A stretch of 64,000 nt of DNA from Aldrovandia affinis (lineage: Eukaryota > Chordata > Actinopteri > Notacanthiformes > Halosauridae), in the NCBI GenBank assembly GCA_029706075.1, contig JAINUG010000086.1, forward strand, positions 372,001 to 436,000. The letters are read 5' to 3'. Of the stretch, positions 1 through 64,000 are shown piece by piece. The position numbers and the translations under genes were made by a program. The notes beneath the pieces were generated by a model. It was not told where the DNA came from. It saw only the letters and a program-made list of their open reading frames with translations, and did not search any database. Position 1 is the first letter of the stretch, and each line of letters opens with the position of its first letter.

Positions 1-1049
1 TGCAACCAAATACGCACTGCTCTCGTAACACACACAAGCAAATGGAAATAATATCTCAATAGCTACTGATATACAGCTGAAATTGTGCCTGGTTTAAAAT
101 ATAATTATAAATAAAAACAAGTCTGTACACCACCAAGGTGAAATGGTTTAATCTCTTGACCCTGCATTGATGGGCAATTGTTTGGTCACACAAACAATCG
201 TGTCACACACACATTGAGGTACGTTGCCAAAATGAAAAGATCAAAGCCTTCGGAATTTCAGTTTAGAAAAAAGAGAAAAGAAGAAGGGGAGAAACGTGCC
301 AAAGATAAAGGTATGTGTTATGTTATCTCATCATGAACATTATGTTTTGAAGTCTAGTAAATAATTGTGCTAGCTAGGTATTGCATCAATTGCTATACTA
401 ACATTAATGCTAGCTAGTAGCTCAAGCATTTAGCTAACATTACACTGGCTATAATGATGCTGAACTTTCTCTAAAAAACGCCTTTCTTGACTATCATCAT
501 GAACATTTTCTGTGAATTTTTTGGGGTAATAATAGCGCTATACTGCATCACTATGAGCTTACTACTAGCTAGTTAACATGCATATAGTTCAACTAAACTA
601 GCAGCAAAACAGCAGAAGCTATCTTAAATCTGGTTTGTGCATAATGAACTTTTAGCCACATTGACTCAGCCAGTATTGAAAAAGTGCAACTCCACTGTGT
701 TAGTTTTATTTGTGTACACCTTCAATTTTTTAATTAGTGTGCAATATGTTTCAGTGTTCTTATTTATTGTCTTGGACAGCACCTCCTTATTTTTGTTCCT
801 TTTAAAAGAAGCATGCTATTTTTATTTATCTATTTATTTGTATTAATTATTCAATTTAAATTTGTTATTTGTATATATCTTGGATTTTTACAATTTAATA
901 TTTGTGTGCAATATTTTTCAGTATTTCTTTGTCTATTAGTATATTTTCTTCAAATAAAAGGTACTTAGGTTTTGCATGGCCTCCCTGGGGCTTCGGGGGG
1001 GTATGACTGATCTCGCCTAGGGCACCAAATGAGCCAGGACCGCCACTGT
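1..1049 (+). mobile_element. hAT (ZMYM-like) DNA transposon, right part
   Basis: The segment begins before the window. It contains a short lysine/arginine-rich coding exon (232-310) of the kind that opens hAT transposases annotated as zinc-finger MYM-type proteins. It ends near 1049 with a terminus reading GCGATC/GCACCAAA-like sequence and then GGACCGCCACTG, matching the usual hAT end (CAGTGGCGG in reverse). Between them lie about 650 bases of AT-rich, GCTAGCTA-rich sequence with no transposase core, so this looks like an internally deleted copy. The left terminus is not in the window and no target duplication can be tested. Family assignment is by recognition of the N-terminal peptide and terminus style. 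Confidence 0.5.
232..310 (+). pseudogene. first coding exon of a hAT/ZMYM-like transposase
   Basis: ATG at 232 opens 26 codons that begin MKRSKPSEFQFRKKRKEEGE and run to position 310, followed at 311 by GTATGTG, a good splice donor. Basic openings with a KRxxSGxQxRKKR pattern are usual in hAT transposases of the ZMYM1-like group, where they precede a TTF-type zinc finger. No second exon with the zinc finger or the DDE/dimerisation region was found downstream within the element, so this is a stranded exon of a deleted copy. A host ZMYM-type gene exon is the alternative, but the hAT-like terminus 740 bases further on favours a transposon. Confidence 0.45.
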
Positions 1050-2026
1050 TCCAACTGCATATTTCTTAGGGTTCCTCAGGTTAGTTCCTGCCAATGAGGA
1101 GCTAGGTGCCCATAGGCTACCGGCTCGTGACAGTGAGAGATATGCCTCTCCTCCATCAGCACTAGCCTTCTTGTAGCACTGTGCGGCCTTCTGTTTTTAT
1201 TGGTTGTTGTTACCAACATGATCATTTACAGTGATGAATTACACAAAAAGCTGACACCTTTACAGTAAACATTTGGACACTGCACTATTAATTAGTATAT
1301 TGTACCATCTCGTTAAATCAGTACATCAGCCAGTGTATGTCAAGAAGCCTATAGGCATTTTTATATACTTTTTTGTATTATTTCCGTGGTAATTGTATAT
1401 TGTTGCATTCTCTAGTTGTCCGTTTTTGTCACCTGTACAAAGTTATCTTACAAAAAGGCCTGGTCGGGCAGGTGCATTTTGGTCATTCTGTGCAGGCAAA
1501 CAGAATATGGCCTAGCCTAACCTAAATGCTCATAAACTTGCATGGTGCCATCATTGACAGGTTTATTGCTCTGTGAATGAAACCAGGGCATTTAGGTATG
1601 TAGCTTTGGCAGCCAGTGCAGTCCATATTAGATTAGCACGCCAAACTTACAAGCCTATTTCACACACCACAATTTCAGTGGTGATTTCATTCGAGTTCTA
1701 CCTATGAGCTGGAAATTATGGATCATGGAGAAAATAATTATGGCCCACCAGATTGAAAGCAGAGGTCAACATGGTATGATTGGCCTTGTCACCTGGTAGC
1801 AATTTTCTTGAGCATATCTTGTCTCTCCAAATATCAGCTCAACCAGCATCCCTGTATAAACCAAGCTCCCTTCCCCAGCCCCTATCGATGTTTGGTATCA
1901 CCATGATTCTCAATATGAGAGGAGAATATCAATGGTGACCTTGAAAAGATATATTGTGGTAGTAAGTGACCCAAAACAAAAATATAAAAAGGTGGTCTGA
2001 ACCTGTGCTGGACCTTCCCCCAAATC
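1050..2026. other. non-coding stretch, nothing recognised
   Basis: About 1 kb of moderately AT-rich unique-looking DNA between the hAT end and the solo LTR. I see no long frame, repeat or RNA gene in it. Confidence 0.5.
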
Positions 2027-2031
2027 GTAAA
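2027..2031. repeat. target-site duplication (left) of solo LTR
   Basis: GTAAA, identical to 2766-2770 on the other side of the LTR. Confidence 0.8.
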
Positions 2032-2765
2032 TGTCACGTCTCGTGTTTGTGTTCCCCGTAATTAAGCGTTTGTAGTCTTTCCCATGTTTTCCTAGTTGTC
2101 CGGTCCGTGTTTTTACTTTCGCTTACCTGTTTCTAGTCTCGTCAGTGTATTATCAGTTTCACCCATTTCTCGTTATGTCTGATGGAGTTAGCTGTTCGTT
2201 TCCCATGTTCATTTCCTGATTGTCTCGTTATTGTATTATCGTTTTCACTTATTTCCTCATGTGTCTGATTGCAGTCAGCTGCATTCGTGTTTATTCCTGA
2301 TTGTTTCTTGTTATGTCTAAATGTATTTAAGCTGTGTGTTTTCCCATGTTCGTTGCCAGATTGTCTTGTGCTTTGCTTATGCCTACACAACTCTCCAGCG
2401 TTTTCTCTGTTTACCCATGTTTTGTTTCATCGTGTTTTTGTTCGTGCTCTTGTTCGTGCTCCCGTATTCGTCTGTATCTCAGTCTTGTTCCCGAACCCCC
2501 TGTTTCTGCTCCTTGTGGTTCCAGATCCGCTCCTCTCTGTGTTCCCTGGACTGATTTCCCGTTATCGACCTCTGCCTGCCCATTGACTATGCCTTGCCTG
2601 CCTCTGACACAACTGAAGCCTGGAACGAACTTTGCCTGTCCCCGACCACTCTTTGGATCCCTGTATTGCCCTGATTGCTCCTGTGTGACCATTGCCTGTT
2701 TACACAATAAAATACATTATTGCATTTCTGGGTCCACACCTGGTTTTCCGGTACCATTCATGACA
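2032..2765 (+). mobile_element. solo LTR, Gypsy-like, with 5-bp target duplication
   Basis: The block starts TGTCACGTC and ends ATTCATGACA, i.e. TGTCA...TGACA short inverted ends. It is flanked by perfect GTAAA duplications (2027-2031 and 2766-2770). Length is 734 bp. A poly(A) signal AATAAA lies at 2706-2711, as expected for the R region of a plus-strand LTR. There is no internal region, so this is the product of LTR-LTR recombination. TGTCACG starts and 5-bp duplications are usual for fish Ty3/Gypsy elements; ERV assignment is less likely. The small open frames across it are incidental. Confidence 0.82.
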
Positions 2766-2770
2766 GTAAA
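2766..2770. repeat. target-site duplication (right) of solo LTR
   Basis: GTAAA, identical to 2027-2031. Confidence 0.8.
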
Positions 2771-2999
2771 TTAATCATGCATGGAGTCAAACCTCCCCCC
2801 TCTAAACACTTAAAGCGTTACCTATTGATGGCTTCAGTTCAGATTTTTGGGAGTTTTGGGCAGTTTTAGAGGAGCTAGCAATTCAAGGGTAATACTACAA
2901 CTTTCCTGCTCACACAGATCTGTCCCAGCTCACATCTTGGCTGCATGTTTTTGCATTTGGAGAGAGACTAACTTAGTTTGGTATCATTTTCTTCCATTT

Positions 3000-3162
3000 C
3001 ATCTCTTTTGTGATTGTTATATGTGAATTTTATGTCTAGGATTTAGTATTTGTTAAGGTAGTTGAACCTACATCTGTAGATTGGATAGATATTTGCCTTT
3101 GTCTGTTGTAACTTAATAAACCAGCTGCTAATTTTAATTGAATTGTGAGTTGTATATTTTGA
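3000..3162 (+). repeat. LTR-like repeat, copy A (partner at 46790-47113)
   Basis: About 160 bp that match, on the opposite strand, the block at 46790-47113. Shared words in order are CTCTTTTGTGATTGTTA, TTAGTATTTGTTAAG, GGTAGTTGAACCTACAT, GTAGATTGGA, AATAAACCAGCTG and GAGTTG(T/C)ATATTTTGA. The AATAAA about 50 bp before the common end suggests the polyadenylation part of an LTR. By eye the copies are about 80% alike outside a 160-bp extra segment in copy B. Neither outer boundary could be fixed, so the LTR reading is provisional. Confidence 0.5.
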
Positions 3163-3459
3163 AAATCTGTGGCAAGAACTAAACATTTTACATTTACATT
3201 TTAAGCATTTAGCAGACGCTCTTATCCAGAGCGACTTACAAGATGTGCATTAATACATGGTAGGAACAATCATAGTTTGAGCATGAGATCAGTTCAGTAA
3301 TACAGCGATAGACACCATTGTAGGCAGCTGCATACCATACCTGTAACACTGGGAAGGAAAAGGTTAGTATTTTTTTTTTTTTTATTGAATGAAAAGGCAG
3401 GGATACATATGCAAGAAGTGTTGAGCAAGTAGGCAGTGGTGATGACAATTGGGTAGATT

Positions 3460-3906
3460 TCAGTGGTAGTGGAGTCTGAAAAGCTGTGTTTTGAGTCTCT
3501 TGTGGAAGATCGAAAGTGATTCTGCGGTCCTGACCGATTGCGGAAGGTCAGAGAAGAGGCGAGACCGTGAGGAGCGGCTACCAGACACCCGGAGGGATGG
3601 GACAGTCAGTTTGCCAGAGGAGGCTGAGCGGAGGGGTCTGGCTGGGGTGTAGGGTGTAATAAGTGTCTGAAGGTAAGGGGGAGCAGTTCCTCTAGCCGCC
3701 TGAAAAGCAAGCACCAGTGATTTTAATCTGATGCGTGCTGTGATGGGGAGCCAGTGCAGAGAGGAGAGTAGAGGGGTGACATGGGTGAACTTGGGTTGAT
3801 TGAACACCAGACGTGTGGCAGCATTCTGGACTAGTTGCAATGGCTTGATGGCACAGGCAGGTAGGCCTGCCAGCAAGGAATTGCAGTAGTCCAAACGTGA
3901 GATCAC
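3460..3906 (-). pseudogene. L2 ORF2 C-terminal fragment
   Basis: Minus-strand frame of 148 codons containing SRLDYCNSLLAGLP and LQLVQNAATRLVF, then SLHWLPITARIRLK, the usual end of L2-type RT proteins, finishing with a short FKRLKTQLFRLHYH-like C-terminus. Equivalent sequence is found at 13799-14263 in the second L2 copy. No catalytic function remains on its own. Confidence 0.82.
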
Positions 3907-3980
3907 CAGGGCCTGGACCAGGAGTTGTCTGGCCTCTTGGGTGAGGAACGGTCAGATCCTCCGGATGTTGTGGGGGAGAA

Positions 3981-4424
3981 TCAGCAGGTCCGGGTGATCA
4001 CTGTGATGTGGCCCGAGAAGCACAGCTGGTCATCCAGGGTCACTCCAAGACTCCTAGCAGACTGGGGCAGAGACACTATGGAGCCTTCCACAGTGATTGA
4101 AGCATCAATCATCGGGGAGCCCTTCGCTGGGAGGAAGAGCAGCTCAGTCTTCCCCAGGTTCAGCCTCAGGTGGTGGGTGGACATCCAGGCAGAGATGTCA
4201 CCCAGGCATGCAAAGATCTGTGCTGGGACCTGCGGCTCAGATGGAGAGAAGGAGAGAAAGAGTTGAGTGTCATCAGCATAACAGTGGTAAGAAAAACCAT
4301 GAGCAGAGATAACAGAACCAAGTGACTTGGTGTACAGGGAAAATAGGACTGGGCCTAGCACCGAGCCTCGCGGGACTCCGGTAGAGAGGTTGTGGGGAGA
4401 GGAGAGGGATCCTCTCCAGGCCAC
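3981..4424 (-). pseudogene. L2 reverse transcriptase fragment (YADD box)
   Basis: A 147-codon minus-strand frame. It covers RT motifs around the palm domain: [16 protein letters not shown], then YADDTQLFL containing the two catalytic aspartates, then the LGDISAWMSTHHLRLNLGKT segment typical of L2/CR1-group LINEs. The continuing C-terminus is in another frame at 3460-3906. The protein would prime reverse transcription at the LINE's own 3' tail; in this copy it cannot be complete. The same region is present in the longer copy at 13.5-17.6 kb. Confidence 0.85.
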
Positions 4425-4460
4425 TTGGTTGGACCAGTCAGCTAGGTAGGACTTGAACTA

Positions 4461-4822
4461 AAAATTGTTGTACCATGCCCCATCCAACTTGACACAGCTT
4501 GAGAAATTTTGCAAGGAGGAATGGGCAAACATTGCTCCATCACGGTCTGCAAAGCTAATAGAGACTTATCCAAGAAGACGTCTGGCTGTAATAAAAGCCA
4601 GAGGTGGTTCAACAAAGTATTGACTGAATGAATGAATGGGAATGAATACCTAAAAAATTACAACATCTCAGTTTTGCCATTTTAATTTTGTTATCATTTA
4701 CTTTTTAATTTTCTTTTTTTTGGGACTCTGTAAACTCCCAATTTAATGCATCAAAATCCCAGGCTGTGAGACTCTTAAATGTGAGAAAAGTGTTGGGGGC
4801 CAAATACTTTTTCAAGGCACTG
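4461..4822 (+). mobile_element. Tc1/mariner fragment: transposase C-terminus and right end
   Basis: The sequence GAGACTTATCCAAGAAGACG, GCTGTAATAAAAGCC and CAACAAAGTATTGACTGAAT parallels the transposase C-terminal coding part of the Tc1 copy at 9.2-10.8 kb (compare its minus strand near 9430-9520). The fragment ends AAATACTTTTTCAAGGCACTG at 4822 followed by TA (4823-4824), as expected for a Tc1 terminus at a TA target. The left part of the element is missing and the L2 copy abuts it at about 4459. Confidence 0.65.
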
Positions 4823-5425
4823 TATATGTACAGTATATACTGATCTGCAAACATCTTAGCAACTAACATGACCTTTGCAACATCAAGTAGTGAGAGAGAG
4901 AGATAGAAATCAACCCATCTTCAGGCCATCATTTGTTTACCTGGAAGCACTGGGAAGGATGATGACCTTTTTATTGCATACGTATGTTATACTGTATATG
5001 AATTATTGTAACTTGGTGCTGCTGAAAGTGGCTTCACTCTTTCTCCTGGCCTCTCTCACAAAGTCAGCAATCCATCCTAATGCTGCATAAAAGAAGAGCC
5101 ATTCAACCATGGCCAGAACCTTTGCCTTTCTGCCAGTATACATTTTCACTTGTGTTTAATGTATTGATATTATGCTAGATTGCATTATTGCCTCTTGTGC
5201 TGAGAAAAAAAAGGTAACTCAATAATGTGCACAGTCAAATAAACTGCACCAATGGAAAACTCTGAAACAACGTTTTCCACAACCATTAACAAAACACCAA
5301 ATGTTGGAATTTCTCATGGAAGAATGGTGTTGCATCTCTCCAGTAGAGTTTGAGACAAATCTATGCCAAGGCACTTTGAAGCTGTTCTGGTGGCTCGTGA
5401 TAGCCTAACGCCCTATTAGCACTTT
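4823..5425. other. non-coding stretch, nothing recognised
   Basis: Unique-looking DNA between the Tc1 end and the Harbinger element. Only short chance frames are present. Confidence 0.45.
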
Positions 5426-6687
5426 GGGCCCTATTTTGGTGAATTAGGACGGTGTCGGTAATGCAGACGCAAAGCAAAGGCAGTGGCGCTTTAGGGCGTG
5501 TCTAACGCAATTTCGGTAATTTCGTGATTTAGGATGATAGCGCACCTCCGGCGCAGTTGTAAAAGAGGTTGGATTAACTTTTAAGAGGTTGGATTAACTT
5601 TTTAAAAATACATGTGGGCGTGGTGGGGGTTTGGTTTCATAATGGCCAATCAGAACACCTATTTTCTATCCCTTTAAATACCAGTTCGCTAAGCTATAGC
5701 AAATTGGCAATTTCCTGACATGTATGACAGTTTTGCGCGGCTGCACCAGGAGTGCTTCTCAAAAGAGGAGAGTGAGGAAGTGCGGAAAAGTTGGCGCGCG
5801 AATCAGAGGGGGAAAACAAGGCGCAAATTAATTTGTTATTTTCATGACTTGAGTTTATATTTTGAGACTTACATTGTTTAAAGAAAGTGTTTTATTTTAC
5901 CATCTCTTTTTTTCCTTATTTGTAGGCTTTCCAACTTAAAAAACTACATTTATTTTCTTCTAACTTAATGTAATTGTTAAATGGAAAGCAATAAATAACA
6001 AACTCACAACTGCAACTAGGCCTGTTTAATTTCTGTTCATCATGCAGTAGGCCTACATGCGTCACCCTGGAGTGTGCATCACAAACCACCTGGATATTAA
6101 TGGAGTGGCCCCCCTTCCGGTTCACATAAATTATACCGTGATCAGATGGTGCACGCAACTGGATGGCGATGGATGGCCTGCTGGCTTCAGTCTTTCATGT
6201 CCATGCATTGAATAGCCACAAGCTGTGATTAAATTTTTTTTAGCTCAATTGATTACGGTTGCAAGTTGCCCATGGATTGGACAATTTGCCTCAACGTGGG
6301 GGGAAATTCACAATATTCACAAAACATTCTCATGTGATTTCAGATAACCTTATGTTCATATGTGCGCATCAATAAAGTCACCAAATTGTTAACAGATTAT
6401 TTGCCAAACTTGCAGGGCGCTGACCAGAGGTGGTCTAGTTGGACGTTAACCCGGGGAAAAAACGCATTGATTTTATTTGACACCAAACTTGCAGGGCGCT
6501 GACTGTTTTCATAGTCACACCCCTTATTGCGCTGCCCAGCCCATAGTCACGCAAATGCCTTAATTGCGCACCACGAAATTGCCAAACTTGGCGGAGACAG
6601 GAAATATTCTGTTTGCGACAGACGAAACTGGCAATTCGCCTGTGCTAGGACATAATGCCGCTTAGCGCCAGCACGAAAATAGGGCCC
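5426..6687 (-). mobile_element. PIF/Harbinger DNA transposon remnant
   Basis: The block is bounded by inverted termini GGGCCCTATTTTGGTG (5426) and CACGAAAATAGGGCCC (ending 6687), with TTT on both sides, compatible with the 3-bp duplications of PIF/Harbinger elements. Inside, on the minus strand, a short frame (5916-6158) carries a Harbinger transposase signature. GCGC-rich subterminal sequence is typical of teleost Harbinger-type elements. About 1.26 kb remains, compared with roughly 3 kb or more for autonomous copies with two genes. The Myb-like protein and most of the transposase are gone. Direct repeats inside it (ACTTGCAGGGCGCTGAC at 6409 and 6486; AGAGGTTGGATTAACTTTT twice near 5565) show further rearrangement. 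Confidence 0.72.
5916..6158 (-). pseudogene. Harbinger transposase fragment (HARBI1-like DDE region)
   Basis: The minus-strand frame begins MRAPSDHGIIYVNRKGGHSI and continues NIQVVCDAHSRVTHVG. In HARBI1-type transposases the pattern APxxxxxxxVNRKxxHSINxQVxCDA lies in the RNase H-like DDE domain, with the aspartate of CDA being one of the catalytic acids. The rest of the 80-codon frame does not resemble the family. It is a short leftover of the nuclease domain. The similarity is distinctive enough to name the superfamily of the surrounding element. Confidence 0.7.
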
Positions 6688-9233
6688 TTTATGTTGATGG
6701 GTATTTATTTTATTTTTCCAGCTACCTGTATGTAGCAAATGTATGACTTGAAGTGAAACCAATATAAACCAGACATTAAATACACCTTTGTATGTGTAGA
6801 CGTGAACATTGGCCCTGAGATGAAAAATGAATACATTATCCTTTTCTTAAATTAAGGAAAATGTTAATAATCTTTGTTATAATAAGGCTTTGCTCAAAGT
6901 TGAGGCAACACAGAATGGTGCATAGAGCCCACAAGCTGATACAGGTAATTTATCAATCAATGGTTACATCCAACATGAGGAAACGAGCTGGGTCCATACA
7001 TTGAGCCACATCTTCCCAATAAGCATTTAATCTCAGCATTAAATAGAGGTAGATGTGCTTACAAGTAATCATTGCCAATTTCATTACATCCATAAGCGAA
7101 TAGGTCAATCAACATTTGTCCCTAACACATTTGTTTCTTCACAAACATGGCCAGAAACATAATCGCCTAAGTAATCCGTTGAACTGAACTTGAGCTTTCA
7201 ATCGTGAGTCAAAGTTAAGTACATATATTGATTCAAGTCAAGCCATAGAGGAGCTCATACCATAAATCCTTATTTTACTTGCATGTAATTGTGAGGCTCC
7301 TCATACTCACATGCTACATATCTTCCATTTATAACCATGTATCCTTTCTGAAACAATTAATGCAGCACCCTGTCAAGGAATCAAACTTCTGGTTATGGTT
7401 ACAAGGCCAAAAGGCCATCCATCACAATGAACCGATGTACAGTATGTGCCTCTTTTACTCTTTTTGTATGTCTGTATATATAGCTTTCCTTTGATGTCAA
7501 GAATTAGGCACTTTTTCCAAGAAAGGAAGGGTATAAGCATTGCCGTGCCAACACTCTTGAATTAAATAAGTGTGGCGTGTCATTTTGGAAGACTTCCCAT
7601 TGTTCACCATCTGTACCTGCAGACAGAAAACAAATTGCTCTTTAAGAAATTAATTTTAAAAAAGAATGGCTTTATACGTGTAAAAAACTAAAATCGCCAT
7701 ATGGACATGTTAAGTATCATATGGTCCCAGCGGAGATGACTGCATTGGAGCGCAAAGCTATTTTTGTCGAAACAATGATCAGAACCACTCAGTAAGTAAG
7801 GGAACAAACTTCCCAAAGACCAGAGGCTGTTCTAGCCCTGTGAAGATACAAGTTGAAAACACTGTGCTTCGTAGCTCTCTCATTTAATAAGTAGAGTGTT
7901 TTTATGTTTTTTAACTTCAGAACATAAATTGCTAAGTGAATGAATGAGTGTGGGCTGCAATGAATAATTACTAATGCATGCTACAAAAACAGAAGCGATG
8001 CCACGTTCATCTTTCTTTCAAAATGTGCTCTTGCAACTGACTCTACCTACTTTTCCCCCCTCAATTAATCCTTTGGAAGATACTTTTTTTTTTTTGGGGG
8101 GGGAGAGGTGTTCTTGGGTAACCTTCCACTGCAGTGATCGGATTCAGGTAAAAATGACGGGAGATAATGTGAGAATTATTTGTCTGTTCTAAATGAGCTT
8201 TAGTGACTTTAGTGGCATAGGGCCATGCCAACCATGCAATGCACAATATTTAATACCTATATTTGGGTTTTCTTAATGAGTTCATAAATGAAAGTCACCA
8301 AGGTGCACTTCCAGGTTGGTGACACTATCTATGTCTCAATTCTGCAGGAGCAGGAAATTCAGATTCAACTGTCATTTCGGCCTGAATCTGCAGACTTTCC
8401 GCCTGCTAGAGCTGATCAAACTGACTGCCTTTTTGTGTTTTCAGGTTGGCTGGCAGTGCTCACCCTGGGCCAGATTGCACATTATTTGTCCTGTTTATGA
8501 ATTTAGATCCTGACTGAAAATGTGAAATTGTTGGCGTCGGAGAGGCACAGCTAAAACAATGGAGGGATTTTGTCATCCCTTCACAAATATGTTTGAACAT
8601 TTCAAATTATATTTTTAATTACACTGGAACCATGTAATGCATACTGTATACTCTGAAAATGGATATGGAATATACATTATCTGTGTTGTATTGAGAATTT
8701 TTTTTATCTAGTTTTCATTGTGCATTGATGTTATTTAGAATATGGCATGAATATGACAAAACATTTTCACAATTTTTGTACTTTGTACTGTACTATCATT
8801 GCCTTTTCTTGTGAAGGGACCAGGCACTTGGAGTGTACATATTAAATCTGGCAATTCCGTTCTGAAGTGAGGGCCTCTTTCCCCACCTTGCTGTGGCAGC
8901 CAACACAAGAAATTAGATTAGAATTGAGGGGTAAATAGCAAAAACCTCATGTACTCGTACATTCACTTGTTGCTGCAGATGAAATGGTGAATGTCATTGT
9001 CCACACTTGAGTAGTACAGTGGGGTGTGGGGGTGTAATCTAGTGTTGTTTTCTGACAGCAAAGTTTAAATAAACTGAAGTCCCATGAGGGATCACACATT
9101 AGCTAGAAAGGAACTCAAAAACAGGACGTGCGTATAAGTGAAGGTCAATGCCAGTAGACTGGAGCCATGGAGGGGTCACCTGCCCAACCCCTTTTTTGCA
9201 TTTCTGTACTCTTGAGCTAAGAGGGAAACTATA
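6688..9233. other. non-coding stretch of 2.5 kb, no element recognised
   Basis: AT-rich DNA with no frame above about 72 codons and no repeat family that I recognise. A T11/G9 homopolymer junction lies at about 8083-8104. A host intron or intergenic region would look like this. Confidence 0.45.
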
Positions 9234-9235
9234 TA

Positions 9236-10797
9236 CAGTGGGTATAAAAAGTATTCACCCCCTTTGGCATTTTTCACATTTTATTTTCTTACTTCATAGA
9301 ATCAAAATGGATTTAATTGGGATTTCTTGCCTCAAAATACTTATTTTTTTAAATAAACAACTGTAAAGGTTTTTCTTAATTAATTACAAATATAAAACAG
9401 ATTCATTCCATAAGTATTCTCTCCCTTGACTTAATACTTGGTAGAAGCATGTTTAGCTGCAATTACAGCTGTGAGTCTATTTGGGTAAGTCTCTACAAGC
9501 TTTGTACATTTGGACACTGCAATTTTCACCCATTCTTCTATACAAAATTGCTCAAGCTCCTTCAGGTAGGGTGGGGACTGTTGGTGAACAGCAGTTTTAA
9601 ATCTTTCCACAGATTCTCAATGGGATTGTGGTCTGGGCTTTGACTAGGTCACTCCATGACATAGTTTTTAAACCACTCCTATGTGGCTTTTGCTGTATAG
9701 TTTTGATCATTGTCATGCTGGAATATAAATCTTCTCCCAAATTCCAGGTCTCTTGCAGACTGCAGCAGGTTTTCCTCCAAGATTTGTATATATCTTGGTC
9801 CATCCATTTTGCTCTGTAGTTTTCCAGTCCCTGAAGCAGAGTATCATCCCCATAGCATTAGGTTCCCACCACCATATTTCATGGTAGGGATAATGTTCTT
9901 GGGATGTTATGCAGTATTAGTCTTGCGCCAAACATATCGCCTAATATTGAGGCCAAAACATTCAAATGGTCTCATCAGACCATAGAATCTTCCTCCACTT
10001 GGTTTGAGAGTCTCCTATATGTCTTCTGGCAAACTCTAGGCAAGATTTGTGTTCGTTTTCTCCAACAAAGATTATTTTTTCCACCCTCCCATAAAGTGCG
10101 GATTTGTTATGTACTCGGGCTATTGTTGTCCCATGGACAGTTTCTCCCATCTCTGCCATGGAAGACTGTAACTCTGTTAGAGTTGCCATAGGCCTCTTGG
10201 TGGCCTATGGCACTGAACAAGTGCCTTTCTCTCACGGATGCTGTCTTGAAGGATGGCCTGTTGTAGGCAAATTCACAGTTGTGCCATATTCTCTCTAGTT
10301 CTTTATGATGGACTTAATGGTGCTCTGGAGATATTCAGTCTTTGAATATATCCTTATATCCTTCCCCTGATTGATTCTTTTGAATAACATTTTCTTGGAT
10401 TTGCTTTGAATGTTCTTCATGATGAACCTCTTGTTTGAAAATGCACTAACCATCTGTGGGACCTCTCACAGATGGGTGTATTTAATTTTAAATCATTTGA
10501 AACACCTTCATTTTACACAGGTGGACTAAAATTATGATGTGATCTCTGAAGACAATAGATTACACCAGAGTTTATTTAGGTGCGTTTAAGAAAAAGGGGT
10601 GAATACTTCTGCAAACAATTATTGTCTGTTTTGATTTGATAAGAAAAAGCTTTAGAGTTGTGTTTTTTATTTGACATTATATAGCATTTTTTGGCATCAG
10701 TGGCAAGAAATCACAATTAAATCAATTTATATTCCATGAAGTAAGAAAATAATATGTGAAAAATGCCAAAGGGGGTGAATACTTTTTATAACCACTG
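9236..10797 (-). mobile_element. Tc1-like transposon, full length but inactive
   Basis: Termini are near-perfect inverted repeats of at least 90 bp: left begins CAGTGGGTATAAAAAGTATT at 9236, and the right end in reverse complement begins CAGTGGTTATAAAAAGTATT (ending 10797). TA precedes the left end. Length 1.56 kb is normal for Tc1 elements. The minus strand encodes a degraded transposase: an N-terminal helix-turn-helix part with TTVNLP about 10.2-10.45 kb, the GLYGR/LEFARRH...KILWSDET block with the first catalytic aspartate at 9962-10189, and the C-terminal VETYPNRLTAVIAA-like part near 9450-9650. Several stops and frame changes disable it. Confidence 0.9.
9962..10189 (-). pseudogene. Tc1 transposase fragment with first catalytic Asp
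   Basis: A 75-codon minus-strand frame containing ALYGRVEKIIFVGEN, LEFARRHIGDSQTKWRK and ILWSDETI. In Tc1 transposases the D of WSDET is the first member of the DD34E triad. The upstream DNA-binding part and the downstream QQDN and SPDLNPIE-type motifs are in other frames or eroded. It lies between the inverted repeats of the element at 9236-10797. Confidence 0.85.
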
Positions 10798-10876
10798 TGA
10801 ATCCCAATCCAGGCTCTATTTCACTTGAGTCAGTGCTCTGGTATTTCAGAGGCATAGTGCTGCCTGTTCTCCAATC

Positions 10877-10883
<7 letters not shown>

Positions 10884-10942
<59 letters not shown>

Positions 10943-10967
10943 TCCCACACACACACACACACACACT

Positions 10968-11016
<49 letters not shown>

Positions 11017-11250
11017 GAAGGCAAATACAAATACACACACACTTGCAAACTCTCAAACACCTACATAGCTTTCCTCCAATCACACACACACACACATGCC
11101 TGCCCTCCAGTCACAGGTACTCAGTTACACACCCATGCACCCACACATACACAAATACACATGCTGCAGACACACACAGCGACACTCTTGTACACAGTCT
11201 CACATGCATATGCACACATGCATAGATGCATTCACACTCTCTCTCTCACA
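10884..11250. repeat. compound (CA)n microsatellite
   Basis: A nearly pure CA tract of about 130 bp (10884-11014) is followed by a decayed CA-rich zone to about 11250, including CACATACA variants and a short CTCTCT run. The long histidine/threonine and cysteine/valine frames across it are artefacts of the repeat. Confidence 0.97.
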
Positions 11251-11915
11251 CACACTCATTAAAGGCTTAAGAGATTCTCTGGAAACTCATTCCAACACCA
11301 CTATACGAATGCGAATGGCACATGAATGAGAGCATCCCGTTCACGGTTTCAAGATTGTTCTCTATGGGCTGAGGAAAATAAATTAAAAGCTGGTTTCCCA
11401 ATGCACCCGCCACCACCCCAACCCCCACTCCCCACCCCCGCCCCTTCATTTGCGCATGTCGTGATTGGCAGGCAGAATAAAGAAAAACCCAGTCTAAAAG
11501 CTCCCTGGGGTATGAAGAAGAACTTGTACCTTCCAAATTGCCTGAAGACTGCAGTTCCGCTTTATGAGCTGTGAAGCCAGTGTTCATCTGCCACCAAGGC
11601 ACATTCAGCATGGCTTAATGAGGCGGGTGGTATTAAATGGGCCCACCCAAGAGTGGATTTCTATATTTGATTTAATAGTAAAGGGAAATATATTTTAGTA
11701 AAGCCAACTTATTTTTTCCACACTTTTTTCAGGAGGTGAGGGGTTGGGCCTTAAGAATCAGTGGAAGAAAGAAAGCTACAAAAAGGAGCAGAGAACTAAC
11801 CTATAAGCTGATAATGGTCCTGCACTGGTTCTCCAGGATTAACAAGCTCACCCATTTTAGTAAGGATTGTCTATCTGCAGTTCATTGCTCTTTTTCTTTT
11901 TTTCTTAAAAAAAAA
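11251..11915. other. non-coding stretch with C-rich patch
   Basis: Contains a pyrimidine/C-rich patch at 11402-11445 (CCACC and CCCCAC words). Nothing else is recognised. Confidence 0.45.
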
Positions 11916-11919
11916 AATT

Positions 11920-12275
11920 GTTTATGATTTTTTCCCGTTTTTGTTCCAATTTAGCAGCCAGTTATACCCTTTATTTATTTCGATTTGCCCTCCTCACACA
12001 AACTCGTCGCCGATTTCTATGAGAAAAGCAAATTCTCATAGGGCAGCGAACTCCGCTTCCTTCGAGAGGGAATTCACCCGCCCACGTTCTGGAGACACCC
12101 TTACGCGCTTCTTAGCTAGTTCATGCCTGCTCACCCTCCCCCCTTCCCCTGGGGCTGACAGCCAAACGCCACTCCCAATCGGAGCTCCTCGCCAGGGCTG
12201 GTCTGGCACAGTCTGGGTTTTGAACCACGACCGTGATAGGCGGCTCACTCGCTACGCGAGGAGGTCCCACTCCTT
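11920..12275 (-). repeat. tRNA-derived SINE, family A, minus strand
   Basis: Read on the minus strand: a tRNA-like head with box B GGTTCAAAACC near 12215, then CTGTGCCAGACCAGCCCTGG, GATTGGGAGTGGC, GGCTGTCAGCCCCAGGGG, then TAACTGGCTGCTAAATTGG and an A-rich end near 11920. The same order of blocks recurs at 17698-18070, 30165-30375, 52640-53035, 58594-58925 and 60955-61125, so this is a dispersed family of about 350 bp. The teleost trait of ending in an AATTGG...AAATTGGGAGAAAA-type tail is clear. Confidence 0.78.
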
Positions 12276-13520
12276 TTCTTTAATTGTGTCTAATGTGCTT
12301 CATATTAAGTAATTCTCCTTATAATAAAGAGATCAGGTTGCAGGGTATTATATTGGTTGTAATGAGATCAGAATTTTTTTTTTTTACTTAAAACATTTTG
12401 CTTCTGTGATAACTAATCTGATCTGATGTGACATGCACAAAGCCAGAGCTGCCAAATTAGATGCCATGAAGTAATAAAAAAGGGAATGATATGTTAATGG
12501 TTGATCCTTATGTAAATGGGCATGCTTGTTAATCAAGTAGAACAATTAAAAACAGGATCAGCGTAATTATTAAATGAAGGTAAGTTATCTGCCTCCCATA
12601 TTTATCCACTGATGAGAGTTTAAACTGACTGGTCATAGGACTGATGTCCTATGATTATGATGTCACAGAGGAAGGCCTTTTGACATTTTGCTTCTCCCTC
12701 CCACCACAGCAATGCATTTCTTCATTTTTACTAAAGATAGATTTTTAGGTTTACAGATATCAATGTACATCAAATACAATACAAGAGAAAGAAGAGACTT
12801 GAGTAGGTAACATGAACTGCAGGGTTATTTCATTTGACTGAATGCTTGATTCTGTTATAACAAAATGGTTTTGCAATGCAAAACAGATATACTCGGGAAC
12901 CCAAGTGAAATGCAAATATGGTGTTATCCACATTGACAGAGGTTCTGCTGTATTTAGCTAAGTTTCATACATACAGATCTGTAGCTGCATTTTCTAAACA
13001 GAGCATCGATGTGTATACACTTCAACTCAGCAATAGGCTGATATGTTACAACATATTCATGTTCAAGGTTGAATCTGTTTTTCTGAATACCAATTCATTT
13101 TTTTAAACACTCAAACTTAACCCTTTGGTGCATACAGACACACCGTTGTGCACATTCTGGTCCTACCATTAGCAAGGACAAACGCACAGGTGTGTTTGGA
13201 ATATCCATAAATGAACATTTTGAATGATAACATGGCAAATGCTGCTAATGTTAGCTGGCTAGTTAATCATAACCTGTGAAAGTAAATCTATATTTTAACA
13301 AGTCAAATAGTTTTATCATGAAATCGCTAACAATCTTTTCACTTTTGTGTTTATTTTATGATGTAACAGAAAACAGATGTCTAAAGGACCACTGAATACA
13401 TTAACATCCAGAAAGTTTAAAAAGTGAACAAAGTCTACTGAAGAGCAGTGAACAGAAGAGCTGCTCAAAACAATGCTGTCATTAGCTAGGTTAGCCAGCT
13501 AGATATATATTTCTAATGCA
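12276..13520. other. non-coding stretch of 1.2 kb
   Basis: AT-rich DNA without a recognised element. Contains GCTAGC/TTAGCTGGCTAG words at about 13250 and 13480-13500 like those elsewhere in the first 30 kb. Confidence 0.45.
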
Positions 13521-13798
13521 TTTTTACATTTTACATTTTAAGCATTTAGCAGACGCTCTTATCCAGAGCGACTTACAAGATGTGCATTAATACATGGTAG
13601 GAACAATCATAGTATGCGCAAGAGATCAGTGCAGTAATACAGCAATAGACATCATTGCAGGTAGCTGCGTACCATACCTGTAACACTGAGAAGGAAAACA
13701 TAATTTTTTTATTTTTTATTAATTAAGTGGACTAAGCAGGGGTATACAGTGTAGAGCAAGTAGGCAGTGGTGATGACAATTAGCTAGATGTACAGAGT

Positions 13799-14263
13799 TC
13801 AGTGGTAGTGGAGTCTGAAAGTTTGAGTCTCTTGCAGAAGATCGCAAGTGATTCCGCGGTCCTGACTGATTGCGGAAGGTTGTTCCGCCAGCGAGGGGTC
13901 AGGACAGAGAAGAGACGAGACCGCGAGGAGCGGCTGCCAGGTGCCCGGAGGGATGGGGCAGTCAGTTTGCCAGAGGAGGCGGAGCAGAAGGGGTCTTGCT
14001 GGGGTGTAGGGAGTGATGAGTGACTGGAGGTATGGGGGAGCAGTACCTCTAGCCGCTTGAAAAGCAAGCACCAGTGATTTGAATCTGATGCATGCTGCGA
14101 TGGGGAGCCAGTGCAGAGAGGAGAGTACAGGGGTGACGTGGGTGAACTTCGGCTGGTTGAACACCAGCCGAGCGGCAGCATTCTGGACCAGTTGCAGTGG
14201 CTTGATGGCACAGGCTGGTAGGCCTGCCAGCAGGAAATTGCAGTAGTCCAGACATGAGATCAC
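13799..14263 (-). pseudogene. L2 ORF C-terminal fragment
   Basis: Minus-strand frame with ISCLDYCNFLLAGLP, LQLVQNAAARLVFNQP and SLHWLPIAACIRFK, the counterpart of 3460-3906 in the first L2 copy. A frame change in the second half moves the final LRLRYH-like end to another frame. Confidence 0.82.
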
Positions 14264-14470
14264 CAGGGCCTGAACCAGGAGTTGAGTGGCCTCTTGGGTG
14301 AGGAACGGTGGGAGGGAGGGAGAATCGGCAGGTCCGAGTGATCGCTGCGATGTGGCCCGAGAAGCACAGCTGGTTGTCCAGGGTCACTCCTAGACTCCTG
14401 GCAGACTGGGATGGAGACACTATGGAGCCTTCAACGGTGATTGATGCATCAATCATCGGGGAGTTCAGCT

Positions 14471-14897
14471 TCAGGTGGTGGGTGGACATCCATGTGGAGA
14501 TGTCAGCCCCTTCACTGGGAGGAAGAGCAGCTCTGCCTTCCCCAGGTTCAGCTTCAGGTGGTGGGTGGACATCCATGTGGAGATGTCAGCCAGGCATGCA
14601 GAGATCCATGCCGGGACCTGGGTCTCAGATGGAGAGAAGGAGAGAAAGAGTAGGCCTTGGGATAGGTAAGAGGGAGGCCTCCATACATTTTCATATAGGT
14701 CAAGTGTCATCGGCATAGTGATAGGAAAAACCGTGAGCAGAGATAACAGAACCAAGTGAGTTGGTGTACAGGGAGAATAGGACGGGGCCTAGCCCAGGTA
14801 AGGAAACTGGCATTGCGGAAAATGGAGATTGAGGCAGAGCAAGCTCAATCAGTCGGGTTGTGTCCACAGCCGCCTCCGGCACGTCCACGCCATTCAC
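14471..14897 (-). pseudogene. L2 RT YADD region, disrupted
   Basis: Minus-strand frames over this interval give [25 protein letters not shown], then LFLSFSPSETQVPAWISACL and STWMSTHHLKLNLGKAELLF. These match the first L2 copy at 3981-4424 but are split by a 50-bp insertion and a partial 86-bp duplication of the THHLKLN segment. Confidence 0.8.
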
Positions 14898-15095
14898 TGG
14901 ACTCTATGATGTGAGGAGACATGTGACTCTTCCTCCCTTTAATGTGGATACCTATTTTAGCACTTTGAAGCACTTCAATGGCCAGCATTTGGACAACATT
15001 GTTACAGTGCAAAATTTTCGGTAAAAGCCCAGGTTCTTGAGGACAGTTTGAATTATGAAACTGTGAAGGTTGCTGTGCTGCGGTTTATGAGGTGC
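14798..15095 (+). mobile_element. Gypsy gag (SCAN-like) fragment inside the L2 copy
   Basis: About 300 bp in the opposite orientation to the L2. Plus-strand translation resembles the gag region of fish Gmr1/Gypsy elements from which vertebrate SCAN domains derive: a [12 protein letters not shown]-like basic helix, a VRRHVTLPPFNVDTYF-like segment and a matrix/capsid-like stretch. It replaces nothing: L2 sequence continues on both sides (GGGGCCTAG before it, ACCGAGCC after it). No LTR accompanies it. It is a broken fossil of a retroelement gene. Confidence 0.55.
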
Positions 15096-15349
15096 GGAGG
15101 TGGACACCGAGCCCTGCGGGACTCTGGTAGAGAGGGTGTGGGAAGAGGAGAGGATCCTCTCCAGGCCACCTGGTAGGACCGGTCAGTCAGGTAGGACTCG
15201 AACCATGTCAATGCTGATCCAAAGATTCCCATCTCGACGAGAGATGAGAGCAGGATCAGGTGGTCCATGGTGTCGAATGCAGCTGACAGGTCGAGGAGGA
15301 GGAGGATGGAGCTGAGGGATTGGGACTTAGCCACGTGAAGAGCCTCCAT
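15053..15349 (-). pseudogene. L2 RT middle fragment
   Basis: The minus-strand frame contains LLLLDLSAAFDTMDH, the RT motif in which the first catalytic aspartate lies, then GIFGSALTWFESYLTDRSYQV, the following L2 segment. It continues RT from the frame ending at 15443 and is cut off by the gag-like insertion at 15095 and below. Confidence 0.85.
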
Positions 15350-15442
15350 GACCGCAAGGAGAGCAGTCTCTGTGGAGTGGCCTGCCTTGAAACCAGATTG
15401 GTTAGGATAAAGCAGGTGATTCTGTAGGAGATGAGCAGACAG

Positions 15443-16867
15443 TTAGTTATGGACAGCCCGTTCAAGTGTTTTGGAGAGGAATGGGAGGAGAGAGACAGGT
15501 CGGTAGTTTGAAATGACAGCAGGATTCAGAGAGGGTTTTTTGAGAAGGGGGACAACATGAGTGCGTTTGAGGAAAGAGGGGACAGAGCCAGAGGAAAGAG
15601 AGGAGTTAATGACATTGGAGACAAAGGGGAGGATGTCCATAGCAATGGACTGGAAGAGGGGGGAAGGAATGGGATCGAGAGGGCAGGTGGTGGGACGGTG
15701 GGAGTGAACAAGTTGAAGGATGTCTGAGTCAGGGAGGGGTGAGAAGGAGGACAGAGGGGTGAGAGGTTTAGGTAGCAAGATAGGTGAGGGAGAATTAGGT
15801 GAGGGAGAGGATGGGGGGAAGGAGTTGCGAATGTCATCGACCTTCTCATGAAAGAAGGATGCAAAGTCATCCACGGTTAGAGAGGAGGGGGGTGGGGGAG
15901 GAGGAGGGGTGAGGAGAGAGGAAAACGTAGAGTAGAGTTTTCGAGGGTTAGACACAGAAGATTGAATCTTGGAAAGGAAAAATGCAGACTTAGCAGAGGA
16001 GAGGTTAGAGGAAAAGGTAGCCAGGAGTGTGTGGAAATCAGTCAGAGCCACAGGGGATTTGGATTTTCTCCATTTCCTTTCTGCTGCTCGCAGTTTCAGT
16101 CGGTCAGCTCGAATGGAGTCAGTTAGCCAGGGGGTGGGGGGTCGGAGACGAGCAGGTTTAGTGGATAAAAGACAGAGTGAGCCAAAGGAGAAGGAGAGAG
16201 AGGATGATGGTGGATGATGCTTCCTCAGCAGGTAGCTGAGAGAAGGCATCAGTAGGGGGAAGGGAAGATAGAAAAGTAGCTGACAGGGCAGCGGGGGAGA
16301 GAGAGCGGAGGTTGCGACGGACAAGGACAGTGGGAGCAGGTGAAGATGGTTTAGGCACAGAGGGGAGGGGGAGGGAAAAAGACAGAAAGCAGTGGTCGGA
16401 CACATGTAGAGGAGATACCGTACTGTTGGGTGAGGTGCAGTTCCTAGTGAAGACCAGGTCCAGTTCCAGTTGGTTACCAGCCTTGTGGGTGGATGGGGAT
16501 TCAGCCACGGTGAAGTCGGTGAAGACTGAAGCAGGGGGAGAAATGTAGAGGACTGAGGGGTGTCCAGCAGCAGGTTGAAGTCACCGAGGAGTAAGACGGG
16601 AGTGCCATCCTCAGGGAAACTCCCCAGTGGACCTGGTGGGCGATAAAGAACAATGATGTGCAGTTTACATGGAACAGTGACCATGAAAGCATGAAATTCA
16701 AAGGAGGAGGGTGAGAAGTGAGGAAGAGGAACAATACCAAATCTCCACAGGGGGGAGATCAGTATACCTGGTCCTCCACCTCTACCTGTGGGTTGTGGAG
16801 TGTGTGAGAAGGTGTAGGCAGCGGAGAGGGCAGCAGGGGTGGTCGTGTTCTGCAGAGTGATCCACAT
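15443..16867 (-). pseudogene. L2 ORF: endonuclease C-part to RT motif 1-2
   Basis: The longest frame in the window, 474 codons. The first 100 residues are the APE-type endonuclease end: LHIIVLYRPPG and VLLLGDFN, where the D and N belong to the catalytic site of this nuclease family. A long serine/proline/leucine-rich linker follows, then the basic LRAAERKWRKSK segment and AKSAFFLSKIQSS. The RT domain begins at about residue 370 with CPLDPIPSPLFQ, VPSFLKRTHVVPLLKK and NYRPVSLLPFLSKTLERAV, which are L2-clade RT motifs. The rest of RT is in other frames at 14471-15349. The protein would nick DNA and reverse-transcribe LINE (and SINE) RNA; this copy is broken. Confidence 0.88.
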
Positions 16868-17697
16868 CTCCGTGAGCGCCAGGAACTGCAGGGAGAGTAG
16901 GGAGGGCCGAGATGAAATCGGCCTTTCGGACTGCAGCCTGGCAGTTCCATAATCCGCCTGCTACCACAACGTCGATACCGGAAGATCTAGGAGGGTGGAT
17001 GAGATTGGAGAGGTTTTGGGTGTGAGTAGAATCTCTCCTTCTAGGAAATCTAGAAGAGGAGACATGGACTGGAATAGGGAGGTAGCATGTAGTGTTAGAT
17101 GCAGAGGAAGAATAGGGAGATGCAAAACTATGATACTTACCATGCGGTGAGCACTCCCTAGCTGGCCTCCCTCGGTGGACTCCTGCAGTCCTGCTAAGTC
17201 TTCGTACGGGGAGGCTAGGACGGGGAGGCTGCCACAAAAAGCTGCCACTTTCCACAACTATGGTTACTTATATAGCTGAGTTGTGCTAGGCACTAAGTGG
17301 CGAATGCCAGCTGATAACAATAGACAACAATAAACTGGCTAACAGGCACCACCAACTACTCAGGGAACGCTCCACTACAGAGACGGACGTTTACACCTGA
17401 GACAATTAAACAGATTCTAAGAAGTTAACTGCTAATCAACTTCTGACAGAAAAACTTCTAAGCAGCGATTACCACTAAGACAGGAACACCAAACAGCTTA
17501 ATAGTTATAATTATAATGACTATGCAGTATCAACTAACACTTACCCTAGTGAAACGGATACAGAGCACAACCACTAAACTGAAAATCTAACGGCGGGTTA
17601 ACACACAGACTGTAGCACGCAACGAAACGGTTACCTACACAGTAAAATGCACAATGGATAAAACTTTCCACTTCTTATTCAGGACCTTATTCAGAGT

Positions 17698-18070
17698 GTT
17701 TGACTCGGGTAGCGTCACAGTCAAAGCATTCGCCCGCAATGCAAGTTGCCTACTGCAGCCGCAGTTTGAAACCCGACTGTGCCAGTCCAGCCCTGGCCGG
17801 GAGCCTGCGGCGATTGGCTGTCTGCCCCAGGGGGAGAGTGAGCCGACACAATCTCGCAGAGAATCGCGAAATGTGTCTCTAGAAAGTAGGTGGGCAGGTT
17901 CCATCTCGGAGGAGGCGGGTTCCGTCTCGGAGGAGGCGGATCATCACCAGCCGGGGAATTATCTTGCTCCGTAGTGATGGGCGGCAAGTTTGTGGGGGAG
18001 GACGAATCAAAAGAAATAGAGGTTATAATTGGCTACCAAATTGGGAGAGAAAAAAAAATCAGAAAAAAAC
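17698..18070 (+). repeat. tRNA-derived SINE, family A, plus strand
   Basis: The head begins near 17698 (ACTCGGGTAGCGTCACAGTC) with a box B-like CAGTTTGAAACCC at 17761. It continues CTGTGCCAGTCCAGCCCTGG, GCGATTGGCTGTCTGCCCCA and, after an imperfect internal repeat of TCTCGGAGGAGGCGG (about 17908 and 17926), ends TATAATTGGCTACCAAATTG plus an A-rich run at 18045-18067. It lies directly against the 5' end of the L2 copy. Confidence 0.8.
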
Positions 18071-19064
18071 TGTCTCAGTGACTGGTTTGGTCAAAAGTAA
18101 AATTGAACATTTTTTAAATCGCATGCTAAAAACAATTCACTCACCAAGTACCTTTATTATTTTTCAGCCAATTTTTAATGAGTGCCAAAGCTCACATGTC
18201 AGGCATCCTTATTAGCCAATGCAGTCACACCTTCATCTCAAATTAAATATTTATTACCAGTCCACCTGCCAGTCGCGCTGCATGCAGCAGCGCTTTTGAA
18301 ATACATGGCGTGTCTCATTTCATCGGCGCAAGTCGATTACATTGCATTTGATACCTGTATTTGCTCCACAAAAATAGGGTATGCACACTAAGTGAACTGC
18401 ACCACCTTCATTATAAATAAATTGCTGTGTAAAATCATCTTCACCCAAATGACTTGTGTATAGGAATGACTCATGCACTTAAAAAAACATGCATCAATTC
18501 TCAAAAGAATACACCATTTAAAAAATGAGGATTAAAAACATGCACTGACTGATAGGGCAGTGAATGTAACCATGCTTTTCACCAGTTGCCAAAACCAATG
18601 TTTCTTCCCCCAATTAACAGAAATATGACGTTTTAACTTTAAGGAAATATATCTGGGTGTTAGAATACCCATGAGAATTACTGGTGGCTGAAGTATATTT
18701 TTGCACTCTGTGGAAGTACAGAAATGTTTGTCAAGCAGTAGGCGCCTAATTGACTGGCTGAGGCGACACAACTTATAAAATAATTGCTAGGGTCATAATT
18801 AAAACAAAGAATATAGTTTAAGGGCATAAACTTTCAGAAGTTAATAAAGAAGCAAGCTGAAATCTAACAACTTCCTTAATAAAAGTCAGATAGTTGTAGA
18901 AGTTCCAGACATTCATTCAGTTTGCTGATTTCTTCCAATTTCTTAATTGATTTTGTATTTATCTAGGGACCATGATTGGCTGAGGAAATGAGATTCAAAT
19001 TTTACATTAAAAAAGTCTACTTATTCTACTTTTGTTCCTTACATTTTCTCCAAAATCAACATTA
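18071..19064. other. non-coding stretch, nothing recognised
   Basis: About 1 kb of AT-rich DNA with no recognisable element or coding region. Confidence 0.45.
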
Positions 19065-19360
19065 TACAGGTAACTGCCAAAATAAAGGAAACACCCACCA
19101 ACATAAAGTGGGCGGTGGGCCACCACAAGCTGCCAGAACAGTTGCAACAAGGGTCTGGATAGATGCAATGGCATTCTTACACAAGAAATTCCTTAATGTG
19201 GTGTTTGCAGGCACCGTTCCACAATCTTCCATAAGTGTTCAATTGGGTTGAGATCTGGTGACTGAGATGGCCATGGCATATGGTTTACACCATTTTCATG
19301 CACATCATCCATTTAGTGACCACTCGTGCCCTGTGGATGGGGGCATTGTCATCCTGGAAG

Positions 19361-19365
19361 AGATC
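19361..19365. repeat. target-site duplication (left) of nested LTR
   Basis: AGATC, repeated at 19851-19855. Removing the LTR and one copy restores the Tc1 coding sequence. Confidence 0.85.
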
Positions 19366-19850
19366 TGTCAGGGGTGTTGTAGGTGTGGAACCAAGTGCAG
19401 GCGAGAGAGACCCAGAATGCAGAGATACGTTTAAGATATATTAATAAACATGGCAGGAACGAAAGCAAACAGTGTCTGAGAAGACACTTAACAATACTAA
19501 CAAAACAAAACAAAATGACAAACGAGCAGGAACAAACAAAACTAGATAAACGGTAAATCCAAAACGTATTCCAGGGCACGGAATAAACAAAACTCAGGGA
19601 CTCTAGGAAACAAACGAGAACACACTTTTCAAGGCGGCGAGAACACAAAACAAAGCAGGTAGACGAGACTAAAGCAAGTGAAATGTTCAAGCGCAGAACT
19701 GAGGTTGCCAGCAGGTTAAGTATCCTCAGCAGATAAGTATCCACAGCTGCCAGTCATTTCCTTGATTGGCGTTGCGCATTCCTGGCATGCCTTTCACTTT
19801 TCCTGATTGGGGCTTGGGGGAAATGCTCGTTTGCTGGTCAAGTCGTGACA
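19366..19850 (-). mobile_element. solo LTR, Gypsy-like, nested in a Tc1 relic
   Basis: On the plus strand the block starts TGTCAGGGGTG and ends AGTCGTGACA. It is 485 bp long and flanked by perfect AGATC duplications (19361-19365 and 19851-19855). Read on the minus strand it starts TGTCACGACTTG and has an ATTAATA/AATA-rich polyadenylation zone near 19435-19450, so the LTR is in minus orientation. It differs from the solo LTR at 2032-2765 although both share the TGTCACG start. No internal region remains. Confidence 0.85.
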
Positions 19851-19855
19851 AGATC
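19851..19855. repeat. target-site duplication (right) of nested LTR
   Basis: AGATC, identical to 19361-19365. Confidence 0.85.
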
Positions 19856-19877
19856 ACTCCCATCAGGGAAGAAATGC

Positions 19878-19976
19878 TTCACCATACATTTTTCAGTCTA
19901 TGTGGTCCCAATAGCAGTCGAACCCACAACAGCAAGCATTGTCAGTGCCATGCTCTACCTACTGAGTCACACAGAA
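19878..19976 (-). repeat. tRNA-Lys-like SINE head (HpaI-type), truncated
   Basis: Read on the minus strand: TGTGACTCAGTAGGTAGAGC (box A region), GTTGTGGGTTCGACTGC (box B), GGGACCACATAGACTGAAAA. This matches the head of the intact SINE at 21615-21769. The L2-like tail is missing. Confidence 0.72.
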
Positions 19977-21269
19977 AACAAATGATTAGCAGCTAACAGT
20001 GAAATATGAACCCTGCACTTCTGGGATTCCCCCCCGAGAGTACTAGCTAACAGTACCTAGTCGTTGTGTTTCGTTTTACTAAGCCAGCTCACCAGTTAGT
20101 ACAGCTGGTGAGCTAGCTAGCTAACGGTTTACAATGATGGGTAATCGGAAATCAAAAATCTCCCGGAATGAAGTTGGCCTGAGTTGGCAACCCTAGTTCT
20201 GACCAAGTAAGTTAGCTAACGTGAGCAGAAACTTGTGATGCAACTGACTTTCTCTTAAATTATGTAGCTATCTACTCTCAGGATTGTACATCGAAGTGTT
20301 TAAAATGTACACTCTTCTTATTCTGTTGTGTTTGTGAATCGCTACATATTTGTATCCTGTGCAGTTTACTGTACATTTCTTTACTTGACAATGATTAAAT
20401 TCAACAACAAAACATTAAATATTGTGTCCCCTTAGTAGATTTTTTGAAAATCTAGGCTATATGCTATTAAGAAGACTTTTCTTCTTTATATTTTATTTTG
20501 CCCTTATGCAAAAAAAGCTTTTCATTTATTTTCATTGTTTTTATATGGTAGTGCAGTTAAAAAATATCAGCCCATAGGCCACTCATTTCCATTGGAAGGA
20601 TTCCAGTATGGCTGACAAAACATCCCAGGAAATACAGTAGCTAGAGTCGAGCGTAGTCATGATACAATTAATGTATTGGTGGATATCCTTTGTTGTATGA
20701 AAGACTGCTGGGTCACACTGTGTTTAGATAATGGTTGCACAGCATTTACATTCAAACTCTGAAAATCACCAGTCTCTTCCTTACACCATTCCAGCACCAA
20801 TGTACGTAGATTTTTTTTTTTGCCAAAGGACAAATACTATTCAAATGAATCCTCACAATTTGATACAAATCTATCTGCTAGTTTTATTTTTTAAAATGAA
20901 TGAAATTTTGTCAGACTTTTTACAGTGTTATAGTTTCTCACCAAATTACAACATGTCTGACTTTTAAATGGACCAGTGCACAAATGAAAAATAGTTTTTT
21001 GGGCCACAGTCCTTATTAAAATTGAGAGTTTTGGAGATGAGGCTCCATTCAAAATGAATGGTGTGAAGTTAGCTTGTGTTTCAACAAGGTACACTTCAGT
21101 ACAACAATGTTGGAAAGTGGAAGCCATCGCAAAACACAAGGCCATTGTTAAGAGCCATTATTTATAGTTAAAGTTATGGCAACCACATTATTTCCTTAGA
21201 ACATTCACATATAACTTTTTGCTCTTTATTTATAATAGTTTTCTGTGTTTTTGGGTTGTTCATATTACA
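19977..21269. other. non-coding stretch with a short perfect hairpin
   Basis: Contains the hairpin AGCTCACCAG/CTGGTGAGCT at about 20086-20114 (9-base loop) amid GCTAGCTA words, and a T10 run at 20811. No element boundary or gene is recognised. Confidence 0.4.
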
Positions 21270-21283
21270 ATTGTGGGCAACTA

Positions 21284-21575
21284 TCCATCCATCCATTATC
21301 TAAGCCGCTTATTCCTGGTCAGGGTCGCGGGGGGCTGGAGCCTATCCCAGCATGCGTTCCGGGCGAGAGGCAGGAATACACCCTGGACAGGTCGCCAATC
21401 CAGCCTAACATGCATGTCTTTGGACTGTGGGAGGAAACCGGAGTACCCAGAGGAAACCCACGTGGACACGGGGAGAACATGCAAACTCTGCACAGAAAGG
21501 CCCCCGGCCTGGATTCGAACCCGAGACCTTCTTACTGTGAGGCGACAGCGCTATCCACTGCACCACCGTGCCGCC
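21284..21575 (-). repeat. UnaSINE1-like SINE with 14-bp target duplication
   Basis: Read on the minus strand: GGCGGCACGGTGGTGCAGTG (box A region), GTCGCCTCAC, GGGTTCGAATCC (box B), GAGTTTGCATGTTCTCCCCG, TTTCCTCTGGGTACTCCGG, CAGTCCAAAGACATGCATG and the terminal (GGAT)n tail, seen as ATCCATCCATCC on the plus strand. Perfect duplications ATTGTGGGCAACTA lie at 21270-21283 and 21576-21589. The body is a very common teleost SINE form. The small frames on it are incidental. Confidence 0.92.
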
Positions 21576-21614
21576 ATTGTGGGCAACTAGACAAACTAAT
21601 TTGCTCATAGTGGT

Positions 21615-21769
21615 CCTCTGTGGCTCAGTTGGTAGAGCACAGCGTTGGCAACGCTTAGGTTGTGGGTTCAATCCCCACTGGGGCCACATATACTGAAAAA
21701 TGTATGCATTCACTACTGTAAGTCGCTTTGGATAAAAGTGTCTGCTAAATGACGTACATTATTATATTA
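21615..21769 (+). repeat. HpaI-type tRNA-Lys SINE, complete, with target duplication
   Basis: The head is CTCTGTGGCTCAGTTGGTAG (box A) through GTGGGTTCAATCCCC (box B). The middle is CATATACTGAAAAATGTATG. The tail is AAGTCGCTTTGGATAAAAGT and CTGCTAAATGACG, the same 3' end as the L2 LINEs. TCATAGTGGT is repeated on both sides (21605-21614 and 21770-21779). A tail shared with L2 explains how the LINE protein could move it. The tRNA-like head keeps polymerase III boxes but is not a tRNA gene: there is no proper anticodon and acceptor context. Confidence 0.92.
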
Positions 21770-21779
21770 TCATAGTGGT

Positions 21780-22927
21780 GACAGATCAGACCGTAATACC
21801 AATCGCTCGGCTAATGATAGCAAGCTAATTTATAACTTGCTACCTGGCCACGTGGTTAGTCTGGCTAGGTGATGTTAGGTAGCTTGTTAGGTAGCTAGTT
21901 GGGTGCCAGTAGTCAGCTAATGTTAAATAGATAGCAGTACCTAAATATAGCTATCTAGGTGGTGTAATGCGTGATTGATAGACTAGACATAATCACGATT
22001 TTCTAAATCACTTTATAAACATTTTATGAACAAAATTGCTTTGTATGTCTACACTGAGAATTAGGGTTACTAACCAATTTATAGCTAGCTATGACCATGT
22101 TGTTCAAATCAACCCTAAATAACAAAATTGTAGCTGCTAGGTCCACCTTGATGTTTGAACGAGGTAATAACCTCTGCTCATAGCTGATCCTCTTGACAGA
22201 AAACAAAGTTATATGAGGTGTAATTTGTGCTCTAAAAATGAAATAGGTACAGTTGCTGGAATAAATCTGAGACTAAAATAGAACGTTCTTTTTCACGTCA
22301 TTCAGAAAAACACACTTCCAGGCAGTGCCAGCATTGTTGTTTAAAATGTATGAAAATCTAGCCAGAAAACACAGTGGGTCCATTCCTTTTCTTACACCCT
22401 GGACATGATTTGGCACATCATGACAGAGAGCGGTGAGGGAGGGGCATTTTTTTTACATGGAGGGGAAAACATTTGCCAGCCGCATTCAAACTGTCAACAG
22501 AATAGCATAGCAGAACCGGTGTGTTGGCCATGTTCTCAGCGATATGAAACACGTCATATTCGCTTTTGATTCTGAGTGGGGTATCTGGCCAGCACGGTAA
22601 GCCAGTCCCATTCAATGTGTGTCCAAATTTAGGGTTGTACTTTTCATGTTTAGCTCCATTTTCATTTTGTTTCTGTTGTTGATTGTTGTTTTAATAAATA
22701 TTTTGTTTAACATTGTGTGCGTTTGGACGTTACGCAAACATGGCAATATAGCCAAATAGTCTATTCCAAGAACTTCAAAATCCTTCACAATTGTGGATTG
22801 TCAATTGCTGTTGCTTTGATAATAAATTGAAGTATCAAAACATCTATAATTCATGTATATAGATGTGATTAATCAAATGAGACTGATTATAATATTACAT
22901 TTTATGATATAGAGTATGTATGAAAAG
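21780..22927. other. non-coding stretch, GCTAGCTA-rich at its start
   Basis: GCTAGGT/TAGCTAG words cluster at 21830-21960 and 22080-22140. Nothing else is recognised. Confidence 0.4.
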
Positions 22928-22970
22928 TGTGAAAAATGCCAACGGGGGTGAATACTTTTTATACCCACTG
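22928..22970 (+). mobile_element. isolated Tc1 right terminus
   Basis: GTGAAAAATGCCAACGGGGG and TGAATACTTTTTATACCCACTG match the right inverted repeat of the Tc1 at 9236-10797, ending in CACTG followed by TA. No other part of the element is attached. Confidence 0.8.
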
Positions 22971-22995
22971 TATATATATATATATATATATATAC
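22971..22995. repeat. (TA)n microsatellite
   Basis: About 12 TA units directly after the Tc1 terminus. Confidence 0.9.
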
Positions 22996-24591
22996 ATTTG
23001 GGGGCAGGGTAGGGAGGCATTCAGCCGAATCTGAACAAGAGGCAGTCCATTAATAAGTAGTGCCACTACATGTTGCTTTGATGTCTGCCTCAGATTTTTA
23101 TGATGACATTTGGTTATTAGCGCTGCACCAGAAGTACATTTGAGTTGGCCAGAAATTCCCTTACCCTGAACATGCTTCACATTTTCACTGACAAACTCAT
23201 GTATCATTGATGCTTGTAAAACAAGATTTTAACTGCAAAGCTGGTTGCTTTAATGTTATATTCCTTTGTCTGGCTCTCAAAAAGAGAAAGAAAAGCGTTT
23301 CCAAATGTTTTCCCTGAATCAATTGTCAGTGTCCCCTTAATATTCACAGAAAAAGTATAGAGGCAAGTTTTTTTTCTTCAAAAATGTAACACAAACTTCA
23401 GATATCATATTGAGGACTTTCAAACAAAAGATTTGAGCTCCAAGAACGGCAAAATAAACTCTTATCAATATACATAATTCACAGCCAGTGTTGAGGAAGT
23501 TACTCTGAAAATGTAGTTAACGAAGTTACCAATTACTCTACACTGGAAGTAGTTAAGCTACAGCAAAGCTACAATAGTGAGAAGCATGGATAGGGAAATG
23601 TGCTTTTATCTCCATTCAATTCAATGGAAAGATGCGGCTGCTTGCGCTTGGCGCGTGAATGGAGACTAAACTAACTAACCAAAATAACTAACTGTCACAT
23701 AATATGAAAATATCATTTTTATGTGCGCCCCACCAAGAGAAAATAGCACCGGCCCCACACAGACAAAATCAAAATGAGTGCTCAAAGTTGGCACTTGGCA
23801 GCCCTGCTTTGGTTGGCACAGAATGCACTTAAAAGTGTATACTTTCTCATTTTCTTTTATTAGTTTCATGTATGGCAATAGGTATGGCCATGGTGGTTTC
23901 ACCTCCTCGTCCATGATTAGCAAAGAGCAAAATCAAACAGCTGCGTCATATGACATTTGATATTTTTTGTAAATATATAAATAAATGAATACATATAATA
24001 ACAATACTGCTGCTGGGGAGATAAACAAAAAAAATAATTTACCTACCTGAATGTGTGGAAGGAAAAAAATGTCCTGTTTGTATTAAGTTGGAATGCTCGA
24101 GAAAGATCCACAGGGGGACACACAGACACTAATTAACTCGGTGTGACGCTGCGGTTCTGAACAGCCAGGCTAACAAAAGGTTTTTCGCGCCACAACTTCA
24201 AAGGAATATCTGTTCTTTTGTGATGTTTTCTCTCACTGCAGGAAACCTCCTTCCCATTGGTTTATGACTTTTGCAGATTTGCAGTAACTTCTCCCTGTTC
24301 TACCTTCAGGTAACCCCATACCTCCTATTACCCTTAGGTTAACGCCCCGTTACCTCCCTCCTCCTCCTTGTGTTTGTGATAAATATCGCATTTAAATTTG
24401 AAGGCGGGAGATTCGCTGTCCTGGGTGACACGGGTCTCCATGCAGCAGTGCGTAAACAAAGCTTTTGTTACTGTTTAAACAAATTCTCTCCGATCCTACT
24501 GAGTTTTTTTCCACGACAAAAGCTACTAGATTTGGGAAGTAATTAAACTACCACGCGTTAGTGGAAAATGTAATTAAATTAGTAGTTCTAG
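22996..24591. other. non-coding stretch of 1.6 kb
   Basis: No frame above 82 codons and no recognised repeat family. AT-rich throughout, with a more GC-balanced part at 24120-24450. Confidence 0.4.
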
Positions 24592-24845
24592 GCGGCACGG
24601 TGGTGCAGTGGATAGCGCTGTCGCCTCACAGCAAGAAGGTCTCGGGTTCGAATCCAGGCCGGGGGCCTTTCTGTGCGGAGTTTGCATGTTCTCCCCGTGT
24701 CCGCGTGGGTTTCCTCTGGGTACTCCGGTTTCCTCCCACAGTCCAAAGACATGCACATTAGGCTAATTGGAGAGTCTAAATTGCCCGTAGGTATGAGTGT
24801 GTGAGTGAATGGTGTGTGTGCCCTGCGATGGATTGGCGACCTTTT
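24592..24845 (+). repeat. UnaSINE1-like SINE, plus strand, tail lost
   Basis: GGCGGCACGGTGGTGCAGTG, GGGTTCGAATCC, GCATGTTCTCCCCGTGTCCG, TCTGGGTACTCCGGTTTCC, then TTAGGCTAATTGGAGAGTC, GTGTGTGCCCTGCGATGGAT and TGGCGACC. It corresponds to the minus-strand copy at 21284-21575 but retains the middle TTGCCCGTAGGTATGAGTG segment that the other lacks, and it stops before the GGAT tail. No target duplication is visible. Confidence 0.9.
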
Positions 24846-25953
24846 CACTGCTACTTAAACCCTTCAGCTTTAAGTAGCAATGAAATTGTGAAATAGCCAC
24901 TTACCTGTGAAAAGTTATCCCATGAGCCTTGCTTCTATGGTTCCTCCTATTTGTACAGCCAAATGCTGCACTCTGCAACTTTGTGGCAATTTTGCATAGT
25001 CTAATTCCGCTTCGTACCTGTAATTCCGCTACTCCCAACACTGTTCACAGCAAATAAGCATGTTTTATTCGTAATTTTGTTTAATGAAAATAGCCTGTTA
25101 TTATTTATTATAGAAAGTAATATATTTCGAAATAAAACATTGTTATGAGAAAATATCCAGAATGCTTCCAATAATCATTTTCCAAGAGAATATCTGTGGA
25201 GGGCGTCGGGTTTCGGCAACAAGGGAGTAGCAGGGTTGCCTTTGTTTTGCCACAGCATGGCTGTGGAGGCCTTTAGAGCAGTGGAACTTTCTGGGGGCAG
25301 GTTTGGCACACTTGCAGGGTGTGAGACTGCAAGAGTGTGAACTGTTGCCGGAAGGTTGTTCCAAAGGCTATAATTAGTAATTATTCAATCAATGTTAATT
25401 GGTGTGGATGTCAAGTGATGAATTCACTTGACTAATTGTGTTTGTGTGTGAGAATGTGAGTGGGTGTGGTTTGTCAATTGTTTGGTGTTTTGTGATTTGA
25501 TATGTGAATGATGGACAGGGAATTACCTCACGAGTCCCACCTGAGCCAGGCAGAAAGTAAGCCTTTTTAAGAGCAGGTGGGGCAATTGGGGGATAAGTTG
25601 TTGGTTGTCATTCATATGGGCGTAGTGAGTCTTGTTATTCTTGTCACTCATGTGTGCATATCATGGGAGTTGTGGTCTTTTTGTTCACGTGTGTGAGTGT
25701 GAGTGTGAGCGTGCACGCGTATCATGTAGTGTTGGTGTAATGTCAGGTGTGACGTACTGTGTCGTGTGTTTCCCCACAAGGGAATTTCCACGTCGGAGGA
25801 CGTGGAATCTGTGTTCATTTGTCTAAAGTGGCTGAGTAGAGTGCTTCCTCTGTGTGTGGGAAAGAGCGAGAGAGGTCGCACTGAAAGAGTGTCCGCCTCT
25901 CTCCCTCTGTGTGATTGTGAATAGAGAGAGCGGGCTCACACCGGAGAGTGGGG

Positions 25954-25955
<2 letters not shown>
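24846..25955. other. non-coding stretch, TG-rich in part
   Basis: A perfect 11-bp hairpin TGCTACTTAAA/TTTAAGTAGCA lies at about 24849-24879. TGTG-rich sequence occurs at 25440-25500 and 25690-25720. No gene is recognised. Confidence 0.4.

Positions 25956-26001
<46 letters not shown>
25956..26001. repeat. (TC)n microsatellite
   Basis: About 46 bp of pure TC. The leucine/serine run in frames across it is an artefact. Confidence 0.97.
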
Positions 26002-26003
<2 letters not shown>

Positions 26004-26439
26004 GTTTGGGTACGAGAACTCGCACTAAATCAGAGGAGAGAGCGTAGAACTCTCACTCAAACAGTGTCTGGGGCTGATTGCCGAGAACTCGGACTGAAAA
26101 ATTTGAGTGTCTCTGTGCATGGGTTTGGGAAGCACTTGAAAAGTCACCGAATATGTGTGTGCCTGGTGAGGTTATAGTGGAACTCCGGACTGAAGAGGCA
26201 CAGTGTCCTGTGGATGTGGAAGCATGGAAGCGGTATGGAAAGCCGCTGACTGTTCTGTGTTTGTTTTATTTAATCTGCTCTCCCGCTGTTTCTCTCTCCC
26301 GTGTCTGGGAGAGAGATGGAATTAAAGAATCGGTCCAGAGACTGGCACTCCTCTGCCACTTCTTACCATCGGCTGCTCACATCCAGGGATTTGTCACGTG
26401 TCGTGTGACAATATACTTCCCTTCCCCTTATATATACGC

Positions 26440-26475
26440 CATTTAGCAGACGCTTTTATCCAAAGCTTATGAAGT
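26440..26475 (-). repeat. L2 3'-end fragment
   Basis: GCCATTTAGCAGACGCTTTT followed by ATCCAAAGC is the L2/SINE 3' stem-loop region read on the minus strand. It abuts an inverted repeat starting at 26471. Confidence 0.65.
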
Positions 26476-26721
26476 GAGCAGATTGCAATTACCCCTGCAG
26501 GCAGCTAATCACTGCATCATTGTCTACATACGTTACTACATGGTGTTGTAACATGTATCTGAGGGGGCACGGAATGAGTAGACCAAAATGGATCTTTTCC
26601 GTGAAATATATATCAATATCTATGGTCATCATCGCCACGGTATCTGTCAATTGTGAATTCCTCCCTTTCCCTCTGCCTTGCCCTCCCCTATCCCAAGTCA
26701 ATTTTGCAATCTGCTCACTTC
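26471..26721. repeat. inverted-repeat block, possible MITE
   Basis: GAAGTGAGCAGATTGCAA at 26471-26488 is exactly reverse-complemented at 26704-26721, enclosing about 215 bp of unrelated sequence. Arms of 18 bp without extension leave open whether it is a small DNA transposon or a rearrangement. Confidence 0.45.
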
Positions 26722-27319
26722 ATTCAGTCAATGAACAGGAGAATTAAAAGATAGAAAAGGTAATTTCATGTTTTGTAGCATTATGTATTGTAAGTACACA
26801 TGGTTTGTATTGTTATTTATACTGAAATTGGCATTAGAGCAGCACAATGTTTTTAGGTAGGTAAAATTGTTGAGAAATTATATGTAGCTTGTTAGCTTGT
26901 TAGTTGTGTCCCAACTGTGTAACAGACAAGCTAGCTAGCTAATTCAAGTATCCAAGTATCAAGCATTTAGCTGCCTTGCTGTCTCAACTTACTGAAGTTC
27001 AAACCAGATGATGGTGCATTAGTAACGTATTTAAATAAATTGTAAAACCCTAAACCAGTAGTTCTCAACTGGTTTTGTATCAGGACCCAAATTTAACATT
27101 GTTATAGTTATTATATGAATTATAGTTGTTCCTTACATGAAAATATAAAGAGAAAAGTTGTATTTATCAACATTTGATATAATTTATTCACAATTGTTCA
27201 ATTGGTGCAAAAGCAAACTTTAAAAAAACACCCTAACAGTAGGCATATACCCAATCAAAATCAGTAGCCTTGAAAATAAGCCTAACAAGATGAACAGTAG
27301 GATATTTAAGTAGGGAGTC

Positions 27320-27573
27320 TGCCTACCATTGCCTACTTGTTCAACACTTTATACCCCTCCTTATTCCATTTATAAAAAAATAAAAATAAAACTAACCTTT
27401 TCCTTCCCAGTGTTACAGGTATGGTACGCAGATGCCTGGAATGATGTCTATCGCTGTATTACTGCACTGATCTTTTGCGCTAACTATGATTGTTCCTACC
27501 ATGTATTTATGCACATCTTGTAAGTCGCTCTGGATAAGAGCATCTGCTAAATGCTTAAAATGTAAATGTAAAC
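27320..27573 (+). mobile_element. L2 3' UTR fragment nested in hAT
   Basis: Plus-strand L2 end: GTGTTACAGGTATGGTACGC, ATTACTGCACTGATC, TGTTCCTACCATGTATTTAT, then AAGTCGCTCTGGATAAGAGC, CTGCTAAATGCTTAAAATG and a TAAATGTAAA tail. It is the reverse complement of the 3' ends of the copies at 3.2 and 13.5 kb. No coding part is present, so it is a severely 5'-truncated insertion. Confidence 0.88.
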
Positions 27574-28644
27574 CGAATTAAAATAGCTAACATTCACTGG
27601 AACCCATTAATTTACAGTACAATGTTGCGGTAGCTCAAACACACACATTCAAGGTTGGGGCAATAATGGACGAAGCAATTATAAGGTCATGCTAAATGTT
27701 CAGTCTGTTTCTGAACTTTGTCTTAAGCTGCACCATGACAGAGAAGCAACTCTCAAAGAGGTAGGTTGTACTGAATGGGAGAGTGGCTTTGATCACATGC
27801 CTGGCCAGGGTTGTATCCTCTCCTCTAGCACTGCACCAGAACTGGGGGAGGCTCACCTCAGTGAATTTCTTTCACAGTCCACAGTCACATGACAGCTCCA
27901 CCAGCTGATTTTTATTTGTCGCTTGGCAACGTGACCCCCTCCACCTTCACTCTGAATGGGTCTCCATTGTTCTTGCTTCTTCCTCCCAGGGAAATAGTCA
28001 GTGAACTTAGCATGCAGTTTCACCAGGTGTTCATGCAGTGCTTCAGGTGTTTCTTCAGTGCTTCTTGGTCAAAAATGTCCAGTTGTTGCTCATTGTAGCA
28101 AGCATTCGGGAGCATACATCCAGCCACCTACTGGAAATGTGATAGCCCCATAGTAGCAGCCTCTTTTTGAAAATCTCCGTTCAAACTAGCTGTGCCCCCT
28201 CCCTTTGCATAGACACCTTCTGTCTGGGCGTGAGGGTTGCGTTGGTCTAAAATATCAGCGAGGTATGCAAACTGTGCCAGCCACACATTGCTGTCGAACA
28301 GCTTGGCGAGGGGCAAGTTGTTTCCTGATAAAAAGGCTGCTATTTCTGTCCTTAGTTCTTATACACGTGACAGTACTTTTCCGCTCGAAAGCCAGCAAAC
28401 CTCTGTATGATAAAGCACCTGCACATGCTCGCTGCCCATCTCTTGACAGAATGCCTGAAAGCACCTGATAATCTTAGAACTTTTTTTAGAACTCATTTAA
28501 TGCAGTTCACAACTTTGATCACATGATCACATCCTTCAGTGTCTCATGGAGCTATGATAGCATATCCTTCGCTGCCAGCACCTCTCTGTACAGTGCAGAA
28601 AACAGTGGTCCATGAGACAGTAGGTGCCCTGTCCAGTATTTTCT

Positions 28645-28857
28645 TTACAACCCCCCGAGTTTCCCTGTCATTAAGGCTGCACCATCTGTAGTGACTCCAA
28701 CACACATATCCCAGGTCAGGTCAACTGATCCCAAGTATAAATCCAATGTGCTGAAAATAGCAGCCACATTGGTGCTGGAAAGATCTACACTGAACAGAAA
28801 CTGCACCTGGAAGTCTCCTTCCCATGTCTCACGTAAACGGGTAGGATGCGGATTCAT
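28645..28857 (-). pseudogene. hAT transposase core fragment
   Basis: A minus-strand frame ending WDMCVGVTTDGAALMTGKLG. The pattern CVGVxTDGAxxMTGxxxG is the conserved catalytic-core motif of ZBED5-like hAT transposases, and the D of TDGA is a catalytic residue. The upstream LRETWEGDFQVQFLFSVDLS segment also fits. Further C-terminal pieces between 27850 and 28640 on the same strand are in scattered frames. Confidence 0.75.
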
Positions 28858-28980
28858 CTAGTTTAGTGCGCTTAACAATGCGGTGGGCCACATGGTAGGA
28901 TGTGTAAATTGCCTGCTTCTGAACCTATATTTAGATTTTCTTGTGTGATGCCTCAAGATACTGACATTTTCTTTTTTTTT

Positions 28981-29346
28981 TTATCTACAGGCTTGTCTTT
29001 GTGGCTTGAATGTTTTGTCTGAAAATGTCTTTGTAATTTCAAGGGCTTCATTAGCTAAGAGTTCACAGCACAAAATGCACTGTGGTCTGCACTCACCCTG
29101 CCTATCTTCTGTGTATGTAAACCCATATTTAATTAACTCTGGTTCATACTTTCGTTTACAACTTGTGCCTGATGTATCCAAGGTTTTTTCTCCATTTAAA
29201 AACCCTGTCCATTTTCTCATCTCTTCCCCGGGGAATTTGGCTATTTTCACTGTCAGTCTACAGATGTTCTTGAGATGAACTTGCCCCAAAGTATCCTCAT
29301 CTGACTGGACTGAGAGAACGCGTGTATGCAACAACAAAGTTGTCAC
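28981..29346 (-). pseudogene. hAT transposase N-part (BED finger region)
   Basis: The minus-strand frame includes KRKYEPELIKYGFTYTEDRQ and then PQCILCCELLANEAL. In ZBED5/SCAND3-type proteins, which are domesticated hAT transposases, KY(D/E)xxxIKYGFT is followed by a CxxC pair of a BED finger and LANE(A/S). The histidine pair expected after it is not intact here. It would bind the transposon ends. The next recognisable part, an RNase H-like segment, is at 28645-28857. Confidence 0.78.
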
Positions 29347-29554
29347 AGGATTGGCCCAGGTTCATTTAAATAGTTTGTTAAAGATGGAACGGGTGGATGC
29401 TTTTCAAACTCTAGCGGAAATTCATTTTAAAATTAATTATTTTAAATCATATTTTTGTGGGCACATGTTCACGACCCAGACAAAACCTCCCACCAGTTCA
29501 GAAACACTGCTCTAAACCATCACCAACTTTAGCTAGCTAGTTAGTTGGCTAGCT

Positions 29555-29720
29555 ATCAATACCCCTTTATTTTTGGTGCCCCCTCTAAATAATTGGCTGC
29601 AAGATGCATGCCCCTGTGTATTTTATACAGCCTTTTTTGCTTATCTTTATCAAGGGTGTGAATAATTATGAAGTAGCTAAATGAAAATAAATAACATTTA
29701 TTTTAGAGAACATGCATAAA
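29555..29720. repeat. possible Tc1-type/MITE remnant
   Basis: GTATTTTATACAGCCTTTTT, CTTATCTTTATCAAGGGTGT and GAATAATTATGA resemble 47970-48050 (GTATTTTATACAGACGTTTT, TCATCTTTATCAGGTGTGTG). Sequences of this kind occur at the ends of small teleost DNA transposons. Boundaries are not clear. Confidence 0.4.
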
Positions 29721-30164
29721 TAAACTCAAATAATTACCTCTCAACAACATCCTCTATTTTATTTTAAATGTTCTATAAACCATTGTGTCAATAAATTAAA
29801 TCATTCTTTTTTGCAATTGTTAGAATGACTAATGAATCAGTAAAGTCTTGATGCAATTCTATATTGTTGTTTACAAACAGCTGAAGCTGTTGCAGAGTTT
29901 TCCCTTGGTCAATTTAGGGCACTTTATTTCTGAAGCATTACTGACATTATTTACTAAAATATTTTGCGATGGGATCCATATTGCTGGCTCAGAGTTTATA
30001 TGATTTATAAATACTATGTGGTATGTTATTATTACTAGGGTCTTGAAACTAGGGCCTATATATTGACTAGGGCATCAGGTTGGTATTTATTTACAATAGA
30101 ACATTATTATAACAATGTTTTAGTTTTAAAAAATCGATACATTATTTACTAATACTCTGAGTGA

Positions 30165-30375
30165 TGGTTCTAAAAGAGCATATCGGTCTAACGCACCCGT
30201 ATTTTGCTGGTCCTGTATGAGTGTGAGCTGATAGGCAAGTTTGAAACCCGTCTTTGCCAGACTGGCCCTGGCCGTTAACCCCCAATCGGGGGTGGAATTG
30301 GCTGTGCGCTCCTGACGGAGGGGGGAGGGTGGTCGCTGTGTAGCACATAAGGGTGTCTCCAGAAAGAAAGAAAAA
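30165..30375 (+). repeat. tRNA-derived SINE, family A, short copy
   Basis: GTCTAACGCACCC, CAAGTTTGAAACCCGTCTTTG (box B-like), CCAGACTGGCCCTGGCC, AATTGGCTGTGCGCTCCTGA and GGGTGTCTCCAGAAAGAAAG, ending in an A-rich run. It follows the block order of the copy at 17698-18070 but lacks its last third. Confidence 0.7.
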
Positions 30376-32080
30376 AAGTTGTAAATGTGTTAAGGCATGA
30401 ACTGGAGCTCAGAATTACACTTCCACAACCATGCACTCTACAAATGTAAGCTCTCTTACTGTACGTACACAGAGTATACTCCCGCACCACTTCACACATT
30501 TGAAAATGTTGATAGCAATTTATCGTGTCAAACTTGTGCATCGTAATTTGATCTTGCAGTTCCTCTGTGGTTTCTATTTATTTCAGTTGTAAATGGCCAA
30601 GGAATTATCACTGCAATCATGAGCACTGGTATCATTTTCATTATTTCCAGGTACTTATGTGGTATGTTAAAAAATAAATGTGGAGGGAATTTCTATAATT
30701 CAATAGTCCACAGTCATGAAAAGTCAGAAGAGGCAGAAGAGGCATTGTGCTGCTGCTATGGTTACCGGCTTCTGGAACCCATTGTTCCATACATGGTTGT
30801 GCCCATGACATCTAAATAGGTAGTGCAATCTTCTTTAGTTTGGTTATTTGAAATTATGATTGATGCATCCTCTCAAAATGGATCAAGTTACAAGGCAGCA
30901 TGATTGTGCTTGTTGCAATTAATAGAAAACGGTGAATATTTATACAGAGTGAATATTAACCATAGCTTTGTACATAGCAGCATCTAGTCAGGATGCTTTT
31001 CACTGCCACGACCTTGAAGGGGAGTTTGGCGCTTTTCTTAATAAACAAGGATGTCAAGGTCTGTTCCGTCTAATATCTGTGAGCTGTTTTACCACAGTGT
31101 GCCTCTAGAGGGTGATGTGGGCAAATCAGAGACAACATGGCAGAATGCGCCCAGATAAGGTGTCCTGTCAAAGGAGACAAAGCATTAGCAGTCTTTTAGC
31201 ATTAGTGCTAGCATTAGTGTGCTGGAATTGCATGATTTTAAGGAGTAGTATGGCCTGGAAGACCCTATGCCACCCTATTCCTTTGGCTGAAGCAGCTGCA
31301 CCTGTTTTTTAACTACGTACACTATGTTATCTTGTTCTAAACGACAGTATGGATGTTATTCATTGCATTGTTCTGTTTGAGTAGCAGACCCTCTTGTTCC
31401 CGGGGGTCACTATATTCTACGGCACATTATAGGGTTTTCACATTTTCTGTCAGGACCACTAAGCGGAGTTGTAGTTTATTATTGTCACATGCACTGGGGT
31501 CTAGTACAATGAAATTCTTGCTTGAATGCGCTCCTCACAACAGGGGTAAAACATTGGCGTGAAAGCGTGACACTCTCCAGTGATCAAGTAGACGAGTATA
31601 CAAGAATATAATCACTCCATTACTATTTAAAAGGAAATGTGATCATTTGTATTGGGGAACTGCGTGTGGAAGTGCATATCGAAGAGGTTCACAAACTCTC
31701 TGAGCCCATGGCCCCTTTAAAGAGTTAACCCTCTTAAAATGTAGCTAAACATATGTTCACATATTGAATTTTAATGTTTTAACATCTCAAAACAACTGCA
31801 TGTACACAGCAACTAGAACAGTGTATATATCTGCAGTGTTTCATTTGGCTGCTGTGAATGTGAGTGGACAGTGTATATTATTTAAAAACATTTAACATGT
31901 GCATGTGACCTCAGGTATATGGCAACCCACCTCAGGTTGGAAACCTTTGTCATATAGGCTATATCATTCTAGAATATATACACTCGTGTAGTATAAGTGT
32001 ATAATTATTCGTGATTAATGTTTTTTTTCTTTATGACAAAGATGTTATTTCTAACATAATATATAACATAGATCCAAATA
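30376..32080. other. non-coding stretch of 1.7 kb
   Basis: Mostly unique-looking DNA. The segment at 31465-31550 (TTATTGTCACATGCACTGGG, TACAATGAAATTCTTGCTT) resembles a dispersed teleost repeat that I cannot name. No gene is recognised. Confidence 0.4.
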
Positions 32081-32091
32081 CATATATATAT

Positions 32092-32650
32092 TGTGGTGTC
32101 CCTTAGGGTGGGGCGACACTCACAGACCTTTGCAGAGGGCGTAGGCAGTTAAATAACCCAGAGGAGGCAGTAATATAAACGAAACAATGGTTTATTAACC
32201 AAATATTGACAAACATAAAAAGGTTGGGGTATTCAGGGGGAATTCAAAACTCACAGTCCACAATCCTTAACTTTGTCATTATCCGTAAACCGTAGTCCAA
32301 ATCCAATCCAGTTCCTCAATCCAGTCCAAAGGTTGATACACAGGCAGGGTCCTCAAACAATCCAATTCAAACACAAAAAGCAATCCCAAAAGCACTCTCC
32401 TCAACACTCTCAAAAACCACCAACCTACTCCTTCAACACACCAACCTGCTCCTCTCTAGTGTGATAGGAGTCAGTCGTTTAAATAGGCCTCCAAATGACC
32501 TTCAGCTGTCCGTAGTCCAAATTGCCTGACTTTTTTCAGGTGCGGGACTGCGGGCTGCTGGGAACCGTAGTTCTTCGGTTTCCTCCAGTGGCTCCCAAGA
32601 AATAAAGGGCCAGGCAGCCATTTTCCAGTGCAGCCCCTTGGGACGCCACA
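32092..32650 (-). mobile_element. solo LTR of the 37-40 kb element's family
   Basis: Reverse complement starts TGTGGCGTCCCAAGGGGCTG and ends AAGGGACACCACA, like the LTRs at 37456-38022 and 40133-40706 (TGTGGCAGCCCAAGG...GGGGACACCACA). Shared internal words include AATGGCTGCCTGGCC, GGAGGCCTATTTAAA, GAATTGGATTGTTTGAGGACC, TTTAATAAA-like and TATATTACTGCCTCCTCTG. It is 559 bp and diverged from the other two by perhaps a quarter of positions, hence older. It lies within a (TA)n tract on both sides (ATATAT at 32086-32091 and 32651-32656). No internal region remains. Confidence 0.85.
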
Positions 32651-32802
32651 ATATATACAGTATATATATAAATCTAAATGCATAGCATGACGTTTTTCAT
32701 GAGAGATAACCTAAAGTTCATATAGTAGTCTTAGCTAGTATTCGTTTGTTAGAGCTCCCTTGGATAAGACGTGTATCAATGATAATATCAATCATACTTT
32801 TC

Positions 32803-32960
32803 CATGGTTAAGTAAATATGACAATAAAAAGTTGGTAAGAAATGTAAGAAGAAACAGAAATGGAAGCGAAAAGACTACTGCTGTTTTTAAGCAAATCACA
32901 GAGGTAGTGCAATTCTTACATTTCTTACCAACTTTTTAATGTTATATTTACTTAACCATG
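32803..32960. repeat. 48-bp inverted repeat made of SINE-D tails
   Basis: Arm 32803-32850 and arm 32913-32960 are reverse complements with 2 mismatches in 48, separated by 62 bp. The right arm is the 3' part of the minus-strand SINE at 32913-33085; the left arm is the same segment inverted. The transcript would fold into a long hairpin. Confidence 0.85.
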
Positions 32961-33085
32961 ACATTCAGTTCAGTTTAGAAGCACTTGCCAAGTAGTAGAA
33001 CAGCAATGCCTCACTTGGGATTTGAACCTGCAACCTTCCAACTTGCAAGCTTATTTATCTGTTAAGTTGCATTGTCACCGACATC
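32913..33085 (-). repeat. tRNA-derived SINE, family D (UnaSINE2-like)
   Basis: Minus strand: GACAATGCAACTTAACAG, GGTTGCAGGTTCAAATCCC (box B), AGTGAGGCATTGCTGTTCTA, CTTGGCAAGTGCTTCTAAAC, GTAAATATAACATTAAAAAG. This is the block order of the SINE in which a tRNA head is followed by GGCACTGCTGTTGTACCCTT and TATAAATGGATAAC-type sequence. Confidence 0.68.
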
Positions 33086-33334
33086 GATTTGCTGCTAGCA
33101 CCCTGAGACAGTTTGGGTGAACTATTTCCTCTTTCGACTTTCTTTTCAGCTGGTGATGGGTAGATTATTAATGTGTGTTCAGATCTGGGGCTGGACTTCT
33201 GCTGCACTTTCAATTGCTCCAAAAAGCTCCCAATTGTATGAATGGGCAGCTGTGTGTGGTGAAAAGTGCACTGGTCATCTAGCTTCCCTCCTCACCCTCT
33301 CTTCAAATAGCATTGCTATTTCTTTGTACAGTAC

Positions 33335-33525
33335 AGGTCTCCTTACATTTTTACTCACAGTTTACATTGAAAATCCTTTTATACAGCAGGGTTGTTAATT
33401 AATCAATTCAGGTTAAAGTAACTGCCTTGTTGCCTTGTACAACAATAGCATAATTCCTCACCTGGGACATGAAACCTGCAGCCTTCTGGTTTCAACCCCG
33501 CCCCCCACACACACACTATAGCTTC
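33335..33525 (-). repeat. tRNA-derived SINE, family D, second copy
   Basis: Minus strand: GAAACCAGAAGGCTGCAGGT, CCCAGGTGAGGAATTATGCT, TTGTTGTACAAGGCAACAAG, CTTTAACCTGAATTGATT, CCTGCTGTATAAAAGGATTT and AATGTAAACTGTG. Diverged from the copy at 32913-33085 but in the same order. Confidence 0.65.
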
Positions 33526-36500
33526 CGGTTCTTTCAAACGGGAGTCTGTTAGGCGATTAAGTTATGTAATTAATCAAATAACAATGCATTCCGATGAAGG
33601 GGGCTTAATGTGGCTGTTGGTCATGGCACTGGCAGGTCATGATCTGAGTCTCCACTTCCCTGCACATTTGAACAAGCCCCAACGGTTCTATCGGCAGAGG
33701 TCCAGGGAAATCAAGGTTCAAACAGGTTCAAGACTCGGTAGGTCTCTCACGGATATACACCCTCAGCCAAACACATTTTAATTTATGAATCGTTAGTGTT
33801 TGGGTGTAAAAAAAATTAAATAAAGATGTGACGAAGGAGAATTGTAGGATTTGAGAAAAGAATAAAAAATCCTACATACATATACTAGTAAATGTCCCTG
33901 TAGTCCACGAGGACATTCAGTGTTTAATGGCCTGTCTCTCCCTGTAGTTCCCTGTAGTTGCAACAGACGCTTGGGTTACATTTGACACTGAATGTCCTGT
34001 CCTCTAAACTCAGAACACACCCTCCTCAGACTATGCTGCTCCATTAACGCTGATTGCTTGGGCTGTGAAAGGCATCTATCTGACAAAGCTGCGTTTTATG
34101 CGACCTGACAGGCAACCGCATCATCTGTAGCACACCCTCTTCCCTCTTACATTGCTGCCTGATAACTCCAGTATTTCAGCTTTTTTTTAAATATATCTAG
34201 GCAGGGGTGATAAAATCTTTGCACAGAGGTTACCAAAAAATGTATAATAATCTAGCTGATTAATGTTATGCTGATCCCCCAAAATAAACAGCCATTTGGT
34301 GAACTTTGGAAACTCTGCCAGAACTGGCAACCCACAGCCGCTTTTGTCATGTGGAAGGAGAAGGAAGATAATTGGCTCTTCGGGAACACACTAATCCACT
34401 TATTTTCCGCTGCGTACCCCTTAAGCTTGTCGGATACCCTGCGATTGGGAGGGCTTGATCCCTTGCCTTGGTCGGGTGACAGGCTCTGGGGGTCTGGAGG
34501 CACAGCCTCCTTCTTGCCCACACCAGATGGCCACCGCGTTAGGCGCTCTCAGCAGTTAAAGGGCAGAGCGAATCGGTTCCTATTTCGCCTCCTCCGCCCA
34601 CAAATGGCCGCTCCTGCCCCTGTCAATGAGGTTAATTGTGTGTGTTTAACAAAAATGGTGGAAACAGGTGCTTGGATCCCTGCTGTGGGGACAATGCCTA
34701 TTTTCAGTCCCCCTTCTAAACAGGTTGGCATGTCAGGCTTCAGTGCATCGCCATGTACTTGTACTTCTATTGCATGCAAGTTTGACCAGCAAGGAAAAAT
34801 GGATTTAGCCGTACCCGGACACTTTTGATCTGAGTATTAAAAATTGGAACTGTGCTTTGTTTCTCTCAGAACTGTTTTTCTGACAAAGTGTCCCACTGGC
34901 TTTGCTTTTGTGATCATCGTCTGTACAGTTTCACATTCAGAGCAGATTTTTTGGTCTGTGGAATTTGCTAACTGTGATCCTTTTGGCCTTTTGTAAAAAA
35001 GAATGACAATAAAATTGTCTTTTTTTAACCATAATTGCATTTAGGTATAATTGCATCTAGCTATCGTTAATCAGCAAAATGGAACGGTGGTTAATCCATA
35101 AAAACAAAGACACAACAGATATCGAGATTGACAACAGTCACCCTGATGCAATTCATGAAATGAATTTTAAAAAGCCATATACCCAGAGCGATCCAAGGCT
35201 TTACTGATTCCTTTCAGATCAACCTTTTTATGTGAAAATACTTTTTCTGCACTGACGTACATAAACAACAAATACTGATCACCAATACTTTCTTCTTCAA
35301 AAATATGAATCACACAATCTTTCACTTCAATCCAAAACTCCACCATATATTTGTGTGCACTATACTACTGGAGAAACCTAACAATGGCCCTGACGTATGC
35401 TATGTTCTAAAACTTAACACTTGCGACTTGACAGGATGAATTGCAAAAGACACCATCAGCCGCCATCAGCTGACTTGCGACGACCAGAGATGGGGTAATT
35501 TACATTGCTGCAACTTTTCTCTGCAACGTTCTAAAACGGTCTCGTCTCGTTGCGAATCTTTGTTGTAAACTGGCCTTAAGGGGTTGAATGGACCTAGACC
35601 AAGCCAGGTTGCACCCCACACCATGACAGAGCCACCAGCCTCAAGTTTTTTATTTATCTTGTCAGTTACCTGTATATAGCAAAGATTTTGAATCTTTTGT
35701 TAATTTGTTTGACAAGTACATTGTATATTCCTAGCTGATAGTTTTTGGTTCCCAGAACATTCCCTGAAAGATTATTTTTAATTGAGAAGGAACATTGTAG
35801 GAATGGACAAAGAATGTTATACAGGTTTGTTAAACAGTTAAAAAAAATAATGTATTTTTGTATGGTCATAGATTTTCATTTTATCAGAAAATTTGATTAA
35901 CAATGTTTAACAAATATGGAATTTCAATACATTCAGAACATTCTGAAAATGTTACTGACATGTACCTTCCACAATGTTTTTTTCCACAACTAAATGATAA
36001 TCATCAAGGGATGTCAGCAGTTAGAGAATGGACAGACAGATGTCAGTTCTCTATTAGTGTTCATTCCTTGCCAGAGAAATAACACCACTTTACACCGAGA
36101 AACATAATAAATTGTTGAGAGGTTCCTTCAGCCACTGAACCAGGCAATGAACCGCAGTTCTATAGGCACTGCTTGGCTGTAGCCATTTCCTGAATTTTCC
36201 TGCAATAGTTTGTGTTACAAACAGGCAGATTAATTATTATCCCCAGGGGCCCTCTCTATCTGCAGGTACCAGAGAAATCCCCTGTAATCTCACATATAGA
36301 ATGGAGTGAATCAGCCAAGTCATTTTCAGACAATCCAAAGTGCATTGGCAGACATCTGAAGTGGCCCTGTAGCATCAGCAATTCTCCTGGATTCTCTTCG
36401 CCCATCAGGATGGCCTTAAGTGATTTTTCCTCCCAGAAAGGAATGGAAAATAATTACAAAATGTTTCACCAAAATTATGACAACCGCAGGATTCAATGGC

Positions 36501-37423
36501 AAATGTATATAATAAATGTATTAAAACACAGATTGTTCTGTAATAAAATAGTTTAATAAATATTTCTGTCATTAATAGTTTAATAAAATTTGGAATTTAT
36601 ATTTTTTTAGAGCTGGGGTGGAATTTGTGTGCTACTGCCCAAGGCAAAATTACGTATTTTTCACTGTGTGTTGCATGCATTTTATTATGTTTGAGATCAC
36701 TGGAAAATGGTATTTCTCATTACTGACTTTGTACCCAAATCCTCAATGGAATATAATGTATTTCCATGATGATAAGTGTTCATGATGAAATGTGATAAAT
36801 GAACAAAAATTACAAATAAAATAAATATGTATTGCCTGTGTCTAAGGTTAGGAATAAAGTTTTGATCCTAGTATCAAAACCTCATCAAAATCAGCCGTGC
36901 AATCAGTCGTGCAATCAAAACCATTTTGCCTGTTACCTGTTATTGGACTATGGCATGAGAACATATTTCATGTATACCACCAAAATATATGTAAAACCTG
37001 ACAAAGATATCTGTTATACTTTTAGATGGTTAGCTGGTTGTTCACAAATACACAAGACTGATCATTCATGATTTATTTAAATTCAATACCCCAAATAGAC
37101 ACAGGTAGATTATTATTATTACTATTATTATTGTTATTATTAGTTGTAGTAGAAGTAGTAGTTCTTAATTTATCAGATGATGCAGAGCGACATTAAATAT
37201 ATACTGTATCAATGTCAATATGTCAATTGGTTCAGTAGCACTTGCATTCTGCCCAAGGCTTCCATAATGGTGTTTAAAAGGCATATAAACTCAGAACTCG
37301 ATAGCACAAAGCCACTGAGACATATGAGGCACTGACAGCTACATTAATCTAGCAATCATGTGTCGTATCAAAAGCTTACTCTTGGTTGTATTATGAATAA
37401 CACTTCAGATATATATTTTGAAC

Positions 37424-37428
<5 letters not shown>
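33526..37428. other. 3.9 kb without a recognised gene
   Basis: Mostly AT-rich, low-repeat DNA. It includes the open frame 34268-34828 described separately, a possible Tc1 crumb at 35600-35640 (CACCCCACACCATGACAGAG, CCACCAGCCTC) and an ATT/TTA and TAG trinucleotide patch at 37110-37165. Its low transposon load suggests older or constrained sequence. Confidence 0.4.
34268..34828 (+). other. 186-codon open frame of unknown standing
   Basis: ATG at 34268, stop after 34828. The translation starts MLIPQNKQPFGELWKLCQNW and is rich in P, S, G and L with several cysteines near the end (CTCTSIACKF). I recognise no domain, signal peptide, splice sites or poly(A) signal that support a gene. GC content rises here relative to neighbours, which lengthens chance frames. 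A conserved non-coding element is as likely as a protein. Confidence 0.2.

Positions 37429-37429
<1 letters not shown>

Positions 37430-37455
<26 letters not shown>
37430..37455. repeat. (TA)n microsatellite, left of LTR element
   Basis: About 13 TA units immediately before the 5' LTR. It is the presumed insertion site together with the TA tract at 40707-40742. Confidence 0.92.
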
Positions 37456-38022
37456 TGTGGCAGCCCAAGGGGCTGCACAAGGAAATGGCTGCCTGGCCTA
37501 CAACACATGGGAGCCAGGAAACACTACATTTCCCAGCAGGCCACAGTCACACCTGAACGGAGTCAAGCAAATGGGACTAACGAACAGCTGAAAGCCATGT
37601 GGAGGCCTACTTAAAGGGCTGATTCCAATCACACTTTGAAAGGAGTAGGAAAGTGTTTGTGAGTGTGTTGGAACCGTGAAGTCGATTGACTAGCTGGGAT
37701 TTAGAGAGGGATTTGGAAAGAGTGTTTTTATTTTTTATTGTTTGTGTATGAAATTGGATTGTTTGAGGACCCCCCTTTGGATTGACTATGGACTGGATTA
37801 CGGAATAGACCTGGATTACGGAACTGGATTTTGGACATTGACAACGAGTAGGATTTCGGACTTTGTGTGTTCGTATTCCCCTGAAGACCCCACCCTTTGT
37901 TTTGTGTTTGTCGAGATTAGTTTAATAAATTATCATTTTGTTTATATTACGGCCTCCTCTGTGTTCTTGAACTTGCCTATGCCCTCTGCAAGGTCCGTGT
38001 GTGTCCCCCTGGGGACACCACA
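37456..38022 (+). repeat. 5' LTR
   Basis: 567 bp. A TTTAATAAA signal lies at about 37919-37928, followed by TATATTACGGCCTCCTCTG. Ends with GGGGACACCACA. Family also seen as the solo LTR at 32092-32650. Confidence 0.9.
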
Positions 38023-38034
38023 TTATGGTGAAGA

Positions 38035-39438
38035 ATGCGGGCAGAGGGCATCACTTACAGGCAAGAGGAGGTAGTGCAGCAGGATTTGTTTTGGGGATTT
38101 TTGAAAGGAAAAGGCACGCTGATGGAAGGTGACTGGACAGTAGGCCCAGCCATGGAGACTTGGAACAAGGAGCAGGCCCAATTGGCACAAAGTGGAGCCC
38201 CGTGGTGTATATGCTGTATGGAGTATGGCCACCAACCCAGTGAGTGTTCCATGAGGGAAGAAGTGGGCTGGAAAGACCCAAAGGAAGGAAAGGTCAAAGA
38301 GAAGAATGGCCACCCCTGCTCTGTGGTGCCCCCTAGGGAAAAGAGGAAAAGGATCCCAGGTAGGCCACAAAAGCAGCATATAAATGAGGCAGATAAATTT
38401 GCTGTTTTGGAGACGGAGTTGGGAGAGGTGCAAGATGTAATAAAGGGCCAAGATGAAGTGATTCAGAAACTGGAGAAGTGTTGTCGGGACCAGAGGGAGG
38501 ACCTGGTGAAGAACCAGAGACGGGCGGCCATGGTGGAGGACCGATGGCGAGTCACCCTCTGGGAGGTCCAACAGCTAAAAGATGCCCAGACTGAGCTGTA
38601 CCGGCTGAAGGTGGAGTTGGGGACCTCGGAGGAGCGCCACCTGCTGGCAGTGGGGAAACTGCTGGAGGAGCACAGCAACTCCCTGAGAGTGCTGGGAATC
38701 ATGGCTGGGGAGCTGGAAAAGGAGAAGGCATCCCTTGGCAATGAAGTGAGGCGGATAGAGGCCCACAACCTGGCGCTGGAAGAAAAGGTGAGAAACCTAT
38801 CCAAGAAATTGAAGGAAAAGAACCGACAGTGTCTGGACATCCAGGAGTCCCAAGACCAGGCTAAAGAGGAATATGCCAGGGCCTTGGGGGATGTACAGAC
38901 CAGATTCGAGCAGAAGGAGGCGGAGCTAAGGAGAGCAACAGAGAACCATGCGTCCGAGGCGGAGCAACTCCAGAGCCAAGTGGAGCAAGAGCGTGAGGGA
39001 AGGCGGGAGCTACAGGCACAGTTGGAGCAGGTGAAGACCCTTGCTTTACAAAAAGAAGAAAAGATTTTTGCATTGCAGGAAATTCACCAAACTACCTCTG
39101 CAGCACTCCTGATTGAACAGAGGAAAAATGAAGAGCTCCCGGTTCTGAAAGACCAACTGCGTGCCTTAACCAGGAGGCTGGACCAAAAAGAAGCCCAGCA
39201 GCTGGCCACGGAGAACTATTTTTGTGAGACCTTAAAAATCCAAACCGAAACTCTGATTGATCTACAGGATCAACTGGAAAGGGTGAGTGAGGAATTGGAA
39301 GTTGTGACCCGTATGCCCGCTGTGAAAGATTTTAGTACCCAGGTGGAAATCTCGCAGCCAGTGGAGCTGACAGGAGATGATGACCAGATGGGGGAATCGA
39401 AGATGGTCCTCAGTCCCACTCAGCTGGCCAGACCTTGA
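38035..39438 (+). CDS. zinc-knuckle plus coiled-coil protein of the LTR element
   Basis: A 467-codon frame that starts 13 bases after the 5' LTR. Residues 58-71 form a CCHC knuckle (C58, C61, H66, C71; CICCMEYGHQPSEC), as found in nucleic-acid-binding Gag proteins. A basic stretch (EKRKRIPGRPQKQ, about residues 101-113) follows. From about residue 120 to 430 the sequence is a charged E/Q/L/K heptad-type coiled coil with many leucines, and the last 40 residues are acidic and polar. Similarity searches would tend to hit myosin, golgin or trichohyalin tails by composition. Placement between LTRs argues for an element-encoded, possibly Gag-like, assembly protein. The function is inferred from layout only. 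Confidence 0.6.
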   Translation: MRAEGITYRQEEVVQQDLFWGFLKGKGTLMEGDWTVGPAMETWNKEQAQLAQSGAPWCICCMEYGHQPSECSMREEVGWKDPKEGKVKEKNGHPCSVVPPREKRKRIPGRPQKQHINEADKFAVLETELGEVQDVIKGQDEVIQKLEKCCRDQREDLVKNQRRAAMVEDRWRVTLWEVQQLKDAQTELYRLKVELGTSEERHLLAVGKLLEEHSNSLRVLGIMAGELEKEKASLGNEVRRIEAHNLALEEKVRNLSKKLKEKNRQCLDIQESQDQAKEEYARALGDVQTRFEQKEAELRRATENHASEAEQLQSQVEQEREGRRELQAQLEQVKTLALQKEEKIFALQEIHQTTSAALLIEQRKNEELPVLKDQLRALTRRLDQKEAQQLATENYFCETLKIQTETLIDLQDQLERVSEELEVVTRMPAVKDFSTQVEISQPVELTGDDDQMGESKMVLSPTQLARP

Positions 39439-39928
39439 AAGTGAACTGGAGGAACAGCAGTTTGCGGAGGATGAGCTATGGTGGGACGATGGCATGGAGG
39501 AAAGCCTCTTGACGATGGCTGAGGCCAGGTGGAACACCCAACCCTCTCCTAAAGTGGTGAGTTCATTGCTTCCATTAAAGGGGAAAAGTCAGATAAGAGT
39601 AAGGGAGTTTAAAAGGACTCACCTGAAGAAAAATCAGAAACAAAATAGGCTGACTTGTAAAGGAAAGGACCGCGGGAAGCGTCTGTGGAAAGGAAATGCA
39701 AATGTGAAAAAGAAAGTGAAGAATAAATCTAACAGTCTTTCAAAGAGAATGTTTTCCCTGGTTGCTGAGCCTGACCACCTGGAAGAGGGGTGGAAGGGGC
39801 CTAGCAGAGGACCACAGAGTGAGAAGCTGCATCAAGTTCGCTGGAGGAGCCATGGAGGATTGGTGAAGACCAGAGCAGGAGCAGTGACCATTCCATCCTT
39901 GGAGCCCAGAGCAAGTACACACATATGA
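39377..39928 (+). CDS. second, basic ORF of the LTR element
   Basis: A 183-codon frame lying after and partly over the end of the long ORF. Its start is acidic (ESELEEQQFAEDELWWDDGM). The middle is strongly basic with many KGK, KKN and KKKVKNK clusters, compatible with nucleic-acid binding or nuclear localisation. No known domain is recognised. Whether it is made as a separate protein is unknown. It could simply be a remnant of coding sequence in this non-autonomous element. Confidence 0.35.
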   Translation: MMTRWGNRRWSSVPLSWPDLESELEEQQFAEDELWWDDGMEESLLTMAEARWNTQPSPKVVSSLLPLKGKSQIRVREFKRTHLKKNQKQNRLTCKGKDRGKRLWKGNANVKKKVKNKSNSLSKRMFSLVAEPDHLEEGWKGPSRGPQSEKLHQVRWRSHGGLVKTRAGAVTIPSLEPRASTHI

Positions 39929-40119
39929 CCACTTGAAGGTGGTCAAGGTGAGCAACTTGCATCACCCACTAATGTCTGCCAGATGTTTTTTCAGGCAAAT
40001 GGAGACTATGGAATCCGGACGTTTGACCCAGGGGGGACACTTCCTGAGGGGACCTGGAGATGGTGACCCTCCTGTTGGACGCTGGACATAGGCCGCTCAG
40101 CCCTCCCAAGGTCAGAGCT

Positions 40120-40130
40120 GAGGAGGAGGG
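40120..40130 (+). other. polypurine tract of the LTR element
   Basis: GAGGAGGAGGG two bases before the 3' LTR, the expected position for plus-strand primer. Confidence 0.7.
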
Positions 40131-40132
40131 TG

Positions 40133-40706
40133 TGTGGCAGCCCAAGGAAATTGCTGCCTGGCCTACAACACATGGGAGCCCTACACCAAACACTACATTT
40201 CCCAGCAGGCCACAGTCACACCTGAACAGAGTCAAGCAAATGGGACTAACGAACAGCTGAAGGCCATGTGGAGGCCTATTTAAAGGGCTGATTCCAATCA
40301 CACTTTGAAAGGAGTAGGAAAGTGTTTGTGAGTGTGTTGGAAAGTAGAGAACCGTGAAGTCAATTGACTAGCCGGGATTTAGAGAGGGATTTTGGAAAGA
40401 GTGTTTTTGTTTTAATTGTTTGTGTATGAAATTGGATTGTTTGAGGACCCCCCTTTGGATTGACTACGGATTGGATTACGGAATAGACCTGGATTACGGA
40501 ACTGGATTTTGGACATTGACAACGAGTAGGATTTCGGACTTTGTGTGTTTGTATTCCCCTGAAGACCCCACCCTTTGTTTTGTGTTTGTCGAGATTAGTT
40601 TAATAAATTATCATTTTGTTTATATTACTGCCTCCTCTGTGTTCTTGAACTTGCCTACGCCCTCTGCAAGGTCTGTGTGTGTCGCCCAACCCCTGGGGAC
40701 ACCACA
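40133..40706 (+). repeat. 3' LTR
   Basis: 574 bp, counterpart of 37456-38022. Carries the TTTAATAAA signal at about 40599-40608. It is followed by ATAT and a TATGTA/TA tract. Confidence 0.9.
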
Positions 40707-40742
40707 ATATGTATGTATGTGTATATATATATATATATATAT
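40707..40742. repeat. (TATG)n/(TA)n tract, right of LTR element
   Basis: ATATGTATGTATGTG then about 11 TA units; the other half of the presumed TA-rich target. Confidence 0.88.
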
Positions 40743-43700
40743 ACTACATTATACATATGGCTATAATGTAAACAAACCTACTGTACTTATTTGAAACAAG
40801 TCTTTTATTACCATACATTATTTTTTTTGTCCCCCATCTCTCTGCTGTGGATTAAAGTATTGCTTATACAAAAGGATGTTTGGAATGAATGCATATTGAA
40901 TTGAAAGGATGGTTAATTGGTTTTGCACTTGAGCAAACTTTTGACTTAATTAACAATTGCAGTGATACTGTGTCAAGCATTCCTGCTAAGGTTCATAAGG
41001 CACTAACCATGTCATGAAATTAAATCCTCCTACCCTAAGATAAATTGGGCTATGGGAGAAACATCCAATAGGTACTTAAGTCAATCCAACTTCATTCTCC
41101 AGGTGGAGGTTGTTGTTTTTAGGAATGTGGTTTCGGCTTAAATTTGCTTAGTGGTTCACAGGGCCCATTCTCATTTGTTTACTGTTAAAACTAACATACT
41201 TAAATTTGGTCCATATGCAAAGTCAATTCATATTAGTGCTCTTGTCCTGAGGAGCTATAAGATAGTTTTGGAGACCAAATTAGTACTCTGATTCAAAAGT
41301 ATCCTTTTGTGGTTCACTGGACTAAAGTCATACATTTCTTTTAGAGGACCGAACAACCACCTTTTCAACCCAAACCTGGCCAAACTGAAGCTGGGGATAC
41401 ATTACTGACTGCCCATTCAAGACAGCAGTGACCTTGTGGGGAGGTGAGGCAAGACTGTGACCAAATGACGACCACAATAAACTGAATTATGGATGATGTC
41501 TTTCAAAGAGACATAGGAGGCCAGAGGAAGACGTAAGGTCCCTATACAAGTGGTACTTCGGGCTGGAGACCGCAAACTAAAAATGCGGAAACTGGAAAGG
41601 AAATTCTAACTTTACCAAAAAATGCATTTTCTGCTTTTTCTTTAACGGGCTCCTCAATGATTTCATAAATTATGAAATAAAGGACTTCGTCTTTATTTTG
41701 TTCACTGTTGGCAATGTTTAAGAACTGTAGGGATCTTGTAACAAGGAAGGGGGAAGGGGGACAAGACAAATTCTACATCCATTAACCAAGAGAAATGAAC
41801 CCTATGTCTGTTAATCAAGTTCAATAAGGCATCAATTAACTAAAGCAATGCTGTGTTATACAATCCATTGCTTCTCAGCTGGTGTGCTGATCTAGGTGCA
41901 CCGGTTCCTCATCCTCAGGCTGGGCTTGAAAGACTGGGACCTTCTCATTTCCGTTAAGATATTGTAATCTGGCCTTTGGTTAGTAAAATGTAATTTCAAT
42001 TCTGGCTCTTGTCTTTACAATAGCTGCAATGAAATATGCCTGGGGCCCTGTTGCACGTTTTGGGTAAGGCATCATAAAGAAGGGTCTACAAGCATAGCCC
42101 CAGTCTCCAATCAAGAGTCCATCATAATAAACTATGAGACATACAGATCTCTGATCCCAGATGTTAGATCCCTACATAAAATAACCATTTAAGATACGAT
42201 TTATGACTAATAATAATGGCCAAGCCACTTCGCTTCAATGTTGCTAATGAGGCAGGTGGAGTTCATCTGAGAACGATTGAGGTCAGGTCATGGATGATGA
42301 AAAGTGTTATCAAATGCCTGGTGACCCCATACTACCAAACACTGGCATTGTATGATTGCATGTCATGAATATGTTTGCTAATTTGCATCAATTCCTGAAT
42401 TGTAATGTGTATGTTAATGTGAGTGTTATTGTCATATTTACCTGCAGATTAATGCACAAAATCCACCTCATTTTGTCCTGAAGGTGCCTTGACTGGAATC
42501 TGACTGCAGTCCACCAATGACGTTGTTAAGCTCTGCGTAAAAATGCACTTAATAAATGATAACGATGGAATTACCTATTCATTAAATTGCCAGTTAGTGC
42601 GTATAACCTTTTAAATGACATTTGACTGTATAAATGCCCTCTTTGATGGCCCTTTACCCTCACATGGCCCATAAATATGATGAACACATTAAGAAATCTC
42701 TTAAGTGGAGAAATGTGCCATTTAAAAAAATTGCAACCCTATGCACAGGGTCTGTGTCACTGTCAAAACACAGCTACGCCGGGTGGCATGGGCAATGTAC
42801 AATTCAGCATTCCCCTTTAAGTGAGTCATTGTGTAATGCATGGTTGTGATAGGTGAATGAGGTATCATGAAACCTAAAATGGTTGGAGCTACTGTATGCT
42901 ACCTATAACTCACAGTTTTGAACCAAAAAATGTGCTTTGTTGTGAAAAGCAAAACTTTTTGATTGGTTCAAACAAGTGATTTACAACTAATTGTAGCCCC
43001 ACTCATTTTTGTTGTCATGGTACCTCATTCTCCCATCATACCATTCCAGCCATGCTAATGAGAGAAATCTTAATAATAATTTGGACATGAGCAGTTCATG
43101 GTTGATTCACCTGGATACCCTCTCTCTAAAGGTTGTAATATATGCACTTTCAGACAGCCAAGCCTTAATGTGAGAGATGCCTCATAACTCAAAGTTGCTC
43201 CATCACTTTCCAGCGACTTCTGTCACTGTGTAATTACTGCACCACAGAGGAAGCACACAACGAGACTGATTAGAGAGACAGCCACAGAAGCAGCCAGCCA
43301 AACCTTAATTTTGTGCTAATTAAGGTTCCATTTGGCCCTGAAACCATGGTAAATCATCCATTTAAATTCTTAGGAACTGTTAGGACAGTCTTGCCTAAAA
43401 TAATGCATTTGTTGAATCAATACCAGATGTTCTATCTGTATTACCCAAAAGAGTTCATTAGCATGGTCATCTTCTGTTCTCTTTTCTTAATTGACATCCA
43501 TATCAAAAGAGTTTACTGCACCTGCCTGGGCTCTGTCTTGGTCACCGCCTGATGCTATTGTATTTATAACCTACAGAGAATTTGTATTTAGGAAGAAGGA
43601 ATGCCAGTTTAAACTACAATGCTTTTCCAGGAGGGAAACTAGGAATATGTGAGACATCGAAACCATTCAGTTCATACAGAAAAATGCTGTATAATTCAAG

Positions 43701-44322
43701 ATAATTTCATTGTGTCAGTGAGATGGCACTAAAAATCATTATAAGGCTAAAAGCGTAGTGTCCTTACCTGGCATCAAAGTGTCGTATATCATAAAAGGAA
43801 TAAAAACGATATATTTTTAGGAAAAGTATGTGTATGTAAAAGATGGGAAACTAAAGTATATCCATCTTGTGGCACATTTATTTTAAACAGTGAATGTACT
43901 GACTTTGTAGAAACTAGTGAATTCCTTTGAATACCTTTATTAAAATGCGAAAGCAATGCAGAGGTCAAGATGGCACAAGTGTAAAAGTAATACACATAAC
44001 AGATGTTTTACTTGCACCCAATATAGAACTAGAAATATAATATGATATCACAGATAAAGGCTAAATAAGCAATACACAAAACTGTATACTGTAGTTGCAT
44101 TCATTAGCAATCATAACAAACATAGTAATGCTCATAAACATTCTAACCAGCTTATTACAGCAGATGTCAAAGGAAGATATGAGTTGTTGGGACACAATGA
44201 GTACTCTTTGACATATCATATTATGGGGCTATGAAAACTTGCAAATGTGTTAGTTATTCCATGAGGTAATCATAAAGTACCATGAAGTGCGTAAACATAA
44301 ATAAATATAGTTGTGTAGTATT
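40743..44322. other. 3.6 kb transposon-poor stretch
   Basis: No recognised element and no frame above 79 codons. The segment 43040-43340 has balanced composition with ATTAAG/TAATTA words and could be conserved regulatory DNA, which I cannot test here. Confidence 0.4.
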
Positions 44323-44324
44323 GG

Positions 44325-44475
44325 TTAACGGTTATGGAACAGGACTGATAAATAGAGGTTGCAGGTTTGAATATCGGGTTGGGCACTGCTGTAGTACACT
44401 TGAAAAGGAATTGTTTTTATAAATATCCAGCAAACGGTTATGTTGTCATTATTAAAACAACAAGGATAAATGTAA
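44325..44475 (+). repeat. tRNA-derived SINE, family D, plus strand
   Basis: GGTTAACGGTTATGGAACAG, GAGGTTGCAGGTTTGAATAT (box B-like), GGTTGGGCACTGCTGTAGTA, CACTTGAAAAGGAATTG and TATAAATATCCAGCAAACGG. This is the fullest plus-strand view of family D in the window. Confidence 0.72.
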
Positions 44476-45770
44476 GCTATTTCAGTCACCCCAGATAAGG
44501 GGTGTCTACGGAGTGTATAAATAATGTATTGAAAAGCTTTAGCACTGCGTCTTTCCTGGGAAAGAGGCTGAAGTGGAATGATTTGCATAGCCTGATATCA
44601 TTGATCTGTCTCCTCTCCTTCACCTCACAGAGCAGGTCACACAGCAGCTGTGGATTGTATTGACTCTATAAAACAATTACTCCTGTTAAAACACATTGAT
44701 TGGTAGGGGGGGAATGATCACCTTTGGGGGAGAGGGGGTGGGGGTTCCATTAGGGCAGGTCATTGAGTTTGAGAATGGATGCTCTGTATTGTGGCAAAAA
44801 CAGTTTTCATTGACAATACAATTCTGCCATAATCTAAAAATAAAACTGCAATACAAGTCCACCTGTGCAAAGCAATGAAAACGATTAATGTACCCCTGCC
44901 CCTCCACACAATCCACCCCTGAAGCATAAAACATATGGTGAGCAAACCTATTAGGAATGAAGGGGTTACTTAACACATGTAAACCTCAGCTGTCTAATTT
45001 AATGTTTGTGAGAAGTGTAGCAGGTGTGTGCTGATGATTAGATCATCTTTAATTATGATTTTAATTAAATGTCCTATCTAATATCAGAGTCCATAACTCC
45101 TCAACAGTGGCTAGAGGATTAAAGAGATAACAAGCAACGTATACTGACAGTAGGAGCCAGAGAAAGAGGACCCTGAGAAAACTGTGGAAAGAAAAAAGGG
45201 TAAAAAAGAGTATAACCAATACCAATGGCTCTCAGACAAAAGAACACATTTTGTGGCTAAAGTCCAAGTGCTAAAAGAAGGCCTAAAGTGCTAAAAGGTG
45301 CCAGAAAAGAGGTTGAATCCCTTTTTCCACGCCATGACAATTAACAGCTTGCCTCCTATGCAAGACAGAAATAAATCTCTCTCTTTATTTTCAATTCTAT
45401 TCAATAGAACTTTATTGATCCCACATGGGGCAATTTAAAGAGCAAAGACCATGTTGACGCAAAAACAGGAACAGAAACACACCAATGATTCTGTTTAATC
45501 GCCAAAAATATGTATTTAGTTTGAAAACACGCACTCCTATTATGAGGCATCATCCCTGTCACTCCAAAGACAACAGTATTACTGCATCACAAAATGTGCA
45601 TTTGTGTGTGTGTGTGTGTGTGTATAAAGTACATTTTTTTGGTATATCTAAAGGGATTACCAGAGAAATGTTTCATCCCCCCAGGCAGATGAGAAATTGA
45701 TTTCATTTTTTCCATTGGGAAAAAATGTAATAGTTCTGTGTGAATGTCAACAGAATGATATGTAATTCGA
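44476..45770. other. non-coding stretch with small repeats
   Basis: AACTTTATTGATCCCACATG at 45405-45430 resembles the end of a common fish retroelement. (TG)n of about 20 bp lies at 45603-45623. A G-rich patch (GGGGGAGAGGGGGTGGGGG) lies at about 44726-44745. No gene is recognised. Confidence 0.4.
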
Positions 45771-46062
45771 CGCCACAGTAGAGTTGGTCTGGGGGTCTTT
45801 AAAATGTGTCCAAAATAACTCCCCGGGGTCTGGGAAGAGATGGAACTGCGATGGGTGGTCGGGTTGCGTTGGGGAGTCATGCTCTGTTGGGTACTGGTGA
45901 TCAACGGCTGCTCCCTGGCCCGCCACAGCAGAGTTGGTCTGGGGGTCTTTAAAATGTGTCCAAAATAACTCCCCGGGGTCTGGGAAGAGATGGAACTGCG
46001 ATGGGTGGTCGGGTTGCGTTGGGGAGTCATGCTCTGTTGGGTGCTGGTGATCAACGGCTGCT
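45771..46062. repeat. 150-bp tandem duplication
   Basis: Unit 1 starts CGCCACAGTAGAGTTGGTCT (45771); unit 2 starts CGCCACAGCAGAGTTGGTCT (45921). The period is 150 bp. The 142 shared bases differ at only two sites by eye (T/C near the start, A/G in GTACTGG/GTGCTGG). The duplication keeps one minus-strand frame open over 155 codons (45587-46054) because 150 is a multiple of three. The peptide TSTQQSMTPQRNPTTHRSSI repeats but matches no domain that I know. Confidence 0.92.
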
Positions 46063-46789
46063 GAGTCAGTCAGCTGGAAAGGTCAGCCATGTCCAAGAGA
46101 TGGTTAGGGTCTCGCCAGGAGGACCCAGGTTGACCTGTGAACCAAAAATAGCATATGTAGCTGGCACTGTTTTCTCACCAAATTCCCTCCATTCTTCAGT
46201 GATTTACGGTGATAGATACAGTCAATTCCAAAAAACAAGAAATTGTTAACTGGCCACAACATTACTTGTGACCGGTGAGTAAACCCTTAATTGTTTTGAT
46301 CAACTTAGACTGCCATGGAGTACTGGGGGTGGGGCGTTTGCCCCTCTGTGAGCGATTGACCAATCAAGCACATTCTATATATATTTATTGTACCTATCAT
46401 GTTAGCTTTGCTCTCCTGTCTTCCTGTCCATCCCAGTAATCCCGGTGATTCCCTTCCTGTTTGATCAGAGGTACATGTGTGTATGCTTCGCCTTATTAGT
46501 TACAATGTTTTATATTTAATTTATAGATCTTGTCAGAACAGTGAAGTTAGAATAAAAATGGTTTATTCTCTGAATGCAGAAGCTTTAACATGAAACGCCC
46601 TTGTTTAAAGTTCAGCACTCAGGGTTGAATACTGAACCCAAGTCGTATTACGTGTTAAAACCCCTCACTTATCCTACATGTAAACTATATTTATTTGATT
46701 GAATATAATAATCGCTACACAGGATACCAATTATCAATAAAAATCTCAAAATTCATTGATAGGCAGAGCAAACTGGTGGATCAACCTTC
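46063..46789. other. non-coding stretch, possibly retroelement-derived
   Basis: Contains AATAAAAATGG at about 46551 and TTCAATCAAATAAATATAG-like words on the minus strand. It lies between the tandem duplication and the LTR-like repeat. Could be interior of an old retroelement; not demonstrated. Confidence 0.3.
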
Positions 46790-47113
46790 ATCAAAATATG
46801 CAACTCACCATTCAATTAAATAAACAGCTGGTTTATTCAGTTACAACAGTTAGACAAAACATTCAACGTCCAATCTACATATGTAGGTTCAACTACCTTA
46901 ACAAAAACTAAACCGGAACATCCAATATGTAGGGTTTAGTTCTGTCTCCTCACATATGGAACATTTATCGGTACCATTTCACAAGCTTGCTCGTACCACG
47001 TCAAGCTCCGCTCTCATCTGGCCCCAAAAGACGTAAGTTCCAAAATGGATATTCCGGCTTAACAAATACTAACTTCTAAACATAAAATTGACATGTAACA
47101 ATCACAAAAGAGA
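46790..47113 (-). repeat. LTR-like repeat, copy B (partner at 3000-3162)
   Basis: Reverse complement carries the same ordered words as copy A, with about 160 bp more between two TTAGT(A/T)TTTGTTAAG copies (an internal partial duplication). A GAATAAACCAGCTG poly(A)-like signal lies near its end. Copy A is plus strand, copy B minus. Confidence 0.5.
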
Positions 47114-50100
47114 TTTAATATAGGAGGCTTAGATGAAAATACACTAGTTAAACTAAATGTCCTCATCTCGGACAACTAGAGTAGCTTATATCCATTTCCT
47201 ACTGAGAAAAGTGCGCGTTTCTCAGGAAACTGATACAAACGTTACTTTTAGGGTGACAAGATTCAAATCATCCAAATGCGGGACGTTGAGGGACGGAAAG
47301 GTGCAACAGAAAGGTTTTGAAGCAATTTTTAATGATAAAAATTGTGGGCAGGGGTTCATATTCATATTTATATCCATAAAAGTCTGTGCTATGTTCCAAA
47401 TGAGGTAATAACAATAAGGAGGTGAGACAAATCTGAAACAACGTTTATTGAAGAATTAAAATGTGGGACACCTGGTTACCCTAGTTAGTTTAGTATTGCA
47501 TGCCATCCAATTATGTGCTAAATTTTATTGTAGTGAAAGCAAGTCTCATAAATTGTTCTTTGCAAGACTTGGCGCTTGCTCTTCAGCAGACATGACAACA
47601 TTTCCAGTTCGCTATGGAAAAAGCTGATCTGATTGGCCACACTGAACGAAACCCTCAATACAGTTCATTTATTCTTCTTACACCAATCCCTTTTACAACT
47701 GCGCTGCTGGTGCGCTACCGTCTCTTGTCACGAAATAACTGGAATGGACAAGGACATGCCTTAATGCACCTCCTTCCTGGATTAGCGCTAGTGTCTCCAC
47801 TTTCGCTATGATAACGAAACTAGAGTCTGATGATGCAGATTTACTTTTGTTGGATTTTATTTCAAATAATTAGTAGGGGTGTGAATAATTGTGACATATT
47901 TTTTGGCGAAATTTTGTTGTTGTTCTCTGAGCAATTGTATTAGTATAAAAATATAATTTTTGCATAAAATATAGTTAATTACCTGTATTTTGTATTTTAT
48001 ACAGACGTTTTTGTTCATCTTTATCAGGTGTGTGAATACTTTTGGAGCTGACTTTATATGTTTTGAAAAATTTAGAAGTTCTGACAGCCTTAATTTTTTT
48101 GTAATCAATCGGGGTTTAGTTCAATTGTTTGTTTCTTTGTTTTGCATGCATATTTCACTGTAAAGTGACTTTAAAGTGAAGAAAGTACTGAGTACCGAAA
48201 GGAAAATTGTAATTGTAGCATAATGGTTTTTGTCACAGAAGTCAATGTATCACTGGCTATCAAATGTATAACAATGGAACCAGAATCCAGTGTTGCTCTA
48301 AAATAATATAGGTAGACTCTAGGTTGGGACACACTGAACGACAGGGAATAAATTAGCTCATGTTTGAATCAGGCAGACTAGAACTCGGATCTGTGCTTAC
48401 AGAAAAGATCAATGTGAACACATAGTGTATACCGTATCGATCCCCAAAGTGGAGGTATTCAGGCATACAAATGATGACATACAATCACAACATCGATACC
48501 AACACAGGGACATTAGTAAACACAAGGCGCATAATTTCCTGCAACCAACCAATTGACCAAAAATCTGAGAATAACGAATTGCGCCGTATGCTCCAGTGCC
48601 CTTTTAACTAACCAAATTCAATACAGCACAGTCACGAGCTGGAGGTTTCCCTTTTGCGACAATCACTTTCCTTTGCCTGATGTCTCCTGCTGGTGGCCAG
48701 TCTTGATTCTTCACAGAAGGAGTCATCAAGAGGATCCAAATCAGAGATGACGTGGCGTAGCTTCAGGCTGTTAATAACTATGCACCCCCCCCCTCCCTTC
48801 TACACTTCTAAGACCATTTATTATTTCTGCTGAGAAGGTCTTTCAAGGAACTTCTGAGTCAGGTCCGCTTGGGAATAAAGAAATCATAATCTTGCCTCAC
48901 ATTCATGAGGAGTATTTTCTTCATTTTTTTATTCATACACTTGCTTTAAATAATTAATGGCAGTATGGTGAGTGCGAAAATGAAAGTTAACAGCTGCCTG
49001 GAGGCAGCATCACCACCTCCCCCTCCTCCCCACCCATCACAGGTAAAAGGCTGTAATGAAAAGGAACTGAAGAGCTGGCTTTGAGGAGTGCTGGGCTTTT
49101 TAATAAAACATCTCTTTGGGGGTAATGGGCTCTCCGGGTCAGGGGTGAGCCAGTGCCACAGGCTGCGTTTTCAGATTTGAATGCATCTGTGCAGCAACTT
49201 TCCTGGAGCACAAGGCGCTCTACAGTGGACGGAGGGGGTTAATGTCTCAACCAGCACCGCTGCGTGCTGAAGTAGCCACCTGGGTGATGCATGGCAGTCA
49301 GAACGCTCACCACACGCCAGTTTAGGCGAGAGTGGCGAGGATTTATTTACCCAATTAAACTGGGGGTTTGATTTTATTGCCAGATTGAGAGAGCCAAATG
49401 CTAAATAGACTTTACTTCCAGATACTAAATAATGTTTATGTGACTTTATGTGTTGTTGTTTGTTTCGTTTTTTTCCATCAAAACATAGTACAAAGAGAAA
49501 GATAGGTATTTTACAGATTTTTCAATGGTTTTGTTTGGAAAAATAATTAATAAAAATATGGATTGACAACAGATGACATAGATGGACAAAAATAATGGTT
49601 GTGAACATGAATATGCCATTGGCACATGTCAACAAACTGAAAATCCAAACAGGATTGATCAGCCTGTAAAAAATTCTGGAGCATTCAAGAAATTGTACAG
49701 GGAGGCCGGACCAGGAGAAGGAGCAGGAGAACATTCAGTGGTCACAAAGGTGTGCAAACATGTGCAAGACATTGTGGTCTTCTGGGCTTTGCCCCATGCG
49801 TATACACCATCTATCATGTACATTCTTGCCAGTGGTTAGGCCTCTATTCCCAGGTAACGGTTCTTCACAGAGAGAGTTATTATCACTTGGAATAATTTGC
49901 TGAGAAATCTAGTGCGGAGACCCTGGGGATTCTTTAAGGCCACACTCGACACAGTGATAGATTCACTCCAGATTATCTGCAAATTATGAGCAAAATATGA
50001 ACACAACGGCCTGTTCTACTGTTAAGTTTCAGTGTGTCAGACATTCCGCTCTATGCAGTTCAGGGCTAATAACTGTGGTGGATGAAAAAATTGCTAAAAA

Positions 50101-50555
50101 AAATCATGAATTGTTATTCTGTATTTTCAGCCTTATTTGTGCACGTCAAAACCAAAAAGGAGGGAGTGTGGGCAGAGGGGTATTATTTGTATTTGCCCCA
50201 GTGCCCTAGTCAACAGATATAATTAATTGCTACTAATTTTCAGCTGCTAAACAGAAATTGGATTTTTGTAATGATATTCAACGGGGCCCAGTCCATCTTG
50301 AAATACATGTGTATATTATTGAATCTTCTTCTTGAGTAGCTCTTGCCAGTAGCAAAACAGGTAAATGAGTACATTGAAGTATTAAGCCTGGTGTATCGTG
50401 TCAACAAAAATAAATCCTCCAAAGACATTAATATTCTTTGCCTACGTCATTTATTCACTGGAAGCCATTTTGGCTCCTCAGAGAAGGTCAACGGCATGCA
50501 CAGCTTTATCTTTAACATTAAACATAGAGCTGCAGCGGGTGAAGGGACAGGACAC
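47114..50555. other. 3.4 kb transposon-poor stretch
   Basis: A possible small Tc1-type remnant at 47868-48055 (GGGGTGTGAATAATTGTG... GTGTGAATACTTTTGGAGCT). 48950-49400 is a compact, GC-balanced block that looks like a regulatory element. 49855-49930 translates to a FFTERV..TWNNLL-like string reminiscent of LINE protein ends, weakly. No gene is recognised. Confidence 0.4.
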
Positions 50556-50690
50556 ATAACAGAACGGTTGCAGGTTCGAATCTCCAAGCTGTTATATACT
50601 GTACTTCAGTCAAGATAGTTAATCGTAATAAATTCAGCAAATATAAAGCCATCTAAATGGATCAAATGCAAAGTATCACATCATTGCCAT
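50556..50690 (+). repeat. tRNA-derived SINE, family D, decayed
   Basis: AGAACGGTTGCAGGTTCGAA (box B region), CAAGCTGTTATATACTGTAC, CAGTCAAGATAGTTAATCG and TAAATTCAGCAAATATAAAG follow the family order with much divergence. Confidence 0.55.
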
Positions 50691-52638
50691 GATATGACAT
50701 GTCTTGCCTAAAATGTCAAATATGCAACCAAAAGGCATTGAAATGGAGAGTGGTGTGAAACTATAGTGTCATTGATGGACCAGACATGTAAAGAGTGGGA
50801 CATAAGTGTGAATCTAAGCAGGAGAGGGTAAAAGAGCCCTGTGTCAAACTGGTTCAAGATGGCTTCTAATATATCCCCCAAAATATTTTGTGGGCAAGTT
50901 CTGCAGTAGTAGTAGTTGCCATTGAATGACTGTCATCTGAAAACACCTTTTTACTTTAATTGCAGAAAAAATGAAACGGACCACCTGCGCCATCAGCCAA
51001 CGGCTACAAAGTGCTACAGATGGCTCTTAGAGTTTTGGGGCAGGGGGAGCAGCAATTCTGAAATCACTTTCACAGTATTGTAAGTGACAGGCAGGGAGAG
51101 TCGCATGAGGCCAAAGTGATGGAGAAGTAAAATGGAGAGGGCTAATCTGTAGCTGCACAAAAGGCATGATTGATTTCTCGATTTCTAATCAATTCTCTCA
51201 ATCTACCCTTCTGAATCAGCATCAAGGACAGTCAACTTTTGACAAATCAAGAGCATCAACTGTTTTTATTTATTTTATAAGAAAATTGATTGCGTAAAAT
51301 GTCATCAAATTCGATTAGACTTTAGGTGTCATTACCCTTTAAGCATAGCCCTACAGCACCACTTCTCAGAAATATCAACCCTGATTTTTGTTTTTGTTTT
51401 TGATAGCCTCCAAAAACATATGTGGTTACATTTCTCGTAGTAATTTAGCCTTACCCGTAATACAATCTTTTTTCGTGATCAATTTTTTCCCATAACATTT
51501 GATCATTTGAAGAGTGGTTTAATTGTTGCTACGTGACAGTTACTAGCTGACTTAAATAAAAAATAGCACTGAATTTAGTCCCTGGTGAATCTAGTAAGTG
51601 AAGGGACTTCAACAATAAATAAAAATATCCCTTGCAAGGGACAATATCCCAGTTTATTACAATTCAATGAAACCTGCTGGATTCTTGTCTGGAAACTGCC
51701 ATCCCAGTCCTTTACATTTGAACTTTCAGTCCTAACCCTTGTTATGTGATGGAGACATGGGAGAGGATAATTAGGAAGCACCACAATTTTACTCTTATAC
51801 ATTACTTTGACACCTGCACGCTCATTCATTTTGTGATTTATGCAAGTCTTCAAGAACACTTTGTTGTCTTATCAAAATAAGAATGTATACGATTCATATG
51901 TTAATCTGACAGATAAAACTTTATCCTTAGTGTTATATACACATCTGTCAGTTTTTATAATTCATTTGAATTGGGGAATTAACCTCAACAAAGGCTCACA
52001 ATGAATTCTGTAAACTGATCTTAATTGCAGCAATGCCGTTGCTGTAGAATAATTAATTAACATCTGTATATTAAGAAGCCAGAAAAAAAACTGTCAGGGA
52101 TATCTTGATCATGACGTTTTTGTTACAATTCCATGACCCCGTTACATGTTCCTTCATCGAGTACATTGTGTTCTGAATGCAGTGGTGTCTGAGCTGTGGT
52201 GTGTGTGTGTCATCTAAGCATGAAATGAATCACTTCAGAGGCTGAAGTGGAAGAGGTAGTTACGCAGGGCCAAGAAATGCATTATCTTGATAAATTAATT
52301 AATTCGTTCGCATTTGAATAGCACTTTTCAACCGTTCTCTGTGAGAAACAGAGAGATGTAGAGAAACGTGTTCTGCTGACACATACCTGAAGCACATACC
52401 TGGGGTGATGCATGATGGCTATTGTGTGCCAGAATCCCCAGCTGAGGTGGATAGGGCATGGACGGATTAGCCAATCAAACTGGGGCAGGCAGCAAGTCGA
52501 GGCCAGGCCTGGGAAAGAGGACTTGGACACAAGGAGTAACCCAGCCCTGTTTCTTACAAAAATGTAAATAGGAACTAAAAAAGTCAGAGCCTCAGTAATG
52601 AAGAAAAGTGCTGAATTGGCTGGCTCATCCTGTTAAGG
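50691..52638. other. 1.9 kb non-coding stretch
   Basis: No element recognised and no frame above 94 codons. AT-rich. Confidence 0.4.
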
Positions 52639-52639
52639 C

Positions 52640-53040
52640 ACTGTTCTAGTGTGTGGATGAGCCTGGTATTGAATGTCTGGTATCGAATGCAGACCGTGCC
52701 AGTGCCGACTGTGGCCAGCAGAGGGAGGAGCGGAACAGTCGGCTTTGTTGTCTGTGTCTCATCGCACACCAGCAACCCCCACTGGCCAATCGGGCAACCA
52801 CAGTCTGCCAGTATAAAGCTGGGCATGCAGTGTCTTCCTACAACTCATGACGGTGCACCCTTAACTTGTAGACCAAGTAGGTGTGAAAAGAAGTGGCAGC
52901 TGACATCATGTGTTTCAGAGGAGAGCATATGCTTGTCTACCCTGTCCCAGTTTGACAACGGAGGTTGTTGCGGGTGCAGCTTAGAATACGATTGGGCATT
53001 CCAAATTGGAAGAAAGGGGGAAAAGCATAAAAATAAATAA
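52640..53040 (+). repeat. tRNA-derived SINE, family A, long copy
   Basis: TGGTATCGAATGCAGACCGT, GCCAGTGCCGACTGTGGCC, CCAATCGGGCAACCACAGT, then CAGCTGACATCATGTGTTTC, GTCTACCCTGTCCCAG and GGGCATTCCAAATTGGAAG with an A-rich end. It retains a middle segment (CTGACATCATGTG...) that the other copies in the window have lost. The Tc1 copy starts about 20 bp after it. Confidence 0.72.
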
Positions 53041-53092
53041 CAACCCCCAAAAAAAACCTATACTCAGTGGCCACTTCATTAGGTACACCTTT

Positions 53093-53446
53093 CTAGTATT
53101 GGGTAGGACCCCTTTGCCCCCAGAACAGCCTGAATTGTTCGTGCCATGGGTTCAACAAGGTGCTGGAAACATTCCTCAGAGATTCTGGTCCATGTTGACA
53201 TGATAGCATCACGCAGTTGCTGCAGATTTGTCGGCAGATCTGCCGTTCCACCACATCCCAAAAGTGCTCTATTGAACTAAGATCTGGTGACTGTGGAGGC
53301 CATTGGAGTACACTGAACTCATTGTCATGTACGTGGAACCAGCTTGAGATGACGTGTGCTTTGTGACATGGCATTATCCTGCTGGAAGTAGCCATTAGAA
53401 GATGGGTAGACTGTGGCCATAAAGGGATGCACATGGTCAGCAACAC
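53093..53446 (-). pseudogene. Tc1 transposase, catalytic part 2
   Basis: The minus-strand frame contains LQWPPQSPDLSSIEHFWDVV with the final catalytic glutamate, then a C-terminal CSNCVMLSCQHGPESLRNVS segment typical of the end of this transposase. It overlaps the preceding fragment in another frame. Confidence 0.83.
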
Positions 53447-53660
53447 GACTCAGGTAGGCTGTGGCATTTAAACAATGCTCAATTAGTATTAAGGGGCCTA
53501 ATGTGTGCCAAGAAAACATTCCCCACACCATTACACCACCACCACCAGCCTGAACCGTTGGCACAAGGCAGGATGGATGCATGGCTTCATGCTGTTTACG
53601 CCAAACTCTGACCCTACCATATGCATGTCGCAGCAGAAATTGAGATTCGTCAGATTCCAA
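53325..53660 (-). pseudogene. Tc1 transposase, catalytic part 1
   Basis: A 111-codon frame opening MESDESQFLLRHAYGRVRVW. D4 corresponds to the first catalytic residue, and QQDNAMSQ holds the second. HGGG/VMVWG-like and PLILIEH segments between them match the Tc1 fold. The C-terminal 'SPDLSSIEH' part is in the next frame (53093-53446), so a frame change separates second and third catalytic residues. Confidence 0.85.
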
Positions 53661-53836
53661 TTATTCCACGGTCAAAGTCACTTAGATCACATTTCTTCCC
53701 CATTCTGATTTTTGGTCTGAACAACAATTTAACCTCAATTTAACAATTGAGTTGCTACCACATGATTGGCTGATTAGATAATTGCATTAACGAGCAGGTG
53801 GACAGGTGTACCTAATAAAGTGGCCACTGAGTGTAT

Positions 53837-55105
53837 ATGGGTTGTGTTTGTTGGGGAACATTTTCATGCTAGTGGTTCCCTACCTGCTTTCATTCATTTT
53901 GACTATGGTGGCTAATGCTAAAGAAAAAAAAAAGTTTGTATCTGAACAAATAATGCCAATATGCTAAAAATCTTCTGGACCAAATGAAAAACATCATGGG
54001 TAAGTCAAAAATCGATTATTATACAAATTCCAGAATACTCCTTTAATCCCAAGAGCAGAATCCCTCACATCCACTTCTTCGTACAATTTCAGGTTTACTT
54101 GAGTATATAGCCGGGAGTGGGCTTGACCAGGTAAAAATGCCACCTGTTTCTCACCAGATCTCACAAGCGGGACCTCGATTTAGGGATAGAAAGTGCCAGA
54201 TCACAACATGACACACTTGCATCTGTAAACCTGTCAATCTTCTGTCTAATGTAGATTGATTCAGCCCGAGCCAAACCCCTGGAGGAGAAGTACTATTCAC
54301 AAGATGCAGTTGCACTTGATTTTGCAAGCAATACAGACTACAATGAATGACACCAATGTAGTTCAGGGGAAAAATGCCTGTGCCATTTTTACGAATTCAC
54401 CTTTGCAAAGTCCTTGAAAAGCCGTAGGTTTGTGACTAGGCATTCAGAAAAAGAGAAGCCGATTACAGAGTTTTTTAATAGTCTACATCTAGCAACAAAA
54501 GCACTTAGTTGGTGACACTAATGACAGATTCAAACCTAAGATATTGTGGCTTGTCCCTGTAAACTTGAGCCAATGCAGCTTTTTTGTTACTTACACAGCA
54601 GTTTGATGGGGGGAGTAAAATTTCTCTATTCAAAGGTCAAAGACAAACTGTAATGTAATAGGATTGGACTCCAAGCCTCAGTCTTGCCAGACTATTTCAG
54701 ACTACCAGTGCGTGGTCAAATTGTTTCTTCAGCCACTGGAAGCCAGTTTGCTTACTTGTCAAGATTTGTCTGCAGCAAGAATTTAATTAATGCTGTTTAA
54801 TCCAAAGCTATAAGCAAAACAGCTAGCAAGCATCTTATTGTTATTGTCTTTACTTACAATGTTAACTAAAGTTGATTAAACAAGATGGGGGTATGTACAG
54901 GTAGTGAACAAAAAATGTAAATGCTTCGGTAAATGAGGGACGACAAGTATATTCAAAGCAGAGGCTTCCACACAATAACTTCATGTTTTGCTGATGAGAA
55001 GAGGCAATTTAACCTGTCACTACTCATCCTATATACCTAAAATGATAGAAATACACAATAATACTCATCATAATCCATATTAAACAATCATGCATGCAAA
55101 AAAGA
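53837..55105. other. 1.3 kb non-coding stretch
   Basis: No frame or repeat recognised. Confidence 0.4.
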
Positions 55106-55109
55106 TTAG

Positions 55110-55215
55110 ACTCAGCCTCTCTCAAGTTCCATGTTACAGCAGCACAGCAAGGCTTGAACCTACCGTATTCTGGCTGTTAATTGCCAGCTTCCTAACCACT
55201 GAACCACAGTTCCAC
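55110..55215 (-). repeat. tRNA-derived SINE head
   Basis: Minus strand: GTGGAACTGTGGTTCAGTGG (box A-like), CAGCCAGAATACGGTAGGTT, CAAGCCTTGCTGTGCTGC. Likely a decayed family D head; the rest is not recognisable. Confidence 0.5.
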
Positions 55216-56900
55216 CTTAAAAGGTGTGCGGCAAGTTGTGCCTCTTGACACTCAGGTCAATGACACACATATGGAGACGTGTGTTTGCACTTTGAGGATG
55301 AAGAGTGTATCATTTTTTGCCAGTGAAAGGAGAAGGCGGGAGCTGCAGCCGACTGACAGCACCTGACAGTGAATGGCTTCTGCCCGCTCTCCTCAATATC
55401 TCTGACAGCCTTAACGACCTCAATCTGTCACTTCAGGGAATGTGTCCACCCATCAATGACCAGACGAGCAGAATCAGAGCATTCCGGATCAGAGCTGGAA
55501 CTGCGGTCGAGCCGGACACAAGCAGACATCACACGCTGCCAGCCACTTTCCTACTTTCACGGAGGGCGAGAGGGGGGGAGGTTAACGTTGATAGCGCTCT
55601 CAAGTCAAACCATTAAAACTTCAGCTATCTGTCTACTCGTCTGTTCCAAAAGTGAAGTGGAGAGATGGAACTTTTTTTATCACCCCCTTCTCCATATTAA
55701 TCCATAGCCTCTGAGTGCCTTTCAAAACGAACTGCCTGTACCCGCTGGCAACTTCTTGGTGGTCAGTAAAGTGATTTTCTTCTTAGTTTTTTCGACATTT
55801 TAAATTTTGACTTTTTGGGGGGAGTTAGGGTACATGTGGCCTGTCATGTAAAATCACTGATGGAATATGTTTGTTTTGTTTTTTGTTTATCAATTTTTAA
55901 GCCAATATTTATTTGTTGCCAGTTCAGAATGGAAAATCATAGTCAATTTTGGAGAGTGCAAACAACCCGCCAGCCACCGCTTCTTCCCACTCTGCAGGCT
56001 ACCGGTTGAGCTGTCCAGTTAGACAGGTACAACGCTTCTCACTGAGACCCTGCTCTGCCTTGCAGGGCCTGACAGAGTATCTTTGAAAACCCATTTCTTC
56101 GGTTTCCACATACACCTTGTTTTTTTATCACCTTTCTCTTCCATTCAAAAGACTCCTTTTACATCGGTATCTCAGTGGGGATTTCTTTCCCTCTAATCTA
56201 CGCTAAAGTGGGGTGTGCTTTATCATTGTTTTTATTATTTTATGTTATATGTATATGTATATGTACTTATATATGCTTTATTATTATTGTTGATTTCATT
56301 ATTACTTATTTTTGGTAGATGGTCTTGGCATAATACCTCAAATATATCACATCACAGCTGCAAAAACAGCATAGGTAACAAATAGCATAGGTCCAGCGTA
56401 CCCAGGAGAACAGTAAACAGGTATCAAGGTGAAAAGCAGTGTACTGTATATCATGCTAAAGTGAATTATTCCAACAATGACCAATTCAACATTACCTCAA
56501 GTCACAGTGCTTACGTGATGTCAAACGATCAATAGGAGCAGCTTCACACTAGCATGCATATAGAGAAACAATGAAGGGCTATGCAAAACCAACATTCATC
56601 TTGGTGTGGAGTGATATGATATTGGGACTTATGCATTCTACATAGTTCTGGTCTATCCCACATTTCTTTCCTTGTATCACCATAGCACACATTTCCCTGA
56701 TGCTACTCTGTGCCATTTACTGATTTGGCATGCCTTGGTTATGCATGTGACACCACATAAATGATCAACAATGTTTACACATGATGTTACTCTTTTATTT
56801 TTCCATTATTCATTATTATTTCCATGATTTGTTTAGTATTTTTATGATTTGTTTTGTGTGTGCCAGAAAGTGTATGCGTGTCTGAATGTGCGTGCGCAAG
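55216..56900. other. 1.7 kb non-coding stretch
   Basis: 55290-55600 is GC-richer and gives overlapping 103- and 112-codon frames without a recognised domain. I cannot separate a conserved element from chance here. Confidence 0.35.
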
Positions 56901-56903
56901 TGT

Positions 56904-56936
<33 letters not shown>
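56901..56936. repeat. (TG)n microsatellite
   Basis: About 36 bp of TG, followed by a looser TGTG/CATG-rich zone to 57040. Confidence 0.95.
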
Positions 56937-57139
56937 GTTGTGTGTGCATTCATGGATGCGTGAATGCGCGAGTGTGCAAGTGTGTGCGTGGAGTCACGTC
57001 TTGTACATGCACGTTCGTGCATGTGTATGTGCGCGCAATGCATTGTGTCTTTTTACCATGCAACGTTCATATCCAGGATTGTAGGGGTGAATCATTACAA
57101 TGCTGTGGAACAATAGTATTCTGAATAACTTTTTCATTT

Positions 57140-58220
57140 ACTTTGAGCTTTTTCTCAACGCCTTCCGCTAAGCTCGCTTCGACGCAAACCTTCTGTCTGC
57201 CCACTTCTAGAAATTAGACTGGCAGGACCCATGGCACTGGCTAAACGTGCCAATATAGAGCAATCTGATGCAGACTTGTTCATTTGTGTTCCTCTGAAAT
57301 CCATAATCTTCAAGTGAGGCCGCAGGATGTGACAATAGAGTGGGGGCTATTAGTCTGTCGCATCACTTGATGCCTTTTTAGATAACCTTTATCAATATGA
57401 TTGATTGAAATTATAGCCAGCGTGCTCTCCTTTATTTCTTTTGCTCTTGTTTCGGTGGCAGGCTTGTTTTCTTTCTGAAAGGTTTTCTGCTCTCGCAATC
57501 AGTGGACCTCTTTGCATACGCACACGTCCATCCGTCGCTCGGCGAATTGCGGCGGATGAAATATGACTCCATTTGCGTCTTATTTATTTTCAAATTCCTG
57601 GCCCTGCCAGCGCATTCACATTCCATTTATTTATTTATTTTCTCCTTTACTGTTTACCCCGACAATGTCACTCCACTAAACACAATGAAGGTTTCCTTGT
57701 AACATGAGAAAAAGGGCCATTTCCTTGATTTAACATGTCATTATTCAGAGAAACGCAACCTGATCCCTTTCCAAGTGAAATATGGCAGGGTTTGTCCAGC
57801 ACATCGACAATGAGGGGTGTGTCAGGATCCACTCGGGTCAAATTACAGAGTGTTATTTACACCCTGATAGCTTGCACCAAGTCTGGCTCTGGCTTTTTTC
57901 ATGCCTGTGTGCGGTTCATGAAATCATTGCCCGTAACCTTTTCTTTCATTATTTTTGAAACCGAGCATTTTTTTGTGCCCTCCGAGCAAGCCATAAATGA
58001 GAAAGGGGAGGGCGGGGCCTGATTATTTCTCAATGGCAGGCCAACTAAGAAGCGGTGTTCATCGGGCCAAGGCGGTAATCCCTGGTATCAGAAAATCTCT
58101 CTGAGAACTAATTAGAAAAGACAGCCTTGTGGTCTCAGATATCACGTTTGCTTGGTGACATTGCCTAAACGGAACACCGTGGATCATACTCCGAGATAAG
58201 CGAGGCAAAAAAAGCAGGCC
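57140..58220. other. candidate conserved non-coding block
   Basis: About 1.1 kb without transposon sequence and with no credible ORF. It has short homeodomain-type words such as TAATCCC (58076) and the palindrome CTAATTAG (58108), mixed with even base composition. The appearance resembles vertebrate conserved enhancers, but this is an impression, not a match to any named element. Confidence 0.25.
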
Positions 58221-58593
58221 AATAACACACGAAGGGCAAAAAAAAGGGTGGGCAGGGTTTGCTTCATCAACATACACCATCAACATATATGCATCTGATT
58301 TTGCATATATGTTGTTTTCAAGAGCAGATAATTCTGCTGTATGGTCATTTTGAATACGTTGTAACCCCTGGGTTTAAGTGTTTGTCTTGTTTGTATTTTC
58401 TGTTTGAATTCATATAGGATTGACATTTAGTAGATTTAGTAAATGCATGAAACATTGATGAAATTACGCATTTACTATATGTGTTAAGTATTTGTTAAAT
58501 GTATGAAACAAGTCAATGTTTGAAAAATGTTGAAAAACAAAATGTTGAAAAGCACTAAATAAAACATTTATCTATTTATTTTTGTCTTAAATA

Positions 58594-58925
58594 TGTCATT
58601 GGGAGGCCTCCTGGGTGGTCTAGTGGTTACAACGTTCGACACTGGTCACTGCAAGAGTCGGCTCTGGTCAGGAGTGCCACCAGGAGGCGACAATTGGCTG
58701 TCCACCCCAGGGAGGGGGAGGGAAGCCGACATGAAGTTTGCTGTGTACAAGAGTGGCGTTCGACAGCTTGGCAAGTGCCGTCACGGAGGAGGTGATACTT
58801 CGCCTGTGTCACTGCCGGTCGCAGGGCTATGGCAGCGAACTCACAATACGAGGGAGGGATTGACATGAAAAATTTAGGGTGTAATTGGCTACTAAATTGG
58901 GAGAAAATGGGGGGGAAAAAAATTA
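58594..58925 (+). repeat. tRNA-derived SINE, family A, plus strand
   Basis: GGCCTCCTGGGTGGTCTAGT (box A region), GACAATTGGCTGTCCACCCC, GGGAGGGGGAGGGAAGCCGA, GTGTAATTGGCTACTAAATT and GGGAGAAAATGGGGGGGAAA. The clearest head and tail of the family in this window. Confidence 0.82.
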
Positions 58926-59187
58926 AATATGTAATTAGGATTGCATTTTTAATATTTAGACTTGATATTTCAAACCTCATAAATATTGGAAAAAATATGT
59001 TTTGGGGGTTAAATGTGGGGAAAATGCATACTTCAGTACTGTATTTTACAGGCATTATAGCCACTTTATTGGGAAAATGTTGATATAACTGTGAATGGTT
59101 AGCTGAGTAGCCCTGACATTTTGATATTTATCTAATAAATATATAGCCATATATATATTAGATACATCCCTGAATGCTTTTACTCCT

Positions 59188-59190
<3 letters not shown>
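58926..59190. other. AT-rich stretch
   Basis: Nothing recognised. Confidence 0.4.

Positions 59191-59262
<72 letters not shown>
59191..59262. repeat. (TAA)24 microsatellite
   Basis: 72 bp of uninterrupted TAA, then a decayed AACAATGATAAC edge. The long poly-tyrosine frame on the minus strand is an artefact. Confidence 0.98.
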
Positions 59263-59265
<3 letters not shown>

Positions 59266-59974
59266 TGATAACACAATAAATTGAAATGAGCCCAAATCTT
59301 AATGTATTCATGGTGTTTTTTTCCTACATCAATACTGGCAGATAGTGTCTGATGGTGTCAGATGGTGTCAGGTTTTGCTCAGCAGATTCCGATCATTGAG
59401 GCTGCCTTTTGCTACACAGGGCTAGAAGGGGATTTGTCTATTACCCCCCCTGCCAATGCCAGATATTTTTCCTCTGTTCTTTTCTAACAACTTTATTTAT
59501 CTATTTTAACTAATAGTATTAAGATTGCTGGCATTCACTGGATCTGAATCACCATGCTCTTAATTTTTGACATTTTGTGCTTCTCGAATTCACAAACCAA
59601 CTGGGCATAATTCCTTGTGCGCACCAATAAGCTATGATTATTGAGTGGGCTGTAGCCGAGGGCGGTTTAGGACGAATTTTTTTAATAAATAAAATAACTT
59701 TGGGGGGTTTTTTGATGGAAAAATAACCAGAAAACACATAAAGCAGGCACTCATTTGTTGCTGCTGTGCCAGGTTTCTCAATGTCCCTTTAAAGTGTGAC
59801 AATTCCATCTGTGAAATGGCTTTGAAATGATTAAGGCTTCCTCTCCTGTCCCTTACATCAGGATAGCACATCAGAGCGTGGAATTGAGGTCTGGACTATG
59901 CCTCTGCATTAGTAATGTTGGTCAAACCTGCATCTATATTAAGTATTTCAGGTTATGAGCTCTCCCAACCATGT
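59263..59974. other. non-coding stretch
   Basis: A short GATGGTGTCAG repeat near 59347-59370. No gene is recognised. Confidence 0.4.
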
Positions 59975-60099
59975 GACTAAAGATCTGAAACGGTAAATAA
60001 AGTTACGTGCCAGGTGCTTTCCATGACCACAGCAACACGGAGACAAACAAGTTAAGCTGGCCTGTTAAATATCCCTACTACTGACATAATATCTGTGTA

Positions 60100-60101
<2 letters not shown>

Positions 60102-60135
<34 letters not shown>
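60102..60135. repeat. (TG)n microsatellite
   Basis: About 34 bp of TG within duplication unit 1. Confidence 0.95.
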
Positions 60136-60138
<3 letters not shown>

Positions 60139-60139
60139 C

Positions 60140-60295
60140 AGTGAGAATTGGGTGAGGCGCGTATCTCTCATTGATGACCACTGGTAGGCTGTAGGTGCCA
60201 GGTAATGACACAGCCAAGGCTGGAACATGCAACAAAGGGACCCAGCCTGTGCTCAAAGGGTATCACCTTTACCTACTGAGCCACTCTGGAAACCC
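60140..60295 (-). repeat. tRNA-derived SINE head, minus strand
   Basis: Minus strand: CAGAGTGGCTCAGTAGGTAA (box A region), AGGCTGGGTCCCTTTGTTGC and GTTCCAGCCTTGGCTGTGTC (box B-like). It inserted after the tandem duplication, as unit 2 lacks it. Confidence 0.6.
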
Positions 60296-60954
60296 ACCTG
60301 TGAATCTTACTCACGCATTGGAAACAATACGCGATTGCAGTCATCCACTATACCCAAGTATACTGTTTTTTTAACAGATCAACATTCATATTCCATTCTC
60401 ACTCATTTTCACGTTGCTCATCAGCTCTTGTACACAGTTACCACATCAGAACATTCGCATTCATTAACGACAAATACTGAGAGAGTAAGTAAATAAATAA
60501 AGCTGTCATCTCATTCCACTTGTGGTGCTTGTTGTCCCTCGTTTTGTTTTTTGTTTGGCTTGTTTATGTTTGTTTGATCTGTTTCAGTCCTCAAATGTTT
60601 TAAAGTTCCTTGCTTATTTGTGATTGCTTTAAAAAAATCTGTACTATTTAATTATTTTAAGATTGAATTAAAACTTGATAATGTGTTAGGTATTTGTTTG
60701 ATATTGCATTTTTCATTTATTATTATGCCTTGTGCATATTAGACTGCTTGGAATAATAAGGGCATCGGCTAGGTGGCATATTGTTGTTATTATTATACAT
60801 TTACTTATGTAAAAAGAGAATTACTAACAGTTTTGCAGAATTACACTTGTGCTCAATAATTGTAAACAAATTGGGTCGTCAGCTTCTCAAAACAATTAGA
60901 AAAAATGGGAATCTGCACTCTAGTAGAAAAAGTTTTCGGAACAATATTTTTTCA

Positions 60955-61125
60955 AGGCACCCGGGTGGTGTAATGGTAAAGGCATTCACCCGGAGTGCAA
61001 TTTGCCCACTGAAGCTGGGGCTTTGGCCGGGAGACCCATTCGGGGGCAGAGATTGGCTTTCCTGCCCCAGAGGGAGGGGGGAGTGAAGCCAGCAGGGGCT
61101 CGTCGCGAGCAAAGTGGCTTTCATT
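60955..61125 (+). repeat. tRNA-derived SINE, family A, 3'-truncated
   Basis: GGCACCCGGGTGGTGTAATG (box A region), GGCATTCACCCGGAGTGCA, GCTGGGGCTTTGGCCGGGAG, AGATTGGCTTTCCTGCCCC and GAGGGAGGGGGGAGTGAAGC. The last third of the family is missing. Present only in duplication unit 1, so it is younger than the duplication. Confidence 0.78.
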
Positions 61126-61265
61126 TTTTTGGACAATGATACGACGAACATAATCCTGAGCTGTCTCATTATATGAGCTTATTATATTTATTTGTAATAT
61201 GTTGACATATTAGCTTCCAGAACCTAATTACTCTTTAAAATATTTATCTTTATAGATTTTTCCTC

Positions 61266-62770
61266 CATGTAAGTAAAGATCTGAAGCAGTAAATAAAGTT
61301 ACGTGACAGGTGTTTTCCATGACCACAGCAACCCTGAAACAAACAAGTTAAGGTGGCCTGTTATGTGTCCCCACTACCCACTCTGTACCTTATATCATTT
61401 TATGACTGTGTCAATACAGTATCCAGGTTTATGTGTGTGCACACATTTTGTGTGCATGCATGTGCGTGCGTATACAAATGTATGTTTTATGTGTGTGTAT
61501 ACACATGTATTGGTGTGCGCAAGTGCATTTGTATACACACATGAATCTGTGTGTGTGCATGCATGTTTGCATGTATGTGTGTGTTTGAGTGTGAATGTTT
61601 CAAGACATCAGAATGCCACAATATTAATTTTTTACGGTACAAATAATTTAAGCTTAGTTTTATTACTGACAACACTAACAAGGACAGCTTTTCCTTAAAA
61701 AAATCAATTTATAGGTAGAGACAGTTAAGTCTGTTTTCAATGCGACAGTAATGACCTTGCCCAGGGTAACACAGTGAAATGGCACTCCCAGTGTGCCAGC
61801 AACATCATATTTACTATTGTGGGCACTCAGACATTCTAATGGATTTTGATTTAACATTGTTTTGTTCTGAGTCATCAATCATTTAGTGGTTGTATTGATC
61901 ATGAATGATTTTGAAGGTCATATTTCAGTCATTAAACTGTCAAGCTACGGCATGCTCTAATCTAAATATCCATCTATCTAAATATCATTAAAAGCTGTAT
62001 CATGGTGAAAATGTGTATATTCACTGTGTTATTTCATATAGGTGTTTTGAACAGTCTTTTATTGCACAGCAACTACACTGTGATGTTGTTCTGCCATATG
62101 CAAAGATCAGTTGTGACTATTATAAAAATATTATTTTATTCACTCTCTAACAACTTTTTATCACCAATTTAGAAACGTCAATTGTGCCTTTAGTGTCACG
62201 TGCCACGTGCCATCTACCAACCATCAACTGTGCGGGGACCACTGCAGGTGAAGTGCATTCACTCCTCCAATACACTCACCTGTGAGCCAGACAGCATTTC
62301 ACACATGCCTTGTTACCACATCAGAACATTGGCCTTTAATTAAAAAAGAAAAGCGAAATTAGTAAGTAAATAAATTGATATCTCATTCCACTTGCGGCGC
62401 TTGCTGTTCCTGAAATGTTTGTGTTGTTTTTATTAGATTTTTCATGTTTATTTTATTTGATGTTTTAAATTGCAAACTTATTTACGATTCCATTTCAGCA
62501 AATTGGTATTTTGACCTTGAGATTTCATTGAAACATATAATGCGTTGGGTGTTTTCTTTTTATATTTTCTTTTGTTATTTCATTTATTATTATGTCTTCT
62601 GCATATTATGCAGTCATGAATAATAAGGAGATTGGCTAGTTGTCACATTGTTATTATTATACATTTACTTATTCTTTTGGGTGAGCTGACATATGAGCTT
62701 CCAGAAATTAATTACACTTTAATCAAATATGTATCTTATCTTTAATGGATTTCCTTAATAAATGAATGTT
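61266..62770 (+). repeat. segmental tandem duplication, unit 2
   Basis: AAAGATCTGAAGCAGTAAAT (61276), AAGTTACGTGACAGGTG, TTCCATGACCACAGCAAC, TTACCACATCAGAACATTGG (62313), TCATTCCACTTGCGGCGCTTG, TTATTATACATTTACTTA and GACATATGAGCTTCCAGAA. Offsets to unit 1 range from about 1,296 to 1,875 because of insertions in each. A TG/CA-rich zone at 61430-61600 is private to this unit. Confidence 0.8.
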
Positions 62771-64000
62771 TCTTTCCATTTAATTTGAGTGAAAATGTGA
62801 TTTACCTGACCCATTTATTGAAATTGTACAGAGGGGAACTTTTCAAACCAGGACAAAGCATTGCACAGGCATATGTGTTGTGGCTCAAATGTGACAACCC
62901 GGAAATGGGATTTTCTTCTTCCCGAAGTCATAGCTCTCTTCACTTGATTGTTTGTATAGTTCTCTAAAGAGTCTTTTTTTCCTTTACGTTGCTTTGTGAC
63001 AAAAAAAACGTACAAAAAGTGTCGCAAACTAATTGAAAACAAGTGTAATTTTAATCTAATATGGGTGGCCTAGTTTCAAACAGATGAGGACAAAAGCAAT
63101 TCAACTGACATGATTTAAATTTAATCCGGATTCAAACTGGCAGTGAGAAAGACGCCGAACCGACTCCTCTGAGATGGAGTGTTTGTTTTATTTTCGCATT
63201 TTTCTGCAGACCAGCTTTGCGTTGTATACTCTGAATGACTGATTGATGTATTCATTACCCTGGGCGCATTGCTAAGTTGCCTTCAGTTTAACATCTGGTA
63301 ACAACTACAGCAGTCAGCAATTAAATTAAAGTCTAAAAAAAATCCTACTAATTGGGGAAAATTATATTGTTAAGCACTGCAGATGCCAAAACATATTGTA
63401 TTATTATTCTATTGCTGCTGATTTTATTTTGTTTAACTCAAATGGATAAAAATGGGTATCAAACCTTAATGGCTCCTGCTAGTCTCCCAAAATGGGACAC
63501 ACCTATTAAAAAAATATATATAAATTCAAAGCTATTGCATCCCCATTTCACAGTGTTTGGTTTGGTGTTTGGTGTTTGGGGAAAGGTGGGGGTCCTGCCT
63601 GTCAGAAGTAGAAGGGTAAAACAAATTAGAGGTGAAATTTGGTTAAAATTCAAATGCAAAAAATATAATCAGATCAAAGCACATTGTCCACATACAGGGG
63701 AAAACAAACTGCCCTGTTTGGGGTAGAGTCTCAGGTGAACATATGGTCCTGTTTGTAGGCAATCGACATTATGTTAGTGCATTTAGCACACAAACAATTA
63801 AATCAAAAAAGCATTGTGGTAAATGATGAGTTCGGAGAGACAGGGCAGAAGAAGAGTTTGCACCTGAAGGCCCATCTGCGTGTAAAACGGCAGTAGTATC
63901 GCTCAGTATGCATCACGTCTACTGTGGGTTCGGCTGGCTCAAAGGTATGAGAATATAGAAGAGGGCCAGAAGTCAATTTCCCCGCATTTAAACCAAAATG
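62771..64000. other. 1.2 kb non-coding end of window
   Basis: The 124-codon frame at 63352-63726 shows no recognised domain and lies in AT-rich DNA; treated as chance. Nothing else is recognised. Confidence 0.4.

Follow-up and report, generated by a model that had tools for sequence, protein, structure and literature searches.

A compact LTR retrotransposon without a detected pol domain and its zinc-knuckle and predicted coiled-coil gene in Aldrovandia affinis

The locus at 37456-40706 of the Aldrovandia affinis DNA analysed here (64,000 nucleotides in all, referred to as the window) raises the question of how an LTR element with no recognisable pol is copied, and of what its one long gene encodes. 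If a pol-less LTR family relies on a coiled-coil RNA-binding protein instead of a capsid Gag, this would show which part of Gag a retrotransposon parasite must keep. The Gag of gag-only elements in zebrafish was reported to be necessary for development (PMC10996621), which makes it worthwhile to catalogue what gag-like proteins such elements encode. The evidence base in this study is one locus.

Boundaries, LTR family and target sites

The features of the element and of its nearest family member are as follows.

37456-38022, plus strand: 5' LTR, 567 bases, with the ends TGTGG...CCACA
40133-40706, plus strand: 3' LTR, 574 bases
38023-40132, plus strand: interior, 2,110 bases
37452-37455, no strand: left target-site duplication ATAT, closing the TA run at 37429-37455
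40707-40710, no strand: right target-site duplication ATAT, the junction sequence
40120-40130, plus strand: polypurine tract GAGGAGGAGGG, two bases upstream of the 3' LTR
37608-37615, plus strand: TATA-like site TACTTAAA in the 5' LTR, a possible promoter element
37924-37929, plus strand: AATAAA in the 5' LTR, a putative polyadenylation signal
32092-32650, minus strand: 559-base solo LTR belonging to this family, flanked by ATAT within TA-rich sequence

The locus showed the structure of an LTR retrotransposon: direct LTRs with TG...CA ends, a target-site duplication, a tRNA primer site and a polypurine tract. The first-pass annotation had described two LTRs about 97% alike, a purine tract, ATAT duplications and a 2.1-kb interior without any pol domain. 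Its coordinates were right and each of these points was borne out: the tract was found, ATAT stood on both flanks, and the Pfam search of the interior frames gave no pol domain. In the global alignment of the LTRs, 538 of the 554 aligned bases were identical (97.1%) outside six indels of 12, 4, 9, 1, 1 and 6 bases. The K2P distance of the pair was 0.0295, with 10 transitions and 6 transversions. The figure for the pair was 94.8% in a MAFFT alignment of all three LTRs, because gaps were less well placed there, and further comparisons, partial or gap-counting, gave 93-98%. In the alignment of the three LTRs, AATAAA was retained throughout, and the TATA-like site read TATTTAAA in the two other than the 5' LTR.

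The solo LTR was 72% (blastn), 75% (MAFFT) or 85-87% (freely gapped) identical to the LTRs of the element. The repeat family proposed earlier was found for the LTR, with at least one further member, but not for the ORF, of which the window held no second copy; one copy in the window carried an interior. What we take to be a tRNA-derived SINE at 21613-21760 and LINE fragments also lay in the window, and their features suggest a ray-finned fish as host.

Both insertions had ATAT duplications within TA repeats, where the exact duplication length is uncertain. TA/AT runs of at least 10 bases numbered six in the window (0.16% of its length), and four of the six adjoined the two insertions or lay at most 16 bases from them, two per target site. 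Outside the junctions, ATAT preceded 408 of 63,791 window positions (0.6%). The TA-repeat insertion pattern was striking, though two insertions are few. The target duplication had the four bases expected for Ty3/gypsy, a length that is not exclusive to that superfamily; four-base duplications fit ERV1 too. Four-base ATAT duplications were described as usual in several Drosophila Ty3/gypsy clades (PMC3276498).

Primer-binding site and leader

The features between the end of the 5' LTR and the first codons of the main reading frame (ORF1) are listed below.

38026-38043, plus strand: primer-binding site TGGTGAAGAATGCGGGCA, beginning three bases past the 5' LTR
37953-37989, plus strand: U5 side of a U5-leader stem, from fold prediction
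38041-38071, plus strand: leader side of the same predicted stem, within the first ORF1 codons

The complement of the 3' end of vertebrate tRNA-Ala(AGC) is TGGAGAATGCGGGCATCGAT, as given by a mouse RT-PCR primer (PMC8216470), and the start of a zebrafish northern probe for the same tRNA was identical to the mouse primer (PMC11574265). To count the match, the complement of CCA was placed before TGGAGAATGCGGGCATCGAT. The primer site was complementary to the tRNA-Ala(AGC) 3' end, CCA included, at 17 of 18 bases, and the runner-up 18-mer among all positions of the window on both strands matched at 13 of 18. On this evidence, the element is very probably primed by tRNA-Ala.

The overlap of the ORF with the expected primer region, already noticed in the first-pass annotation, could be made exact with this match. 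The first ATG of ORF1 (38035) fell within the primer-binding site, and 12 bases separated it from the LTR end. A second ATG at 38152 (codon 40) had the context GCCATGG, which on general grounds we take to be the better start. This ATG was still upstream of the zinc knuckle, and a start there would leave 18 residues ahead of it. The true start of ORF1 may be 38152 rather than 38035.

The predicted U5-leader pairing consisted, by eye, of 11, 7 and 6 base pairs in nested order, its two strands enclosing most of the primer site. The fold of 37945-38090 had a predicted energy of -59.7 kcal/mol (z -2.8), and 2 of 200 shuffles were equally stable. The other two LTRs (3' and solo) mostly retained the U5 side, and their pairing with the leader was calculated as -41.7 and -41.8 kcal/mol, against -42.9 kcal/mol for the 5' LTR. 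A second purine-rich segment of the interior paired about equally well with the pyrimidine-rich U5 (-42.0 against -42.5 kcal/mol). When U5 pairing was scanned over 8,528 places of the window, 12 reached that energy: seven corresponded to the three LTRs in reverse complement, the leader itself accounted for one and four lay elsewhere. Retroviruses have U5-leader stems of such a kind. Judged from these folding models, the stem is likely to be real.

The coding region

The coding features of the interior are as follows.

38035-39438, plus strand: ORF1, 467 codons, with an N-terminal CCHC knuckle, a basic stretch, a long coiled coil and an acidic end
38206-38247, plus strand: CCHC zinc knuckle CX2CX4HX4C (C58, C61, H66 and C71; residues 58-71)
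38389-39312, plus strand: coiled coil predicted from heptad statistics, interrupted by short breaks, at residues about 119-426
39371-39928, plus strand: ORF2, 185 codons, in another frame than ORF1 and open where ORF1 ends
39557-39766, plus strand: strongly basic stretch of ORF2, +21 in 70 residues (61-130)

The stop-free run of ORF1 was 468 codons. When the interior was shuffled 1,000 times at first order and all six frames were read, the longest stop-free run came to 180 codons at the median and 409 at most. The GC content of ORF1 by codon position was 0.62/0.34/0.62. In 180-base windows, the codon-position signal was clear in the ORF1 frame until about 39,400, with values of 0.27-0.43 in the coiled-coil part against 0.09-0.21 in the first 100 or so codons and 0.06-0.14 in ORF2.

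The single knuckle of the main ORF was confirmed at the four residues named in the first-pass annotation. The spacing is presumably that of a zinc knuckle; the Pfam profile search of ORF1 returned no zf-CCHC or knuckle match. The coiled coil, also proposed there, was supported by heptad statistics and by weak profile matches that fell on this part. With a self-made heptad model using ad hoc weights, residues 120-440 scored 60.4, against 28.5 ± 4.0 and a maximum of 40.3 in 500 shuffles of those residues. A separate window statistic came to 0.276, where the highest of 300 shuffles was 0.194. A plain period-3.5 test was weak, its value being reached by 216 of 5,000 shuffles. The profile matches were six in NCBIfam on or across the coiled coil (SMC, Rad50, XopZ and others), far below cut-off, and Herpes_U59 in Pfam (E 0.0027, below cut-off). 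All were taken as compositional and rejected as relatives.

ORF1 had been called the only long product, a description that is incomplete. It remained the main ORF, and ORF2 followed it in another frame. When 39371-40132 was shuffled, the open length of ORF2 was reached on the plus strand in 5 of 2,000 cases, and its particular frame stayed open in 2 of 5,000. Its basic charge (+21, best +22) was reached in 9 of 5,000 shuffles. Measured against the whole interior in six frames, the 185 codons of ORF2 were unremarkable (shuffle median 180). The codon-position GC signal of ORF2 was weak, yet its frame was the best one from about 39,400 to about 39,880; past that point a closed frame scored as high as ORF2 (0.16 at 39823). 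Because the openness and the basic stretch of ORF2 exceeded the shuffles, ORF1 and ORF2 were read together as probably one gene with one frame change in the overlap 39371-39438 of this copy. The order of the gene would then probably be knuckle, coiled coil and basic tail.

The frame change was considered both as programmed and as an ordinary mutation, two origins that one copy cannot separate. Three of the six LTR indels were not multiples of three, from which about five frameshifts would be expected, by hand calculation, in 1.9 kb of neutral sequence of the same age. One was seen in the gene. This difference is a hint that the gene had been maintained up to the time of insertion, although the LTR differences may partly predate that event.

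The frames of ORF1 and ORF2 were searched separately throughout. No pol domain was found by Pfam in either ORF. Matches to protease, reverse transcriptase, RNase H and integrase were also absent from all 30 other stop-free interior frames of at least 40 residues, which were searched against Pfam on both strands at E 0.1; the sole match there was DUF6010 (E 0.074, below cut-off). Pfam gave no family above cut-off for ORF1 and no Gag or capsid domain in ORF1 or ORF2. Comparison of ORF1 with PDB sequences gave nothing at E 0.01, and PHROGs gave no family, the lone weak match (E 0.082) being of unknown function. No relative of ORF1 was confirmed in viral and prokaryotic contig collections and none of ORF2 in viral contigs, collections whose scope says little for eukaryotes.

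Seven viral-contig loci carried the exact primer-site pattern and were taken as chance, since none of the seven had an LTR layout. One of them had a short repeat across the site, and the long frames looked phage-like by eye. Rfam gave seven matches far below gathering scores, which were rejected: six were microRNA-like and lay on the TA-rich flanks, and the seventh, to a plant-virus element, spanned the end of the 3' LTR. In a literature search of titles and abstract starts, no element with such a layout was found; other reports may exist.

Nature of the element and comparison with known systems

The reading preferred here, held with moderate confidence, is a non-autonomous LTR retrotransposon, probably Ty3/gypsy-like and tRNA-Ala-primed, whose sole gene is Gag-like and whose pol is supplied in trans. 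The non-autonomous state proposed in the first-pass annotation was supported at this locus by the Pfam results. On the sequence features described above, the sole gene is best read as encoding a Gag-like protein in which no capsid domain is visible, and copying probably depends on a full-length relative. From these features we infer the superfamily, the helper dependence, the RNA binding and the assembly. The coiled coil would serve the multimerisation of the Gag-like protein, and the knuckle together with the basic tail would bind the RNA of the element. An autonomous relative, able to recognise the shared LTR ends, the primer site and the TA-rich targets, would provide reverse transcriptase, RNase H and integrase in trans.

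Several findings stood against this reading. The knuckle of a typical Gag lies near the C-terminus, whereas that of ORF1 was at residues 58-71 of 467. A single N-terminal knuckle followed by about 300 residues of coiled coil departs from the usual Gag order, and the layout of ORF1 leaves no obvious space for a capsid. There was also a single interior copy, with a frame change between the ORFs and a weak codon-position signal in ORF2.

A one-off deletion is possible, at a rather low probability. The locus would then be an autonomous element in which ORF1 and ORF2 are an ordinary gag-region product and pol was lost at about 39930-40120. The one interior copy seen in the window and the Gag-like knuckle and basic stretch agree with this, as does the end of ORF2 about 190 bases short of the purine tract. 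The frames given to Pfam held no remnant of pol, and the N-terminal knuckle and the absent Pfam capsid match also speak against it.

It is unlikely that the locus represents a vertebrate LTR family in which Gag was replaced by an unrelated assembly protein (knuckle, 300-residue coil, basic tail and perhaps a programmed frame change), with a start codon inside the tRNA-Ala primer site and a preference for TA microsatellites. Transduction of a host coiled-coil gene, brought in between the LTRs by reverse transcription in place of gag-pol, is quite improbable. The codon-position signal of the coiled-coil part, far above that of the flanking parts as if of other origin, would suit such a capture. 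Against it, neither Pfam nor solved structures offered a relative, which is weak evidence as the contig collections searched were viral and prokaryotic, and the weak NCBIfam matches to SMC and Rad50 were such as any coiled coil may give. A low-complexity artefact, a purine-rich interior open by accident, is very improbable: purines made up 64/59/67% of ORF1 at the three codon positions, and two antisense frames were likewise open (183 and 206 codons), but the stop-free run of ORF1 exceeded every shuffle, its codon-position GC and heptad pattern were those given above, and ORF2 stayed open in few shuffles.

Read as a non-autonomous element with a Gag-like gene, the locus has counterparts in plants and animals. 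Gag-only LTR elements are already known in zebrafish (BHIKHARI) and in plants (TR-GAG), from which the knuckle-coil-tail order and the lack of a recognisable capsid differ. TR-GAG are non-autonomous plant LTR elements that retain a gag-like gene alone. The present element is similar in kind, whereas TR-GAG has a recognisable Gag domain and none was recognised here. LARD and TRIM elements have LTRs, a primer site and a purine tract and lack both pol and long ORFs; the element shared the first three features and the absence of pol, but contained a long ORF. A TRIM element has reportedly been found in an animal.

Bdelloid LTR elements are described as having captured an ORF3 that encodes enzymes or envelope-like proteins, and gag and pol are retained (PMC5408684). 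They indicate that uptake of extra non-Gag ORFs is possible in LTR elements. The ATAT duplication and the palindromic AT-rich target resemble those described for the Drosophila Ty3/gypsy elements 297, 412 and Transpac (PMC3276498). Unlike these, both insertions here were within TA repeats, and the element had no reverse transcriptase for placement.

The nearest described kind is the zebrafish BHIKHARI gag-only elements, compared here by their published description. BHIKHARI-1 and BHIKHARI-2/crestin are non-autonomous ERVs with gag only (PMC10996621), and BHIKHARI and crestin were reported to be expressed in the zebrafish embryo (PMC9341512). Like the present element, they are fish LTR elements with no pol and one long gene whose product has a coiled coil, and help in trans is presumed; solo LTRs are known for Bik-1 (PMC10996621). 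In the Bik-1 Gag of 617 aa the coiled coil was described as N-terminal and a glycine-rich patch as C-terminal, and a capsid domain was predicted (PMC10996621). In contrast, the order here starts with the knuckle, a long coiled coil takes the centre and a lysine-rich tail follows; a capsid was not detected. The exact tRNA-Ala primer site, an ORF2 with a basic stretch, the solo LTR and the TA-repeat setting of both insertions are new in this study.

TA/AT runs and insertion sites

A solo LTR of the same family as the pol-less LTR retrotransposon at 37456-40706 was found in TA-rich surroundings, with ATAT flanking each end.

32092-32650, - strand: solo LTR

The whole 64-kb window contained six TA/AT runs of at least 10 bases, and four of these were neighbours of the family's two insertions, the retrotransposon and the solo LTR.

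22971-22994: TA/AT run
32082-32091: TA/AT run
32661-32670: TA/AT run
37429-37455: TA/AT run
40722-40743: TA/AT run
59149-59158: TA/AT run

Other repeats

3460-4457, - strand: LINE-like fragment
13780-16960, - strand: LINE-like fragment
45587-46069, - strand: open frame with minisatellite-like repeat

The first fragment matched reverse transcriptase at 3981-4457 (Pfam RVT_1, E 7e-12); the endonuclease match in the second, at 15443-16960, was weak (E 0.005, below the cut-off). Closely similar protein segments, judged by eye, were common to both fragments. In the open frame, the same stretch of roughly 50 residues (QPLITSTQQSMTPQRNPTTHRSS...) occurred twice in tandem.

tRNA-like sequence

21613-21760, + strand: tRNA-Ala(GGC) call by ARAGORN

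The sequence runs on into AAGTCGCTTTGGATAAAAGTGTCTGCTAAATG, which resembles the tail that fish SINEs derived from tRNAs carry.
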